This document shows, one piece after another, positions 1 through 64,000 of a DNA stretch of 64,000 nucleotides; positions within the stretch are counted from its first letter, which is position 1; each line of letters opens with the position of its first letter. The translations under genes and the position numbers were made by a program. The notes beneath the pieces were generated by a model. It ran no database searches. It was given only the letters and a program-made list of their open reading frames with translations, and was not told where the DNA came from. Source of the DNA: Colwellia psychrerythraea 34H (GTDB lineage: Bacteria; Pseudomonadota; Gammaproteobacteria; Enterobacterales; Alteromonadaceae); contig NC_003910.7 of assembly GCF_000012325.1 (NCBI RefSeq), forward strand, positions 4,526,001 through 4,590,000. Direction: 5' to 3'.

Positions 1-172
1 AATGCTATCGAAATTAATTTTCATCACAATGCCTTTTAAAATTTAAATAATAAATAACAGCGAGTTAATGAATTAATTATAATTTATTGCTACAGCAAAA
101 AGTGTAGTTAAGGGTAGGTATATTGTCCAATTTTGTGACAAAGATCATTGTTCTTCAAATATTTTGTTGGCT

Positions 173-928
173 TTAGTGAGGGTTTTGCCACTGTAATTGC
201 GATTGATAAGTATTAAGCCATTTTTTGGCAATTTCATAGTTTGGGCAGAATTTTTCAACGAGGTGCCAAAACTCTTTAGAGTGATTTAAATGCTCTAAGT
301 GGCATAACTCATGAACGATCACATAATCAATAACAGTTAAAGGCGTCATCATTAAGAGGTAATTAAAACTTACTTCACCTCGATTATTACAACTTCCCCA
401 ACGAGCACGGTACTGACGAATATTTATCGCTGTTGGGCACAAGGATATTTGTTTACTAATCCTTTCAAGGCGCTCACTGAATAACTGTTCAGCTTGCTGT
501 TTAAAGTAGACTTCGAGTTGTTTTTTTATCTGTTTAGATATTGCTAAAGGATTTATTAACCTAGAATGAATTTTTTCACTTATAGCAACATTAAGTTGCT
601 TAGTCGTAATTTCTTGATAATTCTTTGGTTCTATTTCAGCAATCACAAGATGGCTAAAATACACCTCAGATTTTTTTGCTATACAGATATTGAGAATGAC
701 TTTCTCGCCTAAGTAAAGCAAGTTTGAACCTTGACTGAAGTCACAATATTCAGGTGTTTTTTGTTGCTCAGCTAATTTACTACGCAGCCAAGCTGACTTT
801 TCTTGAATAAAAGTATCAATAAAAGCTGATGTAACATAATGAGGGGCTCTCACAGTCACTTGACCATGTTTAACCTGCAGTGCCAGTGTTTTCCTACGCT
901 TACTGCGAATAAGTTTATATTCAAGCAT
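173..928 (-). CDS. YgjP-family zinc metallopeptidase-like protein (DUF45)
   Basis: Predicted cytosolic metal-dependent hydrolase of the YgjP/DUF45 (SprT-like) family, 251 residues, near the usual family length. The C-terminal third has the zinc motif HELCHLEHLNHS (HExxH plus a third downstream histidine), preceded by the family-typical RWGSCNNRGEVSFNYLL stretch. The N-terminal part carries the basic RSKRRKTLALQV start seen in this family. There is no signal peptide or membrane segment. It ends near the left edge and lies just downstream of yebG in the same direction, with a gap of about 30 nt, so co-transcription is possible. The cellular substrate of the family is unknown. Family assignment is firm and function is not. 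Confidence 0.85.
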   Translation of the reverse strand: MLEYKLIRSKRRKTLALQVKHGQVTVRAPHYVTSAFIDTFIQEKSAWLRSKLAEQQKTPEYCDFSQGSNLLYLGEKVILNICIAKKSEVYFSHLVIAEIEPKNYQEITTKQLNVAISEKIHSRLINPLAISKQIKKQLEVYFKQQAEQLFSERLERISKQISLCPTAINIRQYRARWGSCNNRGEVSFNYLLMMTPLTVIDYVIVHELCHLEHLNHSKEFWHLVEKFCPNYEIAKKWLNTYQSQLQWQNPH

Positions 929-958
929 AGAATGTTAACCGCAACACATCATATTCAC

Positions 959-1327
959 TTAACTAGCTTCGCTCAGTTTGGTGGTCGTTACTTTTGCTTT
1001 ACTCTTTTTCGCTTTAGCCGCCGGCTTTTTTATTTCAATTTCAGCAATAGGTAAATCAGTTACTTTTTCAACTGACTTTTTAATGATTGCTTTTGTCGGT
1101 TTTTTTGCTAATAAGGCGACAAGTACTTCTTCTCGATGTTGTGCTAAGAAAATACTCAACTCTTCATTGGCATTATCGCTTAATTCTACCGAAGATTGAG
1201 AGAACATTTGGCTCAAGTTATCAGCCATATCCAACATTTTGTCATATTCATCAGCTGATTTCTTATCCATAAATGTTTTCGCCTCTACCCCGTTTCTAAT
1301 TACTACAAACCGACTTTCAACTGCCAT
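959..1327 (-). CDS. yebG: YebG, DNA damage-inducible SOS protein
   Basis: Small SOS-regulon protein of unknown biochemical role. The 122 residues start MAVESRFVVIRNG and contain KKSADEYDKMLDMAD, closely following the E. coli YebG pattern (MAVEVKYVVIR; KKEADAYDKMLD). The C-terminal about 40 residues are Lys/Ala/Thr-rich, longer than in E. coli (96 residues there), and could be a disordered nucleic-acid-binding tail. A perfect LexA box lies about 110 nt upstream of the start codon, which supports both the identity and SOS control. The ygjP-type gene follows closely downstream. Identity comes from sequence pattern plus operator; the tail function is inference. Confidence 0.9.
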   Translation of the reverse strand: MAVESRFVVIRNGVEAKTFMDKKSADEYDKMLDMADNLSQMFSQSSVELSDNANEELSIFLAQHREEVLVALLAKKPTKAIIKKSVEKVTDLPIAEIEIKKPAAKAKKSKAKVTTTKLSEAS

Positions 1328-1436
1328 TAGATTTCCCCATTCTTACATTTTGAGCTAATTAAAGGCTCATAACGCTGTTAAAAAATTAACGTTTACATAA
1401 ATAATATTCATCACAATAGCATAATTAGCACTCAAG

Positions 1437-1452
1437 CTGTATATAAAAACAG
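1437..1452 (-). promoter_or_regulatory. LexA box upstream of yebG
   Basis: CTGTATATAAAAACAG matches the gammaproteobacterial LexA consensus CTGT-N8-ACAG in every conserved position, with an AT-only spacer. It lies 110 nt upstream of the yebG start. The rest of the 1328-1781 intergenic stretch holds nothing else I can identify beyond the promoter of the following plus-strand gene. Confidence 0.9.
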
Positions 1453-1781
1453 TTAAATATAACTACTTTCAATAAGCCAGATCATTGAAGCTTTAAAAAC
1501 GCGTTAATCATCGCAAGTTTAATAGCCTCTACTGCAACTTTCAGATGTCAATGTATCACCAAATGTAAATATTAATGTCAGTATTAAACAACATTTTCTG
1601 CTGAATAAAAAGGCAATCAATCACTTAGCGAATATACACGTTTTAACGCTTGATTTTTACTTACATCCTCTGGGTAAATGGTTACAACTTTTAACTAAAA
1701 AGAGTCCACTATTATGGTGTGCCTTGCATAACAGGGCCAAATAAAAACTAACGATATAAAATAAACCTATGGAGAACTACC

Positions 1782-2126
1782 ATGACTACTTTCAAAAAAA
1801 CCTTACTTGCTCTTGCCGCTACTTTACCTTTATTAGCTATTAGTTTACCCAGCCAAGCAGCAATGACTCCCTATATGGAAAAAGCCTTGATAGATGTTTG
1901 TAAAGCCGCTAAGAGCAATAGTGTTATAAAGTTCAAAGGCACAACTAAATATTATCGCTTAAAAACTAAAACAGTTGCGTTGAAATTAATGTGTAACGGT
2001 GAGGATGTTATCACCTTTGCAGAAAGCTATGGTGCTGATAAAACGGCAGCTAGATTACAAAAAAGTTTAGGTAATGTGCGCATTACAGATGTTGCAGCAT
2101 TAACAAAAGTACAAGTAACTTTTTAA
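1782..2126 (+). CDS. DUF3718 family small exported protein
   Basis: A 114-residue protein with a clear Sec signal peptide: a basic start (MTTFKKT), a hydrophobic core of about 16 residues, and a likely cleavage after SQA near residue 27. The mature part has two cysteines (in DVCKAAKS and LMCNGED) that may form a disulfide, and matches the DUF3718 pattern known from Shewanella and Colwellia relatives. The start codon follows a good ribosome binding site (GGAG, 8 nt upstream). It stands alone and is followed by a hairpin. The function of DUF3718 is not known; a periplasmic location is inferred from the signal peptide. Confidence 0.7.
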   Translation: MTTFKKTLLALAATLPLLAISLPSQAAMTPYMEKALIDVCKAAKSNSVIKFKGTTKYYRLKTKTVALKLMCNGEDVITFAESYGADKTAARLQKSLGNVRITDVAALTKVQVTF

Positions 2127-2142
2127 TATGATGACTAAATAA

Positions 2143-2172
2143 GAGCGCTCAACATGATAATTTTGAGCGCTC
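2143..2172. terminator. Hairpin between convergent DUF3718 gene and mrcB
   Basis: A perfect 10-bp inverted repeat (GAGCGCTCAA / TTGAGCGCTC) with a 10-nt loop lies between the convergent 3' ends. It has only a weak T run on either side, so it is a probable bidirectional terminator of modest strength. Confidence 0.6.
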
Positions 2173-2202
2173 ATATTTACAGCTAGTAAACTTAAAAACT
2201 CA

Positions 2203-4512
2203 CTACTCGCCAAAAACCCTTTCAAACCAAGACCTATGATCCTCTTTTTCTTGTAAACAGTCCTTTGAAGTTACAATGCCGTCTCGCACCGCAGGATAGA
2301 TCACCGTATTGGCGCATTTATCTGTGACTGCATTACCCGTTTGCTGCTCAAAAAGAGTGACCACAATACTTTCTGGTTTAGCTTCAACTTTATTTATTAC
2401 GCCCTGTTTATTTATGAAGTCAGCGAACAAAGGTAACGCTCCACTACTCCCCGTCAAACCCGTTGGTTTATTATTATCTTTACCCAACCAGGTTGTTATT
2501 AAATGCTTGCTGTCATAACCGATGAACCAACTATCTCGTAAGGCGTTACTTGTACCTGTTTTACCCGCGACTTTTTTGTTATTTAAACGCCAAGTAAGTG
2601 ATCTAGCTGTGCCCACTTGAGTGACTCTTTCTAAAGCGTAATCAAGTAAATAGGCCGCATTACTTGATAAACGTTGCTCGCTTGATTGCTGCTTTTGCCA
2701 GAGCGTCTCGTTATTTGATGAGAGTATTTTGGTGATGGTATGGGTCTTTTGGTAATAACCATTATTAGCAATCGCTAAATATAATTGGTTGATTTCCAAT
2801 GGCGACATATTCACTGCACCCAATAAAACAGAAGGACGCATTTTAAGTTTCTGCTGATAGCCCAACGCTTTAATAGCATCGGCTACGCTATCCAAACCTA
2901 AACTCATACCCAAATTAATAGTGGGTACATTGAGTGAAAAGACTAACCCTTCAATTAACGAAACCTGCCCTCGATATTTCCCATCATAGTTTTTTGGTTG
3001 CCACTTTTTACCGGTACCATTTCTTAAGGTAATCGCCTTATCATCTAAAATAGTAGCAAAATTATATTGCTGATAACGCTCAAGTGCCGCAACATAAATG
3101 GCTGGTTTAATTAATGAACCAATATGACGCTTAGCATTAAGTGCTCGATTAAAGCCGGCATATCCACTTTCCCGACCACCAACGAGCGCCCTAATTTCAC
3201 CACTAGCAATATCAGTAACCACCATCGCCGCTTCTAGATTCTTTTGGTGGTATTTCCGTTCTAGTAAAGGTAATTGCTTGGCAACACTTTGCTCTAATAA
3301 TTGCTGGCTTCTGTGTGAAAATCCGGTAAATACTTTAATACCTGACTTTTGAGTAAAACTCGACAGGTGTTGATTTAATTCTGCATTAACTAGTTGTAAA
3401 TAAGCCGGGTAATTTTTTTTGGCTAATCGTCGATTAGACCTAATAGATAGTGTTGATTCTGCTGCCTGTTCAAAATCAACAAGTGGTAATAAGTGTTGTT
3501 CAAACATAAGCCTAAGAATAAGGTCTCGGCGCTCTGTCGCACGTTCTGGATGACGCCATGGGTCGTAGTAACTTGGTCCTTTAACTTGAGCTATCAATAA
3601 AGCCATTTGGGCATGACTTAATTCATTAATTTTTTTACCAAAATAAAACTGTGCGGCTAAGCCAAAACCATAAACGCCATTAGCATAATTCTGCCCTAAA
3701 TAGACTTCATTAATGTAAGCTTCTAGCAGTTGATCTTTACTGTATCTAAGCTCTAGGATCACCGCCATTAGTGCTTCTTTAATCTTTCGAGACAGCGTGC
3801 GTTCGCGACTTAGAAACATATTCTTTGCGAGTTGTTGAGTTAAGGTACTACCGCCTTGCACCGTACGTCCAGCGCGAATATTATTAAGTAGTGCTCTAAA
3901 GATACCAACGGGAGAAACGCCATGATGATGATAAAAATCACGATCTTCAATTAACAATAATGTATCAATCAATTGACTAGGTAGTTCTTCTAACGACACC
4001 AGTACACGATCTTCCTTATTATCAGGAACTAAACGCGCAAGTAATTGTGGTTCAAGTATTAAAGTAGAAACAGCTTGCTCATCAACACTCAGGGAGACAA
4101 CAATTTCGCTAACGACTTCAATGCTGAGTTGTTGTGCGTAATTGGCACCATTAGCAAAGTCAAAAGCACGTTGAAAAATATTCAAACGTTCTGCCGACTG
4201 AGAAAATTGGCCTGCTCGGGTGGCAAATTTAACTTTCTGATAACCATTAATTTTTAGTGACTGTGCTATTTCTTCTAGGTTTTCCTGTTCACCTAGCTGC
4301 AATTTTTTTATTTGACCATAAACTTGTACAGGTACTTGCCAACGCTGACCTTCAAACTTTTTCCTTACCTTAGCATCAAGATAAATAGAAAAAATTCCTA
4401 CCGTAAACACAGTGGCAATCATCAACTTGCCTAAAGTTATACCTATTCGGCGCATTACTGATTTTTCTTTGACCACAGGGCTGCTGCGTTTTGTTGCTTT
4501 ATTTATTGACAT
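2203..4512 (-). CDS. mrcB: Penicillin-binding protein 1B, bifunctional glycosyltransferase/transpeptidase
   Basis: Inner-membrane peptidoglycan synthase that polymerises lipid II glycan strands and cross-links them in the periplasm. The 769 residues (E. coli: 844) show a short cytoplasmic basic tail, one membrane segment (about residues 24-45), a UB2H-type region, and a GT51 domain with the catalytic Glu in EDRDFYHHHG (E189) and the GGSTLTQQLAKN motif. The transpeptidase has SLIK (S466, K469), SLN (526-528) and KTGTSN (from K651). The small outer-membrane activator LpoB is not in the window. hrpB lies directly upstream in the same direction, as in E. coli, where the two are neighbours. All catalytic motifs are intact. 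Confidence 0.96.
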   Translation of the reverse strand: MSINKATKRSSPVVKEKSVMRRIGITLGKLMIATVFTVGIFSIYLDAKVRKKFEGQRWQVPVQVYGQIKKLQLGEQENLEEIAQSLKINGYQKVKFATRAGQFSQSAERLNIFQRAFDFANGANYAQQLSIEVVSEIVVSLSVDEQAVSTLILEPQLLARLVPDNKEDRVLVSLEELPSQLIDTLLLIEDRDFYHHHGVSPVGIFRALLNNIRAGRTVQGGSTLTQQLAKNMFLSRERTLSRKIKEALMAVILELRYSKDQLLEAYINEVYLGQNYANGVYGFGLAAQFYFGKKINELSHAQMALLIAQVKGPSYYDPWRHPERATERRDLILRLMFEQHLLPLVDFEQAAESTLSIRSNRRLAKKNYPAYLQLVNAELNQHLSSFTQKSGIKVFTGFSHRSQQLLEQSVAKQLPLLERKYHQKNLEAAMVVTDIASGEIRALVGGRESGYAGFNRALNAKRHIGSLIKPAIYVAALERYQQYNFATILDDKAITLRNGTGKKWQPKNYDGKYRGQVSLIEGLVFSLNVPTINLGMSLGLDSVADAIKALGYQQKLKMRPSVLLGAVNMSPLEINQLYLAIANNGYYQKTHTITKILSSNNETLWQKQQSSEQRLSSNAAYLLDYALERVTQVGTARSLTWRLNNKKVAGKTGTSNALRDSWFIGYDSKHLITTWLGKDNNKPTGLTGSSGALPLFADFINKQGVINKVEAKPESIVVTLFEQQTGNAVTDKCANTVIYPAVRDGIVTSKDCLQEKEDHRSWFERVFGE

Positions 4513-4597
4513 TATTTTTCGATATGCTTGAGGCTGTTGTTTTGTAATGATTACTTTTGCAACTGAAAAGTTAAATACTCTCCAACTCCAAAGCTAG

Positions 4598-7129
4598 TTA
4601 TTCTTTTATATGACGCTTCATTTTATTAGTTGCCTTAGCGTTAACAGGATCATCTGGCCAATAATGCCTAGGATAACGGCTTTTCATATCTTTTTGCACT
4701 GCTTGATAGCTACCAGACCAAAATTTAACTAAATCTTGTGTTACTTGAATAGGGCGTTGCGCGGGTGAAAGTAGCTCTAAAAGTAGAGGTATGCCTTGAT
4801 TTTGTTCACTTATACCCGCAATAGCGCCAACATTGGGCGTTATTGTTAGACCATATAATTCTTGCATAGGTAATGAAACTTTTGGAGATTCATCTTGAGA
4901 ATAACTAATTGGGCAATGCCTTCCCGTTGGTCCAACATAAACAGTAGGTGCAGCTTGTTTTAATATTTTTTGTTCTTGATAGCTAAGTAAAGATAATAAC
5001 ATCGATGATAAATCGAGTTTATCGAGCTGCGCTTTAGTTTTTATACCGCCAACAAACGGAGCAAACCACGTTGTTAATTTTGCCAATAGCAGTTCATCAT
5101 CGATTACCACTAAATCATATTCCGGAAAGTACTTGTTCAACCATAACCAACGCGCTTTTAGTGCTAAATCTTTGGCCTGCCAGGATAAAAAACTTAACCC
5201 TTTTTTCATCACTAAACTACACCACATAGCACTAATTGATTCAGCGGTTACCTCTTGTTTCAATGGCTGATCTGATAGGACTATTGCACCTAATGAGGTT
5301 TGTCTTTTAGCGATTATTCTACCGCTTTTATTATCAAAATTTGCTATATCTTGCTGCTTTATCTGTGCAGCAAAGGTATTGGTTATTTCTTCTAAGCTAA
5401 TCTGACTAGCTAATCTCACCGTTAACTGGCCACCTAGTTGACTCGTTTGAGCGATAACAATAAAGTCTTCACCTGCTAAAGCATCTTGTTCATTCACTAA
5501 GGTTCCTTTGCCATTAACGCAAATAAAATCACCATGATTCCCTCTGGTTTTAGCCACGCGTTCTGGATAAGCATAAGCGAGCAGTACACCTGTTTTTGCT
5601 AAATCCAGATCATGAACCCTAAAACGTAATTGTACATTTTGAGCCAGTCGACTCGCTTGTTGTAGAATCCGTTCTAACAATGGATTTTTATTACTTTTAT
5701 GCTGAATAAGTAATTGCAACCGATGAATTAAATCACAATCATATTTCGCTTGTTCTCCTTTTAAAATATCGCGTTCTTCGAGTAAAGCGGCGATTAAACA
5801 AGCCAACAGCGTTATATTCGGCCCTTGGGTTTGTGCCATTAATATCATATGAGCAAACCGTGGGTGACAAGGCAAACAGGATGCTTTTTCACCGTGTTTG
5901 GTTAGCAGGTATTTATCATCAACAATGTCTAGGCTTTGTAGTTCTTGCCACGCTTGTTGCTCTTTAGCTTTACTGGGCAGTTCCAATAAAGGCAACTCAG
6001 CTAAGGCTGTGACTCCCCATCGAGCAGCTTCGATGAGTGTAGGTAGTAAATCAGCTTGTTGAATATCATTAACACTGTGCAGCGGTCTACGCTCAAAATC
6101 ATCTTTGCCGTATAAGCGAATACACTGCCCATGCATTAATCGCCCTGCTCGCCCCGCTCTTTGTACAGCTGAAGCCTTTGATATTTGCTTTTGCATTAGC
6201 TTATTCATCAAACTAGCACTATCAAAAACAGCAACTTTTTCAAGGCCGCAATCAATAACAAGATCAATGCCGTCAATGGTCAATGAAGTCTCTGCAATAT
6301 TTGTAGCTAAAACAATTTTACGATGTCCACTTAGACAGGGTGCTATTGCCTGCTGCTGCTCCTTTAAACTCAACTCCCCAAACAAGGGACAAATTTTGAC
6401 ACCTTCCACTTTTTGAGCCATTAAGCTATCAAGTAAAAACCGAATATCGGCCACACCCGGTAAAAAAACTAAGATTGAGCCTATGTGGTTATACATTTTA
6501 TCTTTAATAACCGCCAATGCATGTTCACGCCAACGTTGATGAGCCCTAGGGGCTTGATAACTCACTTCTATAGGATAGCTCCGTCCTTCACTATTTAACA
6601 AATAAGCATCAGGCAATGCTTGGCTTAAATACTCAATATCTAACGTTGCCGACATAAGCAGTATTTTTAAATCATCACGTAATTCTGTTTGTACTTCACG
6701 GGTGAGTGCAAAAGCTAAGTCGCCCTGAAGACTTCGTTCATGAAATTCATCAAAAACGACCAATGCCGTACCTAATAGTTCGGCATCTTTTTGAATAATC
6801 TGCGTTAATATGCCTTCAGTAATGACCTCAAGACGGGTACTCGTTGATGTTTTACTATCATTACGTAATCGATAACCAACAGTTTCCCCTACCTTTTCTT
6901 TCAGCTGTGCAGCTAAAAATGTTGCTATATTTTTAACGGCCAAACGTCTAGGTTGTAGCAAATAAATTTTCTTATTAGCCAAACTTGGCAACGTTAATAA
7001 CCATAGAGGTAAGCAAGTTGATTTACCCGCTCCAGGAGGAGCCGATAATATGAGGGTATTTTGCTCATCGAGGCTTTGGCAAAATTGTTGCTTAATTGCT
7101 TCTATTGGTAAATAAGTAGTCACGGTCAT
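4598..7129 (-). CDS. hrpB: ATP-dependent helicase HrpB
   Basis: DEAH/RHA-type NTP-dependent helicase, cytosolic, physiological role poorly defined. The motifs appear in order: Walker A APPGAGKST, motif II DEFHERS (a DEFH variant typical of HrpB), SAT in LLMSATLD, ATNIAETSLT, and QRAGRAGR. The HrpB C-terminal domain follows, with PGRHCPISY-like text near the end (VGPTGRHCPISYSQDESP). I place the start at the ATG giving MTVTTYLPIEAI; an in-frame TTG 69 nt upstream would add residues with no family resemblance. The protein is 843 residues, near the usual length. It lies upstream of mrcB and downstream of nothing on its strand. Confidence 0.93.
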   Translation of the reverse strand: MTVTTYLPIEAIKQQFCQSLDEQNTLILSAPPGAGKSTCLPLWLLTLPSLANKKIYLLQPRRLAVKNIATFLAAQLKEKVGETVGYRLRNDSKTSTSTRLEVITEGILTQIIQKDAELLGTALVVFDEFHERSLQGDLAFALTREVQTELRDDLKILLMSATLDIEYLSQALPDAYLLNSEGRSYPIEVSYQAPRAHQRWREHALAVIKDKMYNHIGSILVFLPGVADIRFLLDSLMAQKVEGVKICPLFGELSLKEQQQAIAPCLSGHRKIVLATNIAETSLTIDGIDLVIDCGLEKVAVFDSASLMNKLMQKQISKASAVQRAGRAGRLMHGQCIRLYGKDDFERRPLHSVNDIQQADLLPTLIEAARWGVTALAELPLLELPSKAKEQQAWQELQSLDIVDDKYLLTKHGEKASCLPCHPRFAHMILMAQTQGPNITLLACLIAALLEERDILKGEQAKYDCDLIHRLQLLIQHKSNKNPLLERILQQASRLAQNVQLRFRVHDLDLAKTGVLLAYAYPERVAKTRGNHGDFICVNGKGTLVNEQDALAGEDFIVIAQTSQLGGQLTVRLASQISLEEITNTFAAQIKQQDIANFDNKSGRIIAKRQTSLGAIVLSDQPLKQEVTAESISAMWCSLVMKKGLSFLSWQAKDLALKARWLWLNKYFPEYDLVVIDDELLLAKLTTWFAPFVGGIKTKAQLDKLDLSSMLLSLLSYQEQKILKQAAPTVYVGPTGRHCPISYSQDESPKVSLPMQELYGLTITPNVGAIAGISEQNQGIPLLLELLSPAQRPIQVTQDLVKFWSGSYQAVQKDMKSRYPRHYWPDDPVNAKATNKMKRHIKE

Positions 7130-7224
7130 CGACAAAATTAAATTATTAAAAACAGGGCTGCTATCATAGCAATTATTAGTTGTCGGGCATATTGCCAAAC
7201 AGTTTAAACAATCAACTTCATCGC

Positions 7225-7290
7225 TTTATTCAATCTCAATAGCTGGCTATTACTCAATCAGATGCTTTGAATTTTAATGGCGAAGCTCGA
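7225..7290. repeat. Possible decayed fragment of the MITE at 18071-18227
   Basis: The stretch containing CTCAATAGCTGGCTATTACT resembles the core of the element at 18.1 kb (CCCAATAGCCTGCTATTGGT), including the following TCAATCA and CTTTGAATT-like bases. No terminal repeats are visible. The remaining intergenic region 7199-7682 (about 480 nt, between divergent genes) holds nothing else I can identify apart from the promoters it must contain. Confidence 0.4.
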
Positions 7291-7682
7291 TAATATGGCT
7301 GCATAATGTTTCTTAACTTAATCAACAGGCGTGAATTTTTCGATAAGAACTACGTTGGCATGACGATGAAACTGATTAAGCAAACCTATGAGCTTGTGAC
7401 ATAAAATGGATAAAATAGAAAGTTAGATTAAACGGCAAGAGATGCAAAATAATTTTATCCCAGTTGGTCTAAATTTTTAAGAAAAACTTAGGCAGAAGCT
7501 AAGATAAAAGCTTAAAAAACATATACTCCCTGCTGAAGTAAAAAAAGATCATTCAGAATCTAAGAGAATGATGGCGAAAACTTGCAAAAAAATATTTATC
7601 TGCTTACTTGGCAAATTAATTAAAGCCTGTTATTACTTAACGTTCCCCTTTATTAATCAGAGACAATCAGAGAGGAAATAAC

Positions 7683-8114
7683 ATGCAACATTCGGCACAT
7701 GGAAGTTATATCATTGAACAACAAAGTAATATTTTATTGGTTGATGTACAAGAACCATTTAATGACGTGACTGCGGAAAATTACCACCAAGATATAAAAC
7801 AACTAATAGAAAAAATGACTGGTGAACCATGGGGGTCATTAATCACCTTTCGTGGTAGTAGTGTTTTCACCCCTGATGCCGAACAGCAGTTAAGAGAAAC
7901 AACTCAATATCGACAAGAAAAAGGCATGATTGCTATTGCTGTTGTTATTTTAAATAGCGCCTATGCAGATATGCAACAAATGCAATTGCAGCGTATTTAC
8001 CATGACTGCCAAATAGAGTTTCATGTTTTTAGTGATAGTGAAATTGCTGCTGATTGGCTCAATGATTTTATAGAGCAAGCAAATTCATTAAAAAACAAAC
8101 AACGAAAGGCTTAA
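7683..8114 (+). CDS. Uncharacterised 143-residue cytosolic protein
   Basis: I do not recognise this gene with certainty. It has a strong ribosome binding site (AGAGGAAATAAC before ATG), no signal peptide and no membrane segment. The pattern is alternating strand/helix: a hydrophobic strand (NILLVDVQ), an amphipathic helix (ENYHQDIKQLIEKM), another strand (GSLITFRGS), a glutamine-rich helix, then a strand (IAIAVVIL). This resembles an alpha/beta fold such as STAS/SpoIIAA-like domains, but that is only a shape argument. It stands between the hrpB promoter region and sfsA, where E. coli carries thpR, to which it is not similar. Confidence 0.6.
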   Translation: MQHSAHGSYIIEQQSNILLVDVQEPFNDVTAENYHQDIKQLIEKMTGEPWGSLITFRGSSVFTPDAEQQLRETTQYRQEKGMIAIAVVILNSAYADMQQMQLQRIYHDCQIEFHVFSDSEIAADWLNDFIEQANSLKNKQRKA

Positions 8115-8189
8115 CTTGTTAATTAAAATGACAATACCAAAAAAAAACGACATTATAATGAGCTACTAACTTAATTAGCTCATTTTACT

Positions 8190-8903
8190 ATGATACTTCA
8201 AGTGCAACCCGCCAAATTAATTAAGCGTTATAAACGCTTTCTAGCTGATATTGAACTTAATTGTGGTGAGGAAACAACCATACATTGTGCTAACACGGGT
8301 GCGATGAAAGGTTGTGCAGAGCCCGATGATACTGTTTGGTACACCACCTCAACCAATACTAAGCGAAAATATCCATTTAGCTGGGAGATCACCCAAAGCC
8401 AAGATGACCATTTTATTTGCGTCAACACCTTGCGCGCTAATCAGTTGGTGGAAGAGGCGTTACACTTAGATTTAATCAAAGAATTATCTGGCTTCAATGA
8501 ATTAAAACGAGAAGTAAAATACGGCAATGAAAACAGCCGAGTTGATTTTTTAGCAACTTATAATAATGCCCCTGACACATATATTGAAGTTAAATCAGTC
8601 ACATTATTAGAGAGTGGTCATGGCTATTTCCCTGATGCGGTTACCACACGTGGACAAAAACACTTACGTGAATTAATGGACATGGTCGCACAAGGACACA
8701 AGGCTGTTTTATTATTTGCCGTTTTACATAGTGGCATCAATGATATTTCTGCCGCTAGTCATGTTGATCCAATTTATGCAAAATTACTCAAAGAAGCTCG
8801 CCTTGCCGGTGTTGAAATAATCGCCTATAAAGCAGGTTTTTCACTACAACTCGGAGAGCTAGATGTTAAGTTAGTAGAAAAAATTCCCTTTATTGAACGA
8901 TAA
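8190..8903 (+). CDS. sfsA: SfsA family protein (sugar fermentation stimulation protein)
   Basis: Putative DNA-binding/nuclease-fold protein named for stimulating maltose metabolism in E. coli; its true biochemical role is unsettled. The 237 residues (E. coli 234) start with the family pattern [12 protein letters not shown], then [18 protein letters not shown] and KRKYPFSWE. The C-terminal half carries the PD-(D/E)xK-like core: VDFLATY followed by [11 protein letters not shown] and [16 protein letters not shown]. There is no clear Shine-Dalgarno, but the N terminus aligns with E. coli from the first residues. It precedes dksA, as in E. coli, with a 273-nt gap. Confidence 0.93.
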
Positions 8904-9176
8904 AGATTGACTCACCCTAGTAAAACTTGCTAAAAAAGCTTGCTCAAAATTTTTAAAAAACAGTGTGAAAATTATAATTTTCATTAACTAGTTGATAACG
9001 TTAGACAAAATATTTATTTTAGCTAATTTGTTGATTTTTATCATGAGCGACACAATATAGTCCTGATTCATCGGGTCATATATAACATATTGGCACTTAC
9101 AACAAAGGCATCATATTACGTAAAACGTGATATATTAATAAATTGCCTTGGTCTATGTAGCATTGGGAGAATAAGC

Positions 9177-9623
9177 ATGCCAACAAATAAACACAAGCCA
9201 CTAGGTATTCTTGCCTTAGCAGGCGTTGCGCCATATCAAGAAAAAGCTGGCGAAGAGTACATGGAAGAGCCTCAGCAAGAGCATTTTAAGAAAATTTTAG
9301 ATGCTTGGCGCTTACAGTTACGTGAAGAAGTTGATCGTACCGTATCGCATATGCAAGACGAAGCAGCAAACTTTCCAGATCCTGTGGATAGAGCGGCTCA
9401 AGAAGAAGAGTTTAGTCTTGAATTACGTACACGAGACCGTGAACGTAAACTTATCAAGAAAATTGAAAAAACGTTGCAGTTAATTGAAGATGACGACTTT
9501 GGCTTTTGTAAGTCTTGTGGCATAGAAATTGGCATTCGTCGTTTAGAAGCCCGTCCTACTGCCGATCTTTGTATTGAATGTAAAACGTTAGCTGAAATTA
9601 AAGAACGCCAAATGGCTGGCTAA
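9177..9623 (+). CDS. dksA: RNA polymerase-binding transcription factor DksA
   Basis: Cytosolic regulator that binds the RNA polymerase secondary channel and works with ppGpp on rRNA and amino-acid promoters. The 148 residues contain the coiled-coil tip [13 protein letters not shown] with both acidic residues, then a four-cysteine zinc finger (CKSC ... CIEC) and [14 protein letters not shown], nearly identical to E. coli. The frame is open 29 codons further upstream, but I choose the ATG giving [10 protein letters not shown] because it follows a clear GGGAG ribosome binding site and matches the family length. gluQ follows 41 nt downstream. The 270-nt leader between sfsA and dksA holds the promoter region and a small inverted repeat (ATATTACGT/ACGTGATAT) near 9112. 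Confidence 0.96.
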
Positions 9624-9664
9624 AAGTAGCTAACCTTAGCCACTTGTAACTAGACATAGTTCAC

Positions 9665-10612
9665 ATGCAAAACTTGCATATCAAGCGACCACTAGAGCCT
9701 AAGCAGGCTTTTCAATATCGTGGTCGCTTTGCACCATCCCCTTCCGGTTTACTTCACTTTGGTTCTCTCATCGCTGCTTTAGCGAGTTTTCTTGATGCAA
9801 AAGCGTTTGTTAATGATCACGGCGAGCAAGGAAAATGGTTAATTCGCATCGAAGATATTGATCGGCCTCGTGAGCAAAAAGGCGCCAGCACCGCAATATT
9901 AACGACACTTGAAGCTTTTGGGCTACACTGGGATGAAACTGCGCTTTATCAAAGTACACAATCTCAATACTATCGTGATATTTTATCTAATCTCGCACAA
10001 CAGAAGTTAAGCTATTATTGTCAATGTACTCGCTCTCAAATCAAGGCTATCGGTGGTATCTATCAAGGCCATTGCCGCACAGCTAATTATAAATCACAAG
10101 GCAACGCCACTAGGCTTGTTAACCAATACGGTTTACATCAATTTAATGACCTATTTCAAGATCACGTTGTTTGTAATAAAGCCTTAGCTAATGAAGATTT
10201 TATTATTCATCGCAAAGATGGTTTGTTTGCTTATCAGCTTGCGGTAGTCGCTGATGATATAGCACAGGGCATTACCCATGTTGTCAGAGGCTGTGATTTA
10301 CTCGAACCCACCGCTAGACAGCTGACTCTTTTTCAAACATTAAACAATAGTTTTTTAAAATGCACAACGCCACGATACGGTCACATTCCTTTAGCAATCA
10401 CGAGTGAAGGTTATAAGCTTAGTAAACAAAATAAAGCACCCGCGATTAATAATGCTAACCCACAACCTGCGCTTATTGCGGCGCTAATCTTTTTGGGCCA
10501 AAAATCCATACCTGACTTAGTCAGTGCTAGCGTTGAAGAGATCATTCAATGGGCCATAACTCATTGGCAACGGGACCTTGTTCCCAAAGCTTTTGAAATA
10601 AACATTGATTAA
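9665..10612 (+). CDS. gluQ: Glutamyl-Q tRNA(Asp) synthetase
   Basis: Truncated GluRS paralogue that glutamylates queuosine in the anticodon loop of tRNA(Asp) instead of charging a tRNA 3' end. The 315 residues lack an anticodon-binding domain, as expected. Visible motifs are RFAPSPSGLLHFGSL (HIGH-like), IRIEDIDRPRE, a zinc site formed by CQC plus a later GHC (CQCTRSQI ... YQGHC), HVVRGCDLLEPT, and the KMSKS-like KLSKQNKAP. It follows dksA in the same direction, an arrangement conserved in E. coli. Confidence 0.94.
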   Translation: MQNLHIKRPLEPKQAFQYRGRFAPSPSGLLHFGSLIAALASFLDAKAFVNDHGEQGKWLIRIEDIDRPREQKGASTAILTTLEAFGLHWDETALYQSTQSQYYRDILSNLAQQKLSYYCQCTRSQIKAIGGIYQGHCRTANYKSQGNATRLVNQYGLHQFNDLFQDHVVCNKALANEDFIIHRKDGLFAYQLAVVADDIAQGITHVVRGCDLLEPTARQLTLFQTLNNSFLKCTTPRYGHIPLAITSEGYKLSKQNKAPAINNANPQPALIAALIFLGQKSIPDLVSASVEEIIQWAITHWQRDLVPKAFEINID

Positions 10613-10676
10613 ACTAAGCTAAAGTAGTTTTTGAAGCATTACTCATTTAAAAATATTCGTCCATAAAGGAAATATT

Positions 10677-11369
10677 ATGTCTACTAATACACGCAATACT
10701 ATCGTAATCACTGGTGCCAATCGTGGCATCGGGTATGCCATGGCTAAAATTTTTCAACAACGTGGTGATATCATTTATGCACTTTGTCGTCAAAGCTCTA
10801 AGGATTTAGATGCACTTGGTGTCAATGTGGTTGAGGAAATTGATATTGCAACCCAGGTAGGTATAGAGAAAGCGGTAACATCTCTCAACGGTATCAACAT
10901 TGATTTATTGATCAACAATGCGGGTATTTTACGTGATGAGCAACTTAGTGATTTAAACAAAGACACCATTATTGAGCAATTTAATGTTAACGCGCTTGCG
11001 CCACTCTGTTTGAGTCACGCTTTACTTTCTAACTTATCTTCAGGTAGTAAAATTGGCTTAATCACCTCTAGAATGGGTTCTGTCACTGATAATACTTCAG
11101 GAGGAAGATATGGGTACCGCATGTCAAAAGCGGCGCTTAATATCGCGTCAGTATCATTGGCAAGAGATCTCGATGATAAAAATATTGCAGTCGGGATTTA
11201 TCATCCTGGTTATGTACAAACCGAGATGGTAAATCGCGATGGCGTTTTGAGTAATGGTGACATTAGCGCGAGCGAAGCAGCTGAGCGACTAATTGCCTTA
11301 ATGGATAACTTATCCATGGCAGATTCAGGTGTATTTAAGCACTCAAATGGCGAAACATTACCTTGGTAA
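10677..11369 (+). CDS. Short-chain dehydrogenase/reductase (SDR)
   Basis: Classical-type SDR of 230 residues, NAD(P)-dependent, substrate unknown. Motifs: the nucleotide-binding VITGANRGIG at about residues 9-19, LINNAGIL (NNAG) near residue 80, a Ser in ITSRMGSV, and the catalytic pair in YGYRMSKAALN (YxxxK) near residue 150. PGYVQTEM follows, as in CsgA-like/sniffer SDRs. A good ribosome binding site (AAAGGAAAT) precedes the ATG. It sits between gluQ and pcnB, interrupting the E. coli order, and a MITE-like element starts 3 nt after its stop codon. Confidence 0.85.
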   Translation: MSTNTRNTIVITGANRGIGYAMAKIFQQRGDIIYALCRQSSKDLDALGVNVVEEIDIATQVGIEKAVTSLNGINIDLLINNAGILRDEQLSDLNKDTIIEQFNVNALAPLCLSHALLSNLSSGSKIGLITSRMGSVTDNTSGGRYGYRMSKAALNIASVSLARDLDDKNIAVGIYHPGYVQTEMVNRDGVLSNGDISASEAAERLIALMDNLSMADSGVFKHSNGETLPW

Positions 11370-11372
11370 ATT

Positions 11373-11652
11373 TAGGATCTGTTGATTTTTTGCGGTTAAA
11401 TTTTGTTCGCTTTTTTAAAAGAGAGTAAAGCGCTTTAATCGCGGCGAGTAGTGTGTAGCCTAGTCATTCTAAGCAAATTCTACTCAACAAAGAGTAAAAC
11501 ACTTTTAGCCGAATCCTTCGGACAGCATTTGTTGGACATTTTTACGGCGTTATCGCCTTTTTATGTGGAACAACCACATAGCAAAGGCTCTGCCTTGTAT
11601 AAATACCCAGCAAACCGCTGCAAAAACAATCTCGAAAGATTAACAGACCCTA
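11373..11652. mobile_element. MITE-like element with IS630/Tc1-type TA ends
   Basis: A non-coding block of 280 bp bounded by imperfect inverted repeats: left TAGGATCTGTTGATTTTT, and right end whose reverse complement reads TAGGGTCTGTTAATCTTT (15 of 18 identical). Both ends start with TA, as expected if TA is the duplicated target of an IS630/Tc1-type transposase. The internal open frame of about 70 codons on the plus strand has no protein-like features. It sits exactly between the SDR stop codon and a terminator hairpin. No transposase that could mobilise it is in the window. Confidence 0.7.
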
Positions 11653-11675
11653 GTCTAAATAAGTCAGTTTAAGAA

Positions 11676-11711
11676 AGAAAAATGAGCTTTGCTTCTCAAG
11701 CTTATTTTTCT
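11676..11711. terminator. Intrinsic terminator upstream of pcnB
   Basis: A 14-bp stem (AGAAAAATGAGCTT paired with AAGCTTATTTTTCT, one G-T pair) and an 8-nt loop, with A and T runs inside the stem arms, usable in both directions. It separates the SDR/MITE segment from pcnB. Confidence 0.75.
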
Positions 11712-11817
11712 ATCCTTTTTTTGCTGCTTTTTCATGCTATTTGCCATGACAGTTATTCTCTTTTGCCCTCCACTGTTATATCATTGCGCCACTATTTTAT
11801 GTCTGTATTAAAGGCCT

Positions 11818-13293
11818 GTGACTATCAAAAGCGTTATTAATTTATGCAAAAGAGTTTTCTCCAAAAAAGTGAGTAAAACTATCGCCAAAACGACCCCTAA
11901 AAAGGACGCTAAGAAAAGCGCCCGTAGCAACACTAATGTTACAACTGCATCCTTTGATAACCCATTGATCTTCTCACGAGATCAGCATCCCGTTTCACGT
12001 AAATTACTTAGCCCAAATGCACTTAAAGTATTATATCGCTTAAATAAAGGTGGTTTTGATGCCTACCTTGTTGGTGGCGGCGTTCGTGATATTTTATTAG
12101 GCTTTAAACCTAAAGATTTTGATATTGCAACAAATGCGACACCTGATGAAATTAAAGAGCTGTTTAGAAATTGTCGCTTAATTGGTAGACGTTTTCGCTT
12201 AGCACACATTGTTTTTGGTCGTGAAATAATTGAGGTTGCAACCTTTAGGGGCCATCACGATAATGCTTCTGAACAAGAAAAAAGCTGCAAGAAAACCTCT
12301 AAGCAAAGCGAAGATGGCATGCTATTGCGTGACAACATATACGGTAGTATCGAGGAAGATGCTGAACGTAGAGACTTCACTATCAATGCGTTATATTACT
12401 CAGCTAAAGACTTTAAAGTTTATGATTTTGCTAATGGCGTTCAAGATGTAAACGATAAGGTGATTCGCTTAATTGGCGATCCTGAAACTCGTTACCGTGA
12501 AGATCCAGTACGTATGCTACGAGCCATTCGCTTTGCTACCAAGCTTGATATGCAAATAAGTGATGATACTAAAGCACCGATCAAAGAATTATCTACTTTA
12601 ATGGCCAATATTCCTGCGGCTCGTTTATTTGAAGAATTCTTAAAAATGTTCATTGCAGGTAAAGCTGTCGCTAACTTTGAGCAACTACGTAGTTATAACC
12701 TCTTTGGCTATTTCTTCCCTGCTGTTGAACAAGCACTTAACGATGAATCAGACCAGCAACGTTTTTTACTCGACTTTATTATGCTGGCGATGGAAAACAC
12801 TGACAAACGCATAAACAATGATCAACGAGTAACGCCTGCGTTTTTATTTGCTGCTATGCTTTGGTATCCATTACAAAAGCATATTCAACAAATTAAAGTC
12901 ACGACTCAACTGACTCCACAAGATATCTTCTTTGCTGCCCTAAATGAAATAATGCCAGAGCAGCAACGCAGTATTGCGATTCCTAAACGTTTCCAAGCCG
13001 TCATTAAAGATATTTGGATCCTGCAAGATAAGTTAGGCCGCCGCGAAGGAAAACGAGCATTTAAAACGATAGAGCATCCTAAATTTAGAGCAGGTTATGA
13101 CTTCTTGTTACTACGCGCACAAATAGAAGATACTGATGAGCTTAAAGAATTGGCACACTGGTGGACAGATTTTCAAGAGGTCTCAAACGAAGCTCGTCTT
13201 CAAATGATCAAAGGCGTAAAATTACCACAAGGCGCAAAAAGGCGCCCAGCAAAGAAACGTCGTAAGCCTGCTGCAAAACCACCTGAAGCATAA
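11818..13293 (+). CDS. pcnB: Poly(A) polymerase I (polynucleotide adenylyltransferase)
   Basis: Adds poly(A) tails to RNA 3' ends, promoting decay by exonucleases. The 491 residues have a basic N-terminal extension (K-rich to about residue 45), then the class II nucleotidyltransferase core: YLVGGGVRDILLG, the catalytic DxD in KPKDFDIATNATP, RFRLAHIVFG, and the tRNA-NT-type RRDFTINALYY followed by IRLIGDPETRYREDPVRMLRAIRFA. The C terminus is rich in Lys/Arg/Pro, as in E. coli PcnB. The start is GTG, with AAAGG just upstream. GTG is plausible because PcnB initiates poorly in other bacteria (known for E. coli, which uses AUU). folK follows 10 nt downstream. Confidence 0.95.
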   Translation: MTIKSVINLCKRVFSKKVSKTIAKTTPKKDAKKSARSNTNVTTASFDNPLIFSRDQHPVSRKLLSPNALKVLYRLNKGGFDAYLVGGGVRDILLGFKPKDFDIATNATPDEIKELFRNCRLIGRRFRLAHIVFGREIIEVATFRGHHDNASEQEKSCKKTSKQSEDGMLLRDNIYGSIEEDAERRDFTINALYYSAKDFKVYDFANGVQDVNDKVIRLIGDPETRYREDPVRMLRAIRFATKLDMQISDDTKAPIKELSTLMANIPAARLFEEFLKMFIAGKAVANFEQLRSYNLFGYFFPAVEQALNDESDQQRFLLDFIMLAMENTDKRINNDQRVTPAFLFAAMLWYPLQKHIQQIKVTTQLTPQDIFFAALNEIMPEQQRSIAIPKRFQAVIKDIWILQDKLGRREGKRAFKTIEHPKFRAGYDFLLLRAQIEDTDELKELAHWWTDFQEVSNEARLQMIKGVKLPQGAKRRPAKKRRKPAAKPPEA

Positions 13294-13303
13294 CGGCAAG
13301 CTG

Positions 13304-13804
13304 ATGCAAAACAAAGTAACAGCTTATATTGGTTTAGGTAGTAACTTATCAGATCCAAGGATTCAGGTGAGCAACGCAGCTAAAGAAATAGGTAAAATAT
13401 CCGCAAGTCATGTTATTGCCTTTTCCTCTTTGTACTTGAGTAAGCCGATGGGCCCACAAGATCAAGATGATTACATCAATGCGGTAATTGCCATCGAGAC
13501 AAGTTTATCTGCACTTGAATTATTAGACGCTTTACAAGCCATAGAAAATTTGGCTGGGCGGGTACGAAAAGATAACCGTTGGGGCGCACGAATTCTCGAT
13601 TGTGATATTTTACTGTACGGTAATGAATTCATAGAGAATGAGCGCTTAATTGTTCCTCACTATGGTATGAAGCTGAGAGAGTTCGTTCTCCTTCCTCTCG
13701 CAGAGATTGCGCCTTCTTTACAATTACCAGACCGTAGCTTAATCAGCGAACTTGCTAGCGAAATCAACAGTAATGGCATAGTCAAATTATCATTATCAAC
13801 ATAA
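13304..13804 (+). CDS. folK: HPPK, 6-hydroxymethyl-7,8-dihydropterin pyrophosphokinase (copy 1)
   Basis: Folate pathway enzyme transferring pyrophosphate from ATP to 6-hydroxymethyl-dihydropterin. The 166 residues show the N-terminal YIGLGSNLSDP, the pterin-binding YLSKPMGPQDQDDYINAV, and the HPPK signature WGARILDCDILLYG with both metal-binding Asp residues. VPHYGMKLREFVLLPLAEI is typical of the pcnB-linked FolK. It lies 10 nt after pcnB, so it is translationally close to it, and precedes panB, as in E. coli. A second, more divergent HPPK lies at 48428-48925. Confidence 0.94.
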   Translation: MQNKVTAYIGLGSNLSDPRIQVSNAAKEIGKISASHVIAFSSLYLSKPMGPQDQDDYINAVIAIETSLSALELLDALQAIENLAGRVRKDNRWGARILDCDILLYGNEFIENERLIVPHYGMKLREFVLLPLAEIAPSLQLPDRSLISELASEINSNGIVKLSLST

Positions 13805-13886
13805 TGAATATTAAAATTATTACCCTTAACAGTATACTCATTAACGCTAACTGCTTAATAAGCTAATTAACCTATTCGGAAAAGTC

Positions 13887-14681
13887 ATGGCTAAAATCAC
13901 TACTGCAAGCTTGCTTAACATGAAACAACAAGGCAAAAAGATATCAACTATTACTGCCTATGATGCCAGCTTTGCAAAATTATTTGATCAAGCAGGCATA
14001 CACGCCATACTTATTGGCGACTCTTTAGGTATGGTATTACAGGGGCAAGACAGCACATTACCTGTGACAATCGAAGATATGGCTTATCATACACGTTGTG
14101 TAAAACGTGGCGTTGAAGAGACCCTTATTATCGCCGATATGCCTTTTATGAGCTATGCCAACGAAGAGCAAGCTCTAGCAAATGCAGCGCTGTTAATGCA
14201 AGCAGGCGCTAGTATGGTAAAAATAGAAGGTGGTGCTTGGCTTAACGGCACTATTTCTGCCCTTGTTGAACGCGGTGTTCCCGTTTGTGCTCATTTAGGT
14301 TTAACACCGCAATCAGTTAATATTTTCGGTGGCTTTAAAGTGCAAGGCCGTGACGATGACAAAGCCCAACAAATGATCGCTGATGCAAAAGCACTTGAAG
14401 CAGCTGGCGCTCAACTATTGGTACTTGAATGTATTCCAGCGATTTTAGGTGAAGCCATCACGCAAGCGCTTACTATTCCAACTATTGGTATAGGCGCAGG
14501 TAAAGACACTGATGGACAAATTTTAGTTATGCACGATGCCTTAGGTATTGCGTGTAATTATATGCCTAAGTTTTCGCGCAACTTCTTAAAAGATACTGGT
14601 GATATTAAAAAAGCCGTTGAGCTCTATATCAGTGAAGTGAGTGAAGGTAACTTCCCAGGTGATGAGCATATATTCAAGTAA
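13887..14681 (+). CDS. panB: Ketopantoate hydroxymethyltransferase
   Basis: First committed step of pantothenate synthesis: transfers a hydroxymethyl group from methylene-THF to ketoisovalerate. The 264 residues match the family length. Motifs: [32 protein letters not shown] (metal-binding Asp), [29 protein letters not shown], and [20 protein letters not shown]. panC follows 110 nt downstream on the same strand; panD is not in the window. Confidence 0.97.
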
Positions 14682-14791
14682 TCCCAACAAACAAATGAAT
14701 TTAGTGCTTTTTAGCAAAAATTCAAAACATAGCTCTATTAATAAGATACTAACAATAGAATACTTATAAAAAATAACGGCAAGATAAATTT

Positions 14792-15658
14792 ATGAAAACA
14801 GTCAGTCAAATTAGTGAATTACGTGCACAAGTAAAAGCATGGCGTCAACAAGGTTTAACCGTTGCTTTTGTCCCTACTATGGGTAACTTACATGCAGGCC
14901 ATATTTCGTTAGTAGCTGAAGCACACAAACATGCTGATAAGGTTGTTGCCAGTATTTTTGTGAATCCAATGCAATTTGGCGTAAATGAAGACATTGAAAA
15001 CTACCCGCGCACGATGATCAATGATGAGCAAAAATTGACTGCCGCTGGTACTGATTTACTATTTACACCGTCACCTGACATTATTTACCCCAAAGGCCTC
15101 GCTAAACAAAGCTTTGTTGAAGTACCAAATATCTCTGACGGATATTGTGGGGAGAGTCGTCCTGGTCATTTTCGTGGTGTTGCCACGATTGTCTGTAAAC
15201 TATTTAATCTAGTACAACCAGATGTGGCTTGTTTTGGCTTAAAGGATTATCAGCAAGTACAAGTCATTCAAAGAATGGTTGAAGACTTGTCGATGCCAAT
15301 CACTATAATTCCAGTGGCAACCATAAGAGAAGAAAGTGGTTTGGCTCTGAGTTCTCGTAATGGTTATTTGACAGAGGAAGAGAAAGCTATCGCACCTGCC
15401 CTACACCAAAGCTTACATTGGTTAGGCGAACAAATTAGAGCAGGTTATGCTCAGCAAGATAGTATTGATTTTATTGGCTTAGCTAAACATGCTGCTAAGA
15501 CAATTAATGATGCTGGTTTACACACAGATTATCTACATGTCTGTCACGCAGAAACATTGCAGCCAGCAAGTGAAGATGATACTCAGTTAGTTATTCTAGC
15601 GGCAGCACATTGTGGTAAAGCTCGTTTAATTGATAACTTGCAAGTAAACCTAGCTTAA
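14792..15658 (+). CDS. panC: Pantothenate synthetase
   Basis: Condenses pantoate and beta-alanine with ATP. The 288 residues carry the nucleotidyl-transferase HIGH-type motif in [62 protein letters not shown], and the KMSKS-like [15 protein letters not shown]. Length and motifs are standard. It follows panB and probably shares its transcript. Beta-alanine must come from a panD or another source outside the window. Confidence 0.97.
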
Positions 15659-15745
15659 CGCCCTTTGCTCATTACTTTAAATGTTTACTTCGCTTATTCT
15701 TTTTAGCTGAGTAAACATTTAATTAGTGCCGATACAATCATAACA

Positions 15746-16258
15746 ATGTCTCATAGTTCATTAAGTTCTTATCCAAAACTGTCGAAGAAAACCGATAAAA
15801 AGGCCATTTTACGCTTCTATAAAGATAACCATTATTCAGCAAGATTTATTGGCTTTGATAATTGCTACCTTATCAAGATGGGTGACAACATTATTGCTAG
15901 CGTAATTATCTCACAAGGCAATAAATCGCAACAGATAGACACAGCTACTGAAGTGACGTCCACCGATATTTTTCAAGACTTGAGCCAAGATAAACCACAA
16001 TACTTACTACATGCATTGCTTGTTTCACCTGATTATCAGAAGCAAGGTTATGCAGTGCAACTACTAAAACATACGATAACGCATCATCAGCCGCTAATTT
16101 GTTTTGCACACACTTCGTTAAGTAAACTATACCTAGAGAATGGATTTACTCTTATTGCAGACGACTTATTGTGTAAATTTTTAAATCCTGCTCTATATAA
16201 TCGATTCCAACTGTATTTAAAACATAAACCTGAACTCAAAGCTTTTATTCATCAATAA
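15746..16258 (+). CDS. GNAT-family N-acetyltransferase
   Basis: A 170-residue protein with a GNAT-like core: YLIKMGDNIIASVIIS (beta4), LLHALLVSPDYQKQGYAVQL (beta4/alpha3 with the acetyl-CoA-binding Q-x-x-G-x-A-like loop QKQGYA), then CFAHTSLSKLYLENGF (the usual C-terminal Y-x-x-x-GF pattern). The N-terminal segment KAILRFYKDNHYSARFIG is seen in small marine gammaproteobacterial acetyltransferases. The acceptor is unknown. It is convergent with the urea transporter gene; I see no terminator in the 61-nt gap. Confidence 0.75.
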   Translation: MSHSSLSSYPKLSKKTDKKAILRFYKDNHYSARFIGFDNCYLIKMGDNIIASVIISQGNKSQQIDTATEVTSTDIFQDLSQDKPQYLLHALLVSPDYQKQGYAVQLLKHTITHHQPLICFAHTSLSKLYLENGFTLIADDLLCKFLNPALYNRFQLYLKHKPELKAFIHQ

Positions 16259-16319
16259 GTGATGTAATAAGAATCAGCCTTGTTTATACAATGCTTGATT
16301 TGAAGAATTAACTAGTCAT

Positions 16320-17192
16320 TTAATCAAAGTCAGCCTTTAATTTAACAATGCCAATCATAAGCCAAGTAGTCATAACAAACGGCGCGGTAAAAGCAGGTAT
16401 GGCTATCATCTCAAAAACTCTTGTAAACAGTACTGAGAATAAAATAGCCAAAATGATAAGCCAATACTTATTAGGGTAGCGATCGACAAGCGCGATAGCG
16501 ACAAGGCAGCCATTGAAACCATAAAGTCCCATCATTGCTTTCTCTTGAGAAAAACCAAAAGTAGTCGCGACCAGCAGGCCGATAAGTGATCCCAATATTG
16601 CCCATACTGCGGTTTTATAGGAACTGAACAGCAGTGCACAACAAAATACTGCACCTGAAAGCCAACTGTCTTGCAGCATAACTTGCCCTACACCACGAAG
16701 AACTCCGTGCAAAGAATCAATGAGTGTCGGTGATATAGAGCCAGTAAAACTCCCCGACATTGGATCTGCTAATCCTACAGAATCAATGATCAACACAATC
16801 GTCCATGTTGAAAGAATAAAGGGTGTAGTCAACGCGGGAATGCTTGGTATTTTAGTTATCATCACATGCATAAGAAGCGCAGAAAAAGCACCTCCCAATA
16901 GCACCAAAACAAGAGAGATAAAACTCAGAGGTAAAAGGGAGAATACTGCGATACCAACCAAAGCAGCATTGAAGCCATAAAAACCTTTAGTTACGCAGTT
17001 TGAATCATACTGAAATAATTTAGCAACGGCTAAACTCGATAAAATTGCCAGTATACATCCTAGCAACATTGTAGGTGAGTTTAATCCAATACCTACCAAA
17101 AATAGGAAGCCAGTGACAGTATTTGATTGCAACATAACTTGAGCTAAGCTACTTAAAAAACGTTTAGTGAAATTTTCAGCTGGATAATTCAT
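16320..17192 (-). CDS. Urea transporter (UT family)
   Basis: Inner-membrane urea channel-like protein of 290 residues, almost entirely hydrophobic with about 10 membrane segments in two homologous halves. Each half carries the UT signature: IPALTTPFILSTW near residue 130 and IPAFTAPFVMTTW near residue 270, together with GFYGFNAALVGIA and GLYGFNGCLVAIA. These pairs are the internal duplication known from UT-B and bacterial urea channels. No urease or amidase gene is nearby, so use for urea uptake is inferred from the family only. It is monocistronic, as far as can be seen. Confidence 0.9.
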   Translation of the reverse strand: MNYPAENFTKRFLSSLAQVMLQSNTVTGFLFLVGIGLNSPTMLLGCILAILSSLAVAKLFQYDSNCVTKGFYGFNAALVGIAVFSLLPLSFISLVLVLLGGAFSALLMHVMITKIPSIPALTTPFILSTWTIVLIIDSVGLADPMSGSFTGSISPTLIDSLHGVLRGVGQVMLQDSWLSGAVFCCALLFSSYKTAVWAILGSLIGLLVATTFGFSQEKAMMGLYGFNGCLVAIALVDRYPNKYWLIILAILFSVLFTRVFEMIAIPAFTAPFVMTTWLMIGIVKLKADFD

Positions 17193-17341
17193 GATTATTT
17201 ATTGACCGCAAAACTGTATCGACAGTAACAAGTCAAGCTGCGACTTATCCTAACGGTTATACCGCTAGAATAAAGGAAGGATAACCTTAGGTATTCACTA
17301 CCACTAAAACTATCAGTGGCTAGTGAAATTAGTGTTTAAAG

Positions 17342-17785
17342 CTAGTTGCTACTAATATACTTTAGCGTTGTTATCACTTTTTCAACCGATGTAGCCCAAG
17401 CTTGTGCACTGGCATCCACTTCTTTTAACGGGTGAATCAACTCTTCACTATGTAAGGTAATATAAGGCTTATCTAATGCAGCGCAATAACCGGCATCAAA
17501 AGCAGCATTCCATTGTTTGTATTTATCACCAAAACGGATAATAGCAACATCACAACGCTCAATAAGCGTTTTTGTTCGTATGGCGTTCACTTTGGCCGAT
17601 TTATTATCACGCCAAAACTGTTCTGTTTCAGCACCAAGATGATCACCCGCACTATCACTCGTTTCATGATGAGTAACCGCCGAAGAAAAGACGATGTTTA
17701 AGTTGCTCTCTTGGCAACCTTGAATAATTTTTTCGCGCCAATCGGTATGAATTTCACCGGAAAGATATACTGATAATTTCATCAT
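17342..17785 (-). CDS. YtoQ family protein
   Basis: A 147-residue cytosolic protein of the YtoQ family, related in fold to nucleoside 2-deoxyribosyltransferases. Visible features are the N-terminal LSVYLSGEIHTDWRE, the central HHETSDSAGDHLG and EQFWRDNKSAKVNAIRT, and CDVAIIRFGDKYKQWNAAFDAG with an acidic/amide cluster like the nucleoside-processing pocket. The reaction is unknown. Two ATGs (MMKL) are possible starts, one codon apart. Two IclR-like palindromes lie 77-119 nt upstream and may control it. Confidence 0.85.
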   Translation of the reverse strand: MMKLSVYLSGEIHTDWREKIIQGCQESNLNIVFSSAVTHHETSDSAGDHLGAETEQFWRDNKSAKVNAIRTKTLIERCDVAIIRFGDKYKQWNAAFDAGYCAALDKPYITLHSEELIHPLKEVDASAQAWATSVEKVITTLKYISSN

Positions 17786-17861
17786 TAAGCCCCTAGTTAG
17801 AGTTAGCTAAAGCTATATTTAGCGAAGGTTATATTTACCCATAATACATGAATTATTGTTG

Positions 17862-17904
17862 TTCACTATGTGAATATAATGGAATAACATTCCACTATGT
17901 GGGA
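17862..17904. promoter_or_regulatory. Paired IclR-like palindromic operators upstream of ytoQ-type gene
   Basis: Two related palindromes, TTCACTATGTGAA (17862-17874) and TTCCACTATGTGGGA (17890-17904), share the core CACTATGTG with centres 28-29 bp apart. The form TTC-CACTATGTG-GAA resembles operators of IclR-family regulators. The only gene reading away from them nearby is the ytoQ-type gene on the minus strand. No IclR gene is in the window. Confidence 0.5.
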
Positions 17905-18032
17905 TACAACAAAAATGGGGGTGTGTTTAATTTTAAGCGAAATTGAAATAAAACGGGATTTAAACTCAAAATGCTAATCCATCATAACAATCTTGCTAAA
18001 AGGCGACAGACAAAACCAACATTGTAAGTTAT

Positions 18033-18070
18033 AAAGCCCTTTTGTAGTTAAGTAACCATAAAAGGGCTTT
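18033..18070. terminator. Hairpin downstream of uraA
   Basis: An 11-bp perfect inverted repeat (AAAGCCCTTTT / AAAAGGGCTTT) with a 16-nt loop. On the minus strand it lies about 185 nt after the uraA stop, with the MITE at 18071-18227 inserted between stop and hairpin. This suggests the element separated uraA from its terminator. Confidence 0.65.
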
Positions 18071-18227
18071 ATACCAATACCATTAAATTATTGCCCACTT
18101 GTGTTGGTTAAAATACTCCAAGGCAGCGTTGCTCTCAATCCCAATAGCCTGCTATTGGTCAATCAAGCGCCTACCCTTGAATTACTTTTCCTACGCAATC
18201 AGCTCACAAACTTAATGGAATTGGTAT
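18071..18227. mobile_element. Short MITE-like element, about 157 bp
   Basis: Bounded by inverted repeats ATACCAATACCATTAA (left) and TTAATGGAATTGGTAT (right), 15 of 16 positions complementary. It has an internal CCCAATAGCCTGCTATTGGT palindrome and no coding capacity. A decayed relative may lie at 7225-7290. It sits between the uraA stop codon and a terminator hairpin. Confidence 0.65.
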
Positions 18228-18254
18228 TAGTTGTTTCAATTAACAGAGAATGTT

Positions 18255-19580
18255 TTAGTTAATTTCTTTGCCCTTAGCATGCTCAACCAGATCTTCTACA
18301 ATAGTTTCTTCTTGTACAAGGCTCTCTTCTTCAAGCTGGGTTTGTGGAATAATTGCATTTAGTGCAATGGCGACTAAACCACATAAACTAATACCTGTTA
18401 AGCTAAAGTCATCATTGCCAATAGCCATGCCACCAATACCAAAGACTAACGTAGTTGAGACAATTACCAGATTACGTTGTTCAGCAAGGTCTACTTGAGC
18501 TTTTATTAGAATGTTCATACCTACACCTGCGATCGAACCAAAAAGCAGGATCAGGATACCGCCCATAACTGGTGCTGGAATGGTTTGCAGTGCAAGTCCA
18601 AACTTAGCAACAAATGCGAGGCCAATAGCAAAAGCGGCAGCCCAAAGCATGATCTTAGGGTTAAACATTTTAGTGAGCATTACCGCACCAGTAACTTCTG
18701 AATAGGTGGTGTTTGGCGGTCCACCGAATAACGAAGCTAGTGAAGTAGCTAGGCCATCACCTAATAGTGTGCGGTGTAAACCAGGACTTTTAGTGTAATC
18801 TTTACCGGTTACACTACCAATCGCGATGATATCACCGACGTGTTCAATTGCAGGTGCGATGGCTACAGGTAGCATGAAAAGAATAGCGGTTAAATTAAAC
18901 TCTGGTGTTACAAAGTTAGGAATGGCGAACCATTCACTATTAGCAATGGCTTCTGTACTGACCATGCCCATAACTGACGCCATGATATAGCCAACAAACA
19001 CTCCAGCCATAATTGGAATTAAACGGAAAATGCCTTTACCTAATGTCGCAACCAATAATGTGGTTATTAATGCCGACATAGAAACAATTAGTGAGTCAGC
19101 ATAAGGGAACAGCACAGCTGAGCCATCACCAGCTTTACCCATAGCCATATTTACTGCGATCGGCGCAAGACTGAGTCCAATAACCATAATGATAGGACCT
19201 GTTACTACCGGAGGCATTAGCTTATGTAAAAAACCAGCCCCACGAACGGCAACGACGCTGGCAATCAGTACATAGACTAAGCCAGTTACGAATAAAGAGC
19301 CCATAGCTACTGCAATACCCCAGGTTTGGACTGAGTAGGCTATTGGCGCAATAAATACAAACGAAGATGCCAAAAATAATGGCACTTGCTGCTTGGTAAT
19401 AAACTGAAATAGAATAGTACCAATACCTGCTGTAAATAAGGCGACACTTGGGTCTAACCCTGTGATTAACGGCATTAATACCAATGCGCCAAAAGCGACG
19501 AACAGCATTTGCAACCCAGCAAGGGCATTACGCCAAGAAGGTTGGTTGAAGCTACTTTTATCTAAAGAAGGTTCTGACAT
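18255..19580 (-). CDS. uraA: Uracil permease (NCS2 family)
   Basis: Inner-membrane uracil:H+ symporter, 441 residues, with the 14-segment NCS2 topology apparent from hydrophobicity. Motifs: LQMLFVAFGALVLMPLITGLDPSVALFTAG at the N terminus, the substrate-site glutamate in PAIEHVGDI, and the second glutamate region FGGPPNTTYSEVTGAVMLTK, plus GIGTILFQFIT. The C terminus is acidic. It follows upp by 56 nt in the same direction, the classical upp-uraA salvage operon. Confidence 0.95.
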   Translation of the reverse strand: MSEPSLDKSSFNQPSWRNALAGLQMLFVAFGALVLMPLITGLDPSVALFTAGIGTILFQFITKQQVPLFLASSFVFIAPIAYSVQTWGIAVAMGSLFVTGLVYVLIASVVAVRGAGFLHKLMPPVVTGPIIMVIGLSLAPIAVNMAMGKAGDGSAVLFPYADSLIVSMSALITTLLVATLGKGIFRLIPIMAGVFVGYIMASVMGMVSTEAIANSEWFAIPNFVTPEFNLTAILFMLPVAIAPAIEHVGDIIAIGSVTGKDYTKSPGLHRTLLGDGLATSLASLFGGPPNTTYSEVTGAVMLTKMFNPKIMLWAAAFAIGLAFVAKFGLALQTIPAPVMGGILILLFGSIAGVGMNILIKAQVDLAEQRNLVIVSTTLVFGIGGMAIGNDDFSLTGISLCGLVAIALNAIIPQTQLEEESLVQEETIVEDLVEHAKGKEIN

Positions 19581-19636
19581 AAAACGTCCTATTAAGTGGT
19601 TTTATTATTAAATTCATTCGCGACTATTGACTAGCT

Positions 19637-20263
19637 TTATTTGGTGCCAAATATTTTATCGCCTGCATCCCCAAGACCAGGAATGATATAACCACTCTCG
19701 TTCAAATGATCATCTATCGATGCGGTATAGATATCTACATCTGGGTGAGCACTTTTAACCTTCTCAATGCCTTCTGGTGCAGCGACTAATACTAAAGCAC
19801 GAATGTCATTACAACCTGCTTTTTTTAATATGTCGATGGTCGCATTCATTGAACCGCCAGTCGCTAACATAGGGTCGATAATTAAGGCGAGGCGCTGATC
19901 TATATCACCAGCTAACTTTTCGAAATAAGTAACGGGCTCAAGCGTTTCTTCATCACGATAAAGACCCACGACACTAATTTTTGCACTAGGCATTAGCTCT
20001 AATACACCGTCCAACATGCCGATGCCAGCACGTAAAATTGGCACTACAGTCGCTTTTTTCCCAACTAGACGTTGACCGGTAATTTCACCATCCCAACCTT
20101 CCATTTGGAAGTTTTCCAATTCAAGATCTTTAGTCGCTTCGTAAGTTAATAAGGAGCCGACTTCTGCTGATAATTGACGAAAGCTGCGCGTACTCATGTC
20201 TTTGGCGCGCATTAGGCTAATTTTGTGTTGTACTAGAGGGTGTTTTATTTCGAATACTGACAT
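19637..20263 (-). CDS. upp: Uracil phosphoribosyltransferase
   Basis: Converts uracil and PRPP to UMP in pyrimidine salvage. The 208 residues match E. coli length. Motifs: [19 protein letters not shown] at the start, [13 protein letters not shown], the PRPP loop in [14 protein letters not shown], and the C-terminal [23 protein letters not shown] uracil-binding stretch. First gene of the upp-uraA operon; imported uracil from UraA would be trapped by this enzyme. Confidence 0.97.
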
Positions 20264-20384
20264 GCTTTATAATCCAATGAAAAAATTTTGCTTATTTTCA
20301 CATAAATTGATCGGATATTGGAGAGATTTTAACTATATTTCTCTACTTAGTCAGCAAGATCAAAGAAAATGAGTTGTGGTAATT

Positions 20385-20412
20385 ACTAACGAGAAAATTA
20401 TTTCTCGCTAGT
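20385..20412. terminator. Inverted repeat between upp and the synthase-like gene
   Basis: ACTAACGAGAAA pairs with TTTCTCGCTAGT around a 4-nt loop with one mismatch. It is placed 37 nt after the stop codon of the upstream minus-strand gene. It lacks a T run, so function as a terminator is uncertain. Confidence 0.4.
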
Positions 20413-20448
20413 AAAAATTGTAGTCAACTTTTTGTAGTAACGTCACCG

Positions 20449-21384
20449 TTAATCAACATCAATATTAAGTAAGTTCGCTGGAGAAAACTGATCCGTTAGT
20501 ACTGGACTATCATCGGGCCAGTCTTGATGTGTAGCAGTTGATTTTATATTTTTATAAAGTTGCTTTACCTCGACACCAATGGCGAGTAATTTAATCGCTA
20601 ACTGAGTGATACTTTCGCTTTGCTCTGCAGCCGCTAGCTCTTTGTAAAGGTTTTCATCAAGTCCACTATTACGGGCTAATATTATTCGATTACTATTATC
20701 AGGATTACTCACTTGATAATAGTCACCAAAAACAGCTTTATATGTTGCTGATTCATATCTATATAACTGACTAGAAGAGAAGGTATTAGCTGTGAGTATA
20801 CCTTGGGGAGAAAGCAAACGTTTAGTTTCTTCTAGATACTCTTTGGTCATTAAATGCTCTGGAATATAATCACCGTTAAAAGCATCAAGTATAATCCAAT
20901 CGTACTCTTGCTTCTTTAATAGTGCTCTTTTGACAAAAACTCTCCCGTCTTGACTATAGGTTTTTATTTGATCATTTTCTAAAAAGCCAAAGTATTGTCG
21001 AGCTACTTTAATAACACTCTCATCTATTTCGACATTATCAATATAACTATCAGGCAACAATTGGTGCAAGGTATTTGACATTGTGCCGCCGCCAAGACCA
21101 ATGATCAAAATATGCTTGGGCTCAGGATTAACCAATAAACCTGTGAGTAATTGTTTAGTATAATTGAACACTAATTGTTGTGGCTGGCTCTTAAGAAGAC
21201 AACTTTGCCGCGTTTTAGTACTCTTAACATTAAATTTTAAACAACGTAAATCGCCATTATCTTCCACGAGAATATTTCGATATAAAGAGCGCTCACTGTG
21301 AATAACTTCAGCCATTGCATTATTGACACAAACTACCAACAAAAAACAAAGGCCGTAGATAAGCTTACCTGCTGAATTAAGCAT
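20449..21384 (-). CDS. Spermidine synthase-like methyltransferase-fold protein
   Basis: About 311 residues with a polyamine-synthase-type Rossmann core: LIIGLGGGTMSNTLHQLLP, the acidic VEIDESVIKVA strand end, QDGRVFVKR, and WIILDAFNGDYIPEHLMTKE. True spermidine synthases read GGGDG at the first motif; here it is GGGTM, so a classical aminopropyl transfer to putrescine is doubtful. I choose the ATG that overlaps the stop of the upstream gene by 8 nt (ATGCTTAA), giving an N-terminal hydrophobic segment (LIYGLCFLLVVCV) that is either a signal peptide or a membrane anchor. A longer frame upstream lacks family resemblance. With the next gene it looks like a split form of the membrane-fused synthase family. 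Confidence 0.7.
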   Translation of the reverse strand: MLNSAGKLIYGLCFLLVVCVNNAMAEVIHSERSLYRNILVEDNGDLRCLKFNVKSTKTRQSCLLKSQPQQLVFNYTKQLLTGLLVNPEPKHILIIGLGGGTMSNTLHQLLPDSYIDNVEIDESVIKVARQYFGFLENDQIKTYSQDGRVFVKRALLKKQEYDWIILDAFNGDYIPEHLMTKEYLEETKRLLSPQGILTANTFSSSQLYRYESATYKAVFGDYYQVSNPDNSNRIILARNSGLDENLYKELAAAEQSESITQLAIKLLAIGVEVKQLYKNIKSTATHQDWPDDSPVLTDQFSPANLLNIDVD

Positions 21385-22039
21385 GACTAATATCTCGTTG
21401 TGCTTTCGATTTAAATAAATTTTCGTTCGCTTTTGCAACCACAATCGTGATGAAACCTAATAAACTAAGTAACAGACTAATACTTACCACAATCGTATCT
21501 ATATCAAACCACAAGACTAAGTAAAAAGAAGTAATAATGGTACCTATAGCACTACCTAAAGTAGAAACGAAATATAGCTTTCCGGCAACTTGACCACTTT
21601 CATTAGAGTTTCTTACCAACAATCTTACCGAGTAAGGGGATAACATACCTAAAATAATCGTTGGAATAAAAAAGAGTGCTGTTGAGGCTAATAAAGACCC
21701 ATAACGAGAATCCTCTATCGCTAAGAAAATACTTTCCATTAACCAAGTGCTTGATGTGACTATTGGAAGCAAGGTGAGACCAGCAATAATGAAAATAGCA
21801 CCATAGCGGGTAAGTGATGCAGAGCGAGTGGATAGCTTACCGCCAAATAAATAACCTAACGCTAAACTGAGCATAAACACTGTGATGATGCTGCCCCATA
21901 TATGGACACTGCTGCCAAAAAACGGCGCAAGAATCCGTCCTGCTAGCAGCTCAATACACATTATGGAAAAGCCACTAGTAAAAGCGAGAAAATAAATAAA
22001 AAGGTTATTGTAATTAATAGAATTTTTGGATTCTTGCAT
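21377..22039 (-). CDS. Membrane domain of split fused-spermidine-synthase-type protein
   Basis: A 220-residue polytopic membrane protein with about 6-7 segments. It shows IMCIELLAGRILAPFFGSS near residue 25 and SPYSVRLLVRN, motifs of the N-terminal MFS-like part of membrane-fused spermidine synthase-like proteins (E.LA.R.LAP.FG). Its stop overlaps the start of the synthase-like gene by 8 nt, so translation is probably coupled and the two products likely act together. Substrate unknown. Downstream order and coupling are direct observations; complex formation is inference. Confidence 0.72.
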   Translation of the reverse strand: MQESKNSINYNNLFIYFLAFTSGFSIMCIELLAGRILAPFFGSSVHIWGSIITVFMLSLALGYLFGGKLSTRSASLTRYGAIFIIAGLTLLPIVTSSTWLMESIFLAIEDSRYGSLLASTALFFIPTIILGMLSPYSVRLLVRNSNESGQVAGKLYFVSTLGSAIGTIITSFYLVLWFDIDTIVVSISLLLSLLGFITIVVAKANENLFKSKAQRDISHA

Positions 22040-22371
22040 GCTTTATATAATTTTTATTATGTAAATTTATATAGGCACTGTAAATTATTTTTCTGATTTT
22101 GGGTAGTAAGCAACACTATATAGCTAATAATACGTTGTTCTTTTCTGTATTATTTCAGATGTTAATTAGCAAGTTGGCTTCACAAAAATATAACAAGTAG
22201 CTCTTTCCGAACTGATGAAAGTCATGAAATAAGATAAAATCATCATGATGAAAGAGCATCATACTTGTAGTAATAAAGCTCTTATACCACTTATTAACGA
22301 CCCCAAATAATTGCCTTTCGTTATTTCAATGAACCGTGGGAGTCATCATGATATTCAGTCATCTCAAAGTG
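22040..22371. other. Intergenic stretch, no gene seen
   Basis: 332 nt between the dmeF-type gene and the membrane-protein gene, both on the minus strand. It must hold the promoter of the latter. I see only a spaced 8-bp inverted repeat (GCTCTTTC near 22201, GAAAGAGC near 22251) and no coding frame, RNA or mobile end. Confidence 0.5.
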
Positions 22372-23283
22372 TCATAAGCTATAATCATGGCGAATTTCAA
22401 TGGATATATGTGAAAGCTGCGGCAAAATTTCCCTTAAAATACCTTCATATTCATCTGAATTAAGCGGTTGCGCAGAAGTTACTTTAAGAATTGCAGCTTG
22501 GTGAGCAGTCGCTATTGTCCAAACATGTATATCGTTAATTACCGTGTTTTTTTTGCTCAATGCCTTTGAAATTTGTTCTAACGTTGATTTTTTTACCGAT
22601 TTATCGAGAAGAACATTACTAGAATCCTTAATTAAACCATATGACCAACGTAAGATTACGATAGCGCCAACAATCCCCATTAAAGGATCCATCCATATTA
22701 AGCCGACATATTTTCCTATTAATAAAGCAACAATGGCTAATAGCGATGTGAGTGTATCCGCAAGTACATGAAAGTAGGCTGCTTTCATATTGTGGTCGTG
22801 ATCATGATGGTGCTCTCCATGATGATGATGGTCATCATGTAGGATAAAAACAGAGGCAACATTGACAACTAAACCTATAATGGCAACAACGATTGCTTCG
22901 TTAAAATGAATTGATTGTGGTTCTAATAGCCTTTGAACCGACTCAACGATCATCATCAAAGCAACTATTGCTAATGCAATTGCACTGGCAAAACCACCTA
23001 AAGAATTGACCTTACCAGTACCAAAGCTGAAATCCTTATTGTTTGCATGTTTTTTTGCATAAGAATAAGCGAAAATAGCAATTAAAAATGCTGCGGAATG
23101 AGTGCCCATATGCCAACCATCAGCGAGAAGGGCCATAGAGCCCGACCAAGTACCAGCGCCAATTTCAAGCACCATGATCACTGTAGTTAACCAGAAAACA
23201 GTTTTAACTTTATTTTCATGAAGTTTATTATCAAGACCGAAATCATGAGAATGCTCCCATTGAATACTACTATCATTTTCCAT
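22372..23283 (-). CDS. dmeF: Cation diffusion facilitator, DmeF type (Ni/Co/Cd/Zn efflux)
   Basis: Inner-membrane divalent-metal:H+ antiporter of 303 residues with six membrane segments. Segment 2 has the metal-site pattern ADGWHMGTHSAAF (HxxxD-type set with H/D residues), and segment 5 has YFHVLADTLTSLLAI. Between segments 4 and 5 is a His/Asp-rich loop (DDHHHHGEHHHDHDHN), and the N terminus has WEHSHDFG. Both are characteristic of DmeF. The C-terminal cytosolic domain (NDIHVWTIATAHQAAILKV) is complete. It is divergent from an RcnR-type regulator with a C-tract operator between them, so Ni or Co induction is likely. Confidence 0.9.
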   Translation of the reverse strand: MENDSSIQWEHSHDFGLDNKLHENKVKTVFWLTTVIMVLEIGAGTWSGSMALLADGWHMGTHSAAFLIAIFAYSYAKKHANNKDFSFGTGKVNSLGGFASAIALAIVALMMIVESVQRLLEPQSIHFNEAIVVAIIGLVVNVASVFILHDDHHHHGEHHHDHDHNMKAAYFHVLADTLTSLLAIVALLIGKYVGLIWMDPLMGIVGAIVILRWSYGLIKDSSNVLLDKSVKKSTLEQISKALSKKNTVINDIHVWTIATAHQAAILKVTSAQPLNSDEYEGILREILPQLSHISIEIRHDYSL

Positions 23284-23345
23284 CGAACTTCCTAAACTTA
23301 TTACTTTACATTACTTAGAAATAGCATATATTTTAAACCTGAAAT

Positions 23346-23362
23346 ATACTACCCCCCTGTAT
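23346..23362. promoter_or_regulatory. RcnR/CsoR-type operator between dmeF and its repressor
   Basis: ATACTACCCCCCTGTAT: an AT-rich partial inverted repeat flanking six cytosines, located in the 104-nt divergent promoter region. RcnR in E. coli binds TACT-(C/G)6-containing sites, so this fits a shared operator for both genes. Confidence 0.7.
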
Positions 23363-23387
23363 ATTTATTTTCAAGTAAAGGAAGAAG

Positions 23388-23663
23388 ATGTCACATACCA
23401 TAGCAAGTAAAAAGAAGTTGCTCAGTCGCGTTAGACGGATAAAAGGTCAGTCTATTGCTTTAGAAAGTGTTTTAGAGGGTGAGCCAGACTGCATGGCTGT
23501 TTTACAACAGGTAGCGGCGATTAAAGGCGCTGTTAATGGACTGATGAAAGAAGTATTAGAAGGTCACTTGAGAGAACATTTAGGTGCCGATGATTTGACT
23601 CAAGAAGAAAGAGCAGAAGAAGTTGAGCAAGTTATTACTGTTCTAAAGAGTTATCTAAAATAA
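23388..23663 (+). CDS. RcnR/DmeR-type metal-sensing repressor
   Basis: CsoR/RcnR superfamily, all-helical DNA-binding repressor of 91 residues. It starts MSHTIASKKKLLSRVRRIKGQ and contains CMAVLQQVAAIKGAVNGLM. The residues that bind Ni/Co in E. coli RcnR are all present: His3, Cys35, His60 and His64. FrmR-type formaldehyde sensors lack His3 and have Glu at position 64, so a metal sensor is favoured. A strong ribosome binding site (GGAAGAAG) precedes the ATG. It is divergent from dmeF, matching the known dmeR-dmeF arrangement. Confidence 0.9.
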   Translation: MSHTIASKKKLLSRVRRIKGQSIALESVLEGEPDCMAVLQQVAAIKGAVNGLMKEVLEGHLREHLGADDLTQEERAEEVEQVITVLKSYLK

Positions 23664-23784
23664 AAGGAGCGATGGCGAATTTTATTTTTTCTTCGAGACG
23701 GGTTATCAATAAAAAGTGTGGATGTTTACCTTTTATTCAGCCTTATGCATTAATGTTAATGTGAAAAGTAGTGCTTAACGTTAT

Positions 23785-24996
23785 TTAGCGTTCACCAAAA
23801 GATTCTGCCAATGTTTTACGCAAAGGTTTCAGTAAATAATTCAACACTGTACGGTCACTTGTTTTAATATCAATCTGAGCTGTCATACCCGGTAAAATAT
23901 CTAAAACCTTACCCGAAGTCGTTGTCACAGGGTTTGTTTTTGTTGAAACGTGTACCCGATAATAAATCTCTTCACCTTGGCCTTTTTCTTCTTTTAAGGT
24001 GTCAGCACTAACATAAACGACCTCACCAATAACACCGCCATAAATAGTGTAATCGAACGGGTCAAAACGTATAGTGGCATTAAGTCCTTTACGCACTTGA
24101 GCAATATCTGCAGGACTAATTTTCGCTTCAAGAATTAACTCATCACCCACAGGAATTATTTGCATCAACTCTTCCCCTGCGCGCAAGACTCCGCCGATGG
24201 TCGTTACGCGCACATTTTTCACTATGCCTGGTAATAATGCCTTAAAAATACTATCTTCTAATTGTTGTTTACGTTGCGTTAAAACTTGTACATTTTGTGC
24301 AATTTCATCTTCAGCTTTTGCTAACTCTGCCCCTGCATCTTCAAGGTAAGTATTTTTTCTATTCAATAATTTAGCTTCACTGTCATTCAAGCTTCTAGCG
24401 GCTCTAATAACTTCGGTACGATTCACATCACCTGATGCTGATAATTTTTTAATCAATTCAGACTCTTCTCGCGCTAAATCCACACCCTTTTTTAAAGCCT
24501 TTAACTCTTCAGCCAAGGTGGTACTTTTTTGCTCAAATAAAGCACGTTCAACCTTTATCTGCTCAGGAAAGCGCAGTAAATCATCAGCAAAAACTAACGT
24601 TTTATTGCCAAGAATTTCTGCACGCAATCGCGTTGCTTTTGCTCTTAATGCAGAAAGGCGAGCATCAACCTCTTTCACTGCAGCGCCAATACGCGTGGTA
24701 TCTAATGTCGCAATTACCTGCCCTTTAGTAACACTATCCCCTTCTTTTACATATAAATTGGAAATCACTCCCCCATCAACTGATTGAATAATTTGCACAC
24801 GGCTACTAGCAATCACTTCGCCTGTACCTCGCGCCACTTGGTCAAGTCGAAAGTTTGAAGCCCACAGCACAAAAACAACCAGCCCGATCAATATCCCCCA
24901 TAACACTAATGAATAGTTACGCAGGTAATAACTCTCTAAACGCGCAGTTGACTCTTGATTATCGTCATCATTGGAAAAAAAACTATCAAATAACAT
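23785..24996 (-). CDS. HlyD-family membrane fusion protein of type I secretion system
   Basis: Periplasmic adaptor of a type I secretion system, about 403 residues. It has one N-terminal membrane segment (YSLVLWGILIGLVVFVLWAS), a lipoyl-type half-motif (GEVIASSRVQIIQSVDGG, then LYVKEGDSVTKGQVIATLD), a long coiled-coil region (about residues 110-250), and the second lipoyl half plus beta-barrel ending in DILPGMTAQIDIKTSDRTVLNYLLKPL, typical of LapC/HlyD. The frame begins with GTG, but the ATG three codons later has the AAGGTGA ribosome binding site at proper spacing, so I use it. It overlaps the 3' end of the ABC exporter gene by 11 nt, indicating translational coupling. Confidence 0.92.
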   Translation of the reverse strand: MLFDSFFSNDDDNQESTARLESYYLRNYSLVLWGILIGLVVFVLWASNFRLDQVARGTGEVIASSRVQIIQSVDGGVISNLYVKEGDSVTKGQVIATLDTTRIGAAVKEVDARLSALRAKATRLRAEILGNKTLVFADDLLRFPEQIKVERALFEQKSTTLAEELKALKKGVDLAREESELIKKLSASGDVNRTEVIRAARSLNDSEAKLLNRKNTYLEDAGAELAKAEDEIAQNVQVLTQRKQQLEDSIFKALLPGIVKNVRVTTIGGVLRAGEELMQIIPVGDELILEAKISPADIAQVRKGLNATIRFDPFDYTIYGGVIGEVVYVSADTLKEEKGQGEEIYYRVHVSTKTNPVTTTSGKVLDILPGMTAQIDIKTSDRTVLNYLLKPLRKTLAESFGER

Positions 24997-27289
24997 GATT
25001 GTCACCTTGATTCACATTAGCCGCGACAAAACCTTTTGGTGTGCGTAATGTTGGAGCATCTCTGCTTGAGACAGTTGCTTTATTTTTCGTAACATTAGAC
25101 ATGATTTTGGACAGAACATCCTCAGGTTTCCCATCATTGATTATCTCACCGTGCTGCATCACAATAACGCGATTCGCCATCTTCGCCGCTAAAGCAGGGC
25201 GATGAGTTGAAATAATTAAAATATCATCGGTTTTAACATTGTCTAGCAATGCCTGTAATACTTTTTGTTCCGATTCGTTATCTAAAGTCGCTGTAGGCTC
25301 ATCCAACAACCATATTTTAGGTTGTGCTAAAAAGGTTCGACCAAGACCAACCAGCTGACGTTGACCACCAGATAATCCTTCTCCACCTTCACTAATGGCT
25401 AATTCCATACCTAACGAATCATCCGCAGCAATTTTATCTATACCAAGTTGCTCAGATACCTGTAACAAGTGAGAGTCACTTACCGCGCCAGATAATGCTA
25501 AATTGCTACGTAAAGTTCCTTTAAATAAATGCACACTTTGGGGTAAGTAACTGACCTGATCAGCGACAATATTGGGCTCTATTTCCCATAAGTCAGCCTG
25601 ACCCAATTTAATTCTGCCTTCCGCAGGTTTATATAAACCTGCTAACACTTTAAGTAAGGTCGATTTACCTGATCCTATCGCGCCGAGCAATACAACACGA
25701 TCACCCGCAGTAAAGGTTAATTTATTAATATTTAATTGCCGTATAGGTGATTCAGGATAGGAAAACATTATCCCGTCTAAACTGATTTTTTTAGGTAACT
25801 CATCAGGTAATAATAAATTTTGATCTACGCGGCGCTCCGTGTTCAATAATAATACCTGATTCACCATTTCTAATGCTTGCGCAACATTTTGCCACTGCGA
25901 AAAATACTGCACACTTTGTGCAACAGGGGCAATAACACGGCCACCTAAAATACTACAAGCAATCAAGGCCCCCATGGTTAAATTACCTGCTTCAATTTGG
26001 CCAACACCAACAACAATAGCACTGATATAAGCAGCAGTAGATAAACTGCCTGTACTAACAGTGGCAAAATTACTGATCGCTTTTTGGCGTATATTATAGC
26101 TCGAAATAGTTTGCGTTATCTCTTGCCATTGTGCTGAAAAACGCCATGTTGCATTATTCGCCCGAATAGATTCAGCGCCTTTAATAGCATCAACTAATAA
26201 CCCTTGACGTTCATTAGAGCGCATCATTTGCTGTTTAAGTAATCGGCGTAATCGTCTTTGTGTCATCCAGCCTAAAGTTAGTGCTATAGGTAATAACATC
26301 AGATAAACCCAGCCAATATGGCCGCCAATAAGTGCAATCATACCAATAAAAAATAAGGCGAAAGGTAGGTCTACTAAAGCAAAAACAACCCCTGAACTAA
26401 AGAATTGCCTGACCGAATCTAAACCACTCACTTGCGCGGCCAGTGTACCCAAACTACGAGGGCGCTCATCTAACTGCAAATGCATCACATGGTCAAATAC
26501 TTGTTGTGATACCGCTTTATCTACCGCACAACTCACACTGTCTAAGGTACGTGCACGGATTGTTTTTAAAAACCAATCCAGTACAACGACAATAAACATC
26601 CCCATGACTAAGGTAGTTAAAGTGGCATACGCTAAAGTTGGAACCACTCGATCATAAACTTGCATTGCAAAAATAGCCGTTGATACCGCCAAAACATTAA
26701 TAATAACCGTGGCAACGATAATATCGATTAACCAACGACGATTTTTAAACATTTTACTAAATACAAGTCTAGCGGCAATATTACCCTTTAATGAAAAAAT
26801 GGAGCTTTGCTCACTTTTTTTTGCGACGCGCAGCCACAAGACAATGCCCGTTTCGAGTTGCTCGTGTGTGCAATGCTCGCTCTCACCTGCCTCATTCGTC
26901 ACTAATAACTTATTCTCTTTTGCATGTTCAACCAATATCCAGCCCGAGTGCGTAAAAAGCATGGCCGGTAATCGACGTTGATCAAAACGCGTCCACCTGA
27001 CTTGGGCTGCTTGTATGCCTTTTAATTTTAATGCATTGAAAACAAAGTACAGTCGTTTAATCACCGGCGCTTGTGGCAATTGCGTTTCAGCCTGCTGACA
27101 AGCGTTAACTAAAGCACCTGTTTGCACCGAAGTCTCTAACTTATCCAATAAATTTTTTAACACGTTAACAGGCAGCGCTTGTTGTAATAAAGCCTGCTCT
27201 AACGTTAATTCATCGACTACATCGGGTGCAGCAGTTTGTGGGGATGCGTTTTCTACAGTTTGCTGTTCTGCGATATGATTACTGTTCAT
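24986..27289 (-). CDS. Type I secretion ABC exporter (LapB-like, C39-like N domain)
   Basis: Inner-membrane ATP-driven exporter of 767 residues. The N-terminal about 170 residues form a C39 peptidase-like domain with no catalytic Cys/His pair visible, so it probably docks the substrate and does not cleave it. A six-segment membrane domain follows (about residues 190-460), then the nucleotide-binding domain with GAIGSGKST (Walker A), GLSGGQRQ (signature) and WLLDEPTATLD (Walker B). An extra C-terminal tail of about 30 residues follows the switch region ISTHRPAL. It overlaps the TolC-like gene by 11 nt and the HlyD-like gene by about as much, so the three form one translationally coupled unit. 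Confidence 0.93.
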   Translation of the reverse strand: MNSNHIAEQQTVENASPQTAAPDVVDELTLEQALLQQALPVNVLKNLLDKLETSVQTGALVNACQQAETQLPQAPVIKRLYFVFNALKLKGIQAAQVRWTRFDQRRLPAMLFTHSGWILVEHAKENKLLVTNEAGESEHCTHEQLETGIVLWLRVAKKSEQSSIFSLKGNIAARLVFSKMFKNRRWLIDIIVATVIINVLAVSTAIFAMQVYDRVVPTLAYATLTTLVMGMFIVVVLDWFLKTIRARTLDSVSCAVDKAVSQQVFDHVMHLQLDERPRSLGTLAAQVSGLDSVRQFFSSGVVFALVDLPFALFFIGMIALIGGHIGWVYLMLLPIALTLGWMTQRRLRRLLKQQMMRSNERQGLLVDAIKGAESIRANNATWRFSAQWQEITQTISSYNIRQKAISNFATVSTGSLSTAAYISAIVVGVGQIEAGNLTMGALIACSILGGRVIAPVAQSVQYFSQWQNVAQALEMVNQVLLLNTERRVDQNLLLPDELPKKISLDGIMFSYPESPIRQLNINKLTFTAGDRVVLLGAIGSGKSTLLKVLAGLYKPAEGRIKLGQADLWEIEPNIVADQVSYLPQSVHLFKGTLRSNLALSGAVSDSHLLQVSEQLGIDKIAADDSLGMELAISEGGEGLSGGQRQLVGLGRTFLAQPKIWLLDEPTATLDNESEQKVLQALLDNVKTDDILIISTHRPALAAKMANRVIVMQHGEIINDGKPEDVLSKIMSNVTKNKATVSSRDAPTLRTPKGFVAANVNQGDNHVI

Positions 27290-28694
27290 AATGCTTTAAT
27301 CCTGCGGGATCATCCAAGGTTCCCATTAAGGTCAATAACTGTAACGACAACTGTTGCCAATCACTTGCTATCTGTACGAGTTGTAAACGTAACTCTGTTA
27401 GCTCGCGTTGGTTATTAAGTACTTCTACCCATGATTTACGTCCTGAATTATATTGGCGTAAAAACGATGCCATCGTCGCTTCAACTTCATCTACTATATC
27501 TTTTTGTGAACGCATTAAGTCTCGCTGCACGCCCCTATTAATCATTAACACATTAACTTGGCGCCTAACATCATTCAAGGCAGATTTCACCTCTTCATCT
27601 GCGGCATTTAAACGCGCAGCAGCGGCGTTTACACGCCCTGCACTTACTAAGCCAAGTCCTTCCATATTACTTTCAAATACTAAGCCAGCCCGAGTTTGGT
27701 CGACATTTATATCGTTATCTAAAAAATCATACTCAACACGAAAAGAAATGGTCGGCAGTGATGCCACTTTTTCCTGTTTTAAATTTAAACGCACCACCTT
27801 AAGTTGCTCACGCTTATAGCGAATATTTGCATCATTTTTCATTACTAATTTATTAACCACCAAACGATCGGGCAAACCTAATAAACTATCATCAATAGCG
27901 CCTTCCGTTGAAACCCGTATTTGTGTTAATGCCTGTAACTCAGCTTGAGCCACTAATTCCTCACCCATAATACGTTGTAATCTTGAACGGGCTTGCAGTA
28001 AACGCGAGTAAGCTAAGCGGGTATCGGCATTAGAGGCTAACTGACCTTGTTGACGACGAGAAATGCGACCATGTAAGTTTTCATGTTCCTTAATATTCTG
28101 TTTTGCCACGGTAATACGTAGTTTAATCCCTTGTATTTTAGCGTAAATTTTTGCGGTATCGCTTATCAACTCACGCTGATTTTGTATTAAGCCCCATTGC
28201 TCAGCGGTATAATTGGCGGTCGCTTCATCAATCGCCGTATCTATTTTACCAAAGGCCCACAGCGGTTGATTTAAGCGTAGTGTTCCTTGGTCTGCATCAT
28301 TATTTAAATTGTTAGCCTGTGCAGACAGCGTGGGGTAGCGTCTCGCTTTTGCACTGTCTATATCCGCCTCATACGAATTAAGAGCCGCTTGTTGGCCCTT
28401 TAATGCTGGGTTATGAATGATAACCGCTTGTAACGCGTTTAAAAAATCACGTGGTAAGGTTCGCTTTTTAAGTTGTGTAAAATCCCCCTGTTTAAATAGC
28501 GTAACTGATGACATAGTCGAAGTATTATCCTCTATATTAGGAGTATACTGGGCCTGAAACTCTGCTGCCTCTATTGCCATTGATACCAGTACGATTAACG
28601 ACAACATGAGTAATGACAAGCTAGGCATAGATAAGGAATACCTGCGACTTAACCTGCCATTAGTTGTCCATACTTTTTGCATTTTTTTTTGCAT
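27279..28694 (-). CDS. TolC-family outer membrane channel protein of the type I system
   Basis: Outer-membrane efflux protein of 471 residues. The N terminus has a basic region and then a hydrophobic segment (LSLLMLSLIVLVSMAIEA) ending in a signal-peptidase-like site. Two OEP repeats follow, with long helices: FLNALQAVIIHNPALKGQQAALNSYEADIDSAKARRYP is abbreviated here to its ends, FLNALQAV and KARRYP, the classic TolC start of the first helix. The second half carries QYNSGRKSWVEVLNNQRELTELRLQL, again given only as QYNSGRKSWVEVLNNQ. It is tightly linked to the ABC exporter (11-nt overlap) and lies 70 nt after the sulfotransferase gene. Confidence 0.9.
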   Translation of the reverse strand: MQKKMQKVWTTNGRLSRRYSLSMPSLSLLMLSLIVLVSMAIEAAEFQAQYTPNIEDNTSTMSSVTLFKQGDFTQLKKRTLPRDFLNALQAVIIHNPALKGQQAALNSYEADIDSAKARRYPTLSAQANNLNNDADQGTLRLNQPLWAFGKIDTAIDEATANYTAEQWGLIQNQRELISDTAKIYAKIQGIKLRITVAKQNIKEHENLHGRISRRQQGQLASNADTRLAYSRLLQARSRLQRIMGEELVAQAELQALTQIRVSTEGAIDDSLLGLPDRLVVNKLVMKNDANIRYKREQLKVVRLNLKQEKVASLPTISFRVEYDFLDNDINVDQTRAGLVFESNMEGLGLVSAGRVNAAAARLNAADEEVKSALNDVRRQVNVLMINRGVQRDLMRSQKDIVDEVEATMASFLRQYNSGRKSWVEVLNNQRELTELRLQLVQIASDWQQLSLQLLTLMGTLDDPAGLKHYEQ

Positions 28695-28764
28695 TAAATA
28701 TTAAGCCTCTGTTCGATTAATAAACACCTCAAGTCTGAATAGTAAGACGTAGTTGTGCTATTTT

Positions 28765-31467
28765 TTATTGAGAAACTGTCGTTTTCGTCGTAAAAGCATC
28801 ACTGGTGAAATGTTCATCATAGGTAACGGCATTATTGGCATCATTGGCAGTCGTTCGTTGGTTACCTTTCTTAAACGCCGCTATTTTATTGGTTTCACCT
28901 TCTTGCTCGTATGCTTTCAATAAGTTTTGTCGCCATTCTTTTTGCCAAGGACAGCTAGCAACTGCTTTTTCAAAGTGCCTAATACCATCTTGAGCATGGT
29001 TTTTAGTCAAATAAACCAGCCCGATCATATAATGACACGCTGCATGACCAGGGTTATGATGTAGCATCTTTTTAAAGCACATTTCAGCATCATCAAGCTT
29101 ACCCTCTTTGTATAGTGCGACACCGTCAGTTAAAAAACCGGGCTCAGGCAAGGTGAGCAAATCAGTTATAGGGTGTGATACTATTTTTGCATTAGTACCT
29201 TTGATTAATGGTGTTAACCGAGTTTGATAACGCAGCCACTTACCTTTTGATGTTTTATAAATAGGTTGTCGTACCTGCCAAACACTGGCTGTTTTCACTG
29301 TACGTACTAACTCATTAAATTTAAGTACTTTGGGTTGCCAGTTTACGCCAATATAACTCAACATTTTACGGGCGCAGCCTTCTATGTCGTCAACGACATC
29401 TTCATAATTAATTTCTAGAATTTCATCAGGAAAGGTTTGCTGCCAATGATGCATTAACAGATTATGATCGGCTAATTGTTCTCCAATATGCTCTAGATCA
29501 TAGGCAAAGCCCATACCGCCATGCTTAGCTTGATAATCAGTAAAATAATTCGACATAGCTATGTCGCGTGGGTCGCGACGTACTGAAATGATTTTAGCGT
29601 TGGGAAATAAAAATTTAATTAAACCAATATTTTCAAAATTATGCGGCATTTTATCCACCACGTATTTTGATTCTGGCTTAGTTTCAGCGGCGAGTTCTTG
29701 TAATTCTTTTAACATATTATTGGCAATACCTGCGATGGTATCGGCATTAAAATCGTCAATACAATCGGGGTATTGTCGACCAGAGCCAGTGTGGCGTTCC
29801 CAGCGATTTATCCCTTGTATAACTTGCGGAATAACACCTAACTCACCGGCACCAAAAATATCACTGTGCCCGGATAATATTTGTTCAACCAAAGTAGTAC
29901 CCGAGCGCGGCATGCCTAACACATATACCGGTATTGTTGATTCAATACCGTAGTTAGGACGATGCTGATACAAGGTTTTGTTAAAACAAGCACGTAATCT
30001 TGCACAGTCTTCGCGGTGTTTTTGAGCATTGTATGATAAAAACTTTTTACTGGCGTTATTAGCCTGTTCAGCAAATCTAAAGGCTTTATTATAGTCCTTC
30101 TTTTTTTCCCACGCGGCTGCTAATTGGAACAAAATACCGGCGCGCAACGAGCCTTCCATGCTAGGTTTATTGGCCGCGATAGCCATTTTATCTAAGGCTT
30201 CTACATCATCAGGAAAACGCCGGACATTAATTAGTGCCGAACACCCTTTCAGTAGGTCAATATCTTTAATACGTTCAAATAAGGCTACTGCTTCATCAAT
30301 ATTCCCCTGCTGCATTTGTTGCTGACCTAATCCTTGCAGTGCCGGTAAAAAATGGCTGTGCTCAGCCAAAATATCACGATAGAGCTTCTCTGAAACTTCA
30401 AAATTTTGCTCTTGGCATTCCACTTCAGCTAAAGCATTGTTTGCCTGTGCTTGTTTCATTTTAATCAACACTAAGGATTGTTCATCTGTAATCTCTAGCG
30501 CTTCTGCCAAACTGACAGCCCGTACTGCCGCTTTGCGTGCCTTTTTATCAAAACGGTGCAAGCAGGCTGTTGATAACTGCACCCAAAGGTCACTATTTCC
30601 TTCATCCTTTTTTAACGCTTTTTGCAGTAAACTAATCGCCTGCATAAAGTGCCCTTGTACCTGCGCTAGTTCAGCAAGTGCCATGCATAGCTCTACGTTA
30701 TTGTTATACTGCTTTAAGTATTCACGTAGAATATTCGTTGCTTGTTGATGAAAATTTTTTTCCGCTAACACTTGGCTATAGCTTTTAACGTATTGTACTA
30801 ATACGGCTTCATCATAGTCACCCGCTTGTTGTCGCACACTTAACTGAGTAAGCCATTCTTCAGCAGGGCAAAATAAACCTTGTACTACCCATAGTTGTAA
30901 TTGCGTAGTGTTCAGTTGAAACCAATATTGCTGGTAAAGCGGATCACCGACCTTATGATAATTAACTAACACTTCTGTTGCGCTATCGAGCTGTTTTTGT
31001 GCCTGGTTGAGCTCATTTTGTGCAATATATACGGCCACTAAATTGCGGTGTACGATGAAGCGCTCAGGAGTGATTATTAGTGATTTTTCAAAAAAGTGTT
31101 GTGCTTCAGCTAAGCGACCAGAAGCTAAATAACAGTATGCTAAGCGTGCCAGAGCTAATGCATGGTTACCTTGTTCCATCAAGATATCACTTAACATTTT
31201 AATGGCGTCATCTATACGCTGCATCACAATTAACACCACAGCCAAATCACAGCGGGCATCGACATCAAGCACGTCAAAATGTTTAAGCGATTGTTGGTAT
31301 AAGGCTTGGGTATTTTCTTTTAATCCCATATGGGCGTTAGCTGTAGCTAACAAGGGCAATACTGCTGGGTTGCCGCTGTCATACCAAAGTGATTGCGCTA
31401 ATTCGAGCAAACTAGGGTATTGTTGATTTTCGGCAAGTTGTCGCAACAGAATTAATTCGTTCATCAC
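28765..31467 (-). CDS. TPR-repeat sulfotransferase family protein
   Basis: A 900-residue fusion: about 480 residues of TPR-like helical repeats (LARLAYCYLASGRLAEAQHF and similar), then a PAPS-dependent sulfotransferase domain, then two further TPRs near the C terminus (AACHYMIGLVYLTKNHAQDG). The PAPS 5'-phosphosulfate loop reads VLGMPRSGTTLVEQILSGH at about residue 516, and the 3'-phosphate motif is ISVRRDPRDIAMSNYF. KMPHNFENIGLI lies between them. These features match Sulfotransfer_1/TPST-like bacterial proteins. There is no signal peptide, so it is probably cytosolic. It lies between the adhesin gene and the type I exporter genes on the same strand, suggesting that it acts on the adhesin or a linked surface product. 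The acceptor is unknown. Confidence 0.88.
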   Translation of the reverse strand: MMNELILLRQLAENQQYPSLLELAQSLWYDSGNPAVLPLLATANAHMGLKENTQALYQQSLKHFDVLDVDARCDLAVVLIVMQRIDDAIKMLSDILMEQGNHALALARLAYCYLASGRLAEAQHFFEKSLIITPERFIVHRNLVAVYIAQNELNQAQKQLDSATEVLVNYHKVGDPLYQQYWFQLNTTQLQLWVVQGLFCPAEEWLTQLSVRQQAGDYDEAVLVQYVKSYSQVLAEKNFHQQATNILREYLKQYNNNVELCMALAELAQVQGHFMQAISLLQKALKKDEGNSDLWVQLSTACLHRFDKKARKAAVRAVSLAEALEITDEQSLVLIKMKQAQANNALAEVECQEQNFEVSEKLYRDILAEHSHFLPALQGLGQQQMQQGNIDEAVALFERIKDIDLLKGCSALINVRRFPDDVEALDKMAIAANKPSMEGSLRAGILFQLAAAWEKKKDYNKAFRFAEQANNASKKFLSYNAQKHREDCARLRACFNKTLYQHRPNYGIESTIPVYVLGMPRSGTTLVEQILSGHSDIFGAGELGVIPQVIQGINRWERHTGSGRQYPDCIDDFNADTIAGIANNMLKELQELAAETKPESKYVVDKMPHNFENIGLIKFLFPNAKIISVRRDPRDIAMSNYFTDYQAKHGGMGFAYDLEHIGEQLADHNLLMHHWQQTFPDEILEINYEDVVDDIEGCARKMLSYIGVNWQPKVLKFNELVRTVKTASVWQVRQPIYKTSKGKWLRYQTRLTPLIKGTNAKIVSHPITDLLTLPEPGFLTDGVALYKEGKLDDAEMCFKKMLHHNPGHAACHYMIGLVYLTKNHAQDGIRHFEKAVASCPWQKEWRQNLLKAYEQEGETNKIAAFKKGNQRTTANDANNAVTYDEHFTSDAFTTKTTVSQ

Positions 31468-31774
31468 TACTTCTTCATATTGTTATTAGTTAATTTCTAA
31501 GTGAATCAAGGTTTATTCACTTTTATTTAAGCACTATCCCAATAAAACCTTAATAGGACGAATGTATAAAGGCTTTGATTAGCTAAGTTATCAAATTAAT
31601 GAACAAAGGTTTTATGCCGCTGCCCAGAGCCTAAAACATGATATAACAAAAATATGTCAGCATTACGAACACACTAAACAACGCTGTTTATCAAGCCAAC
31701 GAACAATGTCGTTGGCGACAAATTATGATCAGTGTTGGTAACAATGGTAACTGGCAACCTTTACCGATGAAGCG
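31468..31774. other. Gap between adhesin and sulfotransferase genes
   Basis: 307 nt with no gene I can support. It contains the start region of the sulfotransferase gene (no promoter I can name) and a short plus-strand open stretch crossing the adhesin 3' end with no family resemblance. There is no terminator with a clear T run after the adhesin. Confidence 0.4.
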
Positions 31775-34700
31775 CTACGCGAGACCTTGGCTGGTCATTA
31801 TGCCCACTGGCATGGTATTAGTGTATAACTCGCCGCCTGCCCCAGCGTCTAGCTGCATATTAGGTACTATTCCGGTCCAAATATCAAAAGTGTCGCTTCC
31901 TCCGTCTACATTACGAAACAACGTCCCCTCCTGATTAATAACCACGACTGTCGTTGGACCAGCAGCCAATAGGTTTAATGCACTATTCGTTTCGGATACG
32001 GAAGTCACCGAAACGTTACCCGCTCCACCTTTTAAATCCAAGCCATTCCCGGCGATTATCACTCGGTCATCGCTGCCCAAATTATCCGCCCCCGACCATA
32101 AACCCCATGTCCCATTTGCACTGTTTTCATTAGTGAGTAAAGTACTAACACTCGAATTGACCTTAATGTAGATCGTATAAGTTGTATTACTGTCGAATGT
32201 TCGGCTTGAATGGTCCGATGAAGTCCCTCCGACTAAATCAAACACCACGACAGTTTCATTGACCACCACTGCAGTATCTATAGCGAAGTTATCTGATGTA
32301 ACGGGGTCTGTTGGCACATTTCCTGCTAAATCAGCTATCCCCGTATTGACTACGGTTATAGTATTGCTCGTATCTGTGATCCCATCTGTTGGTGTAAATG
32401 TACCGGTCCATGTCACGCCGCTATCACTTGTACTAATTGCCGACAGTGTGCCGTTTGCACTCGTTAAATCAATGTCGTCGTTAGTAAAATTGGTTACCGC
32501 CTCACTAAAAGTAATTGTTAAAGTCGCCGTTTCACTTTTAGCTAAGTCTGTATCACTTAATACAACACTGTTAATAATCGGTGCGACTTCATCCAGATCA
32601 TTAATATCAAGCGTGACGACTTGTTCACTACTGTTATTGCCGGTATCGGTCGCCACCACGATAAAGCTGTAATCGGCTTTGGTTTCATCATCCGGATTGG
32701 CCGTTAAGGTCACTGCTCCTGTACTGCTGTTGATGGTAAATAATGCGGCATCATCACCGGTTTTCAAGCTGTACACCGTTGCGCCTATAGCAACATCACC
32801 GCTATCGGTTGACGTGACCGTGTACACCACTTGACCAGCACCACTGTTTTCATCAATAGCGGTTGCTGTCGCCGCCGAGGTGATCGTCGGCGCGATTTCA
32901 TCAAGATCGGTAATATCAAGCGTGACCGCTTTTTCGCTGTTGTTACCGGGCGAATCAGTAGCCACCACGGTAAAATTGTAATCGGCTTTGGTTTCATCAT
33001 TCGGATTGGCGGTTAAGGTCACCGCTCCCGAAGTGCTGTTGATGGTAAATAAGGCTGCGTCGTCAACGGCTTTTAAGCTATAAAGCGTTGCGCCAGTGGC
33101 AATATCACCGCTATCGGTTGACGTGACCGTGTATACTACTTGGCCAGCACCACTGTTTTCATCAATAGCTGTCGCGCTTGAAGCTGAAGTGATCGTTGGT
33201 GCAACTTCATCAAGATCAGTAATATCGAGCGTGATCGCTTTTTCGCTGCTGTTACCGGCACCATCACTTGCCACTACGGTAAAGTTGTAATTGGCTTTGC
33301 CTTCATCATCCGGATTGGCCGTTAAGGTCACCGCCCCGGTGCTGCTGTTGATGGTAAATAAGGCCGCATCATCTCCACTTTTTAAGCTGTAGGTCGTTGC
33401 GTCGGTAGCAATATCACCATTGTCAGTTGACATGACCGTGTAAACCACTTGGCCAGCACCACTATTTTCATCAATAGCTGCCGCTATCGCCGCCGAGGTT
33501 ATCGTCGGCGCGACTTCATCAAGATCAATAATATCAAGCGTGATCGCTTTTTCGCTGCTGTTACCGGCACCATCACTCGCCACCACAGTAAAGTTGTAAT
33601 CAGCTTTGCTTTCATCATCCGGATCGGCCGTTAAGGTCACCGCCCCGGTACTGCTATTGATGGTAAATAAGGCCACATCATCCCCACTTTTTAAGCTGTA
33701 GGTCGTTGCGCCGGTAGCAATATCACCATTGTCAGTTGACGTGACCGTGTACACCACTTGGCCAGCCCCACTGTTTTCATCAAGTGCGGTCGCGCTTGAA
33801 GCTGAAGTAATAATTGGTCCAACTTCATCAAGATCGGTAATATCTAGCGTGATCGCTTTTTCGCTGCTGTTACCGGCACCATCACTTGCCACCACAGTAA
33901 AGTTGTAATCTGCTTTGCTTTCATCATCCGGGTTGGCCGTTAAGGTCACCGCCCCCGTACTGCTGTTGATGGTAAATAAGGCCGCATCATCTCCGGCTTT
34001 TAAGCTGTAGGTCGTTGCGCCGGTAGCAATATCACCATTGTCAGTTGACGTGACCGTGTATACCACTTGGCCGGCGCCACTGTTTTCATCAAGGGCTATC
34101 GCGCTTGAAGCTGAAGTGATTGTTGGTGCAACATCATCAAGATCAATAATATCAAGCGTGATCGCTTGCTCAGTGCTGTTACCAGCACCATCACTCGCGA
34201 CCACAGTAAAGTTGTAATCGGCTTTGCTTTCATCATCTGGATTGGCCGTTAAGGTCACCGCCCCGGTACTGCTATTGATGGTAAATAAGGCCGCATCATC
34301 ACTGGCTTTTAAGCTGTAAGCCGTTGCACCCGTGGCAATATCACCGCTATCGGTTGACGTGACCGTGTAGACCACTTGGCCAGCGCCACTGTTTTCATCA
34401 AGGGCGGTCGCGCTTGAAGCTGAAGTGATCGTTGGTGCAACTTCATCAAGATCAGTAATATCGAGCGTGGTCACTTTTTCGCTGCTGTTACCGGCACCAT
34501 CACTTGCCACTACGGTAAAGTTGTAATCGGCTTTGCTTTCATCATCCGGATTGGCCGTTAAGGTCACCGCCCCCGAACTGCTGTTAATGGTAAATAAAGC
34601 TGCATCATCACCGGCTTTTAAGCTGTAAACCGTTACGCCCGTGGCAATATCACCGCTATCAGTTGACGTGACCGTATATACCACTTGGCCAGCACCACTG

Positions 34701-37700
34701 TTTTCATCAAGGGCGGTTGCTGTTGTCGCCGAGGTGATTGTTGGCGCGACATCATCAAGATCAGTAATATCAAGTGTGATCGCTTGCTCAGTGCTATTAC
34801 CAGCGGCATCGCTCGCCACCACGGTAAAGTTGTAATCGGCTTTGCTTTCATCATCCGGATTGGCCGTTAAGGTCACCGCCCCGGTGCTGCTGTTGATGGT
34901 AAATAAGGCCGCATCATCTCCCGCTTTTAAGCTGTAAACCGTTGCACCGGTAGCAATATCTCCGTTATCGGTTGACGTGACCGTATACACCACTTGACTG
35001 GCACCACTGTTTTCATCAATAGCTGCCGCTATCGACGCCGAGGTGATCGTCGGCGCGACTTCATCAAGATCGGTAATATCGAGCGTGATCGATTGCTCAC
35101 GGCTGTTACCGGCGGTATCAGTCGCCACCACAGTAAAGTTGTAATCGGCTCTGATTTCATCATCCGGATTGGCTGTTAAGGTCACCGCCCCGGTACTGCT
35201 ATTGATGGTAAATAAGGCCGCATCATCACTGGTTTTTAAGCTGTAAGCCGTTGCGCCCGTGGCAATATCACCGCTATCGGTTGAGGTGACCGTGTAGACC
35301 ACTTGGCCAGCACCACTGTTTTCATCAAGGGCGGTCGCGCTTGAAGCTGAAGTGATCGTTGGTGCAACTTCATCAAGATCGGTAATATCGAGCGTGATCA
35401 CTTGCTCGCTGCTGTTACCAGCGGTATCAGTCGCCACCACGGTAAAGCTGTAATCGGCTTTGGTTTCATCATCCGGATTGGCAGTTAACGTCACCGCCCC
35501 GGTACTGCTGTTGATAGTAAATAAGGCTGCATCATCTCCCGCTTTTAAGCTGTAAGCCGTTACACCCGTGGCAATATCACCGCTATCGGTTGACGTGACC
35601 GTATACACCACTTGACCCACGCCGCTATTTTCATCTATAGCGGTTGCTGTCACCGACGAGGTTATCGTCGGCGCGACATCATCAAGATCGGTAATATCGA
35701 GCGTGATCGCTTGTTCAGTGCTGTTACCAGCACTATCACTTGCCACTACGGTAAAGTTGTAATCGGCTTTGGTTTCATCATCCGGATTGGCTATTAACGT
35801 CACCTCCCCGGTACCACTATTGATGGTAAATAAGGCTGCATCATCACCGATTTTTAAGCTGTAAGCCGTTGCGCCCGTAGCAATATCACCGCTATCGGTT
35901 GACGTGACCGTGTAGACCACTTGTCCGGCGCCACTGTTTTCATCAAGGGCTGCCGCTATCGCCGTCGAGGTAATCGTCGGCGCAACTTCATCAAGATCGA
36001 TAATATCGAGTGTGATCGCTTGCTCAGTGCTGTTACCAGCACTATCACTTGCCACTACGGTAAAGTTGTAATCAGCTTTGGTTTCATCATCCGGATCGGC
36101 AGATAAAGTCACCGCCCCGGTACTGCTGTTGATGGTAAATAAGGCTGCATCATCACCGGTTTTTAAGCTGTAATCCGTGCTGCCCGAAGAAACATCATCG
36201 CTATCAGTTGACGTGACAGTGTATACCACTTGACCGGCACCACTGTTTTCATCAAGGGCGGTCGCGCTTGAAGCTGAGGTGATTGTTGGCGCAACATCAT
36301 CAAGATCGATAATATCAAGCGTGATCGCTTGTTCTCTGCTGTTACCAGCGGCATCGCTCGCCAGCACGGTAAAGTTGTAATCGGCTTTGGTTTCATCATC
36401 CGGATCGGCCGTTAACGTCACTGCCCCGGTACTGCTGTTGATGTTAAATAGGGCCGCATCATCACCGGCTTTTAAGCTGTAAGACGTTGCGCCCGTGGTA
36501 ATATCACTGCTATCAGTTGACGTGACTGTGTACACCACTTGTCCGGAGCCACTGTTTTCATCGATTGTGCTAGCCGTGCTTGCTGACGTAATCGTCGGCG
36601 CGACTTCATCAAGATCGGTAATATCGAACGTGACTGATTGCTCACTAATGTTACCTGCCGGATCGCTCGCCACTAAGGTAAAATTGTAATCGGCTTTGCT
36701 TTCATAATCAGGATTTGCCGTTAAGATCACCGTCCCCGTACTACTGTTGATAGCAAATAAAGATGCATCATCACCCGTTAAGCTAAACCTGGCATTCTCA
36801 TCATTAGTGACTGCTTGATAAACAACCTGGTGAGTACCACTGTTTTCATCTAAATCAGACGCAAGAGAGCTAGAATCAAAAACTGCGCTAGTGGTATCTA
36901 CATTAATAAAGGCTGCCGGACTTATAACTTGTTCACTTATATGAGAGGTAACTGCAATACGTCCCTCACCGGCAGCATTAATAACTGAGCCAGGGACTAA
37001 AATGGTTGCTACGCCATCTATCAGCTCAGCACCACTAATTTCAACAATATGAAATTGGTTACCCCATTGGATAACAACCGAATCACCAATGTTTACATTG
37101 TCTACCTGAACAGCTACACCTGCTTCACTTTCGACTTTATTAACACTGCCCCGCTCCGTATCAATGACAGGAGGTTTAATCAATGCGGCGGCTAAGTCAG
37201 CCTTTTCAGCATTCACACCTGCTTCAAATGCCTCCAACCCGTCCTGCAGTAATTCAAATCCAGACTTTGTAAAGGCCAACTCACCATCAGCCTGCGTTTC
37301 TATCTCGATTCTTATTTTATTAATGGTCACATCAATACTCAGCATTGATGTTGAATCACTCCCACCCGAGCTTGCTAATGCATTCTCTGTTCCTGATAGC
37401 AATGCCAAAATATTACCATATTGCTCGGCGGCATTAAGGCCATCTGAACTGTCATAATCGTCATCTAAAATAGTTGTTACTGGGGCTAATATGTCTTCAA
37501 CATCAAATAACTTGGAAACCTCAGCGTTTACTGCAACATTTTCTGTTGTTACTTTATTGTCTTCACCAATACCTGCCTGACGCGAAGCAAGCTCAGTTAA
37601 AGGAGTAATGCTCATAGTGACATCACCAAAGCCATCAGTGTGTCCCATTGCACGCAGTGACGAATCGCCTAAACTAACAAGTTTCCCAGTAGTTTCATCT

Positions 37701-38356
37701 ATATAATCACCTTCACTACCATTGCTATCGACAACCTTAGCTAATAGTGGTCCTTGATAACCATTATCAATGGTGAAAACAACCGGTCCATCACTAAAAT
37801 CATGCTCTTTATTTGCCAGTTCATTACCATCTTTATCATACAATGTAATAGTCGCAATTGACTTAAAAGGACCAGCTACTGGATCCAAGGTCACCTGGTA
37901 GCTTGGATAATCTTCATCATCACTATCCAACGCTACGGAGCCAAGCACACTAGCACCAAATAAGGCAACACCCCATGTTAAAGGGGACAGTCCTAAAAAA
38001 TCATTATCCTCTTGTGCTTTTCGAACAATAGGTTCATTGCCCTCAGCGATCACTGGCTTATCCGTACTGCTGATACTCATCCCTTCAGCGGGCGTAAAAC
38101 TACCATCCGCTGAGAAAGTCGCATTCATCGATTCACTATAAAAACCTTCAACTTGAGCAACAATTACTCCTTCTACCTCTACTGTTAAATCATCATCTTT
38201 ACGCTTTAACACTAACTCTTGAGGAGCTTGTTGAGTTCCTTCTTTAACTACCGTATAAATTGCACCATTTAATGCGGTCAAAATCTGTAATTCGACCAAA
38301 GTAAATGTTTGACGTTCGCCATTTGCTAATTCAACAAGTAAAGTTAACTTTATCAT
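31775..38356 (-). CDS. Giant cadherin-repeat adhesin, type I secretion substrate
   Basis: Predicted surface or biofilm adhesin of 2193 residues. The N-terminal about 120 residues are a beta-rich domain like that of BapA/LapA-type proteins (LANGERQTFTLVELQILTAL), followed by a hydrophobic segment (121-142, LSPLTWGVALFGASVLGSVA) and the acidic DSDDEDYPSY. After a region of about 350 residues come 14 tandem cadherin-like repeats of about 103 residues, each containing DENSGAGQVVYTVTSTD, INSSTGAVTLTANPDDE and ADYNFTVVASD. One Ig-like domain (SETATLTITFSEAVTNF) and a C-terminal domain with DGGSDTFDIWTG close the protein. There is no Sec signal, in keeping with type I export by the downstream genes. 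The ribosome binding site (AAAGGGC) lies inside the preceding transposase-like frame. I see no RTX nonapeptide array. Confidence 0.88.
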   Translation of the reverse strand: MIKLTLLVELANGERQTFTLVELQILTALNGAIYTVVKEGTQQAPQELVLKRKDDDLTVEVEGVIVAQVEGFYSESMNATFSADGSFTPAEGMSISSTDKPVIAEGNEPIVRKAQEDNDFLGLSPLTWGVALFGASVLGSVALDSDDEDYPSYQVTLDPVAGPFKSIATITLYDKDGNELANKEHDFSDGPVVFTIDNGYQGPLLAKVVDSNGSEGDYIDETTGKLVSLGDSSLRAMGHTDGFGDVTMSITPLTELASRQAGIGEDNKVTTENVAVNAEVSKLFDVEDILAPVTTILDDDYDSSDGLNAAEQYGNILALLSGTENALASSGGSDSTSMLSIDVTINKIRIEIETQADGELAFTKSGFELLQDGLEAFEAGVNAEKADLAAALIKPPVIDTERGSVNKVESEAGVAVQVDNVNIGDSVVIQWGNQFHIVEISGAELIDGVATILVPGSVINAAGEGRIAVTSHISEQVISPAAFINVDTTSAVFDSSSLASDLDENSGTHQVVYQAVTNDENARFSLTGDDASLFAINSSTGTVILTANPDYESKADYNFTLVASDPAGNISEQSVTFDITDLDEVAPTITSASTASTIDENSGSGQVVYTVTSTDSSDITTGATSYSLKAGDDAALFNINSSTGAVTLTADPDDETKADYNFTVLASDAAGNSREQAITLDIIDLDDVAPTITSASSATALDENSGAGQVVYTVTSTDSDDVSSGSTDYSLKTGDDAALFTINSSTGAVTLSADPDDETKADYNFTVVASDSAGNSTEQAITLDIIDLDEVAPTITSTAIAAALDENSGAGQVVYTVTSTDSGDIATGATAYSLKIGDDAALFTINSGTGEVTLIANPDDETKADYNFTVVASDSAGNSTEQAITLDITDLDDVAPTITSSVTATAIDENSGVGQVVYTVTSTDSGDIATGVTAYSLKAGDDAALFTINSSTGAVTLTANPDDETKADYSFTVVATDTAGNSSEQVITLDITDLDEVAPTITSASSATALDENSGAGQVVYTVTSTDSGDIATGATAYSLKTSDDAALFTINSSTGAVTLTANPDDEIRADYNFTVVATDTAGNSREQSITLDITDLDEVAPTITSASIAAAIDENSGASQVVYTVTSTDNGDIATGATVYSLKAGDDAALFTINSSTGAVTLTANPDDESKADYNFTVVASDAAGNSTEQAITLDITDLDDVAPTITSATTATALDENSGAGQVVYTVTSTDSGDIATGVTVYSLKAGDDAALFTINSSSGAVTLTANPDDESKADYNFTVVASDGAGNSSEKVTTLDITDLDEVAPTITSASSATALDENSGAGQVVYTVTSTDSGDIATGATAYSLKASDDAALFTINSSTGAVTLTANPDDESKADYNFTVVASDGAGNSTEQAITLDIIDLDDVAPTITSASSAIALDENSGAGQVVYTVTSTDNGDIATGATTYSLKAGDDAALFTINSSTGAVTLTANPDDESKADYNFTVVASDGAGNSSEKAITLDITDLDEVGPIITSASSATALDENSGAGQVVYTVTSTDNGDIATGATTYSLKSGDDVALFTINSSTGAVTLTADPDDESKADYNFTVVASDGAGNSSEKAITLDIIDLDEVAPTITSAAIAAAIDENSGAGQVVYTVMSTDNGDIATDATTYSLKSGDDAALFTINSSTGAVTLTANPDDEGKANYNFTVVASDGAGNSSEKAITLDITDLDEVAPTITSASSATAIDENSGAGQVVYTVTSTDSGDIATGATLYSLKAVDDAALFTINSTSGAVTLTANPNDETKADYNFTVVATDSPGNNSEKAVTLDITDLDEIAPTITSAATATAIDENSGAGQVVYTVTSTDSGDVAIGATVYSLKTGDDAALFTINSSTGAVTLTANPDDETKADYSFIVVATDTGNNSSEQVVTLDINDLDEVAPIINSVVLSDTDLAKSETATLTITFSEAVTNFTNDDIDLTSANGTLSAISTSDSGVTWTGTFTPTDGITDTSNTITVVNTGIADLAGNVPTDPVTSDNFAIDTAVVVNETVVVFDLVGGTSSDHSSRTFDSNTTYTIYIKVNSSVSTLLTNENSANGTWGLWSGADNLGSDDRVIIAGNGLDLKGGAGNVSVTSVSETNSALNLLAAGPTTVVVINQEGTLFRNVDGGSDTFDIWTGIVPNMQLDAGAGGELYTNTMPVGIMTSQGLA
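32580..36900 (-). repeat. 14 tandem 309-bp repeats encoding cadherin-like domains
   Basis: The phrase encoding DENSG recurs 14 times between 36841 and about 32845 (plus-strand coordinates). Spacing is exactly 309 bp for all copies but the first, N-terminal one, which is about 20 bp shorter. Copies are near-identical in their second half and vary mostly in a short stretch at the domain start (TATALDENSG, IAAAIDENSG, SATALDENSG) and in TYSLK/AYSLK/VYSLK. The bases are GC-richer than the surrounding DNA. Such arrays expand and contract by recombination and are easily mis-assembled. Confidence 0.9.
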
Positions 38357-39069
38357 TATATGCCCTTTAAAGCGGCTCTATAGCGTTCAATGTTGTAGGA
38401 TTGAAATATCTGAATTAATCCATTATTGAATACTATGCTCAACGCATCTGTTTTTATTGTTTTACTGACTCCACTTTCAAGAAATCTACGCCAACCAAAA
38501 TAACTGCTCACACAATGAAAAGCGATCAGCAGATGATGAATGATGTCATGCTTTTTTAATAAATTTTTACAGGCGTGTGCGCCATCTGTGCAGAGAATTA
38601 AATATGTATTTACAATCTGTTCGAGTTTTTCAATTAAAGCGTCATTATTGTGTTTACCAAGCAGATAGTTTGCCGTTTTATCGCTTCGTTCTTTAACAGT
38701 GCGTGACTTTTTTTTATCTTTATCAGAGTACTTTTCGTCTTGTTTACTTCGTTTTCTGGGTATATATTTGAAGATATTTTGAGCACCTCCAAATGAGATT
38801 GAAAAGAACATCTCATCCGCTTCTGTTTTGTCACTGCCCTCATTAGATCTTGCTTCCGTTTGCGCAGTAAAAAGCCAATGTTCCCATCGAAAAATTGCAG
38901 TGCTAACGCAATGTGGAAAGCAAATTACTTCACCTTTAATATTTTCAATCATTGATTCAGTTTGAGTACGATTTAATTTAGCTTTAACCGCATCAAGCAA
39001 CTCACGTTTTTGTGTGTCGGTAAGATTGAAAAGTGAATGAATAATTTGTCTAAATACGTGGTTGTTCAT
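38356..39069 (-). pseudogene. Decayed IS1595-like transposase frame
   Basis: An open frame of 237 codons with scattered pieces of an IS1595-group transposase: an N-terminal helix like LTDTQKRELLDAVKAKL, a remnant zinc-finger phrase CFPHCVSTAIFRWEH, the DEMFF...SFGG phrase (usual form DETFFLESFKG), PRKRS, LCTDGAH, and YFGWRRFLES. The second zinc-finger pair and the stretch up to the DE motif (about 70 residues) are missing, as is the segment between the DG motif and YLGWRR. This indicates in-frame deletions. It overlaps the adhesin start by 1 nt (TAATG). No terminal inverted repeats were found. Whether it is dead or a retained derivative is open. Confidence 0.6.
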
Positions 39070-39727
39070 AAGAAACCATCTCGTCTATATCAACGACATG
39101 GTATTAGTTTAGTAGAGACCTACAATTAACGCTAATAGCGTTTTTAAAATTGAAATAGAGGCAGGAGATCATAACTCGAGGTTAAATAACTATAAAAACA
39201 ACCTAGGGTTAAAGCCAGAATTGAAGTGAAAATAGTAGAAAGTACGAGCCCTATCAAGGATAAAATTAACGAATAAAATTAATTACCTAAGCGGCCTTCA
39301 ATTCATAAAAAAACCATGTTCTATAAGTACAATTAACAGTTAGAGACGTCGGATTTTTATATGATTATAGTTTTACTAGTGTTGATGGAAAGGTAGATGG
39401 TTATTTAATGGCCTAAACAAAGCCTCAAGAGATGGCTCAATATTTTCTAATATGAATAGTATTTGTCAGTTTAATAAAATGAAAGAGATAGATGCTTTAT
39501 CGTACAAGGGCATTGGCAGTGTTTCACTTAAAAAATTAACACTTCAAAAGTGTGGAAATTAATCAGAACATTAAAATAAGTGTAAAATATTTTAAGAGAC
39601 ACGTGAGTAATTTTTTAGGTCAGGGATAAATAGCAAAAATAAATTCCTACTAAACTCACAGGCAAACCTTGATTTGATTTTCATTGATTAGATTAATGAT
39701 TGTTTACTGTGGATGTGCCTAGGAAAA
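39070..39727. other. Intergenic stretch upstream of the adhesin locus, no gene seen
   Basis: About 660 AT-rich nt between the transposase remnant and the tRNA gene. I find no coding frame with family resemblance, no clear insertion-sequence end and no tRNA-end duplication that would mark an integrated island. It probably holds the promoter driving the adhesin locus. Confidence 0.4.
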
Positions 39728-39804
39728 TGGTGGGCCTTCGCAGACTTGAACTGCGGACCTGCCGATTATGAGTCGGATGCTCTAACCAACTGAGCTAAAG
39801 GCCC
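39728..39804 (-). tRNA. tRNA-Ile2 with CAU anticodon (lysidine-modified)
   Basis: 77 nt on the minus strand, including an encoded CCA end. Acceptor GGGCCTT pairs with AAGGCCC; the D arm is GCTC/GAGC, the T arm CGCAG-TTCAAGT-CTGCG. The anticodon loop is CTCATAA, anticodon CAT. The acceptor, D-arm and T-arm bases fit the E. coli/Vibrio tRNA-Ile2 (AUA-reading, modified by TilS) better than elongator Met, whose acceptor is GGCTACG. The top anticodon-stem pair (27-43) is T-C, a mismatch. There is no gene within 170 nt on either side. Confidence 0.85.
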
Positions 39805-39981
39805 ATTTTCACATGTTTGGCCTGATATATTCTAATGCGTTTGTTAGTACAATTAAATGAGTGAACTAACAAAGCGGGTGCAGTATAAGCATTTTTTATT
39901 TTATTGTCACCTAATGAACTTTAAATAATCGTGTTTTTTTACTGACCGCTCATTTCTTAAACAAACAGAGGTATCTTCGCA

Positions 39982-40599
39982 CTAAAATCGGTAAGTTAAC
40001 CCTACACTCACCTCAGTTTGAACCCAAATACTACTAGAGATGTATATAGCACAAGCTTCAACATCACAAAATATTGCGCTATCAGAATTAAAGAATGTTC
40101 CGTATACACGGCTATCTAGCCTCAGGCTAAATTTTTCACTTAATTCAATTTTACTCGCTAAACCAATATTCACTGAAAAGCGTGTTTCATTACTGAGCTG
40201 TTTATCATTAGGAGCAAGGTGAGTTAAACCAAGGCCGCCTGTTAGATAAAAAGGAATCGGTCCTTCAGAGATAGGTACATTGCCGCCTAGGTGAGCATAG
40301 GTGATACCAAGCCCCGTATTGCTTGCTGAAAAATCATTCGACTCAGAAAAGTTAGTATTGTAATGGCTTATTAAGAATTCACCTTGTCGTTTTCGATCAA
40401 AAGACCAAGCAGTTAATAAGCCGTAGCTAGTATCATCACTTAATTCTATTCTATTGTTAATATTATCTTGAGTAGTATCAAAATCACCACCGAAGCGATA
40501 GCCAATCAAAGGAGTAACTTCAAGTTCTAGTGCTTGTTTTGCCATAGAGGGCATAGATATGATGGTAAGAGCACAAAACAGGGCTAAAATAACGCGCAT
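39982..40599 (-). CDS. Small outer-membrane beta-barrel protein
   Basis: A 205-residue protein with a typical signal peptide (MRVILALFCALTIISMPSMA, cleavage near residue 21) and alternating beta-strands such as LEVTPLIGYRFGGDF, LGITYAHLGGN, PFYLTGGLGLTHLAP and RFSVNIGLASKIELS. It ends in the aromatic VGLTYRF, the beta-signal for the BAM machinery. Two cysteines (FCDVEACAIY) could form a disulfide in an outer loop. It resembles OmpA/OprF-like 8-stranded barrels in size, but I cannot name a family or ligand. Convergence with nothing: rpoD ends 109 nt upstream in the same direction, with a terminator between. Confidence 0.75.
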   Translation of the reverse strand: MRVILALFCALTIISMPSMAKQALELEVTPLIGYRFGGDFDTTQDNINNRIELSDDTSYGLLTAWSFDRKRQGEFLISHYNTNFSESNDFSASNTGLGITYAHLGGNVPISEGPIPFYLTGGLGLTHLAPNDKQLSNETRFSVNIGLASKIELSEKFSLRLDSRVYGTFFNSDSAIFCDVEACAIYISSSIWVQTEVSVGLTYRF

Positions 40600-40622
40600 A
40601 AAGATTCCTTATCTTAGAAAGT

Positions 40623-40660
40623 AAAAAAGAGTAAGCTAGGTTACTAACTTACTCTTTTTT
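40623..40660. terminator. Terminator after rpoD
   Basis: A 13-bp stem, AAAAAAGAGTAAG paired with CTTACTCTTTTTT, with a 12-nt loop. On the minus strand the second arm ends in a T run. It closes the rpsU-yqeY-dnaG-rpoD operon. Confidence 0.85.
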
Positions 40661-40707
40661 ATGTCTATTTAAAATAGAATTTAAAGTACTATTTTAAATT
40701 TTAACTT

Positions 40708-42558
40708 TTATTCACCATCTAAGAAGCTTTTAAGCTGCTCTGAACGAGATGGATGACGTAATTTACGTAAAGCTTTCGCTTCAATTTGACGAATACGTTC
40801 ACGAGTAACATCAAATTGCTTACCAACCTCTTCCAAAGTATGGTCAGTATTCATATCGATGCCAAAGCGCATTCTAAGTACTTTCGCTTCACGAGCAGTT
40901 AAACCAGCAAGTACTTCATGAGTTGCACCTTTAAGGTTTTCTGAAGTCGCTGAATCAACAGGAAGCTCACCACTACCATCTTCAATAAAGTCACCAAGAT
41001 GTGAATCTTCATCATCACCGATTGGCGTTTCCATTGAAATTGGCTCTTTAGCTATTTTCAATACTTTACGAATTTTATCTTCAGGCATTACCATACGTTC
41101 AGCTAATTCTTCTGGCGTAGGTTCACGTCCCATTTCTTGTAACATTTGACGAGAAACACGGTTTAGCTTATTAATGGTTTCAATCATGTGCACAGGAATA
41201 CGAATGGTACGCGCCTGATCAGCAATAGAACGAGTGATTGCTTGACGGATCCACCATGTTGCATAAGTTGAGAATTTGTAACCACGACGGTATTCAAATT
41301 TATCAACGGCCTTCATTAAGCCAATGTTACCTTCTTGGATTAAATCAAGGAACTGTAAGCCACGGTTGGTGTACTTCTTCGCAATTGAGATAACTAAACG
41401 TAAGTTTGCCTCAACCATCTCCTTCTTTGCACGACGTGCTTTCGCTTCACCAATAGACATACGACGGTTAATATCTTTAATGCCGTGAATATTTAGGTGG
41501 GTTTCTTCTTCAATTTGGTTAAGTTTGTAGATACAACGTTCAACATCATGCTCAATATCACCAAGCTTAGTTGAATACGGGTTACCTGCAGCTTTTTCTG
41601 CTTCAAACCATTCTTTTGAGGTTTCATTACCCGGGAATATTTTGATAAATGTAGTCTTAGGCATACCAGCACTAACACAGTGCTTCATGATCAAACGTTC
41701 TTGAACACGTAGTCTGTCCATCATGCCACGCATGTTTTTAACTAACTTATCAAATAATTTAGGAATTAAACGGAATTCTTTAAAAACTTCGGCAACCGCA
41801 TCAATAGCTTCTTGAGCGTCTTTATGGCCGCGGCCTTTCTTCTTGACTACTTTGGTAGCATTCTCATGTGCTTCGCGTAGCAAAGTGAATTTTTCACGCG
41901 CTAGCTCTGGATCTGGTCCAGTATCTTCTTCTTCTTCATCTTCTTCTTCAGCGTCGCCTTCTTTCTTTTCGCTATCTTCATTGGCGAGATCTTCTTTCGA
42001 TAATTCACTACCAACATGCGTCGCTGCAGCGGCAACATCGTCATCTTCAGCATCTGGGTCTAAAAAGCCGATTATAATATCAGTTAAGCGGACTTCTTCC
42101 GCTTCAAAGTTATCCCACATATCTAATAAATAGTTTATTGCTGGTGGGTATTCAGAAACACTACGCTGAACTTCTTTAATACCTTCTTCTATACGCTTAG
42201 CAATGACGATTTCGCCTTTACGCGTTAGAAGTTCAACAGTACCCATTTCACGCATATACATACGTACAGGATCTGTTGTGCGACCAATTTCACTTTCTAC
42301 AGTCGCAAGTGCTTGTGCTGCTGCTTCGGCTGCATCTTCATCTGTATTTGCTTCAGCCATCATCAAGGTATCTTGATCCGGCGCATTTTCAAATACTTGA
42401 ATACCCATATCGTTAATCATACTAACGATATCTTCAACTTGATCAGAGTCGATTATGTCTTGTGGAAGATGATCGTTAACCTGCGCAAACGTTAGATAAC
42501 CTTGTTCTTTACCTTTGGTTATCAGGTCTTTAAGTCTAGATTGAGGGGCTGGTTCCAT
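40708..42558 (-). CDS. rpoD: RNA polymerase primary sigma factor (sigma-70)
   Basis: Housekeeping sigma factor of 616 residues (E. coli 613). Region 1.1 is at the N terminus ([20 protein letters not shown]). A long acidic non-conserved region follows (about residues 190-215, [12 protein letters not shown]), then regions 2.1-2.4 ([35 protein letters not shown]), region 3 ([14 protein letters not shown]) and region 4 with the HTH in [20 protein letters not shown] and a C-terminal SFLDGE. Last gene of the macromolecular synthesis operon, 217 nt after dnaG. A separate promoter may lie in that gap, but I could not identify a heat-shock motif. Confidence 0.98.
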
Positions 42559-42775
42559 TGACGAGTGTCCACCTGTATATTATAAATATGGGATGTAAAA
42601 TATGCGCTTAAAACATTAGTAAAAGCTAATAAATGACGCAATAAAGCCGGAAATTATAGCGAATTTTTAAAGCAGTTACCAGCAAATATCCTGTCTTAAT
42701 CGCTTGTTAGCATTTAACGCTAATATAATAACGCTAATCTCATTCATGCTTACTAAGTATAGCTAAAACTAACCA

Positions 42776-44533
42776 TTAAGCATTCAGTAATGCTTGTAAC
42801 TCTTGCTTTTCTTCAGCTGTCATTTGTCCAGCGCGTGCCTTTTGTAATAATACTTCAGTACGTTGCTCAACAAAGTCATTCAGAAGCTTCTCAATATTAT
42901 CAAGAAACACATCAGTTGCTGCATCAGCTTCCACATTGTGCTGCCAACACATCAACTTTGCTAATTGTGTGCCTTGCTCAGTTCCGCGAAAACTTTCAAG
43001 CAATTGTGGTGATTTAATATCAGGGTTTTGCTGACATATACCTAACACTTGCATTAACAGCGGTATTCCTGGCACAGTTAATGGTTGCAACACATTTATA
43101 TCACCTAAGCTATTTGCTATATGGGGATGTTCTAACAATAAAGCAAGTGCTGATCTTACTGGGGTGACCTTTGTTCTGGTTTTAACTGCCGTTTTTACTG
43201 CCGTACTTTTTATACTCTTAGTAAACTTGGCTAGAAATTGCTCGCTACCAGTACCAAAATTGTTAGCTATTTCATTAAGCATTGCATCTTTTAAAATACT
43301 GTCAGGAAGCTTAGATAAATAAGGCTGAAATGACTCAACTAATGCAGCTCTTCCTTCTAGAGAGCTCATATCAACTTTCTGCATGAGTTGCTCAAAGAGG
43401 AATTTGGATAACGGCACGGCGTTATCAATAATAGTTTCAAAAGCCTGCTGGCCTTGAGTTCCAATCAAAGAGTCGGGGTCTTCACCATCAGGCAGAAATA
43501 CAAATTTTAATGAAAAACCGTCACGAATAAGAGGTAAGGCATTTTCCATCGCTCGCCAGGCAGCGTCGCGACCCGCTCTATCACCATCATAACAACAGAT
43601 AACATCAGGAACAGTGCGAAATAAGGTTTGTAATTGCTCAAAAGTCGTTGCGGTTCCCAGCGAAGCAACAGCATAATCGACACCATGTTGTGCTAACGCG
43701 ACGACATCCATATAACCTTCAACAACAATCAAGCGCTTAAGTTGTTTATTGGCTTGCTTAGCCTCATGTAACCCGTAAAGTTCTTGGCCCTTATGATAAA
43801 CACGTGTTTCTGGCGAGTTTAAGTACTTGGGTTTTTCATCGCCTAAAACACGCCCACCAAAGCCAATGACTCGACCACGTTTATCGCTGATGGGAAACAT
43901 GATACGTCCACGAAAACGATCATAGGGACGTTTTTTATCGCCTGAAATGGCCATACCTAAGTCGATCAATTGCTGATTGGCTTGACCATTACGCGAAAAA
44001 CTATTCATCACGCCGTCCCAAGCGTCACTTATGTAGCCAATACCAAAGCGCTTAACAACCTCACCACTGAGCCCTCGAGCTTTTAAATAGTCGATAGCTC
44101 TTTCTTTGTCACTAGCCACTTTTAATTGCTGCTGAAAAAAACGACTAATTTGCGACATTAGCTCATAGTCATCTTGTTTTTGTTGGTAAACTTGCTGCTG
44201 TCGACGTTGCTCTTCTGGGCTAGCAGTATTTTCTTCTCGGACTACTTCCATTCCGCAATGAGAAGCAAGTTCTTCAACCGCATCAACAAAATCAAGACGA
44301 TCAAATTCCATCAAAAAAGAAATAGCATTACCGTGTTCACCACAGCCAAAGCAGTGATAAAACTGTTTATCTTGACTCACAGTAAAGGAAGGTGATTTTT
44401 CATTATGAAATGGGCAACAGGCCTGGTAGTTTTTACCCGCCTTTTTTAACGGTACTCGGCTATCAACTAGATCAACAATATCTGCTCTGTTGAGTAAGTC
44501 ATCAATAAATTGTCGAGAAATGCGTCCAGCCAT
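42776..44533 (-). CDS. dnaG: DNA primase
   Basis: Synthesises RNA primers at the replication fork and binds DnaB helicase. The 585 residues show an N-terminal CHC2 zinc finger (CCPFHNEKSPSF ... YHCFGCGEHGN), then the RNA polymerase/TOPRIM core with VVEGYMDVVALAQHG and ICCYDGDRAGRDAAW, then FLPDGEDPDSLIG. The C-terminal helicase-binding helical domain ends in QMTAEEKQELQALLNA. It is the third gene of the rpsU-yqeY-dnaG-rpoD operon. A terminator hairpin lies between yqeY and dnaG, as known for the E. coli operon between rpsU and dnaG. Confidence 0.97.
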   Translation of the reverse strand: MAGRISRQFIDDLLNRADIVDLVDSRVPLKKAGKNYQACCPFHNEKSPSFTVSQDKQFYHCFGCGEHGNAISFLMEFDRLDFVDAVEELASHCGMEVVREENTASPEEQRRQQQVYQQKQDDYELMSQISRFFQQQLKVASDKERAIDYLKARGLSGEVVKRFGIGYISDAWDGVMNSFSRNGQANQQLIDLGMAISGDKKRPYDRFRGRIMFPISDKRGRVIGFGGRVLGDEKPKYLNSPETRVYHKGQELYGLHEAKQANKQLKRLIVVEGYMDVVALAQHGVDYAVASLGTATTFEQLQTLFRTVPDVICCYDGDRAGRDAAWRAMENALPLIRDGFSLKFVFLPDGEDPDSLIGTQGQQAFETIIDNAVPLSKFLFEQLMQKVDMSSLEGRAALVESFQPYLSKLPDSILKDAMLNEIANNFGTGSEQFLAKFTKSIKSTAVKTAVKTRTKVTPVRSALALLLEHPHIANSLGDINVLQPLTVPGIPLLMQVLGICQQNPDIKSPQLLESFRGTEQGTQLAKLMCWQHNVEADAATDVFLDNIEKLLNDFVEQRTEVLLQKARAGQMTAEEKQELQALLNA

Positions 44534-44646
44534 AATGTTTAAGCGTCACCGTTAAAGGAAATATCACATTCGTATTCTACACAATACGAATAAGAATGTA
44601 GTTCGATTTCTTAAGTTTCAGTTAAAGAAATCTTAAAAAAAAGTCA

Positions 44647-44682
44647 TAAAAAAACCGTAATAGCTAAAGCCATTACGGTTTT
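44647..44682 (-). terminator. Intra-operon terminator upstream of dnaG
   Basis: ATTACGGTTTT pairs with AAAACCGTAAT (11 bp, 10-nt loop), and on the minus strand a run of seven T follows. It lies after yqeY and before dnaG, so most rpsU-yqeY transcripts would end here while a fraction reads into dnaG-rpoD. This fits the known low expression of primase relative to S21. Confidence 0.85.
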
Positions 44683-44721
44683 GTTTAATGCACTAATATA
44701 GTGTTAGCTATAAAACCTTAA

Positions 44722-45171
44722 CTATAAACCTTGAAGACCTGCTCTGACTTGACCACTTACTGCGCCCATGTCAGCTTTGCCTTGCATTAAAGGTTTTAAC
44801 ACTGCCATCACTTTGCCCATATCAGCCATAGAGGCTGCTCCAGATTCAATGATTGCCTTGCTTATTAATTCATTAATTTCTTCTGCACTAAGCGGTTGCG
44901 GCATAAAAAATTTCAAAGCAACAACTTCCGCTGCTTCTTTTTCAGCCAATTCATCACGACCACCCTCGGTAAACATCTTAATAGACTCTTTACGCTGTTT
45001 AACCATTTTGGTTAAAATCACAATGATGTTTTTATCAGTTGCTTCGGTTTTATGATCAATTTCTGCTTGCTTAATTGCAGAAATAGCCATGCGAATTACA
45101 CCAAGACGTAATTTGTCTTTGGCTCGCATAGCAATCTTCATTTCATCTTTGAGTTGTATTAGAAGTGACAT
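44722..45171 (-). CDS. yqeY: YqeY/GatB-domain protein
   Basis: A 149-residue helical protein of the YqeY family, homologous to the tRNA-binding tail domain of GatB; its function as a stand-alone protein is unknown. Motifs: LIQLKDEMKIAMRAKDKLRLGVIRM at the start (given only in part: KDEMKIAMRAKDKLRLG), and near the end MGKVMAVLKPLMQGKADMGAV. I start at the ATG giving MSLLIQLKDEM, which has GGAG six nt upstream; ATGs seven and four codons earlier lack one. It lies between rpsU and dnaG, a position common in gammaproteobacteria outside the enterics. Confidence 0.9.
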   Translation of the reverse strand: MSLLIQLKDEMKIAMRAKDKLRLGVIRMAISAIKQAEIDHKTEATDKNIIVILTKMVKQRKESIKMFTEGGRDELAEKEAAEVVALKFFMPQPLSAEEINELISKAIIESGAASMADMGKVMAVLKPLMQGKADMGAVSGQVRAGLQGL

Positions 45172-45222
45172 TTCTCTCTCCATAATAGGCAATCTCTTAG
45201 AATAGTTATACTAAGATAATTC

Positions 45223-45438
45223 TTAGTACATGCGAACGCGACGAGCGTTCTCACGAGAAACTTTTTTCGCAGCACGTTTAACAGCAGCGGCTTTCTTACG
45301 TTTACGTTCCCAAGTAGGCTTCTCATAAGATTCGCGACGGCGAACTTCTGAAAGGATTCCTGCTTTTTCACATGAACGTTTAAAACGACGTAATGCAACG
45401 TCAAATGGTTCGTTTTCTCTTACTTTAATTACTGGCAT
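45223..45438 (-). CDS. rpsU: 30S ribosomal protein S21
   Basis: Small basic ribosomal protein of 71 residues involved in initiation on the 30S subunit. The sequence [19 protein letters not shown] followed by [20 protein letters not shown] and a C terminus in RRVRMY is essentially the E. coli protein. The frame is open 31 codons further upstream, but I start at MPVIKV. First gene of the rpsU-yqeY-dnaG-rpoD operon, facing tsaD across 565 nt that include a MITE. Confidence 0.98.
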
Positions 45439-45491
45439 GTACTTTATTACCTTAGGGTAGCTATATAAATTGGTGACTGATTTCGACTGAA

Positions 45492-45511
45492 CAATGCAAA
45501 AAATTGCATTG
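45492..45511. promoter_or_regulatory. Perfect palindrome in the rpsU leader/promoter
   Basis: CAATGCAA (45492-45499), four A, TTGCATTG (45504-45511): a perfect 8-bp inverted repeat 54-73 nt upstream of the rpsU start. It could be a leader-RNA hairpin or a binding site for a dimeric regulator. I do not see the LexA box known from the E. coli operon promoter. Confidence 0.5.
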
Positions 45512-45627
45512 CTTGCCTCATCCACACCCACTCTATTAAAAATTGGTGCCGTATTCTACTGCTAAGCCACCGCTAATGTAAAGGTTAATTTAAGGGTTAT
45601 TGTTTGAATACGCTGGTGTCTGTCTTA

Positions 45628-45891
45628 TATACCCGTTATCATTCAAGATGCAGGTTTCAGAGCGCTTGAGAAATATCAATTCAAGGCGCGGTGATGAAAT
45701 AATGGTTGTTCCATTATAAGTCGCTGCAACGATGAAGTGATGTTTCTCAAGTGCTTCTTTGATGGGTTTAAAATCACTTTATACTGCGTTAAATAATCTA
45801 ACCATAGAATGACTATGCTTAAATCATTTACCTTGCCTAAAGTGGTTTTAATTCCCACTGAAACTCTGCACTTTGATTGGTAACGGGTATA
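45628..45891. mobile_element. MITE-like element, copy A (264 bp)
   Basis: The ends are long inverted repeats. The left end starts TATACCCGTTATCATTCAAG, and the right end in reverse complement starts TATACCCGTTACCAATCAAA; both continue to GTTTCAG (about 34 bp). It has no coding capacity of its own. The inverse complement matches copy B at 52012-52277 along its whole length. It separates the divergent promoters of rpsU and tsaD. Confidence 0.8.
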
Positions 45892-46003
45892 AACACAGTA
45901 AAATCGTCCCTCCAATAATTACGGGGATTTTGCCAAGTAATTATTGGCTACTATTCCTATTTTTTGAGCCTCCTTTTGAGCTTTTTTTTGAGATTACATA
46001 TTT

Positions 46004-47053
46004 ATGCGTATTTTGGGTATTGAAACTTCTTGTGATGAAACAGGTATCGCCATTTATGATGACGGTTTAGGTGATAGTCCTGAAGGTATACTCGCCCATC
46101 GTTTGTATAGTCAAATAGCCGTTCATGCTGATTACGGTGGCGTAGTACCAGAACTCGCATCAAGAGACCATGTACGTAAGACTATTCCTCTGATTAAGGA
46201 AGTATTGGCAGATGCCAACCTTACCCCCAAAGATCTAGACGGTGTTGCGTACACTGCTGGTCCTGGTTTAGTTGGCGCACTCTTGGTTGGTTGTTCCATT
46301 GGTCGAAGTTTGGCTTATGGTTGGGAGCTACCCGCAGTTCCTGTACATCATATGGAAGGTCATCTATTAGCGCCTATGCTTGAAGATGATGTACCTGAGT
46401 TTCCTTTTGTCGCTTTATTAGTTTCTGGCGGACATACCATGCTGGTACGTGTCGATGCTATTGGTGAATACAAACTACTTGGTGAATCAGTTGATGATGC
46501 TGCCGGTGAAGCGTTTGATAAAACAGCTAAATTGCTAGGTTTAGACTACCCTGGTGGACCGGCTTTATCTAAGATGGCTGAAAGCGGTGAAGCAGGACGC
46601 TTTAAATTACCCCGCCCTATGACTGATAGACCTGGTTTAGATTTTAGCTTTAGTGGTTTAAAAACAGCGGCAGGAACCTTAGTTCGCAAAGAATGTTTGA
46701 ATTTGTCAGATAGCGATCTTAAGCAAACCCATGCTGATATTGCCAATGCGTTTCAACAAGCAGTGGTAGACACCTTAGCGATAAAATGTAAACGCGCCTT
46801 GCAACAAGAAAAATTAAGCAGATTAGTAATTGCTGGTGGTGTAAGCGCCAATACAGCTTTACGAGAGCAACTGGCGATAACCACAAAGAAACTTGGTGGC
46901 AGTGTATTTTATCCACGTCCTGAGTTTTGCACTGATAACGGCGCTATGATTGCTTATGCTGGTTTACAGCGTTTAAAAGCAGGAACAGATGCCGACTTAA
47001 CTTTTAAAGCTAACCCTCGATGGGCGCTCGATTCATTACCTCCAGTAAAATAG
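46004..47053 (+). CDS. tsaD: tRNA N6-adenosine threonylcarbamoyltransferase TsaD
   Basis: Catalytic subunit for t6A37 modification of ANN-reading tRNAs, with TsaB/TsaE/TsaC partners outside the window. The 349 residues (E. coli 337) have the ASKHA phosphate-1 motif [16 protein letters not shown], the metal-binding [20 protein letters not shown], and [20 protein letters not shown] followed by [11 protein letters not shown], with [14 protein letters not shown] near the end. It is divergent from rpsU, as in E. coli. A decayed copy of its last about 115 nt follows the stop. Confidence 0.97.
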
Positions 47054-47108
47054 CCAACAAGTAAAAAGCAGCTAGTGCTGCCCTGAATTTTTCACTACTG
47101 ATATTCAG

Positions 47109-47232
47109 GGCGCTATGATTGCTTATGCTGGATGATTACGTAAATTTATAACATTTAAAAGCAGTAACCAAGCAGACTTAACCTTTTAAGCTAATCCACG
47201 ATGGGCTTTAAATTCCTTACCTCCAGTTAATT
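47109..47232 (+). pseudogene. Decayed partial duplication of the tsaD 3' end
   Basis: GGCGCTATGATTGCTTATGC at 47109 repeats 46940 exactly. The match then continues through ATTTAAAAGCAG-type, GACTTAAC-TTTTAA, AAGCTAA-CC-CGATGGGC and TTACCTCCAGT phrases to the position of the tsaD stop, with substitutions and frame breaks. It cannot encode a product. A 9-bp perfect inverted repeat (GCCCTGAAT at 47080, ATTCAGGGC at 47103) spans its left junction. Confidence 0.8.
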
Positions 47233-47253
47233 AACAACTGAACATAAAACACG

Positions 47254-47287
47254 AATCACCTGTACACTATATGTGTTATAGGTGATT
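47254..47287. terminator. Hairpin between convergent tsaD and plsY
   Basis: AATCACCT (47254-47261) pairs with AGGTGATT (47280-47287), with further inner pairing (ACAC/GTGT). It is followed by T-rich sequence on the minus strand. Probable shared terminator. Confidence 0.55.
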
Positions 47288-47310
47288 ACTAAGTTTTATT
47301 AGAGGTTTTA

Positions 47311-47901
47311 TTAAATTTTATGAGTGATTTTACTTTCTGTCCCTTTAAGTAAACGCTTAATGTTATCTCGGTGGCGAAAGAGTATCAGAGCGCTAAGCAT
47401 CAAAGTTGGGTAAACATATAGCGGTTTTAAGAAATAGACATAAAGTGGTGCTATAGAGACAGTGACAATGGCTGCTAGACTAGAATATTTAGTAAGCTTC
47501 ACCACTAATACCCACGTAAGAATTAACAATCCCCCCAACGTAAAACCAATGGGTAATAAAGTCCCCAGCGCAGTAGCTACTGCTTTTCCGCCTTTAAAAT
47601 TGAAAAATATTGGATACATGTGCCCTAAGCAAGCGGAAACACCAATAAAACCTAAATAGAGAGAATCTATTTTTAAAAAGTAAGCTCCCCAAACAGGAAT
47701 AGTCCCTTTAAGAATATCAAGAAATAATACCGTTGCAGCAGTGAACTTATTGCTTATACGTAACACATTAGTTGCACCAGGGTTTTTCGATCCTGTTGTT
47801 CTAGGATCTGGAAGACCTGAAAATCGGCATACTAAAATAGCACTCGAAATAGAGCCTATTAGGTAAGCCGCAATGATCATAGTGAGCGTAAGTAGCAACA
47901 T
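47311..47901 (-). CDS. plsY: Acyl-phosphate:glycerol-3-phosphate acyltransferase
   Basis: Inner-membrane enzyme that acylates glycerol-3-phosphate with acyl-phosphate made by PlsX, the first step of phospholipid synthesis. The 196 residues have about five membrane segments and the three PlsY motifs: [11 protein letters not shown], then [12 protein letters not shown] with the catalytic Ser/Arg/Asn, and [18 protein letters not shown]. It lies convergent with tsaD and divergent from folB, the arrangement seen in many gammaproteobacteria. Confidence 0.95.
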
Positions 47902-48056
47902 CTAAATGACGAAATCCATTGTTAAGTACTATAAGGTTAATATTCTATCTTCATCTCTGCTAGTTTTTCTACCACTTCGCAGGTAAAATCCTTTCTTATT
48001 TTGTAACAATTGCTTAAGTACTGCAATAGTTCTTCTAACAACATAACAGGTAAATC

Positions 48057-48428
48057 ATGGATAAGGTGTTCATTAAGGGTTTAAGTATCCAAACCACCAT
48101 TGGTTTTTTTCAGTGGGAAAAAGAAATAAAACAAACCTTGGTTATTGATCTGGCCATGGGCTGGAACACGGCCAATGCAGCACTCAATGACGAACTAGCC
48201 AAAACATTGGATTATGCCGATATCTCAGTCGCTATAGAGCGCTTTGCCAACGACAATCCCGTTGACTTAATTGAGACGCTTGCTGAGCGCTTAGCCAGTT
48301 ATTTAATGACACAATACCAAATCCCTTGGTTAAAGCTATTCATTGGCAAACCTGGCGCAGTTCATAATGCCCAAACTGTTGGTGTTGAAATTGAACGTGG
48401 CACGCAAGCTGTTGAGATATCCTCTTAA
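48057..48428 (+). CDS. folB: Dihydroneopterin aldolase
   Basis: Folate pathway aldolase converting dihydroneopterin to 6-hydroxymethyl-dihydropterin. The 123 residues have FIKGLSIQTTIGFFQWEKE (usually GVxxWE, here FFQWE), DYADISVAIERF, LIETLAERLASYLM and the C-terminal KPGAVHNAQTVGVEIER with the catalytic Lys. Its stop overlaps the next start (TAATG), so translation is coupled to the HPPK it feeds. Confidence 0.95.
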   Translation: MDKVFIKGLSIQTTIGFFQWEKEIKQTLVIDLAMGWNTANAALNDELAKTLDYADISVAIERFANDNPVDLIETLAERLASYLMTQYQIPWLKLFIGKPGAVHNAQTVGVEIERGTQAVEISS

Positions 48429-48925
48429 TGGCTCAAATCTATATTTCATTAGGCAGCAACATTAACCGTGAGCATTACGTTAAGCAAGGTCTACTCTCAT
48501 TAGCTAAAGTATTTGAGCTGCCTTTTGAACAGTTAACATTATCTTCCTTATTTGAAAGCAAGGCCGTTGGTTTTGATGGTGCTGCTTTTTATAATATGGT
48601 GATAGGCATCAAATGCACACAAAATGTCGAAGAAGTGGCGAGTATGTTACGCGCCATAGAATTTTCTCACGGCCGTGACCATAACGCGAAGAAGTTTAGC
48701 CCGCGTAGCTTAGATCTTGATTTGTTATTGTTTGATGATTTAATTATTAACGAACCTGCGCAACTGCCTCGAGATGAAATAATTAAAAACGCCTTTGTTT
48801 TATGGCCATTGAGTCAAGTTGCACCTGAGCTTACCCACCCGATTGTAAAACAAACTTATCGAGATTTATGGCAAGGTTATAATAAAACCAGTCAGCAACT
48901 TAGCATAGTAGCTAACTGCTGGTAG
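48428..48925 (+). CDS. folK: HPPK paralogue (copy 2), coupled to folB
   Basis: A second 6-hydroxymethyl-dihydropterin pyrophosphokinase of 165 residues: YISLGSNINREHYVKQGL, FESKAVGFDGAAFYNMVIGI, and the signature FSPRSLDLDLLLFDD with the metal-binding Asp residues. Catalytic residues look intact. It differs clearly from the pcnB-linked copy at 13304-13804 (RILDCDILLYG). It overlaps folB by 1 nt and takes the FolB product, so a genuine folate role is likely. Which copy is the main enzyme cannot be told from sequence. Confidence 0.9.
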   Translation: MAQIYISLGSNINREHYVKQGLLSLAKVFELPFEQLTLSSLFESKAVGFDGAAFYNMVIGIKCTQNVEEVASMLRAIEFSHGRDHNAKKFSPRSLDLDLLLFDDLIINEPAQLPRDEIIKNAFVLWPLSQVAPELTHPIVKQTYRDLWQGYNKTSQQLSIVANCW

Positions 48926-48986
48926 TGACGATTCTGATTGAATTTATTTCCCCCCATCCAAAATAGTAAAGGACAACTAACACCCC

Positions 48987-49805
48987 ATGAGCACTTTAGA
49001 AATAATTATCCTAGCCTTATTACAAGGCTTAACCGAATTCTTACCTATTTCAAGTTCAGCGCATTTGATATTACCCTCGCAAGTTTTAGGATGGCAAGAT
49101 CAAGGACTAGCCTTTGATGTTGCCGTTCATGTTGGCACTTTATTAGCCGTTATGATGTATTTTCGTAAAGAACTTGGCGTTATGGCAGTTGCTTGGTTAG
49201 GTACTGTTGGAGTCGGTCCAGAGAAAGGTCGTGGGGGTTTTGATGCCAAATTATCATGGTGGATTCTACTCGCTACAATTCCCGCCGGTTTATTTGGTTT
49301 ATTGGGTAAAGACTTTATCGAAGAACACTTACGTTCTGCGTTAGTGATTGCCATGACTACCCTGTTATTTGGTTTCCTTTTAGGTTTTGCCGATATCAAG
49401 GCCGGTAAACGCACTGAACATAAGCCAATGGAGAAACTGGGGCTTAAGGGGGCAATGTTAATTGGTTTAGCACAAGCTGTTGCTTTAATTCCTGGAACCT
49501 CACGTTCAGGCATCACCATGACTATCGGTTTAATGTTAGGTTTAAGCCGTGATAATGCCGCTCGTTTTTCATTTTTACTGTCTATTCCTGCGATTGCTAT
49601 GGCCGGCAGTTATCTAACATTAAAACTCATTTTATCAACTGAGAGTGTCGATTGGTTTGCTATGGGATTAGGTAGTTTGTTAGCATTTGTTAGCGCCTAT
49701 GCTTGTATTCATTATTTTCTCATTTTATTAGAGAAACTAGGGATGATGCCGTTTGTTATCTATCGATTAATTCTAGGTGTTGGCTTACTTTGGTTTATCT
49801 TGTGA
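48987..49805 (+). CDS. uppP: Undecaprenyl-diphosphate phosphatase
   Basis: Inner-membrane enzyme that dephosphorylates undecaprenyl pyrophosphate, recycling the lipid carrier for peptidoglycan. The 272 residues (about eight membrane segments) show the two signature loops: [18 protein letters not shown] near residue 15 and [19 protein letters not shown] near residue 170, with the catalytic Glu, Ser and Arg. It follows folB-folK, as in several Alteromonadales relatives. Confidence 0.97.
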
Positions 49806-49900
49806 TAGGCTTTCTTATACCTAGGCTCAGTAGAAACAGCACCCATTACATATTAAAAATATAATTTTCAAGATATTACTAACACATTCGAGAATAAAAT

Positions 49901-50743
49901 ATGATTGCCATTACTCTAGATAATTTTCAACAAGTCGTTGTTGAAGAATCAAAAAACAAATTAGTACTCGTTAGCTTTTGGGCTGAACAAGTACCTGAGA
50001 GTGTTGAACTAAGAAATAAACTAGCGGCTAAGCTATCAAACCTAAGCGAACATATCACTTTAGCGACTGTTGATTGTCAAAGCCAAGGGCAAATCGCTGA
50101 GCAATTTGGTATTAAAGGCTTACCTACGGCTATTTTATTAAAAGATGCCCAGCCTCTAGATGGAATTTCTGGACCACAAGATGATGCAAGCATTGCTACG
50201 TTTTTAGATAGTCACTTACCAAAACCTGAAGATATACTGCTTGCACAAGCAAAAGCTGCACTTGGGGATAATCTATTAGTTGAAGCTGAAAATATCATCA
50301 TGCAGGCCTATCAAATTGATAATAATCGCGCTGATATTAAGGTAATATTAATTGATCTTTACTTACAAACGGGAAAGACCAGTGAAGCAAAGGCATTATT
50401 AGACACCATAATGATGGTTGACCAAGATAGTCAATATCACGCTTTAATAGCCAAGCTAGAATTAGCTGAGCAGGCGGAAAACTCTCCAGAAATAAAAGCA
50501 TTAGAAGCACAATTAGAAGCAACGCCTGATGATATCAATGTCAGTCAACAACTTGCAGCTCAATACAGCCAAGTTAATCGTCAAGAAGATGCACTCACCA
50601 TATTATTTCGTTTAGTACAAGCAGGTGATGAAAGTACAAAAGAGAGAAGCAAAGAGCTATTTCTTGATGTATTAAAAGCCTTACCTGATGGCGATCCGCT
50701 GGCAGCAAAGTTTCGTAGAAAGCTATACACCTTAATGTATTAA
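49901..50743 (+). CDS. cnoX: Thioredoxin-TPR chaperedoxin (CnoX/YbbN-like)
   Basis: A 280-residue protein: an N-terminal thioredoxin fold (about residues 1-108, with VSFWAEQVPESVEL where a redox thioredoxin has WCGPC, and the cis-Pro GIKGLPTAILL), then a TPR-like helical region to the end. Both catalytic cysteines are missing (WAEQVPES), whereas E. coli CnoX keeps one (SQHC). A holdase/co-chaperone role handing clients to GroEL/DnaK is inferred from the family. Redox or hypochlorite activation as in E. coli seems unlikely here. Convergent with zapE, with a strong terminator between. Confidence 0.88.
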   Translation: MIAITLDNFQQVVVEESKNKLVLVSFWAEQVPESVELRNKLAAKLSNLSEHITLATVDCQSQGQIAEQFGIKGLPTAILLKDAQPLDGISGPQDDASIATFLDSHLPKPEDILLAQAKAALGDNLLVEAENIIMQAYQIDNNRADIKVILIDLYLQTGKTSEAKALLDTIMMVDQDSQYHALIAKLELAEQAENSPEIKALEAQLEATPDDINVSQQLAAQYSQVNRQEDALTILFRLVQAGDESTKERSKELFLDVLKALPDGDPLAAKFRRKLYTLMY

Positions 50744-50784
50744 TAGCTATCACTAAACGCTTCAAAATTAGCGTTAGAACTAAT

Positions 50785-50822
50785 AAAAAGCCCAATTCAT
50801 TAATGAATCGGGCTTTTTTATT
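50785..50822. terminator. Bidirectional terminator between cnoX and zapE
   Basis: AAAAAGCCCAATTCAT pairs with ATGAATCGGGCTTTTT (one A-C mismatch), with a 2-nt apex and an A run on one side and a T run on the other. It serves both convergent genes. Confidence 0.9.
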
Positions 50823-50856
50823 TTGGTCGAGACACTTTCCAGTTAAAAGTAACCGC

Positions 50857-51972
50857 CTATGGAAGGTGTTCACTGGCAAGGTAGTCATGAGATTGCATCT
50901 CTTGTAAACGACTTAGGCAACGCTTAAATTCAAAGGCTAAACGACCACCGCTATACAAATCATCTAAAGGCAGCTCTGCCGACATAATCAACTTCACATT
51001 ACGTTCATAGAATTCATCAACTAACGCAATAAAGCGGCGAGTTGTGTCATCGCTATCAGGGCCCATTTCTTTAACATTAGCCATTAATACCGTGTGATAA
51101 AGTTGACTAATTTCCATATAATCACCTTGGCTACGTGCACTTTCACAAAGTACTGAGAAGTCAAAGTACACCACGCCATCACTCACTAAAACAGTTTTTA
51201 ATGGACGGTTATGAATCTCAATGGATTGCCCTGATTTACCTTCATCTGTAGAGAGTTGCTTAAAGTAGTGCTTTAAATTTTCATCTGCTTGGGCATCAAG
51301 TGGATAATGAAAGATTTCCGCTTGCTCTAAGGTTCTTAGACGATAATCAACACCACTATCTACATTAACAATGAGAGTATGCTTATTGATAAGTTTTATA
51401 GCCGGTAAAAAGCGCTCACGTTGCAAACCATTGCGATACAACTCATCAGGGATAATATTAGATGTCGCTACTAACGTGACATTATGCGCAAATAACTCTT
51501 CAAATAATGTGCCTAAAATCATGGCATCGGTAATATCAGAAACAAAGAACTCATCAAAGCAGATAATTTGTGTTTCATCTGCAAATTTCTTAGCAATAAT
51601 TTTTAGCGGATCGGATTGTCCAGACAGACTTTTGAGTTCTTGATGCACTCTGTGCATAAAACGATGAAAGTGCACACGCATTTTATTATTGAAAGGTAGG
51701 CTCTCAAAAAAGGTATCAACTAAATATGTTTTCCCCCGACCTACACCTCCCCAAAAATATAATCCTTTGATAGGCTCCTGCTCTTGTTTTTTATAAACTT
51801 TTTTCCAACGGTTAAGTACTTTTTTAAAACCAGAAACAGCTAATGGCTTGCTTTGTAAGTCGTCATATAAACGTTGTAAGTGAATAACCGCATTTTCTTG
51901 TGCTGCATCAAAGAGAAAATCATCTCTGGTTAAATCTTGTTTATACTTATCTATAGGAGAGAGCTTTATCAT
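50857..51972 (-). CDS. zapE: Cell division protein ZapE (AFG1-like ATPase)
   Basis: Divisome-associated ATPase of 371 residues, reported to act on FtsZ polymers under anaerobic or heat stress in E. coli. The Walker A is FWGGVGRGKTYLVDTFFE, the Walker B IICFDEFFVSDITDA, and the sensor/arginine region has VATSNIIPDELYRNGLQRERFLP. VHFHRFMHRVHQEL lies between them, as in the AFG1 family. Length and motifs are standard. Confidence 0.94.
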   Translation of the reverse strand: MIKLSPIDKYKQDLTRDDFLFDAAQENAVIHLQRLYDDLQSKPLAVSGFKKVLNRWKKVYKKQEQEPIKGLYFWGGVGRGKTYLVDTFFESLPFNNKMRVHFHRFMHRVHQELKSLSGQSDPLKIIAKKFADETQIICFDEFFVSDITDAMILGTLFEELFAHNVTLVATSNIIPDELYRNGLQRERFLPAIKLINKHTLIVNVDSGVDYRLRTLEQAEIFHYPLDAQADENLKHYFKQLSTDEGKSGQSIEIHNRPLKTVLVSDGVVYFDFSVLCESARSQGDYMEISQLYHTVLMANVKEMGPDSDDTTRRFIALVDEFYERNVKLIMSAELPLDDLYSGGRLAFEFKRCLSRLQEMQSHDYLASEHLP

Positions 51973-52011
51973 TGAGAGCCTATGTTATTTTGAATCAATT
52001 ATTAATATGTC

Positions 52012-52277
52012 GATACCAGTTACCATTCAAAATGCAGAATTTCAGTAGAGATTAAAATCACTTTAAGCAAGAAAAATAATTTAAACATAGTTATTACTAT
52101 GATTTAATTATTTAGCTCGGTATAAAGTTATTTAAAATCCATCGAAGAAGCACTTGAGCAACATCACTTAATTGTTGCTGTGACTTATAATGGAATAACC
52201 ATTATTTCATTACAGCGTCTTAAAATGAAATTGTTCAGCACTCTGAAACATGCATCTTGATTGATAACCGGAATATA
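52012..52277. mobile_element. MITE-like element, copy B (about 266 bp)
   Basis: The reverse complement of copy A (45628-45891): shared phrases include GTATAAAGT-ATTT-AAA-CCATC, AAGAAGCACTTGAG-AACATC, and GACTTATAATGGAA-AACCATT. The ends are imperfect inverted repeats of about 30 bp, more decayed than in A. Nothing else is visible in the 51973-52391 gap beyond the divergent promoters of zapE and zapG. Confidence 0.78.
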
Positions 52278-52391
52278 CACTTGAAAAATAAATTTTTACC
52301 TAGATATTTTTACTAAGTAAATTGTTTAGATGATAGTATAATCTATCTTGGCACCATATTTAATTTCTATTTACAATGTAAGGTACACCCT

Positions 52392-52847
52392 ATGAATGTA
52401 GTAATAGCTCTAGTCATTTTTATCATCGGCGGCATCGGTGGTTTTTTCGCAAATCGTCTTCTTTCTAGTACAAGCCAAGAGCAACGTAAATTAGCGGACC
52501 AAGTCAATAAAAGTGAAGCAGCTTTAGATCAATACAAGTTAGATGTTGCCGAGCATTTAGACAGCTCAGCCAAATTACTTGACCAAATGAATAACACTTG
52601 TCAAACAGCCATGAAGCAAATGAAAGAAAGTACTCAGTTATTGCAAAAAGCAACTACAGTAGAAGCTGAAGGTATGCCATTTTTCTCTGCTGAAACTCAG
52701 CAACAACTAGCACAAACGGCGACTTTACGTCACCAAAAGCGCGCTAGTGAAGCAGTTGAAGCCATGACTGAAGCACCGCTTGATTATTCAGGAAACCCAA
52801 GTGGTTTATTTGCCGACCAGAAACAAAAAGTTACAACTACAGTGTAA
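52392..52847 (+). CDS. zapG: ZapG (YhcB, DUF1043), envelope/division protein
   Basis: Inner-membrane protein of 151 residues with one N-terminal membrane segment (VVIALVIFIIGGIGGFFANR) followed by a coiled coil (about residues 30-85). The Q-rich RLLSSTSQEQRKLADQVNKS and the C-terminal DYSGNPSGLF are family marks. It is upstream of degQ, as in E. coli and many gammaproteobacteria. The E. coli homologue links cell division and peptidoglycan/lipid balance; the role is inferred from that. Confidence 0.9.
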   Translation: MNVVIALVIFIIGGIGGFFANRLLSSTSQEQRKLADQVNKSEAALDQYKLDVAEHLDSSAKLLDQMNNTCQTAMKQMKESTQLLQKATTVEAEGMPFFSAETQQQLAQTATLRHQKRASEAVEAMTEAPLDYSGNPSGLFADQKQKVTTTV

Positions 52848-52862
52848 TTTGATACATGATTA

Positions 52863-52939
52863 ACTGAACTAAAGCTTTTTAGTTCAGTCTATTTAGGAGT
52901 ATTTATTAAAGTTAACTGAACTATAGTTAGCTTTTTTTA
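52863..52939 (+). terminator. Double hairpin between zapG and degQ
   Basis: A first inverted repeat, ACTGAACTAAA / TTTAGTTCAGT (52864 to 52888), is followed by a weaker one (TAACT/AGTTA) ending in GC and seven T at 52932-52938. This is probably a terminator for zapG, so degQ needs its own promoter. Confidence 0.6.
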
Positions 52940-52974
52940 TTGGGTTAACAATAAACCTCGGAGAACGCTTAAAT

Positions 52975-54354
52975 ATGAAAAAATCATTTACATCATCTAA
53001 ATTATCAATTGTCATCAGTGCCGCATTATTATCATCGACCTTAGCACTTACTAGCGCTCCTGCATTAGCAAACTTACCTGCCCAAGTAGATGGCCATGTA
53101 ATGCCCAGCTTAGCTCCAATGCTTGAACATGCGACTCCAGCTGTTGTTAGTATCTCTGTAATAGGCACCCATAATGTGCCACAACAAAATGTACCTGACG
53201 CATTCAAATTTTTCTTTGGTAATAAAGAAAAAAATCAAGGACAACCTCAACAAAGACCATTTCGCGGCTTGGGCTCAGGTGTAATTATTGATAGTGATGA
53301 AGGTTATGTTGTTACCAATAACCATGTCATAGAAAATGCTGACAAAATTATGATCACCTTAAAAGACGGTCGTCAGTTAGAAGCGAAGAAAATCGGTAGC
53401 GATGCAAAAAGTGACATTGCTTTATTACAGATTGATTCTGAAAACTTAAGTGAAATCAAATTAGCCGATTCCGATAATTTGCGTGTTGGAGATTTCACTG
53501 TCGCGATTGGTAGTCCGTTTGGTCTAGGACAAACCGTTACTTCTGGCATTGTTAGTGCGCTAGGACGTAGTAATCTAAATATCGAACATTATGAAGACTT
53601 TATTCAAACCGATGCTGCCATAAATAGTGGTAACTCCGGTGGCGCTTTAGTTAACTTGCGCGGTGAGTTGATTGGTATCAACACAGCGATATTAGGGCCT
53701 AGTGGTGGTAATGTCGGTATTGGCTTTGCTATCCCGAGTAATATGATGCATAACCTAATTACGCAGATAATTGAATTTGGTGAAGTACACCGCGGTATTC
53801 TGGGTGTATCTGGACGAAGTGTTAACAGCGAAATTGCCAAAGCAATGGAGCTAGAAACAAGTCAAGGTGGCTTTATTGAGCAAGTGATGCCTGACTCTGC
53901 TGCAGACGAAGCGGGTATTAAGGCAGGTGACGTGATCATTGCCGTGAATGGTAAAGCCATTAAAAGCTTCTTTGAACTACGCGCTAAAATTGGTTCAATT
54001 GGTGCGAATAAAAAAGTTAAGTTAACGGTGATAAGAGATGGAGACAACAAAGTATTTACCGTTAAGTTAAAGCAAGATCAAAGTGCAGATATTACTGCCG
54101 CCAGTATTCACACTATGTTAGATGGTACTAAATTAGAAAATGACACCAAGAAACAGGCGATTATCATAGAACAAGTTGCCGAAGGCTCTCCGGCACAAAG
54201 GGCAGGATTTCAAGCAGGTGATATTATCACGGGCGTTAACCGTAGTCGTATCAAAGATATTGCTCAATTACGTGATTACCTTAAAGATAAAAGTGGTGTA
54301 CTAGCGCTAAATATTGTTCGGGATAATCATTCCCAGTACATAATGATCCGTTAA
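52975..54354 (+). CDS. degQ: Periplasmic serine endoprotease DegQ/DegP-type
   Basis: HtrA-family protease and chaperone of the periplasm, 459 residues. The signal peptide covers about residues 1-32 (ends SAPALA). The catalytic triad is His117 (TNNHVIE), Asp147 (KSDIALLQID) and Ser221 (NSGNSGGALVN). Two PDZ domains follow (GILGVSGRSVNSEIAK region and the C-terminal SPAQRAGFQAGDIITG region). The gap before the protease core is short, lacking the long Q-linker of DegP, so DegQ is the better name. degS follows 137 nt downstream, past a terminator. Confidence 0.95.
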   Translation: MKKSFTSSKLSIVISAALLSSTLALTSAPALANLPAQVDGHVMPSLAPMLEHATPAVVSISVIGTHNVPQQNVPDAFKFFFGNKEKNQGQPQQRPFRGLGSGVIIDSDEGYVVTNNHVIENADKIMITLKDGRQLEAKKIGSDAKSDIALLQIDSENLSEIKLADSDNLRVGDFTVAIGSPFGLGQTVTSGIVSALGRSNLNIEHYEDFIQTDAAINSGNSGGALVNLRGELIGINTAILGPSGGNVGIGFAIPSNMMHNLITQIIEFGEVHRGILGVSGRSVNSEIAKAMELETSQGGFIEQVMPDSAADEAGIKAGDVIIAVNGKAIKSFFELRAKIGSIGANKKVKLTVIRDGDNKVFTVKLKQDQSADITAASIHTMLDGTKLENDTKKQAIIIEQVAEGSPAQRAGFQAGDIITGVNRSRIKDIAQLRDYLKDKSGVLALNIVRDNHSQYIMIR

Positions 54355-54383
54355 TAATATAAGGTTATTGAGTAAATAATACC

Positions 54384-54447
54384 TAAAGCTGATTAGATTG
54401 ACGAGACCGACTTGCATCGGTCGAACTCAATGTAATCAGCTTTTTTT
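54384..54447 (+). terminator. Intrinsic terminator after degQ
   Basis: AAAGCTGATTA pairs with TAATCAGCTTT (outer stem), and an inner stem GACCGA/TCGGTC is visible; a T run follows. It separates degQ from degS transcriptionally. Confidence 0.85.
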
Positions 54448-54491
54448 ATGTTACACTGAAAACATTGGTACAACATAAAATAAGATAACCT

Positions 54492-55562
54492 TTGAAACTC
54501 TTTTCTTCAATCAAATATACAATTACAGCAATAAGTTACGGTGTCCTGATCGCTGTAGTGTTATTACTCCTAATACCTGGATTAGTTCCTGGCTTAAACG
54601 ATACCAGTTTAGCAACAAGCCTTTTTAAAGGTAGTCAAGCGCAACAAGCACCACTTTCATTTGCCAAAGCAGTTAGCATCGCTAGCCCTGCTGTTGTTAA
54701 TATTTATTCTCAACAAATTGAAGTGAATCCACAATACGGTCGAAAAGCGCGTAAAAGTACTCGCTTAGGCTCAGGCGTGATTATGGACACCCATGGTTAT
54801 ATATTGACTAACTTACACGTAATTCGCCAAGCAGACCTTATTCAGGTACTACTGCAAGATGGCCAGATATATCCAGCCGAGTTGATAGGTTTTGACCATT
54901 ATACTGACTTAGCGGTTCTCAAAGTCAATGTTAACAACTTGCCTGTAATCCCACAAAAGGAGCAGCAAACATCGCTAGTTGGTGATATTGTTCTTGCGAT
55001 TGGTAACCCACTAAATTTAGGTCAAACAGTGACTCAAGGCATTATTAGTGCAACAGGCCGTAATGGTTTGAGTAACACTAGCTATTTAGAGTTTTTACAA
55101 ATGGATGCTGCCATCAATGAAGGAAATTCCGGTGGAGCACTTATCAACAGTAATGGTATTTTAGTCGGCATTAATTCAAGAAAATTCACCCAGTCAAATC
55201 CACAATTATCAATCCAAGGCATTTTCTTTGCTGTACCTTATCAATTGGCTTACAAGGTAATGCGACAAATCATTGAAAATGGCAAAGTGGTACGAGGTTG
55301 GTTAGGTATTTCCACTAACCGTTACCATAAAGAACTAAAAGGCTTTGTTATTGAAGAAGTCATGGATAATAGCCCTGCAAAAGCAGCGGGAATACAAGTT
55401 GGCGATGTAGTTTATCAGATCGATAATGAGTCGATTAATAGCGTAACTGGTGCCTTAGATATTATTGCTGAAACCCAGCCAAATACAGAGCTAACCTTCA
55501 AGATTTACCGACAAGGTAATACCATAGAAGCTAAGGTAAAAATCATTGAATTAAGAAACTAA
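54492..55562 (+). CDS. degS: Site-1 protease DegS, inner-membrane sensor for sigma-E pathway
   Basis: HtrA-type protease anchored by an N-terminal membrane segment (ISYGVLIAVVLLLLIPGL), with periplasmic catalytic domain and a single PDZ domain. The triad is His109 (TNLHVIR), Asp139 (YTDLAVLKV) and Ser213 (NEGNSGGALIN). In E. coli it senses misfolded porin C termini and cleaves RseA, releasing sigma-E. The 356 residues match this family. The start codon is TTG with weak ribosome-binding context, suggesting low expression; no in-frame ATG precedes the membrane segment. rseA is not in the window. Confidence 0.94.
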   Translation: MKLFSSIKYTITAISYGVLIAVVLLLLIPGLVPGLNDTSLATSLFKGSQAQQAPLSFAKAVSIASPAVVNIYSQQIEVNPQYGRKARKSTRLGSGVIMDTHGYILTNLHVIRQADLIQVLLQDGQIYPAELIGFDHYTDLAVLKVNVNNLPVIPQKEQQTSLVGDIVLAIGNPLNLGQTVTQGIISATGRNGLSNTSYLEFLQMDAAINEGNSGGALINSNGILVGINSRKFTQSNPQLSIQGIFFAVPYQLAYKVMRQIIENGKVVRGWLGISTNRYHKELKGFVIEEVMDNSPAKAAGIQVGDVVYQIDNESINSVTGALDIIAETQPNTELTFKIYRQGNTIEAKVKIIELRN

Positions 55563-55602
55563 TTTAAGCCACAACAAATCAATTTAGATACTCATAAAAA
55601 AA

Positions 55603-55636
55603 AGGCAGACGGTATTTATACCGTCTGCCTTTTTTG
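55603..55636 (+). terminator. Strong terminator after degS
   Basis: AGGCAGACGGTA pairs with TACCGTCTGCCT (12 bp) around a 4-nt loop, flanked by A and T runs; usable in both directions. It separates degS from the convergent dsbA. Confidence 0.92.
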
Positions 55637-55705
55637 TTAACTACCTTTATTAACTTTTTATATTAACTGATAGTAATACCAACTAAACGCTATTGGTTAT
55701 AGCGC

Positions 55706-56350
55706 TTATGAGTCTAATTCAAGTAAGTATTTTACTAAATTTTGGTAGTCTTGCTCAAAATTGTTACGATCTAATTTTGCCGGATCAATTTTATATTTAC
55801 CATTAACAATAATCGTTGGTACGCCGGTTAATACACGTTTAGCCGTCATATTTTCTTGATACTTTTTCATTGTTTTCGCTTGTGAATTAACACTAAAGCT
55901 TTTCATCAATTTATCAAACTTGTCGCCGTCAGCACCATTTAATACAAAGATATTACGCAAATCTTTTTCTGTCGTAATCACAGCACGTTGTACATGGATA
56001 TAGTTAAATACTGCACCAATTAATTTATCTGAATCACCTAATTGTTCTGCGACCACGGTAGCCTTAGTGATCATTTGTTGAATTTTAGGGCTAGCTGCTC
56101 GAAGAAAATCAACATGATTACGTTCAAATGAGGCATCTTCAGGTAAGCTCTTTTTAAGACTATGCATGATAGGCTCAAATTTAAAGCAGTGACCACAATA
56201 TACTGAGAAGTATTCTCTCACTTCTTTTTTCTTAGTTACCGTTTCATTCACTTTAGTATATTGCTCACCCTCAGTGTATTGTGCAGCTGCGGCGTTTACC
56301 GATAAAGCCAACAACGGCATTAACAAAAGAGATTTTAGTAATTTATTCAT
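55706..56350 (-). CDS. dsbA: Thiol:disulfide interchange protein DsbA
   Basis: Periplasmic disulfide oxidase of 214 residues. The signal peptide is MNKLLKSLLLMPLLALSVNA, cleaved near AAA-Q at residue 23-24. The active site is YCGHCFKFEP (Cys52-Gly-His-Cys55), and the cis-Pro loop is TGVPTIIVNGKYKI. E. coli DsbA has CPHC; the CGHC dipeptide is that of PDI, so the redox potential could be less oxidising. srkA precedes it by 83 nt in the same direction, the yihE-dsbA arrangement of E. coli. Confidence 0.93.
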   Translation of the reverse strand: MNKLLKSLLLMPLLALSVNAAAAQYTEGEQYTKVNETVTKKKEVREYFSVYCGHCFKFEPIMHSLKKSLPEDASFERNHVDFLRAASPKIQQMITKATVVAEQLGDSDKLIGAVFNYIHVQRAVITTEKDLRNIFVLNGADGDKFDKLMKSFSVNSQAKTMKKYQENMTAKRVLTGVPTIIVNGKYKIDPAKLDRNNFEQDYQNLVKYLLELDS

Positions 56351-56433
56351 TATTATTTCCTAAAGTAAAATTGCCCTATTACAGTAACTAACCTAAGTAA
56401 TTTACATTACTTATTCATTATCCGTAATTAAGG

Positions 56434-57420
56434 CTAAAAATTATTCAAACTTAACGGCGGTTGTTGCAGTGCTGACATTTGCTCTTTAAGCATTAGTATC
56501 TGCTGCTCCCAGTACTTCTCAGTATTAAACCATGGAAAGTTTTGTGGGAAAGCTGGATCATGCCAACGTTTACATAACCACGCCATGTAATTAACAACGC
56601 GCATAGTTCTTAGTGATTCTATCAAAAGAAGCTGGTCATTTTCAAACGTAAAGAACTCCTCATACCCCATTAATAGTGTATCAAGTTGTAACAGCTGCTG
56701 TTGTCTATCACCTGATAGCATCATCCAAAGGTCTTGAATAGCAGGTCCTGTTCGACAATCATCTAAGTCAACAAAGTGAGGTCCTTCATCACGCCATAAA
56801 ATATTACCTGCGTGACAATCACCGTGTAAGCGAATTTGTTGCATGCCTTGTGCAGGTAAATACTGCTCAGCTGCTACCGCAATGACTTGGTCCAAAATAG
56901 TAAAAAAGGCTGTCGTTAAACTCTTGGGTACATAATTTGAAGCTTTGATAGTTTCACGCGCTTGAAAAAGCAATTCATCACTGTTGAAATCTGGTCGTTG
57001 TATGAAATCATTCTGCGACGAGACAGCATGGATGCGCGCAATGAAGCGCCCCATCCATTCTAACTGGTTAAGATTATCAACCTCAAAAATACGTCCACCT
57101 CGACAAGGAAATACCGCAAAATGATAACCTTGATGCTCAAATAAACTTTGTCCATTTATTTTAAGTGGTGCAACAATCGGTAACTCTTGTTCCTCCAACT
57201 CAAAAGAAAAGTCATGCTCTTCATTTATTTGCGCAAGCTGCCAACGCTGCGGCCGATAGAATTTAGTTACATATTTAACTAAATTATCATCATGAAATTG
57301 ATAAACACGGTTCTCATAGCTATTAAGCGCTAATAAACCACTATCAACACTAAAACCAGCACTCTCTAAGCCATCAATTATTAAATCTGGTGACAAGGCA
57401 CTGAAATCAAATGATGCCAT
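56434..57420 (-). CDS. srkA: Stress response kinase SrkA (YihE)
   Basis: Cytosolic Ser/Thr kinase of the aminoglycoside-phosphotransferase fold, 328 residues. Visible are YENRVYQFHDDNLVKYVTKFYRP (ATP-lobe lysine region, quoted only as ENRVYQFHDDNLV), the catalytic loop IRLHGDCHAGNILW (HGDxHxxN) and the DFG-like FVDLDDC. It is known in E. coli to counter stress-induced death. It overlaps ccoG by 1 nt (TAATG) and is followed by dsbA, so a ccoG-srkA-dsbA transcript is plausible. Confidence 0.93.
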   Translation of the reverse strand: MASFDFSALSPDLIIDGLESAGFSVDSGLLALNSYENRVYQFHDDNLVKYVTKFYRPQRWQLAQINEEHDFSFELEEQELPIVAPLKINGQSLFEHQGYHFAVFPCRGGRIFEVDNLNQLEWMGRFIARIHAVSSQNDFIQRPDFNSDELLFQARETIKASNYVPKSLTTAFFTILDQVIAVAAEQYLPAQGMQQIRLHGDCHAGNILWRDEGPHFVDLDDCRTGPAIQDLWMMLSGDRQQQLLQLDTLLMGYEEFFTFENDQLLLIESLRTMRVVNYMAWLCKRWHDPAFPQNFPWFNTEKYWEQQILMLKEQMSALQQPPLSLNNF

Positions 57421-58883
57421 TAGCGTTTATTAAAAAATCGGCTTTCTTGCTCGATTCTTGCCTCACTTTCTGGTGAAACTTGTTCTACAACAAAGGTAAT
57501 ATTACTCATGTACTTTTCCAATTCATAAGGATCAACCGAAATACTGATAGGTAGTGTGTAGACTGTCGCAGCCTCAACCACCACTTCTTGTTTACCATGC
57601 CACTGGGTATTTTCAATACCTTTTACAGAAAGTTTATAAGTATTATCTGTTTGTGACATATTAAGAATTTTTAAGGTATAAACATTCTCAATGTCACCAT
57701 TAAAGTTTTCTCTTGCTAACTCAGTGCGATCGCGAATGATATCTAACGATAAAGGTACACGATTAACAATTTCGAGTATTAACATGGTACTCATGATAAC
57801 AAGCAAGACCGCATAACCAATAAGCTTAGAACGAACTAAGTGAACTTTCTTGCCTTGCAATTCATGCTCTGTAGTATAACGAATGAGACCTTGAGGATAA
57901 TTCATCTTATCCATAACGCCCGAACAAGCATCAACACAAGAACCACAGTTAATACATTCATATTGCAAGCCGTTACGAATATCGATACCGGTAGGGCAAA
58001 CCTCAACACATAAATTACAATCTATACAGTCGCCAAGTCCCATCGCCTTATGATCTTGTTTTCGACCACGAGCACCTCGTCCCTCACCACGTTCAACATC
58101 ATACGCAACAGTTAAAGTATCTTTATCAAACATAGCTGACTGAAAGCGCGCATAAGGGCACATGTGCAAACAGACAGTCTCTCGCATCCAACCCGCATTG
58201 CCATAGGTGGCAAAGGTGAAGAAAGCTAAAATTCCCGCCATCATCACACTGGTATCGAAAGTAAAGACATCAACGAATAGCTCTTGCATCGGTGAAAAAT
58301 AACCAGCAAATGTCATCGCGGTAAACAAGGAAAATAATAACCAAGCACTATGTTTTAAGGTTTTTCGAATAACCTTATTACCCGTCACTTTTTGCCCATC
58401 TAGCTTCCTGCGCTGGTTAGCCGTACCTTCAATTTTTTCTTCAAACCATATGAAAATGAAAGTCCAAACGGTTTGTGGGCACATATAGCCACACCAAACA
58501 CGACCTAAAAAAGTGGTAACAAAAAAGAGGAGAAATGCACCTAAGATAAAAAACCATGCCAATAAGGTTAAATCTTGTGGCCAGAGTGTTAAGTTAAAGA
58601 TGGTAAAGCGTTGTTCACTGATGTCGAACAATATAGCTTGATGACCATTGAACTGAAGCCAAGGAAGAATTAAAAAGAAAGCAAAATAAACCAAGTTCAT
58701 ACGCTGTCTTAGCTTTTGGAAAAAACCAGATACTTTACGAACATATATTTGGTCACCTGGCTTATAACGTTCTTTACCAGTATTTTTACTGCCATGAATT
58801 TTGACGTTTTTGATTGGGATATGCTGCTCTACCACAGGCTTATTTGTCTTAGGCGTAGAGGATGATTGGTCGTTTGCTCTCAC
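57420..58883 (-). CDS. ccoG: Cytochrome c oxidase accessory protein CcoG (FixG/RdxA)
   Basis: Membrane ferredoxin-like protein of 487 residues needed for copper delivery to cbb3-type oxidase in other bacteria. It has about five membrane segments, with RVWCGYMCPQTVW in an early loop, two 4Fe-4S binding stretches (CIDCNLCVEVCPTG and CINCGSCVDACSGV), and a periplasmic Ig-like C-terminal domain (FixG_C, VVVEAATVYTLPISI). No ccoNOP/ccoS genes are in the window. The upstream flank at 58884-59057 is the divergent promoter region with the next gene. Confidence 0.94.
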   Translation of the reverse strand: MRANDQSSSTPKTNKPVVEQHIPIKNVKIHGSKNTGKERYKPGDQIYVRKVSGFFQKLRQRMNLVYFAFFLILPWLQFNGHQAILFDISEQRFTIFNLTLWPQDLTLLAWFFILGAFLLFFVTTFLGRVWCGYMCPQTVWTFIFIWFEEKIEGTANQRRKLDGQKVTGNKVIRKTLKHSAWLLFSLFTAMTFAGYFSPMQELFVDVFTFDTSVMMAGILAFFTFATYGNAGWMRETVCLHMCPYARFQSAMFDKDTLTVAYDVERGEGRGARGRKQDHKAMGLGDCIDCNLCVEVCPTGIDIRNGLQYECINCGSCVDACSGVMDKMNYPQGLIRYTTEHELQGKKVHLVRSKLIGYAVLLVIMSTMLILEIVNRVPLSLDIIRDRTELARENFNGDIENVYTLKILNMSQTDNTYKLSVKGIENTQWHGKQEVVVEAATVYTLPISISVDPYELEKYMSNITFVVEQVSPESEARIEQESRFFNKR

Positions 58884-59057
58884 GATAAATCCTTGTTAAG
58901 CGAAAAATAACTACTAAAAATATGACTAACTGGCTACAAGCTAGTATCAAAAAGATAAATGATTTTATTAACAAAAGCCGACAATAGCTAATAATTTATA
59001 CCTTAAAACAACTAATTAATATAAAATCGACTCTTCTCATTTATTATATGGCATCTT

Positions 59058-59414
59058 ATGAAGCATTTATTGATCTTAATCGTGGCCGCATCACTCTATT
59101 TACATTTCTATCCAAACGAGAAAGTAACTGAGTTTTATAACGAGCAGAAGCAAGCTCTGCTTGATGGTTTCGGTGAATTCAGTGATACTAAAGTCCGTTT
59201 GAAAGCCGATAAGATTTATCTAGATTTAGAAAGTGAGCTAGAGAATTTTTCAGAGAAAGAAGTTGAGCGATTAAAAGAAATCACCTCGTCAAGGGATAAT
59301 GTAAAGGCATTTTACTTAAGCATTTGTAAAACCGATACCAGAGACATTGATTTTCATATTACCAATGAAAAGAAAGTTTGTTCAACTATAGATCGTTATA
59401 CAAGCATGCTTTAA
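59058..59414 (+). CDS. Uncharacterised small exported or anchored protein
   Basis: A 118-residue protein I do not recognise. It starts with a hydrophobic stretch (MKHLLILIVAASLYLHFYP), a signal peptide or membrane anchor, followed by a helical, charged body with heptad-like ELESELENFSEKEVERLKEI. Two cysteines (SICKTDT, KKVCSTI) near the C terminus could form a disulfide. No strong ribosome binding site is seen. It is divergent from ccoG and convergent with hutF. Confidence 0.6.
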   Translation: MKHLLILIVAASLYLHFYPNEKVTEFYNEQKQALLDGFGEFSDTKVRLKADKIYLDLESELENFSEKEVERLKEITSSRDNVKAFYLSICKTDTRDIDFHITNEKKVCSTIDRYTSML

Positions 59415-59461
59415 ATCTTAGATTTAAAGCACATTCCCCAGATCTATAGATATAAACAATA

Positions 59462-60856
59462 CTAGCTAGCAGATAACCTAACGAGTAAGTTAGCAAAGTT
59501 ATCGCTCGCTTGCTCTTGTTCAACATGCTGTTGCGCTTTTATTTGCCACACACCATTAACCATCACATCTGACACTGGATTTTGCTGACTCGCAAAAATC
59601 ATACTATCAAGTAACTGTTGGCTAGCACTGGCAAATAACTTGGTTTTATCCTTGTCCAGTACTAATAAGTCAGCCTGCTTGCCAATGGCTAAACTTCCGG
59701 TATTGCTATTGGTACTCTGCGCTCCACCTATTGCCGCTTGCTGCCATAAATTTTGCCCAACGGAAGCCTGTTCATCTGTAGCTAAAATAGCACGTTGTTG
59801 CTTAATTAGGCGCTGTGCATATTCAAGCCAACGTAATTCCTCAATCGGGTTTACTGAAATGTGGCTATCAGAGCCAATGGCTATAGTGCCTTTATCTGCT
59901 AGAAACTCTGTCGTTGGGAAAATTCCATCACCTAAATTAGCTTCAGTTGTCGGACAAATTCCTGCAATAGCCTCTTTAGCGATAATGCCTTTTCTTTCTG
60001 CTTCGTCAATATGCGTTGCATGAATTAAACACCAATGCTTATCAAGTTCGACATTATCAAGCAGCCACTGCACTGGTCTTTGGCCAAAATGGGCCAAACA
60101 ATCATCAACTTCTTTTTGTTGCTCACTAATATGAATATGAATTGGGGCTTGATTGTCTAAGCTACGCACATGTTTCACCGCACTAAGTAATGATGTTTTA
60201 TCAACGGCACGTAGAGAGTGAGGCGCAATACCCACATTAGTATTCGAATATTGTTCACTTAAGGTGAAACAATCACTGACTAATTGATTAAATTGCTCAG
60301 TAGAATTGATAAATCGCTTTTGTCCATCACTCGGCGTTTGTTCACCAAAGCCACTGTGTTGATAAAGTACAGGTAACAAGGTCAAACCTATACCAGACTC
60401 TTTTGCGGCATCAAAAATAGCTTGTGCCATCGTTGCTAAGCTAGCTGACTTGTCTGTAGTAACACTAGAATTATAAGTACTACCATCTATATCATGATGT
60501 AAATAATGAAATTCGGCGACACGGGTATAACCCATTTTTAGCATTTCAATATACAGCTGCTTCGCAATATTTTTAGCATCAAGCTCGGTTAGCTGTGCCA
60601 AAAATTGATACATGATTTTTCGCCACGTCCAAAAACTGTCTTGTCCTTCACTGCCTTGCTCACTAAAACCTGCAAAAGCGCGCTGAAAAGCGTGTGAATG
60701 ACAATTAACCATGCCAGGAATCACAGCACCTTTAGCTATTTCCGCGCCTTCAATCTTGCCTGCATCTACGGCAGTGATTATGCCCTGCTCTATCGTGATA
60801 GTTTGTTTACTTGCCCAACCATCGTTTAATAAAATATTCTCTGCGTATAGTTTCAT
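59462..60856 (-). CDS. hutF: Formimidoylglutamate deiminase
   Basis: Zinc amidohydrolase of the five-step histidine degradation route, converting N-formimidoylglutamate to N-formylglutamate. The 464 residues show the metal-binding VNCHSHAFQRAFAG (HxH), HIHISEQQKEVDDC, CLIHATHIDE and the catalytic Asp in AIGSDSHISVNPIEELRWLE. The product is the substrate of the HutG enzyme encoded 90 nt upstream, so the two genes complete the pathway's last two steps. hutH, hutU and hutI are not in the window. Confidence 0.94.
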   Translation of the reverse strand: MKLYAENILLNDGWASKQTITIEQGIITAVDAGKIEGAEIAKGAVIPGMVNCHSHAFQRAFAGFSEQGSEGQDSFWTWRKIMYQFLAQLTELDAKNIAKQLYIEMLKMGYTRVAEFHYLHHDIDGSTYNSSVTTDKSASLATMAQAIFDAAKESGIGLTLLPVLYQHSGFGEQTPSDGQKRFINSTEQFNQLVSDCFTLSEQYSNTNVGIAPHSLRAVDKTSLLSAVKHVRSLDNQAPIHIHISEQQKEVDDCLAHFGQRPVQWLLDNVELDKHWCLIHATHIDEAERKGIIAKEAIAGICPTTEANLGDGIFPTTEFLADKGTIAIGSDSHISVNPIEELRWLEYAQRLIKQQRAILATDEQASVGQNLWQQAAIGGAQSTNSNTGSLAIGKQADLLVLDKDKTKLFASASQQLLDSMIFASQQNPVSDVMVNGVWQIKAQQHVEQEQASDNFANLLVRLSAS

Positions 60857-60945
60857 ATTGCTCTACTAATTTACTCTACTGAATTTGTTATTTGGAATTA
60901 CCTGAGTAATTTGCCATAAAGATGAAATCAATCTCGCTATATCAC

Positions 60946-61734
60946 TTATTTCTCTCGAGTGAAATCAACTAAACACTGTACAAATATCTGTAATTTATCT
61001 TTTATTTTTTCTGCTTTATCTTCATTGTAATGATCACTTGGTTCATCCATATAAGTTCGTTGTGATAACTCTAACTGAAGCGCATGTATATTCTCTGCTG
61101 GATTACCATAACCACGCGTAATGTATCCGCCCTTAAAGCGGCCATTTATCACCGTAGAATAAGGCGATAAATCAAGGTTTTCGATTTTATTAATCAGTTC
61201 AGTACTACAACTTACACCATTAGCACTACCAAAATTAAAGTCAGGCAATTGACCCTCAAAGAAACGAGGTACATGTGACAATATTGAGTGAGCATCAAGT
61301 AAGACAACTCTGCCATATTGTGCTTTCATATCGGCTAACGTATTTTTTAAGGCTTGGTGATAAGGTTGCCAGTAGCCGTCAATTCTTCGCTTAATTTCCG
61401 CTTCATCAGGTTCTTTACCCGTTATATACAATGGAGATAAATCAAATGAGGTCGTTGGGCAAAGCTCTGTGCTGTTTGCTCCTGGGTATAAATTTATACC
61501 ATCAATATTTCGATTTAAATCGATAACATAGCGACTGTATTTAGGTTTAATAATATAAATACCAAGATCTTGAGCAAAATCATAGAGCTTATCCATATAC
61601 CAATCGGTATCAGGGACCTGATGACCAGTCTTTGTCATGTTACAGGCAATACTCTCGGGAACTAATTGCCCGTTATGCGGCATGCTGATTAGCATAGCAA
61701 TATTACCCGTGACCAAGTCATAACTTGTATTCAT
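60946..61734 (-). CDS. hutG: N-formylglutamate deformylase
   Basis: Releases formate and glutamate from N-formylglutamate. The 262 residues belong to the FGase/N-formylglutamate amidohydrolase family: VTGNIAMLISMPHNGQLVPE with the zinc His, DTDWYMDKLYDFA, YSRYVIDLNRNIDG, LLDAHSILSHVPRFFEG, and GNPAENIHALQLELSQRTYMDE, of which GNPAENIHALQLELS is characteristic. First gene of the hutG-hutF pair. A HutC-like palindrome lies 31 nt upstream of its start. Confidence 0.93.
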   Translation of the reverse strand: MNTSYDLVTGNIAMLISMPHNGQLVPESIACNMTKTGHQVPDTDWYMDKLYDFAQDLGIYIIKPKYSRYVIDLNRNIDGINLYPGANSTELCPTTSFDLSPLYITGKEPDEAEIKRRIDGYWQPYHQALKNTLADMKAQYGRVVLLDAHSILSHVPRFFEGQLPDFNFGSANGVSCSTELINKIENLDLSPYSTVINGRFKGGYITRGYGNPAENIHALQLELSQRTYMDEPSDHYNEDKAEKIKDKLQIFVQCLVDFTREK

Positions 61735-61760
61735 ACTATCCCCTAAAATTGACTACCAAT

Positions 61761-61780
61761 CAAATTGTATATACAACTTG
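61761..61780. promoter_or_regulatory. HutC-like operator in front of hutG
   Basis: CAAATTGTATATACAACTTG: a perfect 12-bp palindrome TTGTATATACAA with further symmetric outer bases (CAA/TTG). It resembles the TTGTATATACAA-type operators of the GntR-family repressor HutC, which responds to urocanate. The location 31-50 nt upstream of hutG fits repression. hutC is not in the window. Confidence 0.8.
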
Positions 61781-61891
61781 GTGACAGCTAATTTATCACG
61801 CGTTAGTTACTCTGAGCAAGGACAGATGGAATTCTTTTCTTTTGCTCGTTTTAATCTGAGAATTTTGATATGTTGTTAATTCACCTTTGTA

Positions 61892-61928
61892 ATAGGTGCT
61901 ACCTATTACATTGATAGGTTTAATAGAT
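61892..61928 (+). promoter_or_regulatory. OxyR binding site upstream of the peroxiredoxin-glutaredoxin gene
   Basis: ATAG-GTGCTAC-CTAT-TACATTG-ATAG-GTTTAAT-AGAT fits the E. coli OxyR consensus (ATAGnTnnnAnCTAT twice, spaced by seven) in the first three tetrads and all four inner T/A positions. Only the last tetrad differs (AGAT for CTAT). It abuts a -35 element. Confidence 0.85.
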
Positions 61929-61957
61929 TTTACTTAAAATAGTTGAGCTATCATAAT
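61929..61957 (+). promoter_or_regulatory. Sigma-70 promoter of the peroxiredoxin-glutaredoxin gene
   Basis: TTTACT (61929-61934) and CATAAT (61952-61957) with a 17-nt spacer, directly after the OxyR site. A weak -35 next to the box is usual for OxyR-activated promoters. The transcript would start near 61964, about 65 nt before the ATG. Confidence 0.65.
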
Positions 61958-62029
61958 AGCTGCATCTTAACGAATTGAGTCAAGTAGTTACTTGGCAAAG
62001 AATGACAACTAACCCTAAAGGATTTCATT

Positions 62030-62758
62030 ATGTTTACTGATATTACCGGCCAAAAAGTCCCTTCAGTTACCTTTCCAATTATAGCTGATGACACATGGAG
62101 TACTCGCAATTCAGAGGAAATTTTTGCCAACAAAACCGTAGTAGTTTTTTCATTACCTGGTGCATTTACACCAACGTGTTCATCATCTCACCTGCCACGA
62201 TATAACGAATTAGCGACTAAATTCTCAGCCAACGGCGTTGATGAAATTATTTGTATTTCTGTAAATGATACCTTTGTAATGAATGCTTGGGCAAAAGATC
62301 AAGACGCCGATAACATTAGTTTCATTCCTGATGGTAATGGTGAATTTACACAAGGCATGGGTTTATTAGTTGATAAAGCGGCAATAGGATTCGGCAAACG
62401 CAGCTGGCGCTATGCTATGTTAGTTAAAAATGGTGTTATTGAAAAAATGTTTATTGAACCTGATTTACCAGGAGACCCATTTGAAGTATCTGATGCTGAT
62501 ACCATGCTTAACTTCATCAACCCTGAAGCAGTTCAAAGCACTGAAGTGGCGATTTTCACCAAACATGGTTGTTCTCACTGCACTAAAGCTAAAGCATTAT
62601 TAGCTGAGCAAGGTTTACAGTATGAAGAATTAGTATTAGGTGAAGACACAACAATCACGGCAATGCGTGCTATTTCAAATGCTGATACTACACCACAGAT
62701 ATTTATCGATGGTAAACATATTGGCGGTAATGATGAATTAGTAAAGCACTTTAGCTAG
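62030..62758 (+). CDS. Peroxiredoxin-glutaredoxin hybrid (PGdx)
   Basis: Cytosolic peroxidase with its own glutaredoxin reductant domain, 242 residues. The Prx5-like part has the peroxidatic Cys50 in LPGAFTPTCSSSHLPR. The glutaredoxin domain begins near residue 171, with its active site HGCSHCTKAK (Cys181, Cys184; classical glutaredoxins have CPYC, H. influenzae PGdx CPFC) and TTPQIFIDGKHIGG. Such hybrids reduce H2O2 and alkyl hydroperoxides using glutathione. Regulation by OxyR is supported by the upstream box. A ribosome binding site (AAAGGA) precedes the ATG. Confidence 0.94.
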   Translation: MFTDITGQKVPSVTFPIIADDTWSTRNSEEIFANKTVVVFSLPGAFTPTCSSSHLPRYNELATKFSANGVDEIICISVNDTFVMNAWAKDQDADNISFIPDGNGEFTQGMGLLVDKAAIGFGKRSWRYAMLVKNGVIEKMFIEPDLPGDPFEVSDADTMLNFINPEAVQSTEVAIFTKHGCSHCTKAKALLAEQGLQYEELVLGEDTTITAMRAISNADTTPQIFIDGKHIGGNDELVKHFS

Positions 62759-62805
62759 TACGTATTTAGACTATTAAAGCACTAAAAAACTAAGCTATAC
62801 CCCAA

Positions 62806-62846
62806 TAAAAACACAATAATGATATACTCTCGTTATTGTGTTTTTT
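62806..62846 (+). terminator. Terminator after the PGdx gene
   Basis: AAACACAATAA pairs with TTATTGTGTTT (11 bp, loop of about 14 nt) followed by T residues; usable in both directions. Confidence 0.85.
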
Positions 62847-62906
62847 GTTTACATGCTACTACTAGTTCTCAATAGCTAGTAACAATGTTACTTATTGGAA
62901 TAAATA

Positions 62907-63158
62907 ATGGATAACCAGCCTTATAACCCTCTTCATGGCCTAACTCTCAAGACCATAGTTACTGAATTAGAAGCCTACTTTGGTTTTGAAACGTTAGGTA
63001 AAACAATCAAAATTAAATGTTTTACTGATGACCCAAGTATTCAATCTACATTAAAGTTTCTGCGTAAAACGCCGTGGGCTAGAGAAAAGGTTGAGCAGCT
63101 TTACATTAAAAATAAAATTAAAATTCAAAATTCATTTGAATCAGGTGATTTGGATTAG
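62907..63158 (+). CDS. VF530-type putative DNA-binding protein (DUF2132)
   Basis: An 83-residue protein matching the VF530 family of marine gammaproteobacteria: NPLHGLTLKTIVTELEAYFG, INIKCF-like IKIKCFTDDPSIQSTLKFLR and KTPWAREKVEQLYI. The family has an NMR-defined SAP-like/helical fold proposed to bind DNA. Its regulatory role is not known. It stands alone between the PGdx terminator and purU. Confidence 0.85.
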   Translation: MDNQPYNPLHGLTLKTIVTELEAYFGFETLGKTIKIKCFTDDPSIQSTLKFLRKTPWAREKVEQLYIKNKIKIQNSFESGDLD

Positions 63159-63286
63159 GTCGACAGATTCATTCGCATCTCTGGCTACTAATTTAATAAG
63201 ATATAGGATCAAAGTACTGGTATTGCAACGAAAAATATCTAATGATGGCGGTAATACTAATTACTAAATAGGCACATAAGTACATT

Positions 63287-64000
63287 ATGTCTTCAGCTAC
63301 TCATTATATTTTAACTTGGCAATGCCCGGACAACACTGGCGTGTTAGCCAAAGTATCGCAAAGTTTGTTTTCACACGGTGCTTTTATCACCGAAACATCA
63401 CAGTACAGTGACCCGTATAGTGAAACCTTTTTTTCACGTATTGCTTTTGATGATCGTAACTTAACGGTTTCCAGTAGTGAATTCGTTAAAGCATTAAATG
63501 AGTTAGCCAAACCACTCGCCATGCAATATCAATTACGTAAACGTGCTGATGTACCCAATGTCCTGATTGCGGTGTCAAAAGACGATCATTGTTTAGTCTC
63601 ATTGTTAACTAAGTGGCGTTCTGGTGCTTTACCGATCAATATCGTTGGCGTTATCTCTAATCATCAATATTGTCAGGCGTTAAGTGAATGGCATAATGTT
63701 CCCTTTTACCATTTACCCGTCAATGCAGAGACCAAACTCGAACAAGAAGCTCAAATTACCGACTTAATGGAAGAACTTAATATCGACTTATTAGTATTAG
63801 CCCGTTACATGCAAATACTTTCTGATGGTTTATGCCAGCAACTACAAGGTAAGGCCATTAATATCCATCACTCATTCTTACCTAGCTTTAAAGGTGCTCG
63901 CCCTTATCACCAAGCTCATGCTCGTGGTGTTAAAGTCATTGGGGCAACCGCGCACTATGTAACAGCGAATCTTGATGAAGGTCCAATTATTGCTCAGGAA
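63287..64000 (+). CDS. purU: Formyltetrahydrofolate deformylase (5' part, runs off the right edge)
   Basis: Hydrolyses 10-formyl-THF to formate and THF, balancing C1 pools. The visible 238 residues, from MSSATHYILTWQ, show an N-terminal ACT domain (CPDNTGVLAKVSQSLFSHGAF) and the formyltransferase-like catalytic domain with LVLARYMQILS, INIHHSFLPSFKGARPYHQA (catalytic Asn/His motif) and GATAHYV. The stop lies beyond the window; the E. coli protein is 280 residues, so about 40 residues are missing. The short spacing to the VF530 gene leaves about 130 nt for a promoter. Confidence 0.93.
   Translation, partial: MSSATHYILTWQCPDNTGVLAKVSQSLFSHGAFITETSQYSDPYSETFFSRIAFDDRNLTVSSSEFVKALNELAKPLAMQYQLRKRADVPNVLIAVSKDDHCLVSLLTKWRSGALPINIVGVISNHQYCQALSEWHNVPFYHLPVNAETKLEQEAQITDLMEELNIDLLVLARYMQILSDGLCQQLQGKAINIHHSFLPSFKGARPYHQAHARGVKVIGATAHYVTANLDEGPIIAQE

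What the first reader, a model, noticed from the sequence alone, without database searches (positions are those of the whole stretch)
28765..38356. Possible sulfated-adhesin system: cadherin adhesin, TPR-sulfotransferase and type I exporter in one locus
On one strand and in order lie a giant adhesin, a TPR fusion to a PAPS-dependent sulfotransferase with intact motifs (GMPRSGTTLVEQILSGH, RRDPRD), and TolC, ABC and HlyD genes. Type I systems normally lack a sulfotransferase. The adhesin holds tyrosines in acidic contexts like those used by tyrosylprotein sulfotransferases: DSDDEDYPSY at residues 144-153, just after the hydrophobic segment, also GDYIDE, DDDYDSSD and KADYNF in most repeats. The inference is that the cytosolic TPR domain recognises the unfolded adhesin and the enzyme sulfates it before export. 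The modification has not been shown here.
Basis: partly seen in the sequence, partly recalled or inferred. Interest (0 to 1): 0.8.

Follow-up and report, generated by a model that had tools for sequence, protein, structure and literature searches.

The report
Adhesin secretion operon with built-in sulfotransferase
A conserved gene set in marine and other bacteria encodes a giant sticky surface protein, its own export pump and an enzyme that looks built to attach sulfate to that protein before export, a modification known in bacteria from very few cases.

The parts
31775..38356 (-). giant adhesin, 2193 aa: N-terminal domain, hydrophobic segment, about 14 cadherin repeats, Big_12 domain, conserved C-terminal domain
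31775..32260 (-). adhesin C-terminal domain (161 aa, ending in TSQGLA) shared by ST-linked adhesins; no Pfam/NCBIfam match; predicted beta-rich fold
38027..38356 (-). adhesin N-terminal domain (about 110 aa), recognisable in 15 of 18 N-termini aligned; no Pfam/NCBIfam match in the window copy
28765..31467 (-). TPR-sulfotransferase, 900 aa: N-terminal TPR superhelix, sulfotransferase domain (about 507-760), C-terminal TPR (about 780-860)
27279..28694 (-). TolC-family outer membrane channel
24986..27289 (-). type I ABC exporter, LssB-like (TIGR03375 603.7 bits, below its cut-off of 693.1); no C39 peptidase match in Pfam
23785..25005 (-). HlyD-family periplasmic adaptor (TIGR01843 320.8 bits, over its cut-off of 208.65)

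Best explanation
This is a dedicated type I secretion gene cluster with a built-in modifying enzyme. The TPR-sulfotransferase, in the cytosol, binds the unfolded adhesin through its TPR superhelix, probably helped by the conserved N- or C-terminal adhesin domain, and transfers sulfate from PAPS to hydroxyl groups of the polypeptide (most likely tyrosine). The cognate HlyD-ABC-TolC exporter then passes the sulfated adhesin straight to the surface. Shown here: gene linkage, co-occurrence, shared ancestry, intact catalytic positions, TPST-like fold. Inferred: that the genes are co-transcribed, that the adhesin is the acceptor, that tyrosine is the residue, that sulfation precedes export.
Confidence: 0.63

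Rival explanations
1. The ST sulfates a glycan carried by the adhesin, put on by a glycosyltransferase encoded elsewhere, not the polypeptide itself.
For: In L125 a TPR-ST/TPR-GT41 fusion (OGT family) lies between an adhesin with the C-terminal domain and the TPR-ST. Other TPR-STs sit with a family 8 glycosyltransferase and an autotransporter. The distant ST of L062 sits with an RTX-like protein, methyltransferases and a GT1 domain.
Against: The Comamonas locus, annotated over 32.6 kb, lists no glycosyltransferase, and Pfam gave none among the nine window proteins scanned around the operon. The best structural matches are protein sulfotransferases.
Confidence: 0.17
2. The ST acts on a cell-surface polysaccharide, lipid or small molecule, and its place in the operon reflects co-regulation with the adhesin.
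Against: Co-occurrence with the adhesin domain and the exporter over several families, with no polysaccharide gene seen between the operon genes. TPR architecture like that of protein-modifying OGT/SPINDLY.
Confidence: 0.12
3. The ST is mainly a chaperone: its TPR arms hold the adhesin unfolded for export and catalysis is unimportant.
For: Long TPR superhelix; type I substrates are exported unfolded (recalled).
Against: All four catalytic-like residues are invariant in 59 of 59 rows, and cysC is part of two operons.
Confidence: 0.05

Closest known systems
Xanthomonas raxX-raxSTAB (RaxST tyrosylprotein sulfotransferase with RaxA/RaxB type I exporter and peptide RaxX); PMC6637879, start of abstract, found passages and section 8 seen
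   Same: A sulfotransferase gene in one cluster with type I exporter genes; PAPS-dependent sulfation before export; sulfotransferase modelled on TPST2.
   Different: Substrate there is a 60-residue precursor with a double-glycine leader removed by RaxB, and TolC and PAPS synthesis are housekeeping; here the candidate substrate is a giant adhesin with conserved end domains, the ST carries TPR arms, the ABC shows no C39 peptidase, TolC is in the operon and in two cases cysC. The paper found the complete rax cluster only in Xanthomonas.
Tyrosylprotein sulfotransferases: human TPST1/TPST2 (5wri, 5wrj, 3ap1-3ap3, 9wwe) and tick TPST (8w5z)
   Different: 18-20% identity; no TPR arms; Golgi enzymes (recalled); substrate specificity here unknown.
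LapA/BapA-type large adhesins with type I exporters
   Same: Giant repeat adhesin, LssB-like ABC, HlyD, TolC; N-terminal module before a hydrophobic segment (comparison recalled).
   Different: No Pfam/NCBIfam match to a retention module in the window N-terminus; LapG-type protease not found in G000 or G032; a sulfotransferase is in the operon.
O-GlcNAc transferase (OGT) and SPINDLY
   Same: TPR superhelix fused to a transferase that modifies polypeptides (function recalled).
   Different: Different catalytic domain and donor.

Membership tests
PAPS-dependent sulfotransferase (PF13469) | match over the Pfam cut-off with 5'-PSB motif | tested here: met
   152.1 bits against cut-off 27; GMPRSGTT present
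PAPS-dependent sulfotransferase (PF13469) | sulfotransferase activity with PAPS | not testable with these tools
   needs an enzyme assay
Tyrosylprotein sulfotransferase (TPST) | TPST fold with catalytic Arg, Glu, Lys, Ser (roles recalled) | tested here: met
Tyrosylprotein sulfotransferase (TPST) | sulfates tyrosine in acidic context | not testable with these tools
   acidic Tyr are not enriched in the adhesin; the activity itself cannot be tested here
Type I secretion system | ABC, HlyD and TolC encoded together with the candidate substrate | tested here: met
rax-type sulfated-peptide system | sulfotransferase and type I exporter in one cluster | tested here: met
rax-type sulfated-peptide system | short double-glycine leader peptide substrate and peptidase-bearing ABC | tested here: not met
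   candidate substrate is 2193 aa; no C39 peptidase match in the ABC
rax-type sulfated-peptide system | ST is a RaxST ortholog | not tested
   no RaxST sequence was fetched
LapA-type adhesin | LapG-type protease (PF06035) in the genome | tested here: not met
   no match in G000; also none in G032 and G830, present in 10 of 13 ST-positive genomes
BapA prefix-like N-terminus (PF22783) | Pfam match | tested here: inconclusive
   no match in the window copy; E 0.12 in the Comamonas copy, below cut-off

The most novel reading that the evidence does not exclude
A clade of TPR-armed, TPST-like sulfotransferases is a widespread cytosolic modification system for giant exported adhesins in Proteobacteria. 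It recognises conserved end domains and sulfates the adhesin before type I export, so protein sulfation of bacterial surfaces is common rather than a Xanthomonas curiosity.
Probability: 0.5. Interest if true: 0.85.

Novelty: new variant of a known kind. Interest (0 to 1): 0.7.

Why it matters
Protein sulfation is a widespread eukaryotic surface modification, but in bacteria I know it only from RaxX (recalled). A conserved gene set with a dedicated sulfotransferase, its exporter and a defined adhesin family would give a simple place to test whether bacteria sulfate their adhesins, how a TPR enzyme picks an unfolded giant substrate, and what sulfate does for adhesion at the cell surface.

Tried and rejected
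Acidic-tyrosine substrate sites: tested on 20 large proteins (15 from ortholog-bearing genomes, 5 distant). Six have a Tyr context less acidic than shuffles at z -2.7 or lower (window -4.5, L043 -5.9, L057 -6.2, L063 -5.5, L071 -5.4, L120 -2.7); three go the other way (L060 4.1, L131 3.3, L134 2.8); eleven lie between -1.6 and 1.3. The L120 frame seems to run beyond the true start, so its value is unsure. Rejected as evidence for the substrate in this window, not as a possibility elsewhere.

Conserved tyrosines: Tyr34 (N-terminal domain) is kept in 15 of 18 N-termini aligned; the three without it (L120, L127, L132) are not recognisable as this domain there. Tyr2060 (column Y28 of the C-terminal domain) is kept in 22 of 22 copies. 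Both sit in conserved, probably folded segments, so I did not name either as the site.

Defence-system reading: no PADLOC match for the ST or the ORF upstream of the adhesin. Phage carriage: one 1544-base phage record with a partial match. Operon boundaries: promoter and terminator scans gave no more sites than shuffles.

Literature: ten searches of the open PMC library. Six gave no paper; the other four listed Xanthomonas papers or unrelated ones by title. Only PMC6637879 was opened (passages and one section). Subscription papers are not covered.

Full report
WHAT IS THERE. The window lies in a 5,373,180-base single-contig genome. Named relatives at 88% identity over the ST are records titled Colwellia psychrerythraea and C. 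demingiae, and I take the genome to be Colwellia psychrerythraea (inference; the size fits strain 34H from recall). On the minus strand lie, in order, a 2193-aa cadherin-repeat adhesin, a 900-aa TPR-sulfotransferase, TolC, an LssB-like ABC exporter and HlyD, with gaps of 307 and 70 bp and then overlaps. Promoter-like and terminator-like sites in the region are no more than shuffles give, including a weak one of each in the 307-bp gap, so co-transcription is an inference.

IS THE NEIGHBOURHOOD REAL. Searching 61 relatives with the ST at E <= 1e-40 gave 32 genomes with some match, but only three with a full-length ortholog (100, 89 and 58% identity); the next was 33% over about 410 residues. Larger samples gave orthologs at E < 1e-240 in 7 of 295 genomes of the order, in 3 of 369 of the class plus one 33% relative, G670, and in 3 of 75 of one family, two of them already seen. 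In 398 of the phylum 13 genomes matched at E <= 1e-75: six, own genome included, hold orthologs at >= 50% identity and seven hold relatives at 30-39%; G894 and G830 have two matches each. A protein search scored 7996 candidates and found 251 clusters at E <= 1e-100, of which 120 are listed; names shown include Psychromonas, Psychrobium, Aliiglaciecola, Marinomonas, Oceanisphaera, Methylococcaceae and Pseudomonas benzenivorans. The presence is patchy in the samples, and a Comamonas plasmid carries it, which suggests transfer (inference).

I read 19 ortholog loci (one place, held twice as L033/L042, counted once): window, L034, L042, L043, L044, L053, L054, L055, L056, L057, L059, L060, L071, L107, L120, L123, L124, L125, L126. 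Sixteen have ST-TolC-ABC-HlyD in this order; in L056 and L057 the HlyD gene is cut by the end of the fetched stretch. L107 ends with the ST, L124 shows no exporter on its 13.4-kb contig, and L125 shows none within 20 kb, though its genome has the exporter at L126. Fifteen have an adhesin with the shared C-terminal domain on the stretch (L125 weakly, 52 bits, and some 9 kb from the ST). The L053 adhesin has the shared N-terminus but no match to the C-terminal model; two further domain-bearing genes lie upstream in the same genome. The L124 adhesin starts after the ST with the shared N-terminus and runs off the contig. L123 and L126 show no adhesin next to the ST. In L044 a 229-aa ORF on the other strand lies between adhesin and ST.

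CONTROL. Thirteen loci with 15 other TPR-sulfotransferases, the own genome's second one and 14 of the 43 non-ortholog matches listed, show no HlyD or TolC relative and no type I ABC; the one ABC match is weak (29% over 190 aa). Seven large proteins of these loci were scanned, six of them beside the ST, and all seven are TonB-dependent receptors. The contrast 16/19 against 0/13 has p = 3e-6 if loci count as independent. The 19 STs form one clade at 100/100; nine distant relatives join them at 98/91, apart from the TonB-linked and autotransporter-linked ones (it flags long branches; L069 was not put in the tree). Of the nine distant ones, eight lie directly after a large surface-type protein, several cut by contig ends: Pfam finds Calx-beta repeats in L131 and L134, FecR in L127, Ig-like and weak FecR matches in L132; L133 matches the window adhesin by BLAST (30%); L062 looks RTX-like and L128, L129 resemble L127 by eye. 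L130 cannot be judged because its contig ends. ABC or HlyD genes of type I kind are seen near L131, L133 and L134 only.

THE ADHESIN END DOMAIN. Apart from their repeats, the adhesins share a C-terminal domain of about 160 residues ending in TSQGL[AV] in most copies. A model of 13 copies finds it in exactly the genomes that have the ST ortholog: the same 7 of 295 (against 17) and the same 3 of 369 (against 18), own genome in both; by chance 3e-14 and 1e-7. Caveat: the model was built from ST-linked adhesins, so very unlike ST-free relatives would be missed. The domain has no Pfam or NCBIfam match in the five copies scanned and no clear solved relative. One Marinomonas adhesin carries an internal copy as well, so it need not be only a secretion signal. 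The exporter is likewise specific: of 61 relatives only the three ST-positive genomes have an ABC at 71-100% identity; the next best is 36%. ST distances follow those of TolC, ABC and HlyD over 15 operons (r 0.81, 0.88, 0.84; 0 of 2000 permutations; L060, a near copy of L059, left out).

PAPS. In Comamonas endophytica the operon runs adhesin-ST-TolC-ABC-HlyD-cysC. In G226 a cysC starts right after HlyD and runs off the contig (61 bits, below the family cut-off because it is cut; 64% to the Comamonas one). The other stretches read show none by BLAST (in L056 and L057 the stretch ends inside HlyD). All 10 ST-positive genomes tested have a CysC over the cut-off somewhere. The PAPS-making kinase in the operon is independent support that sulfation is what the system does. 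The two STs are not sisters in the tree, so cysC joined twice, or joined once and was lost; this is not settled.

THE TYROSINES. In this adhesin Tyr sits in less acidic surroundings than in shuffles (z -4.5); 3 Tyr have net acidity >= 4 against 2.3 expected. Results differ between adhesins: of 20 tested, six are clearly less acidic and three clearly more (L060, L131, L134). Of 18 N-termini aligned, only the two Colwellia ones have the DEDYPSY site; GDY[IL]DE is in these and L053, DYLDEAT in L057 and Comamonas, and it is not in the first 330 residues of L056, L060, L063, L091 or L092. The L060 ORF has 22 Tyr in 3015 residues and the L059 piece 4 in 1048. So the acceptor residue is unknown.

HOW IT WORKS. 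Type I substrates go from cytosol to outside in one step and PAPS is cytosolic (established knowledge), so an enzyme of this cluster would have to act before or during export on an unfolded chain. The TPR arms are the natural reader of such a chain. I put 0.95 on the ST being an integral part of the system, 0.63 on the adhesin polypeptide being its substrate, about 0.45 on tyrosine and about 0.1 on Tyr150/153 (judgement). The main rival is sulfation of a protein-linked glycan; the GT41-ST fusion in L125 shows that this may happen in some lineages.

NOVELTY. raxSTAB is the precedent for a sulfotransferase clustered with a type I exporter; that paper reports the full cluster only in Xanthomonas, and raxST homologues elsewhere mostly without raxA or raxB. 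Ten searches of the open PMC library, named in Tried and rejected, listed no account of the gene set described here, judged by titles and the abstract starts shown. The architecture, substrate class and spread differ, so: new variant of a known kind.

Noticed in passing
L125:6455-10063: TPR-sulfotransferase fused to a TPR-GT41 (OGT-family) glycosyltransferase, 1202 aa, between an adhesin with the shared C-terminal domain and the TPR-ST; two more ST-like genes lie beside it.
   Followed up: partly
L071:22286-22873 and L055:8984-9160: cysC (APS kinase) right after HlyD in the adhesin-ST-exporter operon of Comamonas endophytica and of G226 (there cut by the contig end).
   Followed up: yes
L035, L038, L039, L040, L065, L067: Other TPR-sulfotransferases in Colwellia and its relatives lie next to TonB-dependent receptors, a second recurrent pairing.
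   Followed up: partly
L072:8260-14308, L073:13936-20149, L074:6909-10903: Plasmid-borne TPR-sulfotransferase near an autotransporter, with a family 8 glycosyltransferase in Kluyvera and Enterobacter.
   Followed up: no
window:38356-39069: ORF with weak similarity to IS1595 transposase (39.8 bits, cut-off 75) whose stop overlaps the adhesin start; a similar, shorter ORF precedes the adhesin in L043.
   Followed up: no
L062:1-7091: RTX-like protein end, distant TPR-ST, methyltransferase with regulatory domain, and GT1/methyltransferase protein in a row.
   Followed up: no
L092, L063, L091: Several adhesin genes with the shared domain in one genome (four copies of the domain in G223, three in G385, two in G146), suggesting that one exporter and ST serve several adhesins.
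   Followed up: partly
P0100: A 52%-identical ST from a record labelled Flavobacterium sp., outside the Proteobacteria; a transfer or a wrong label.
   Followed up: no
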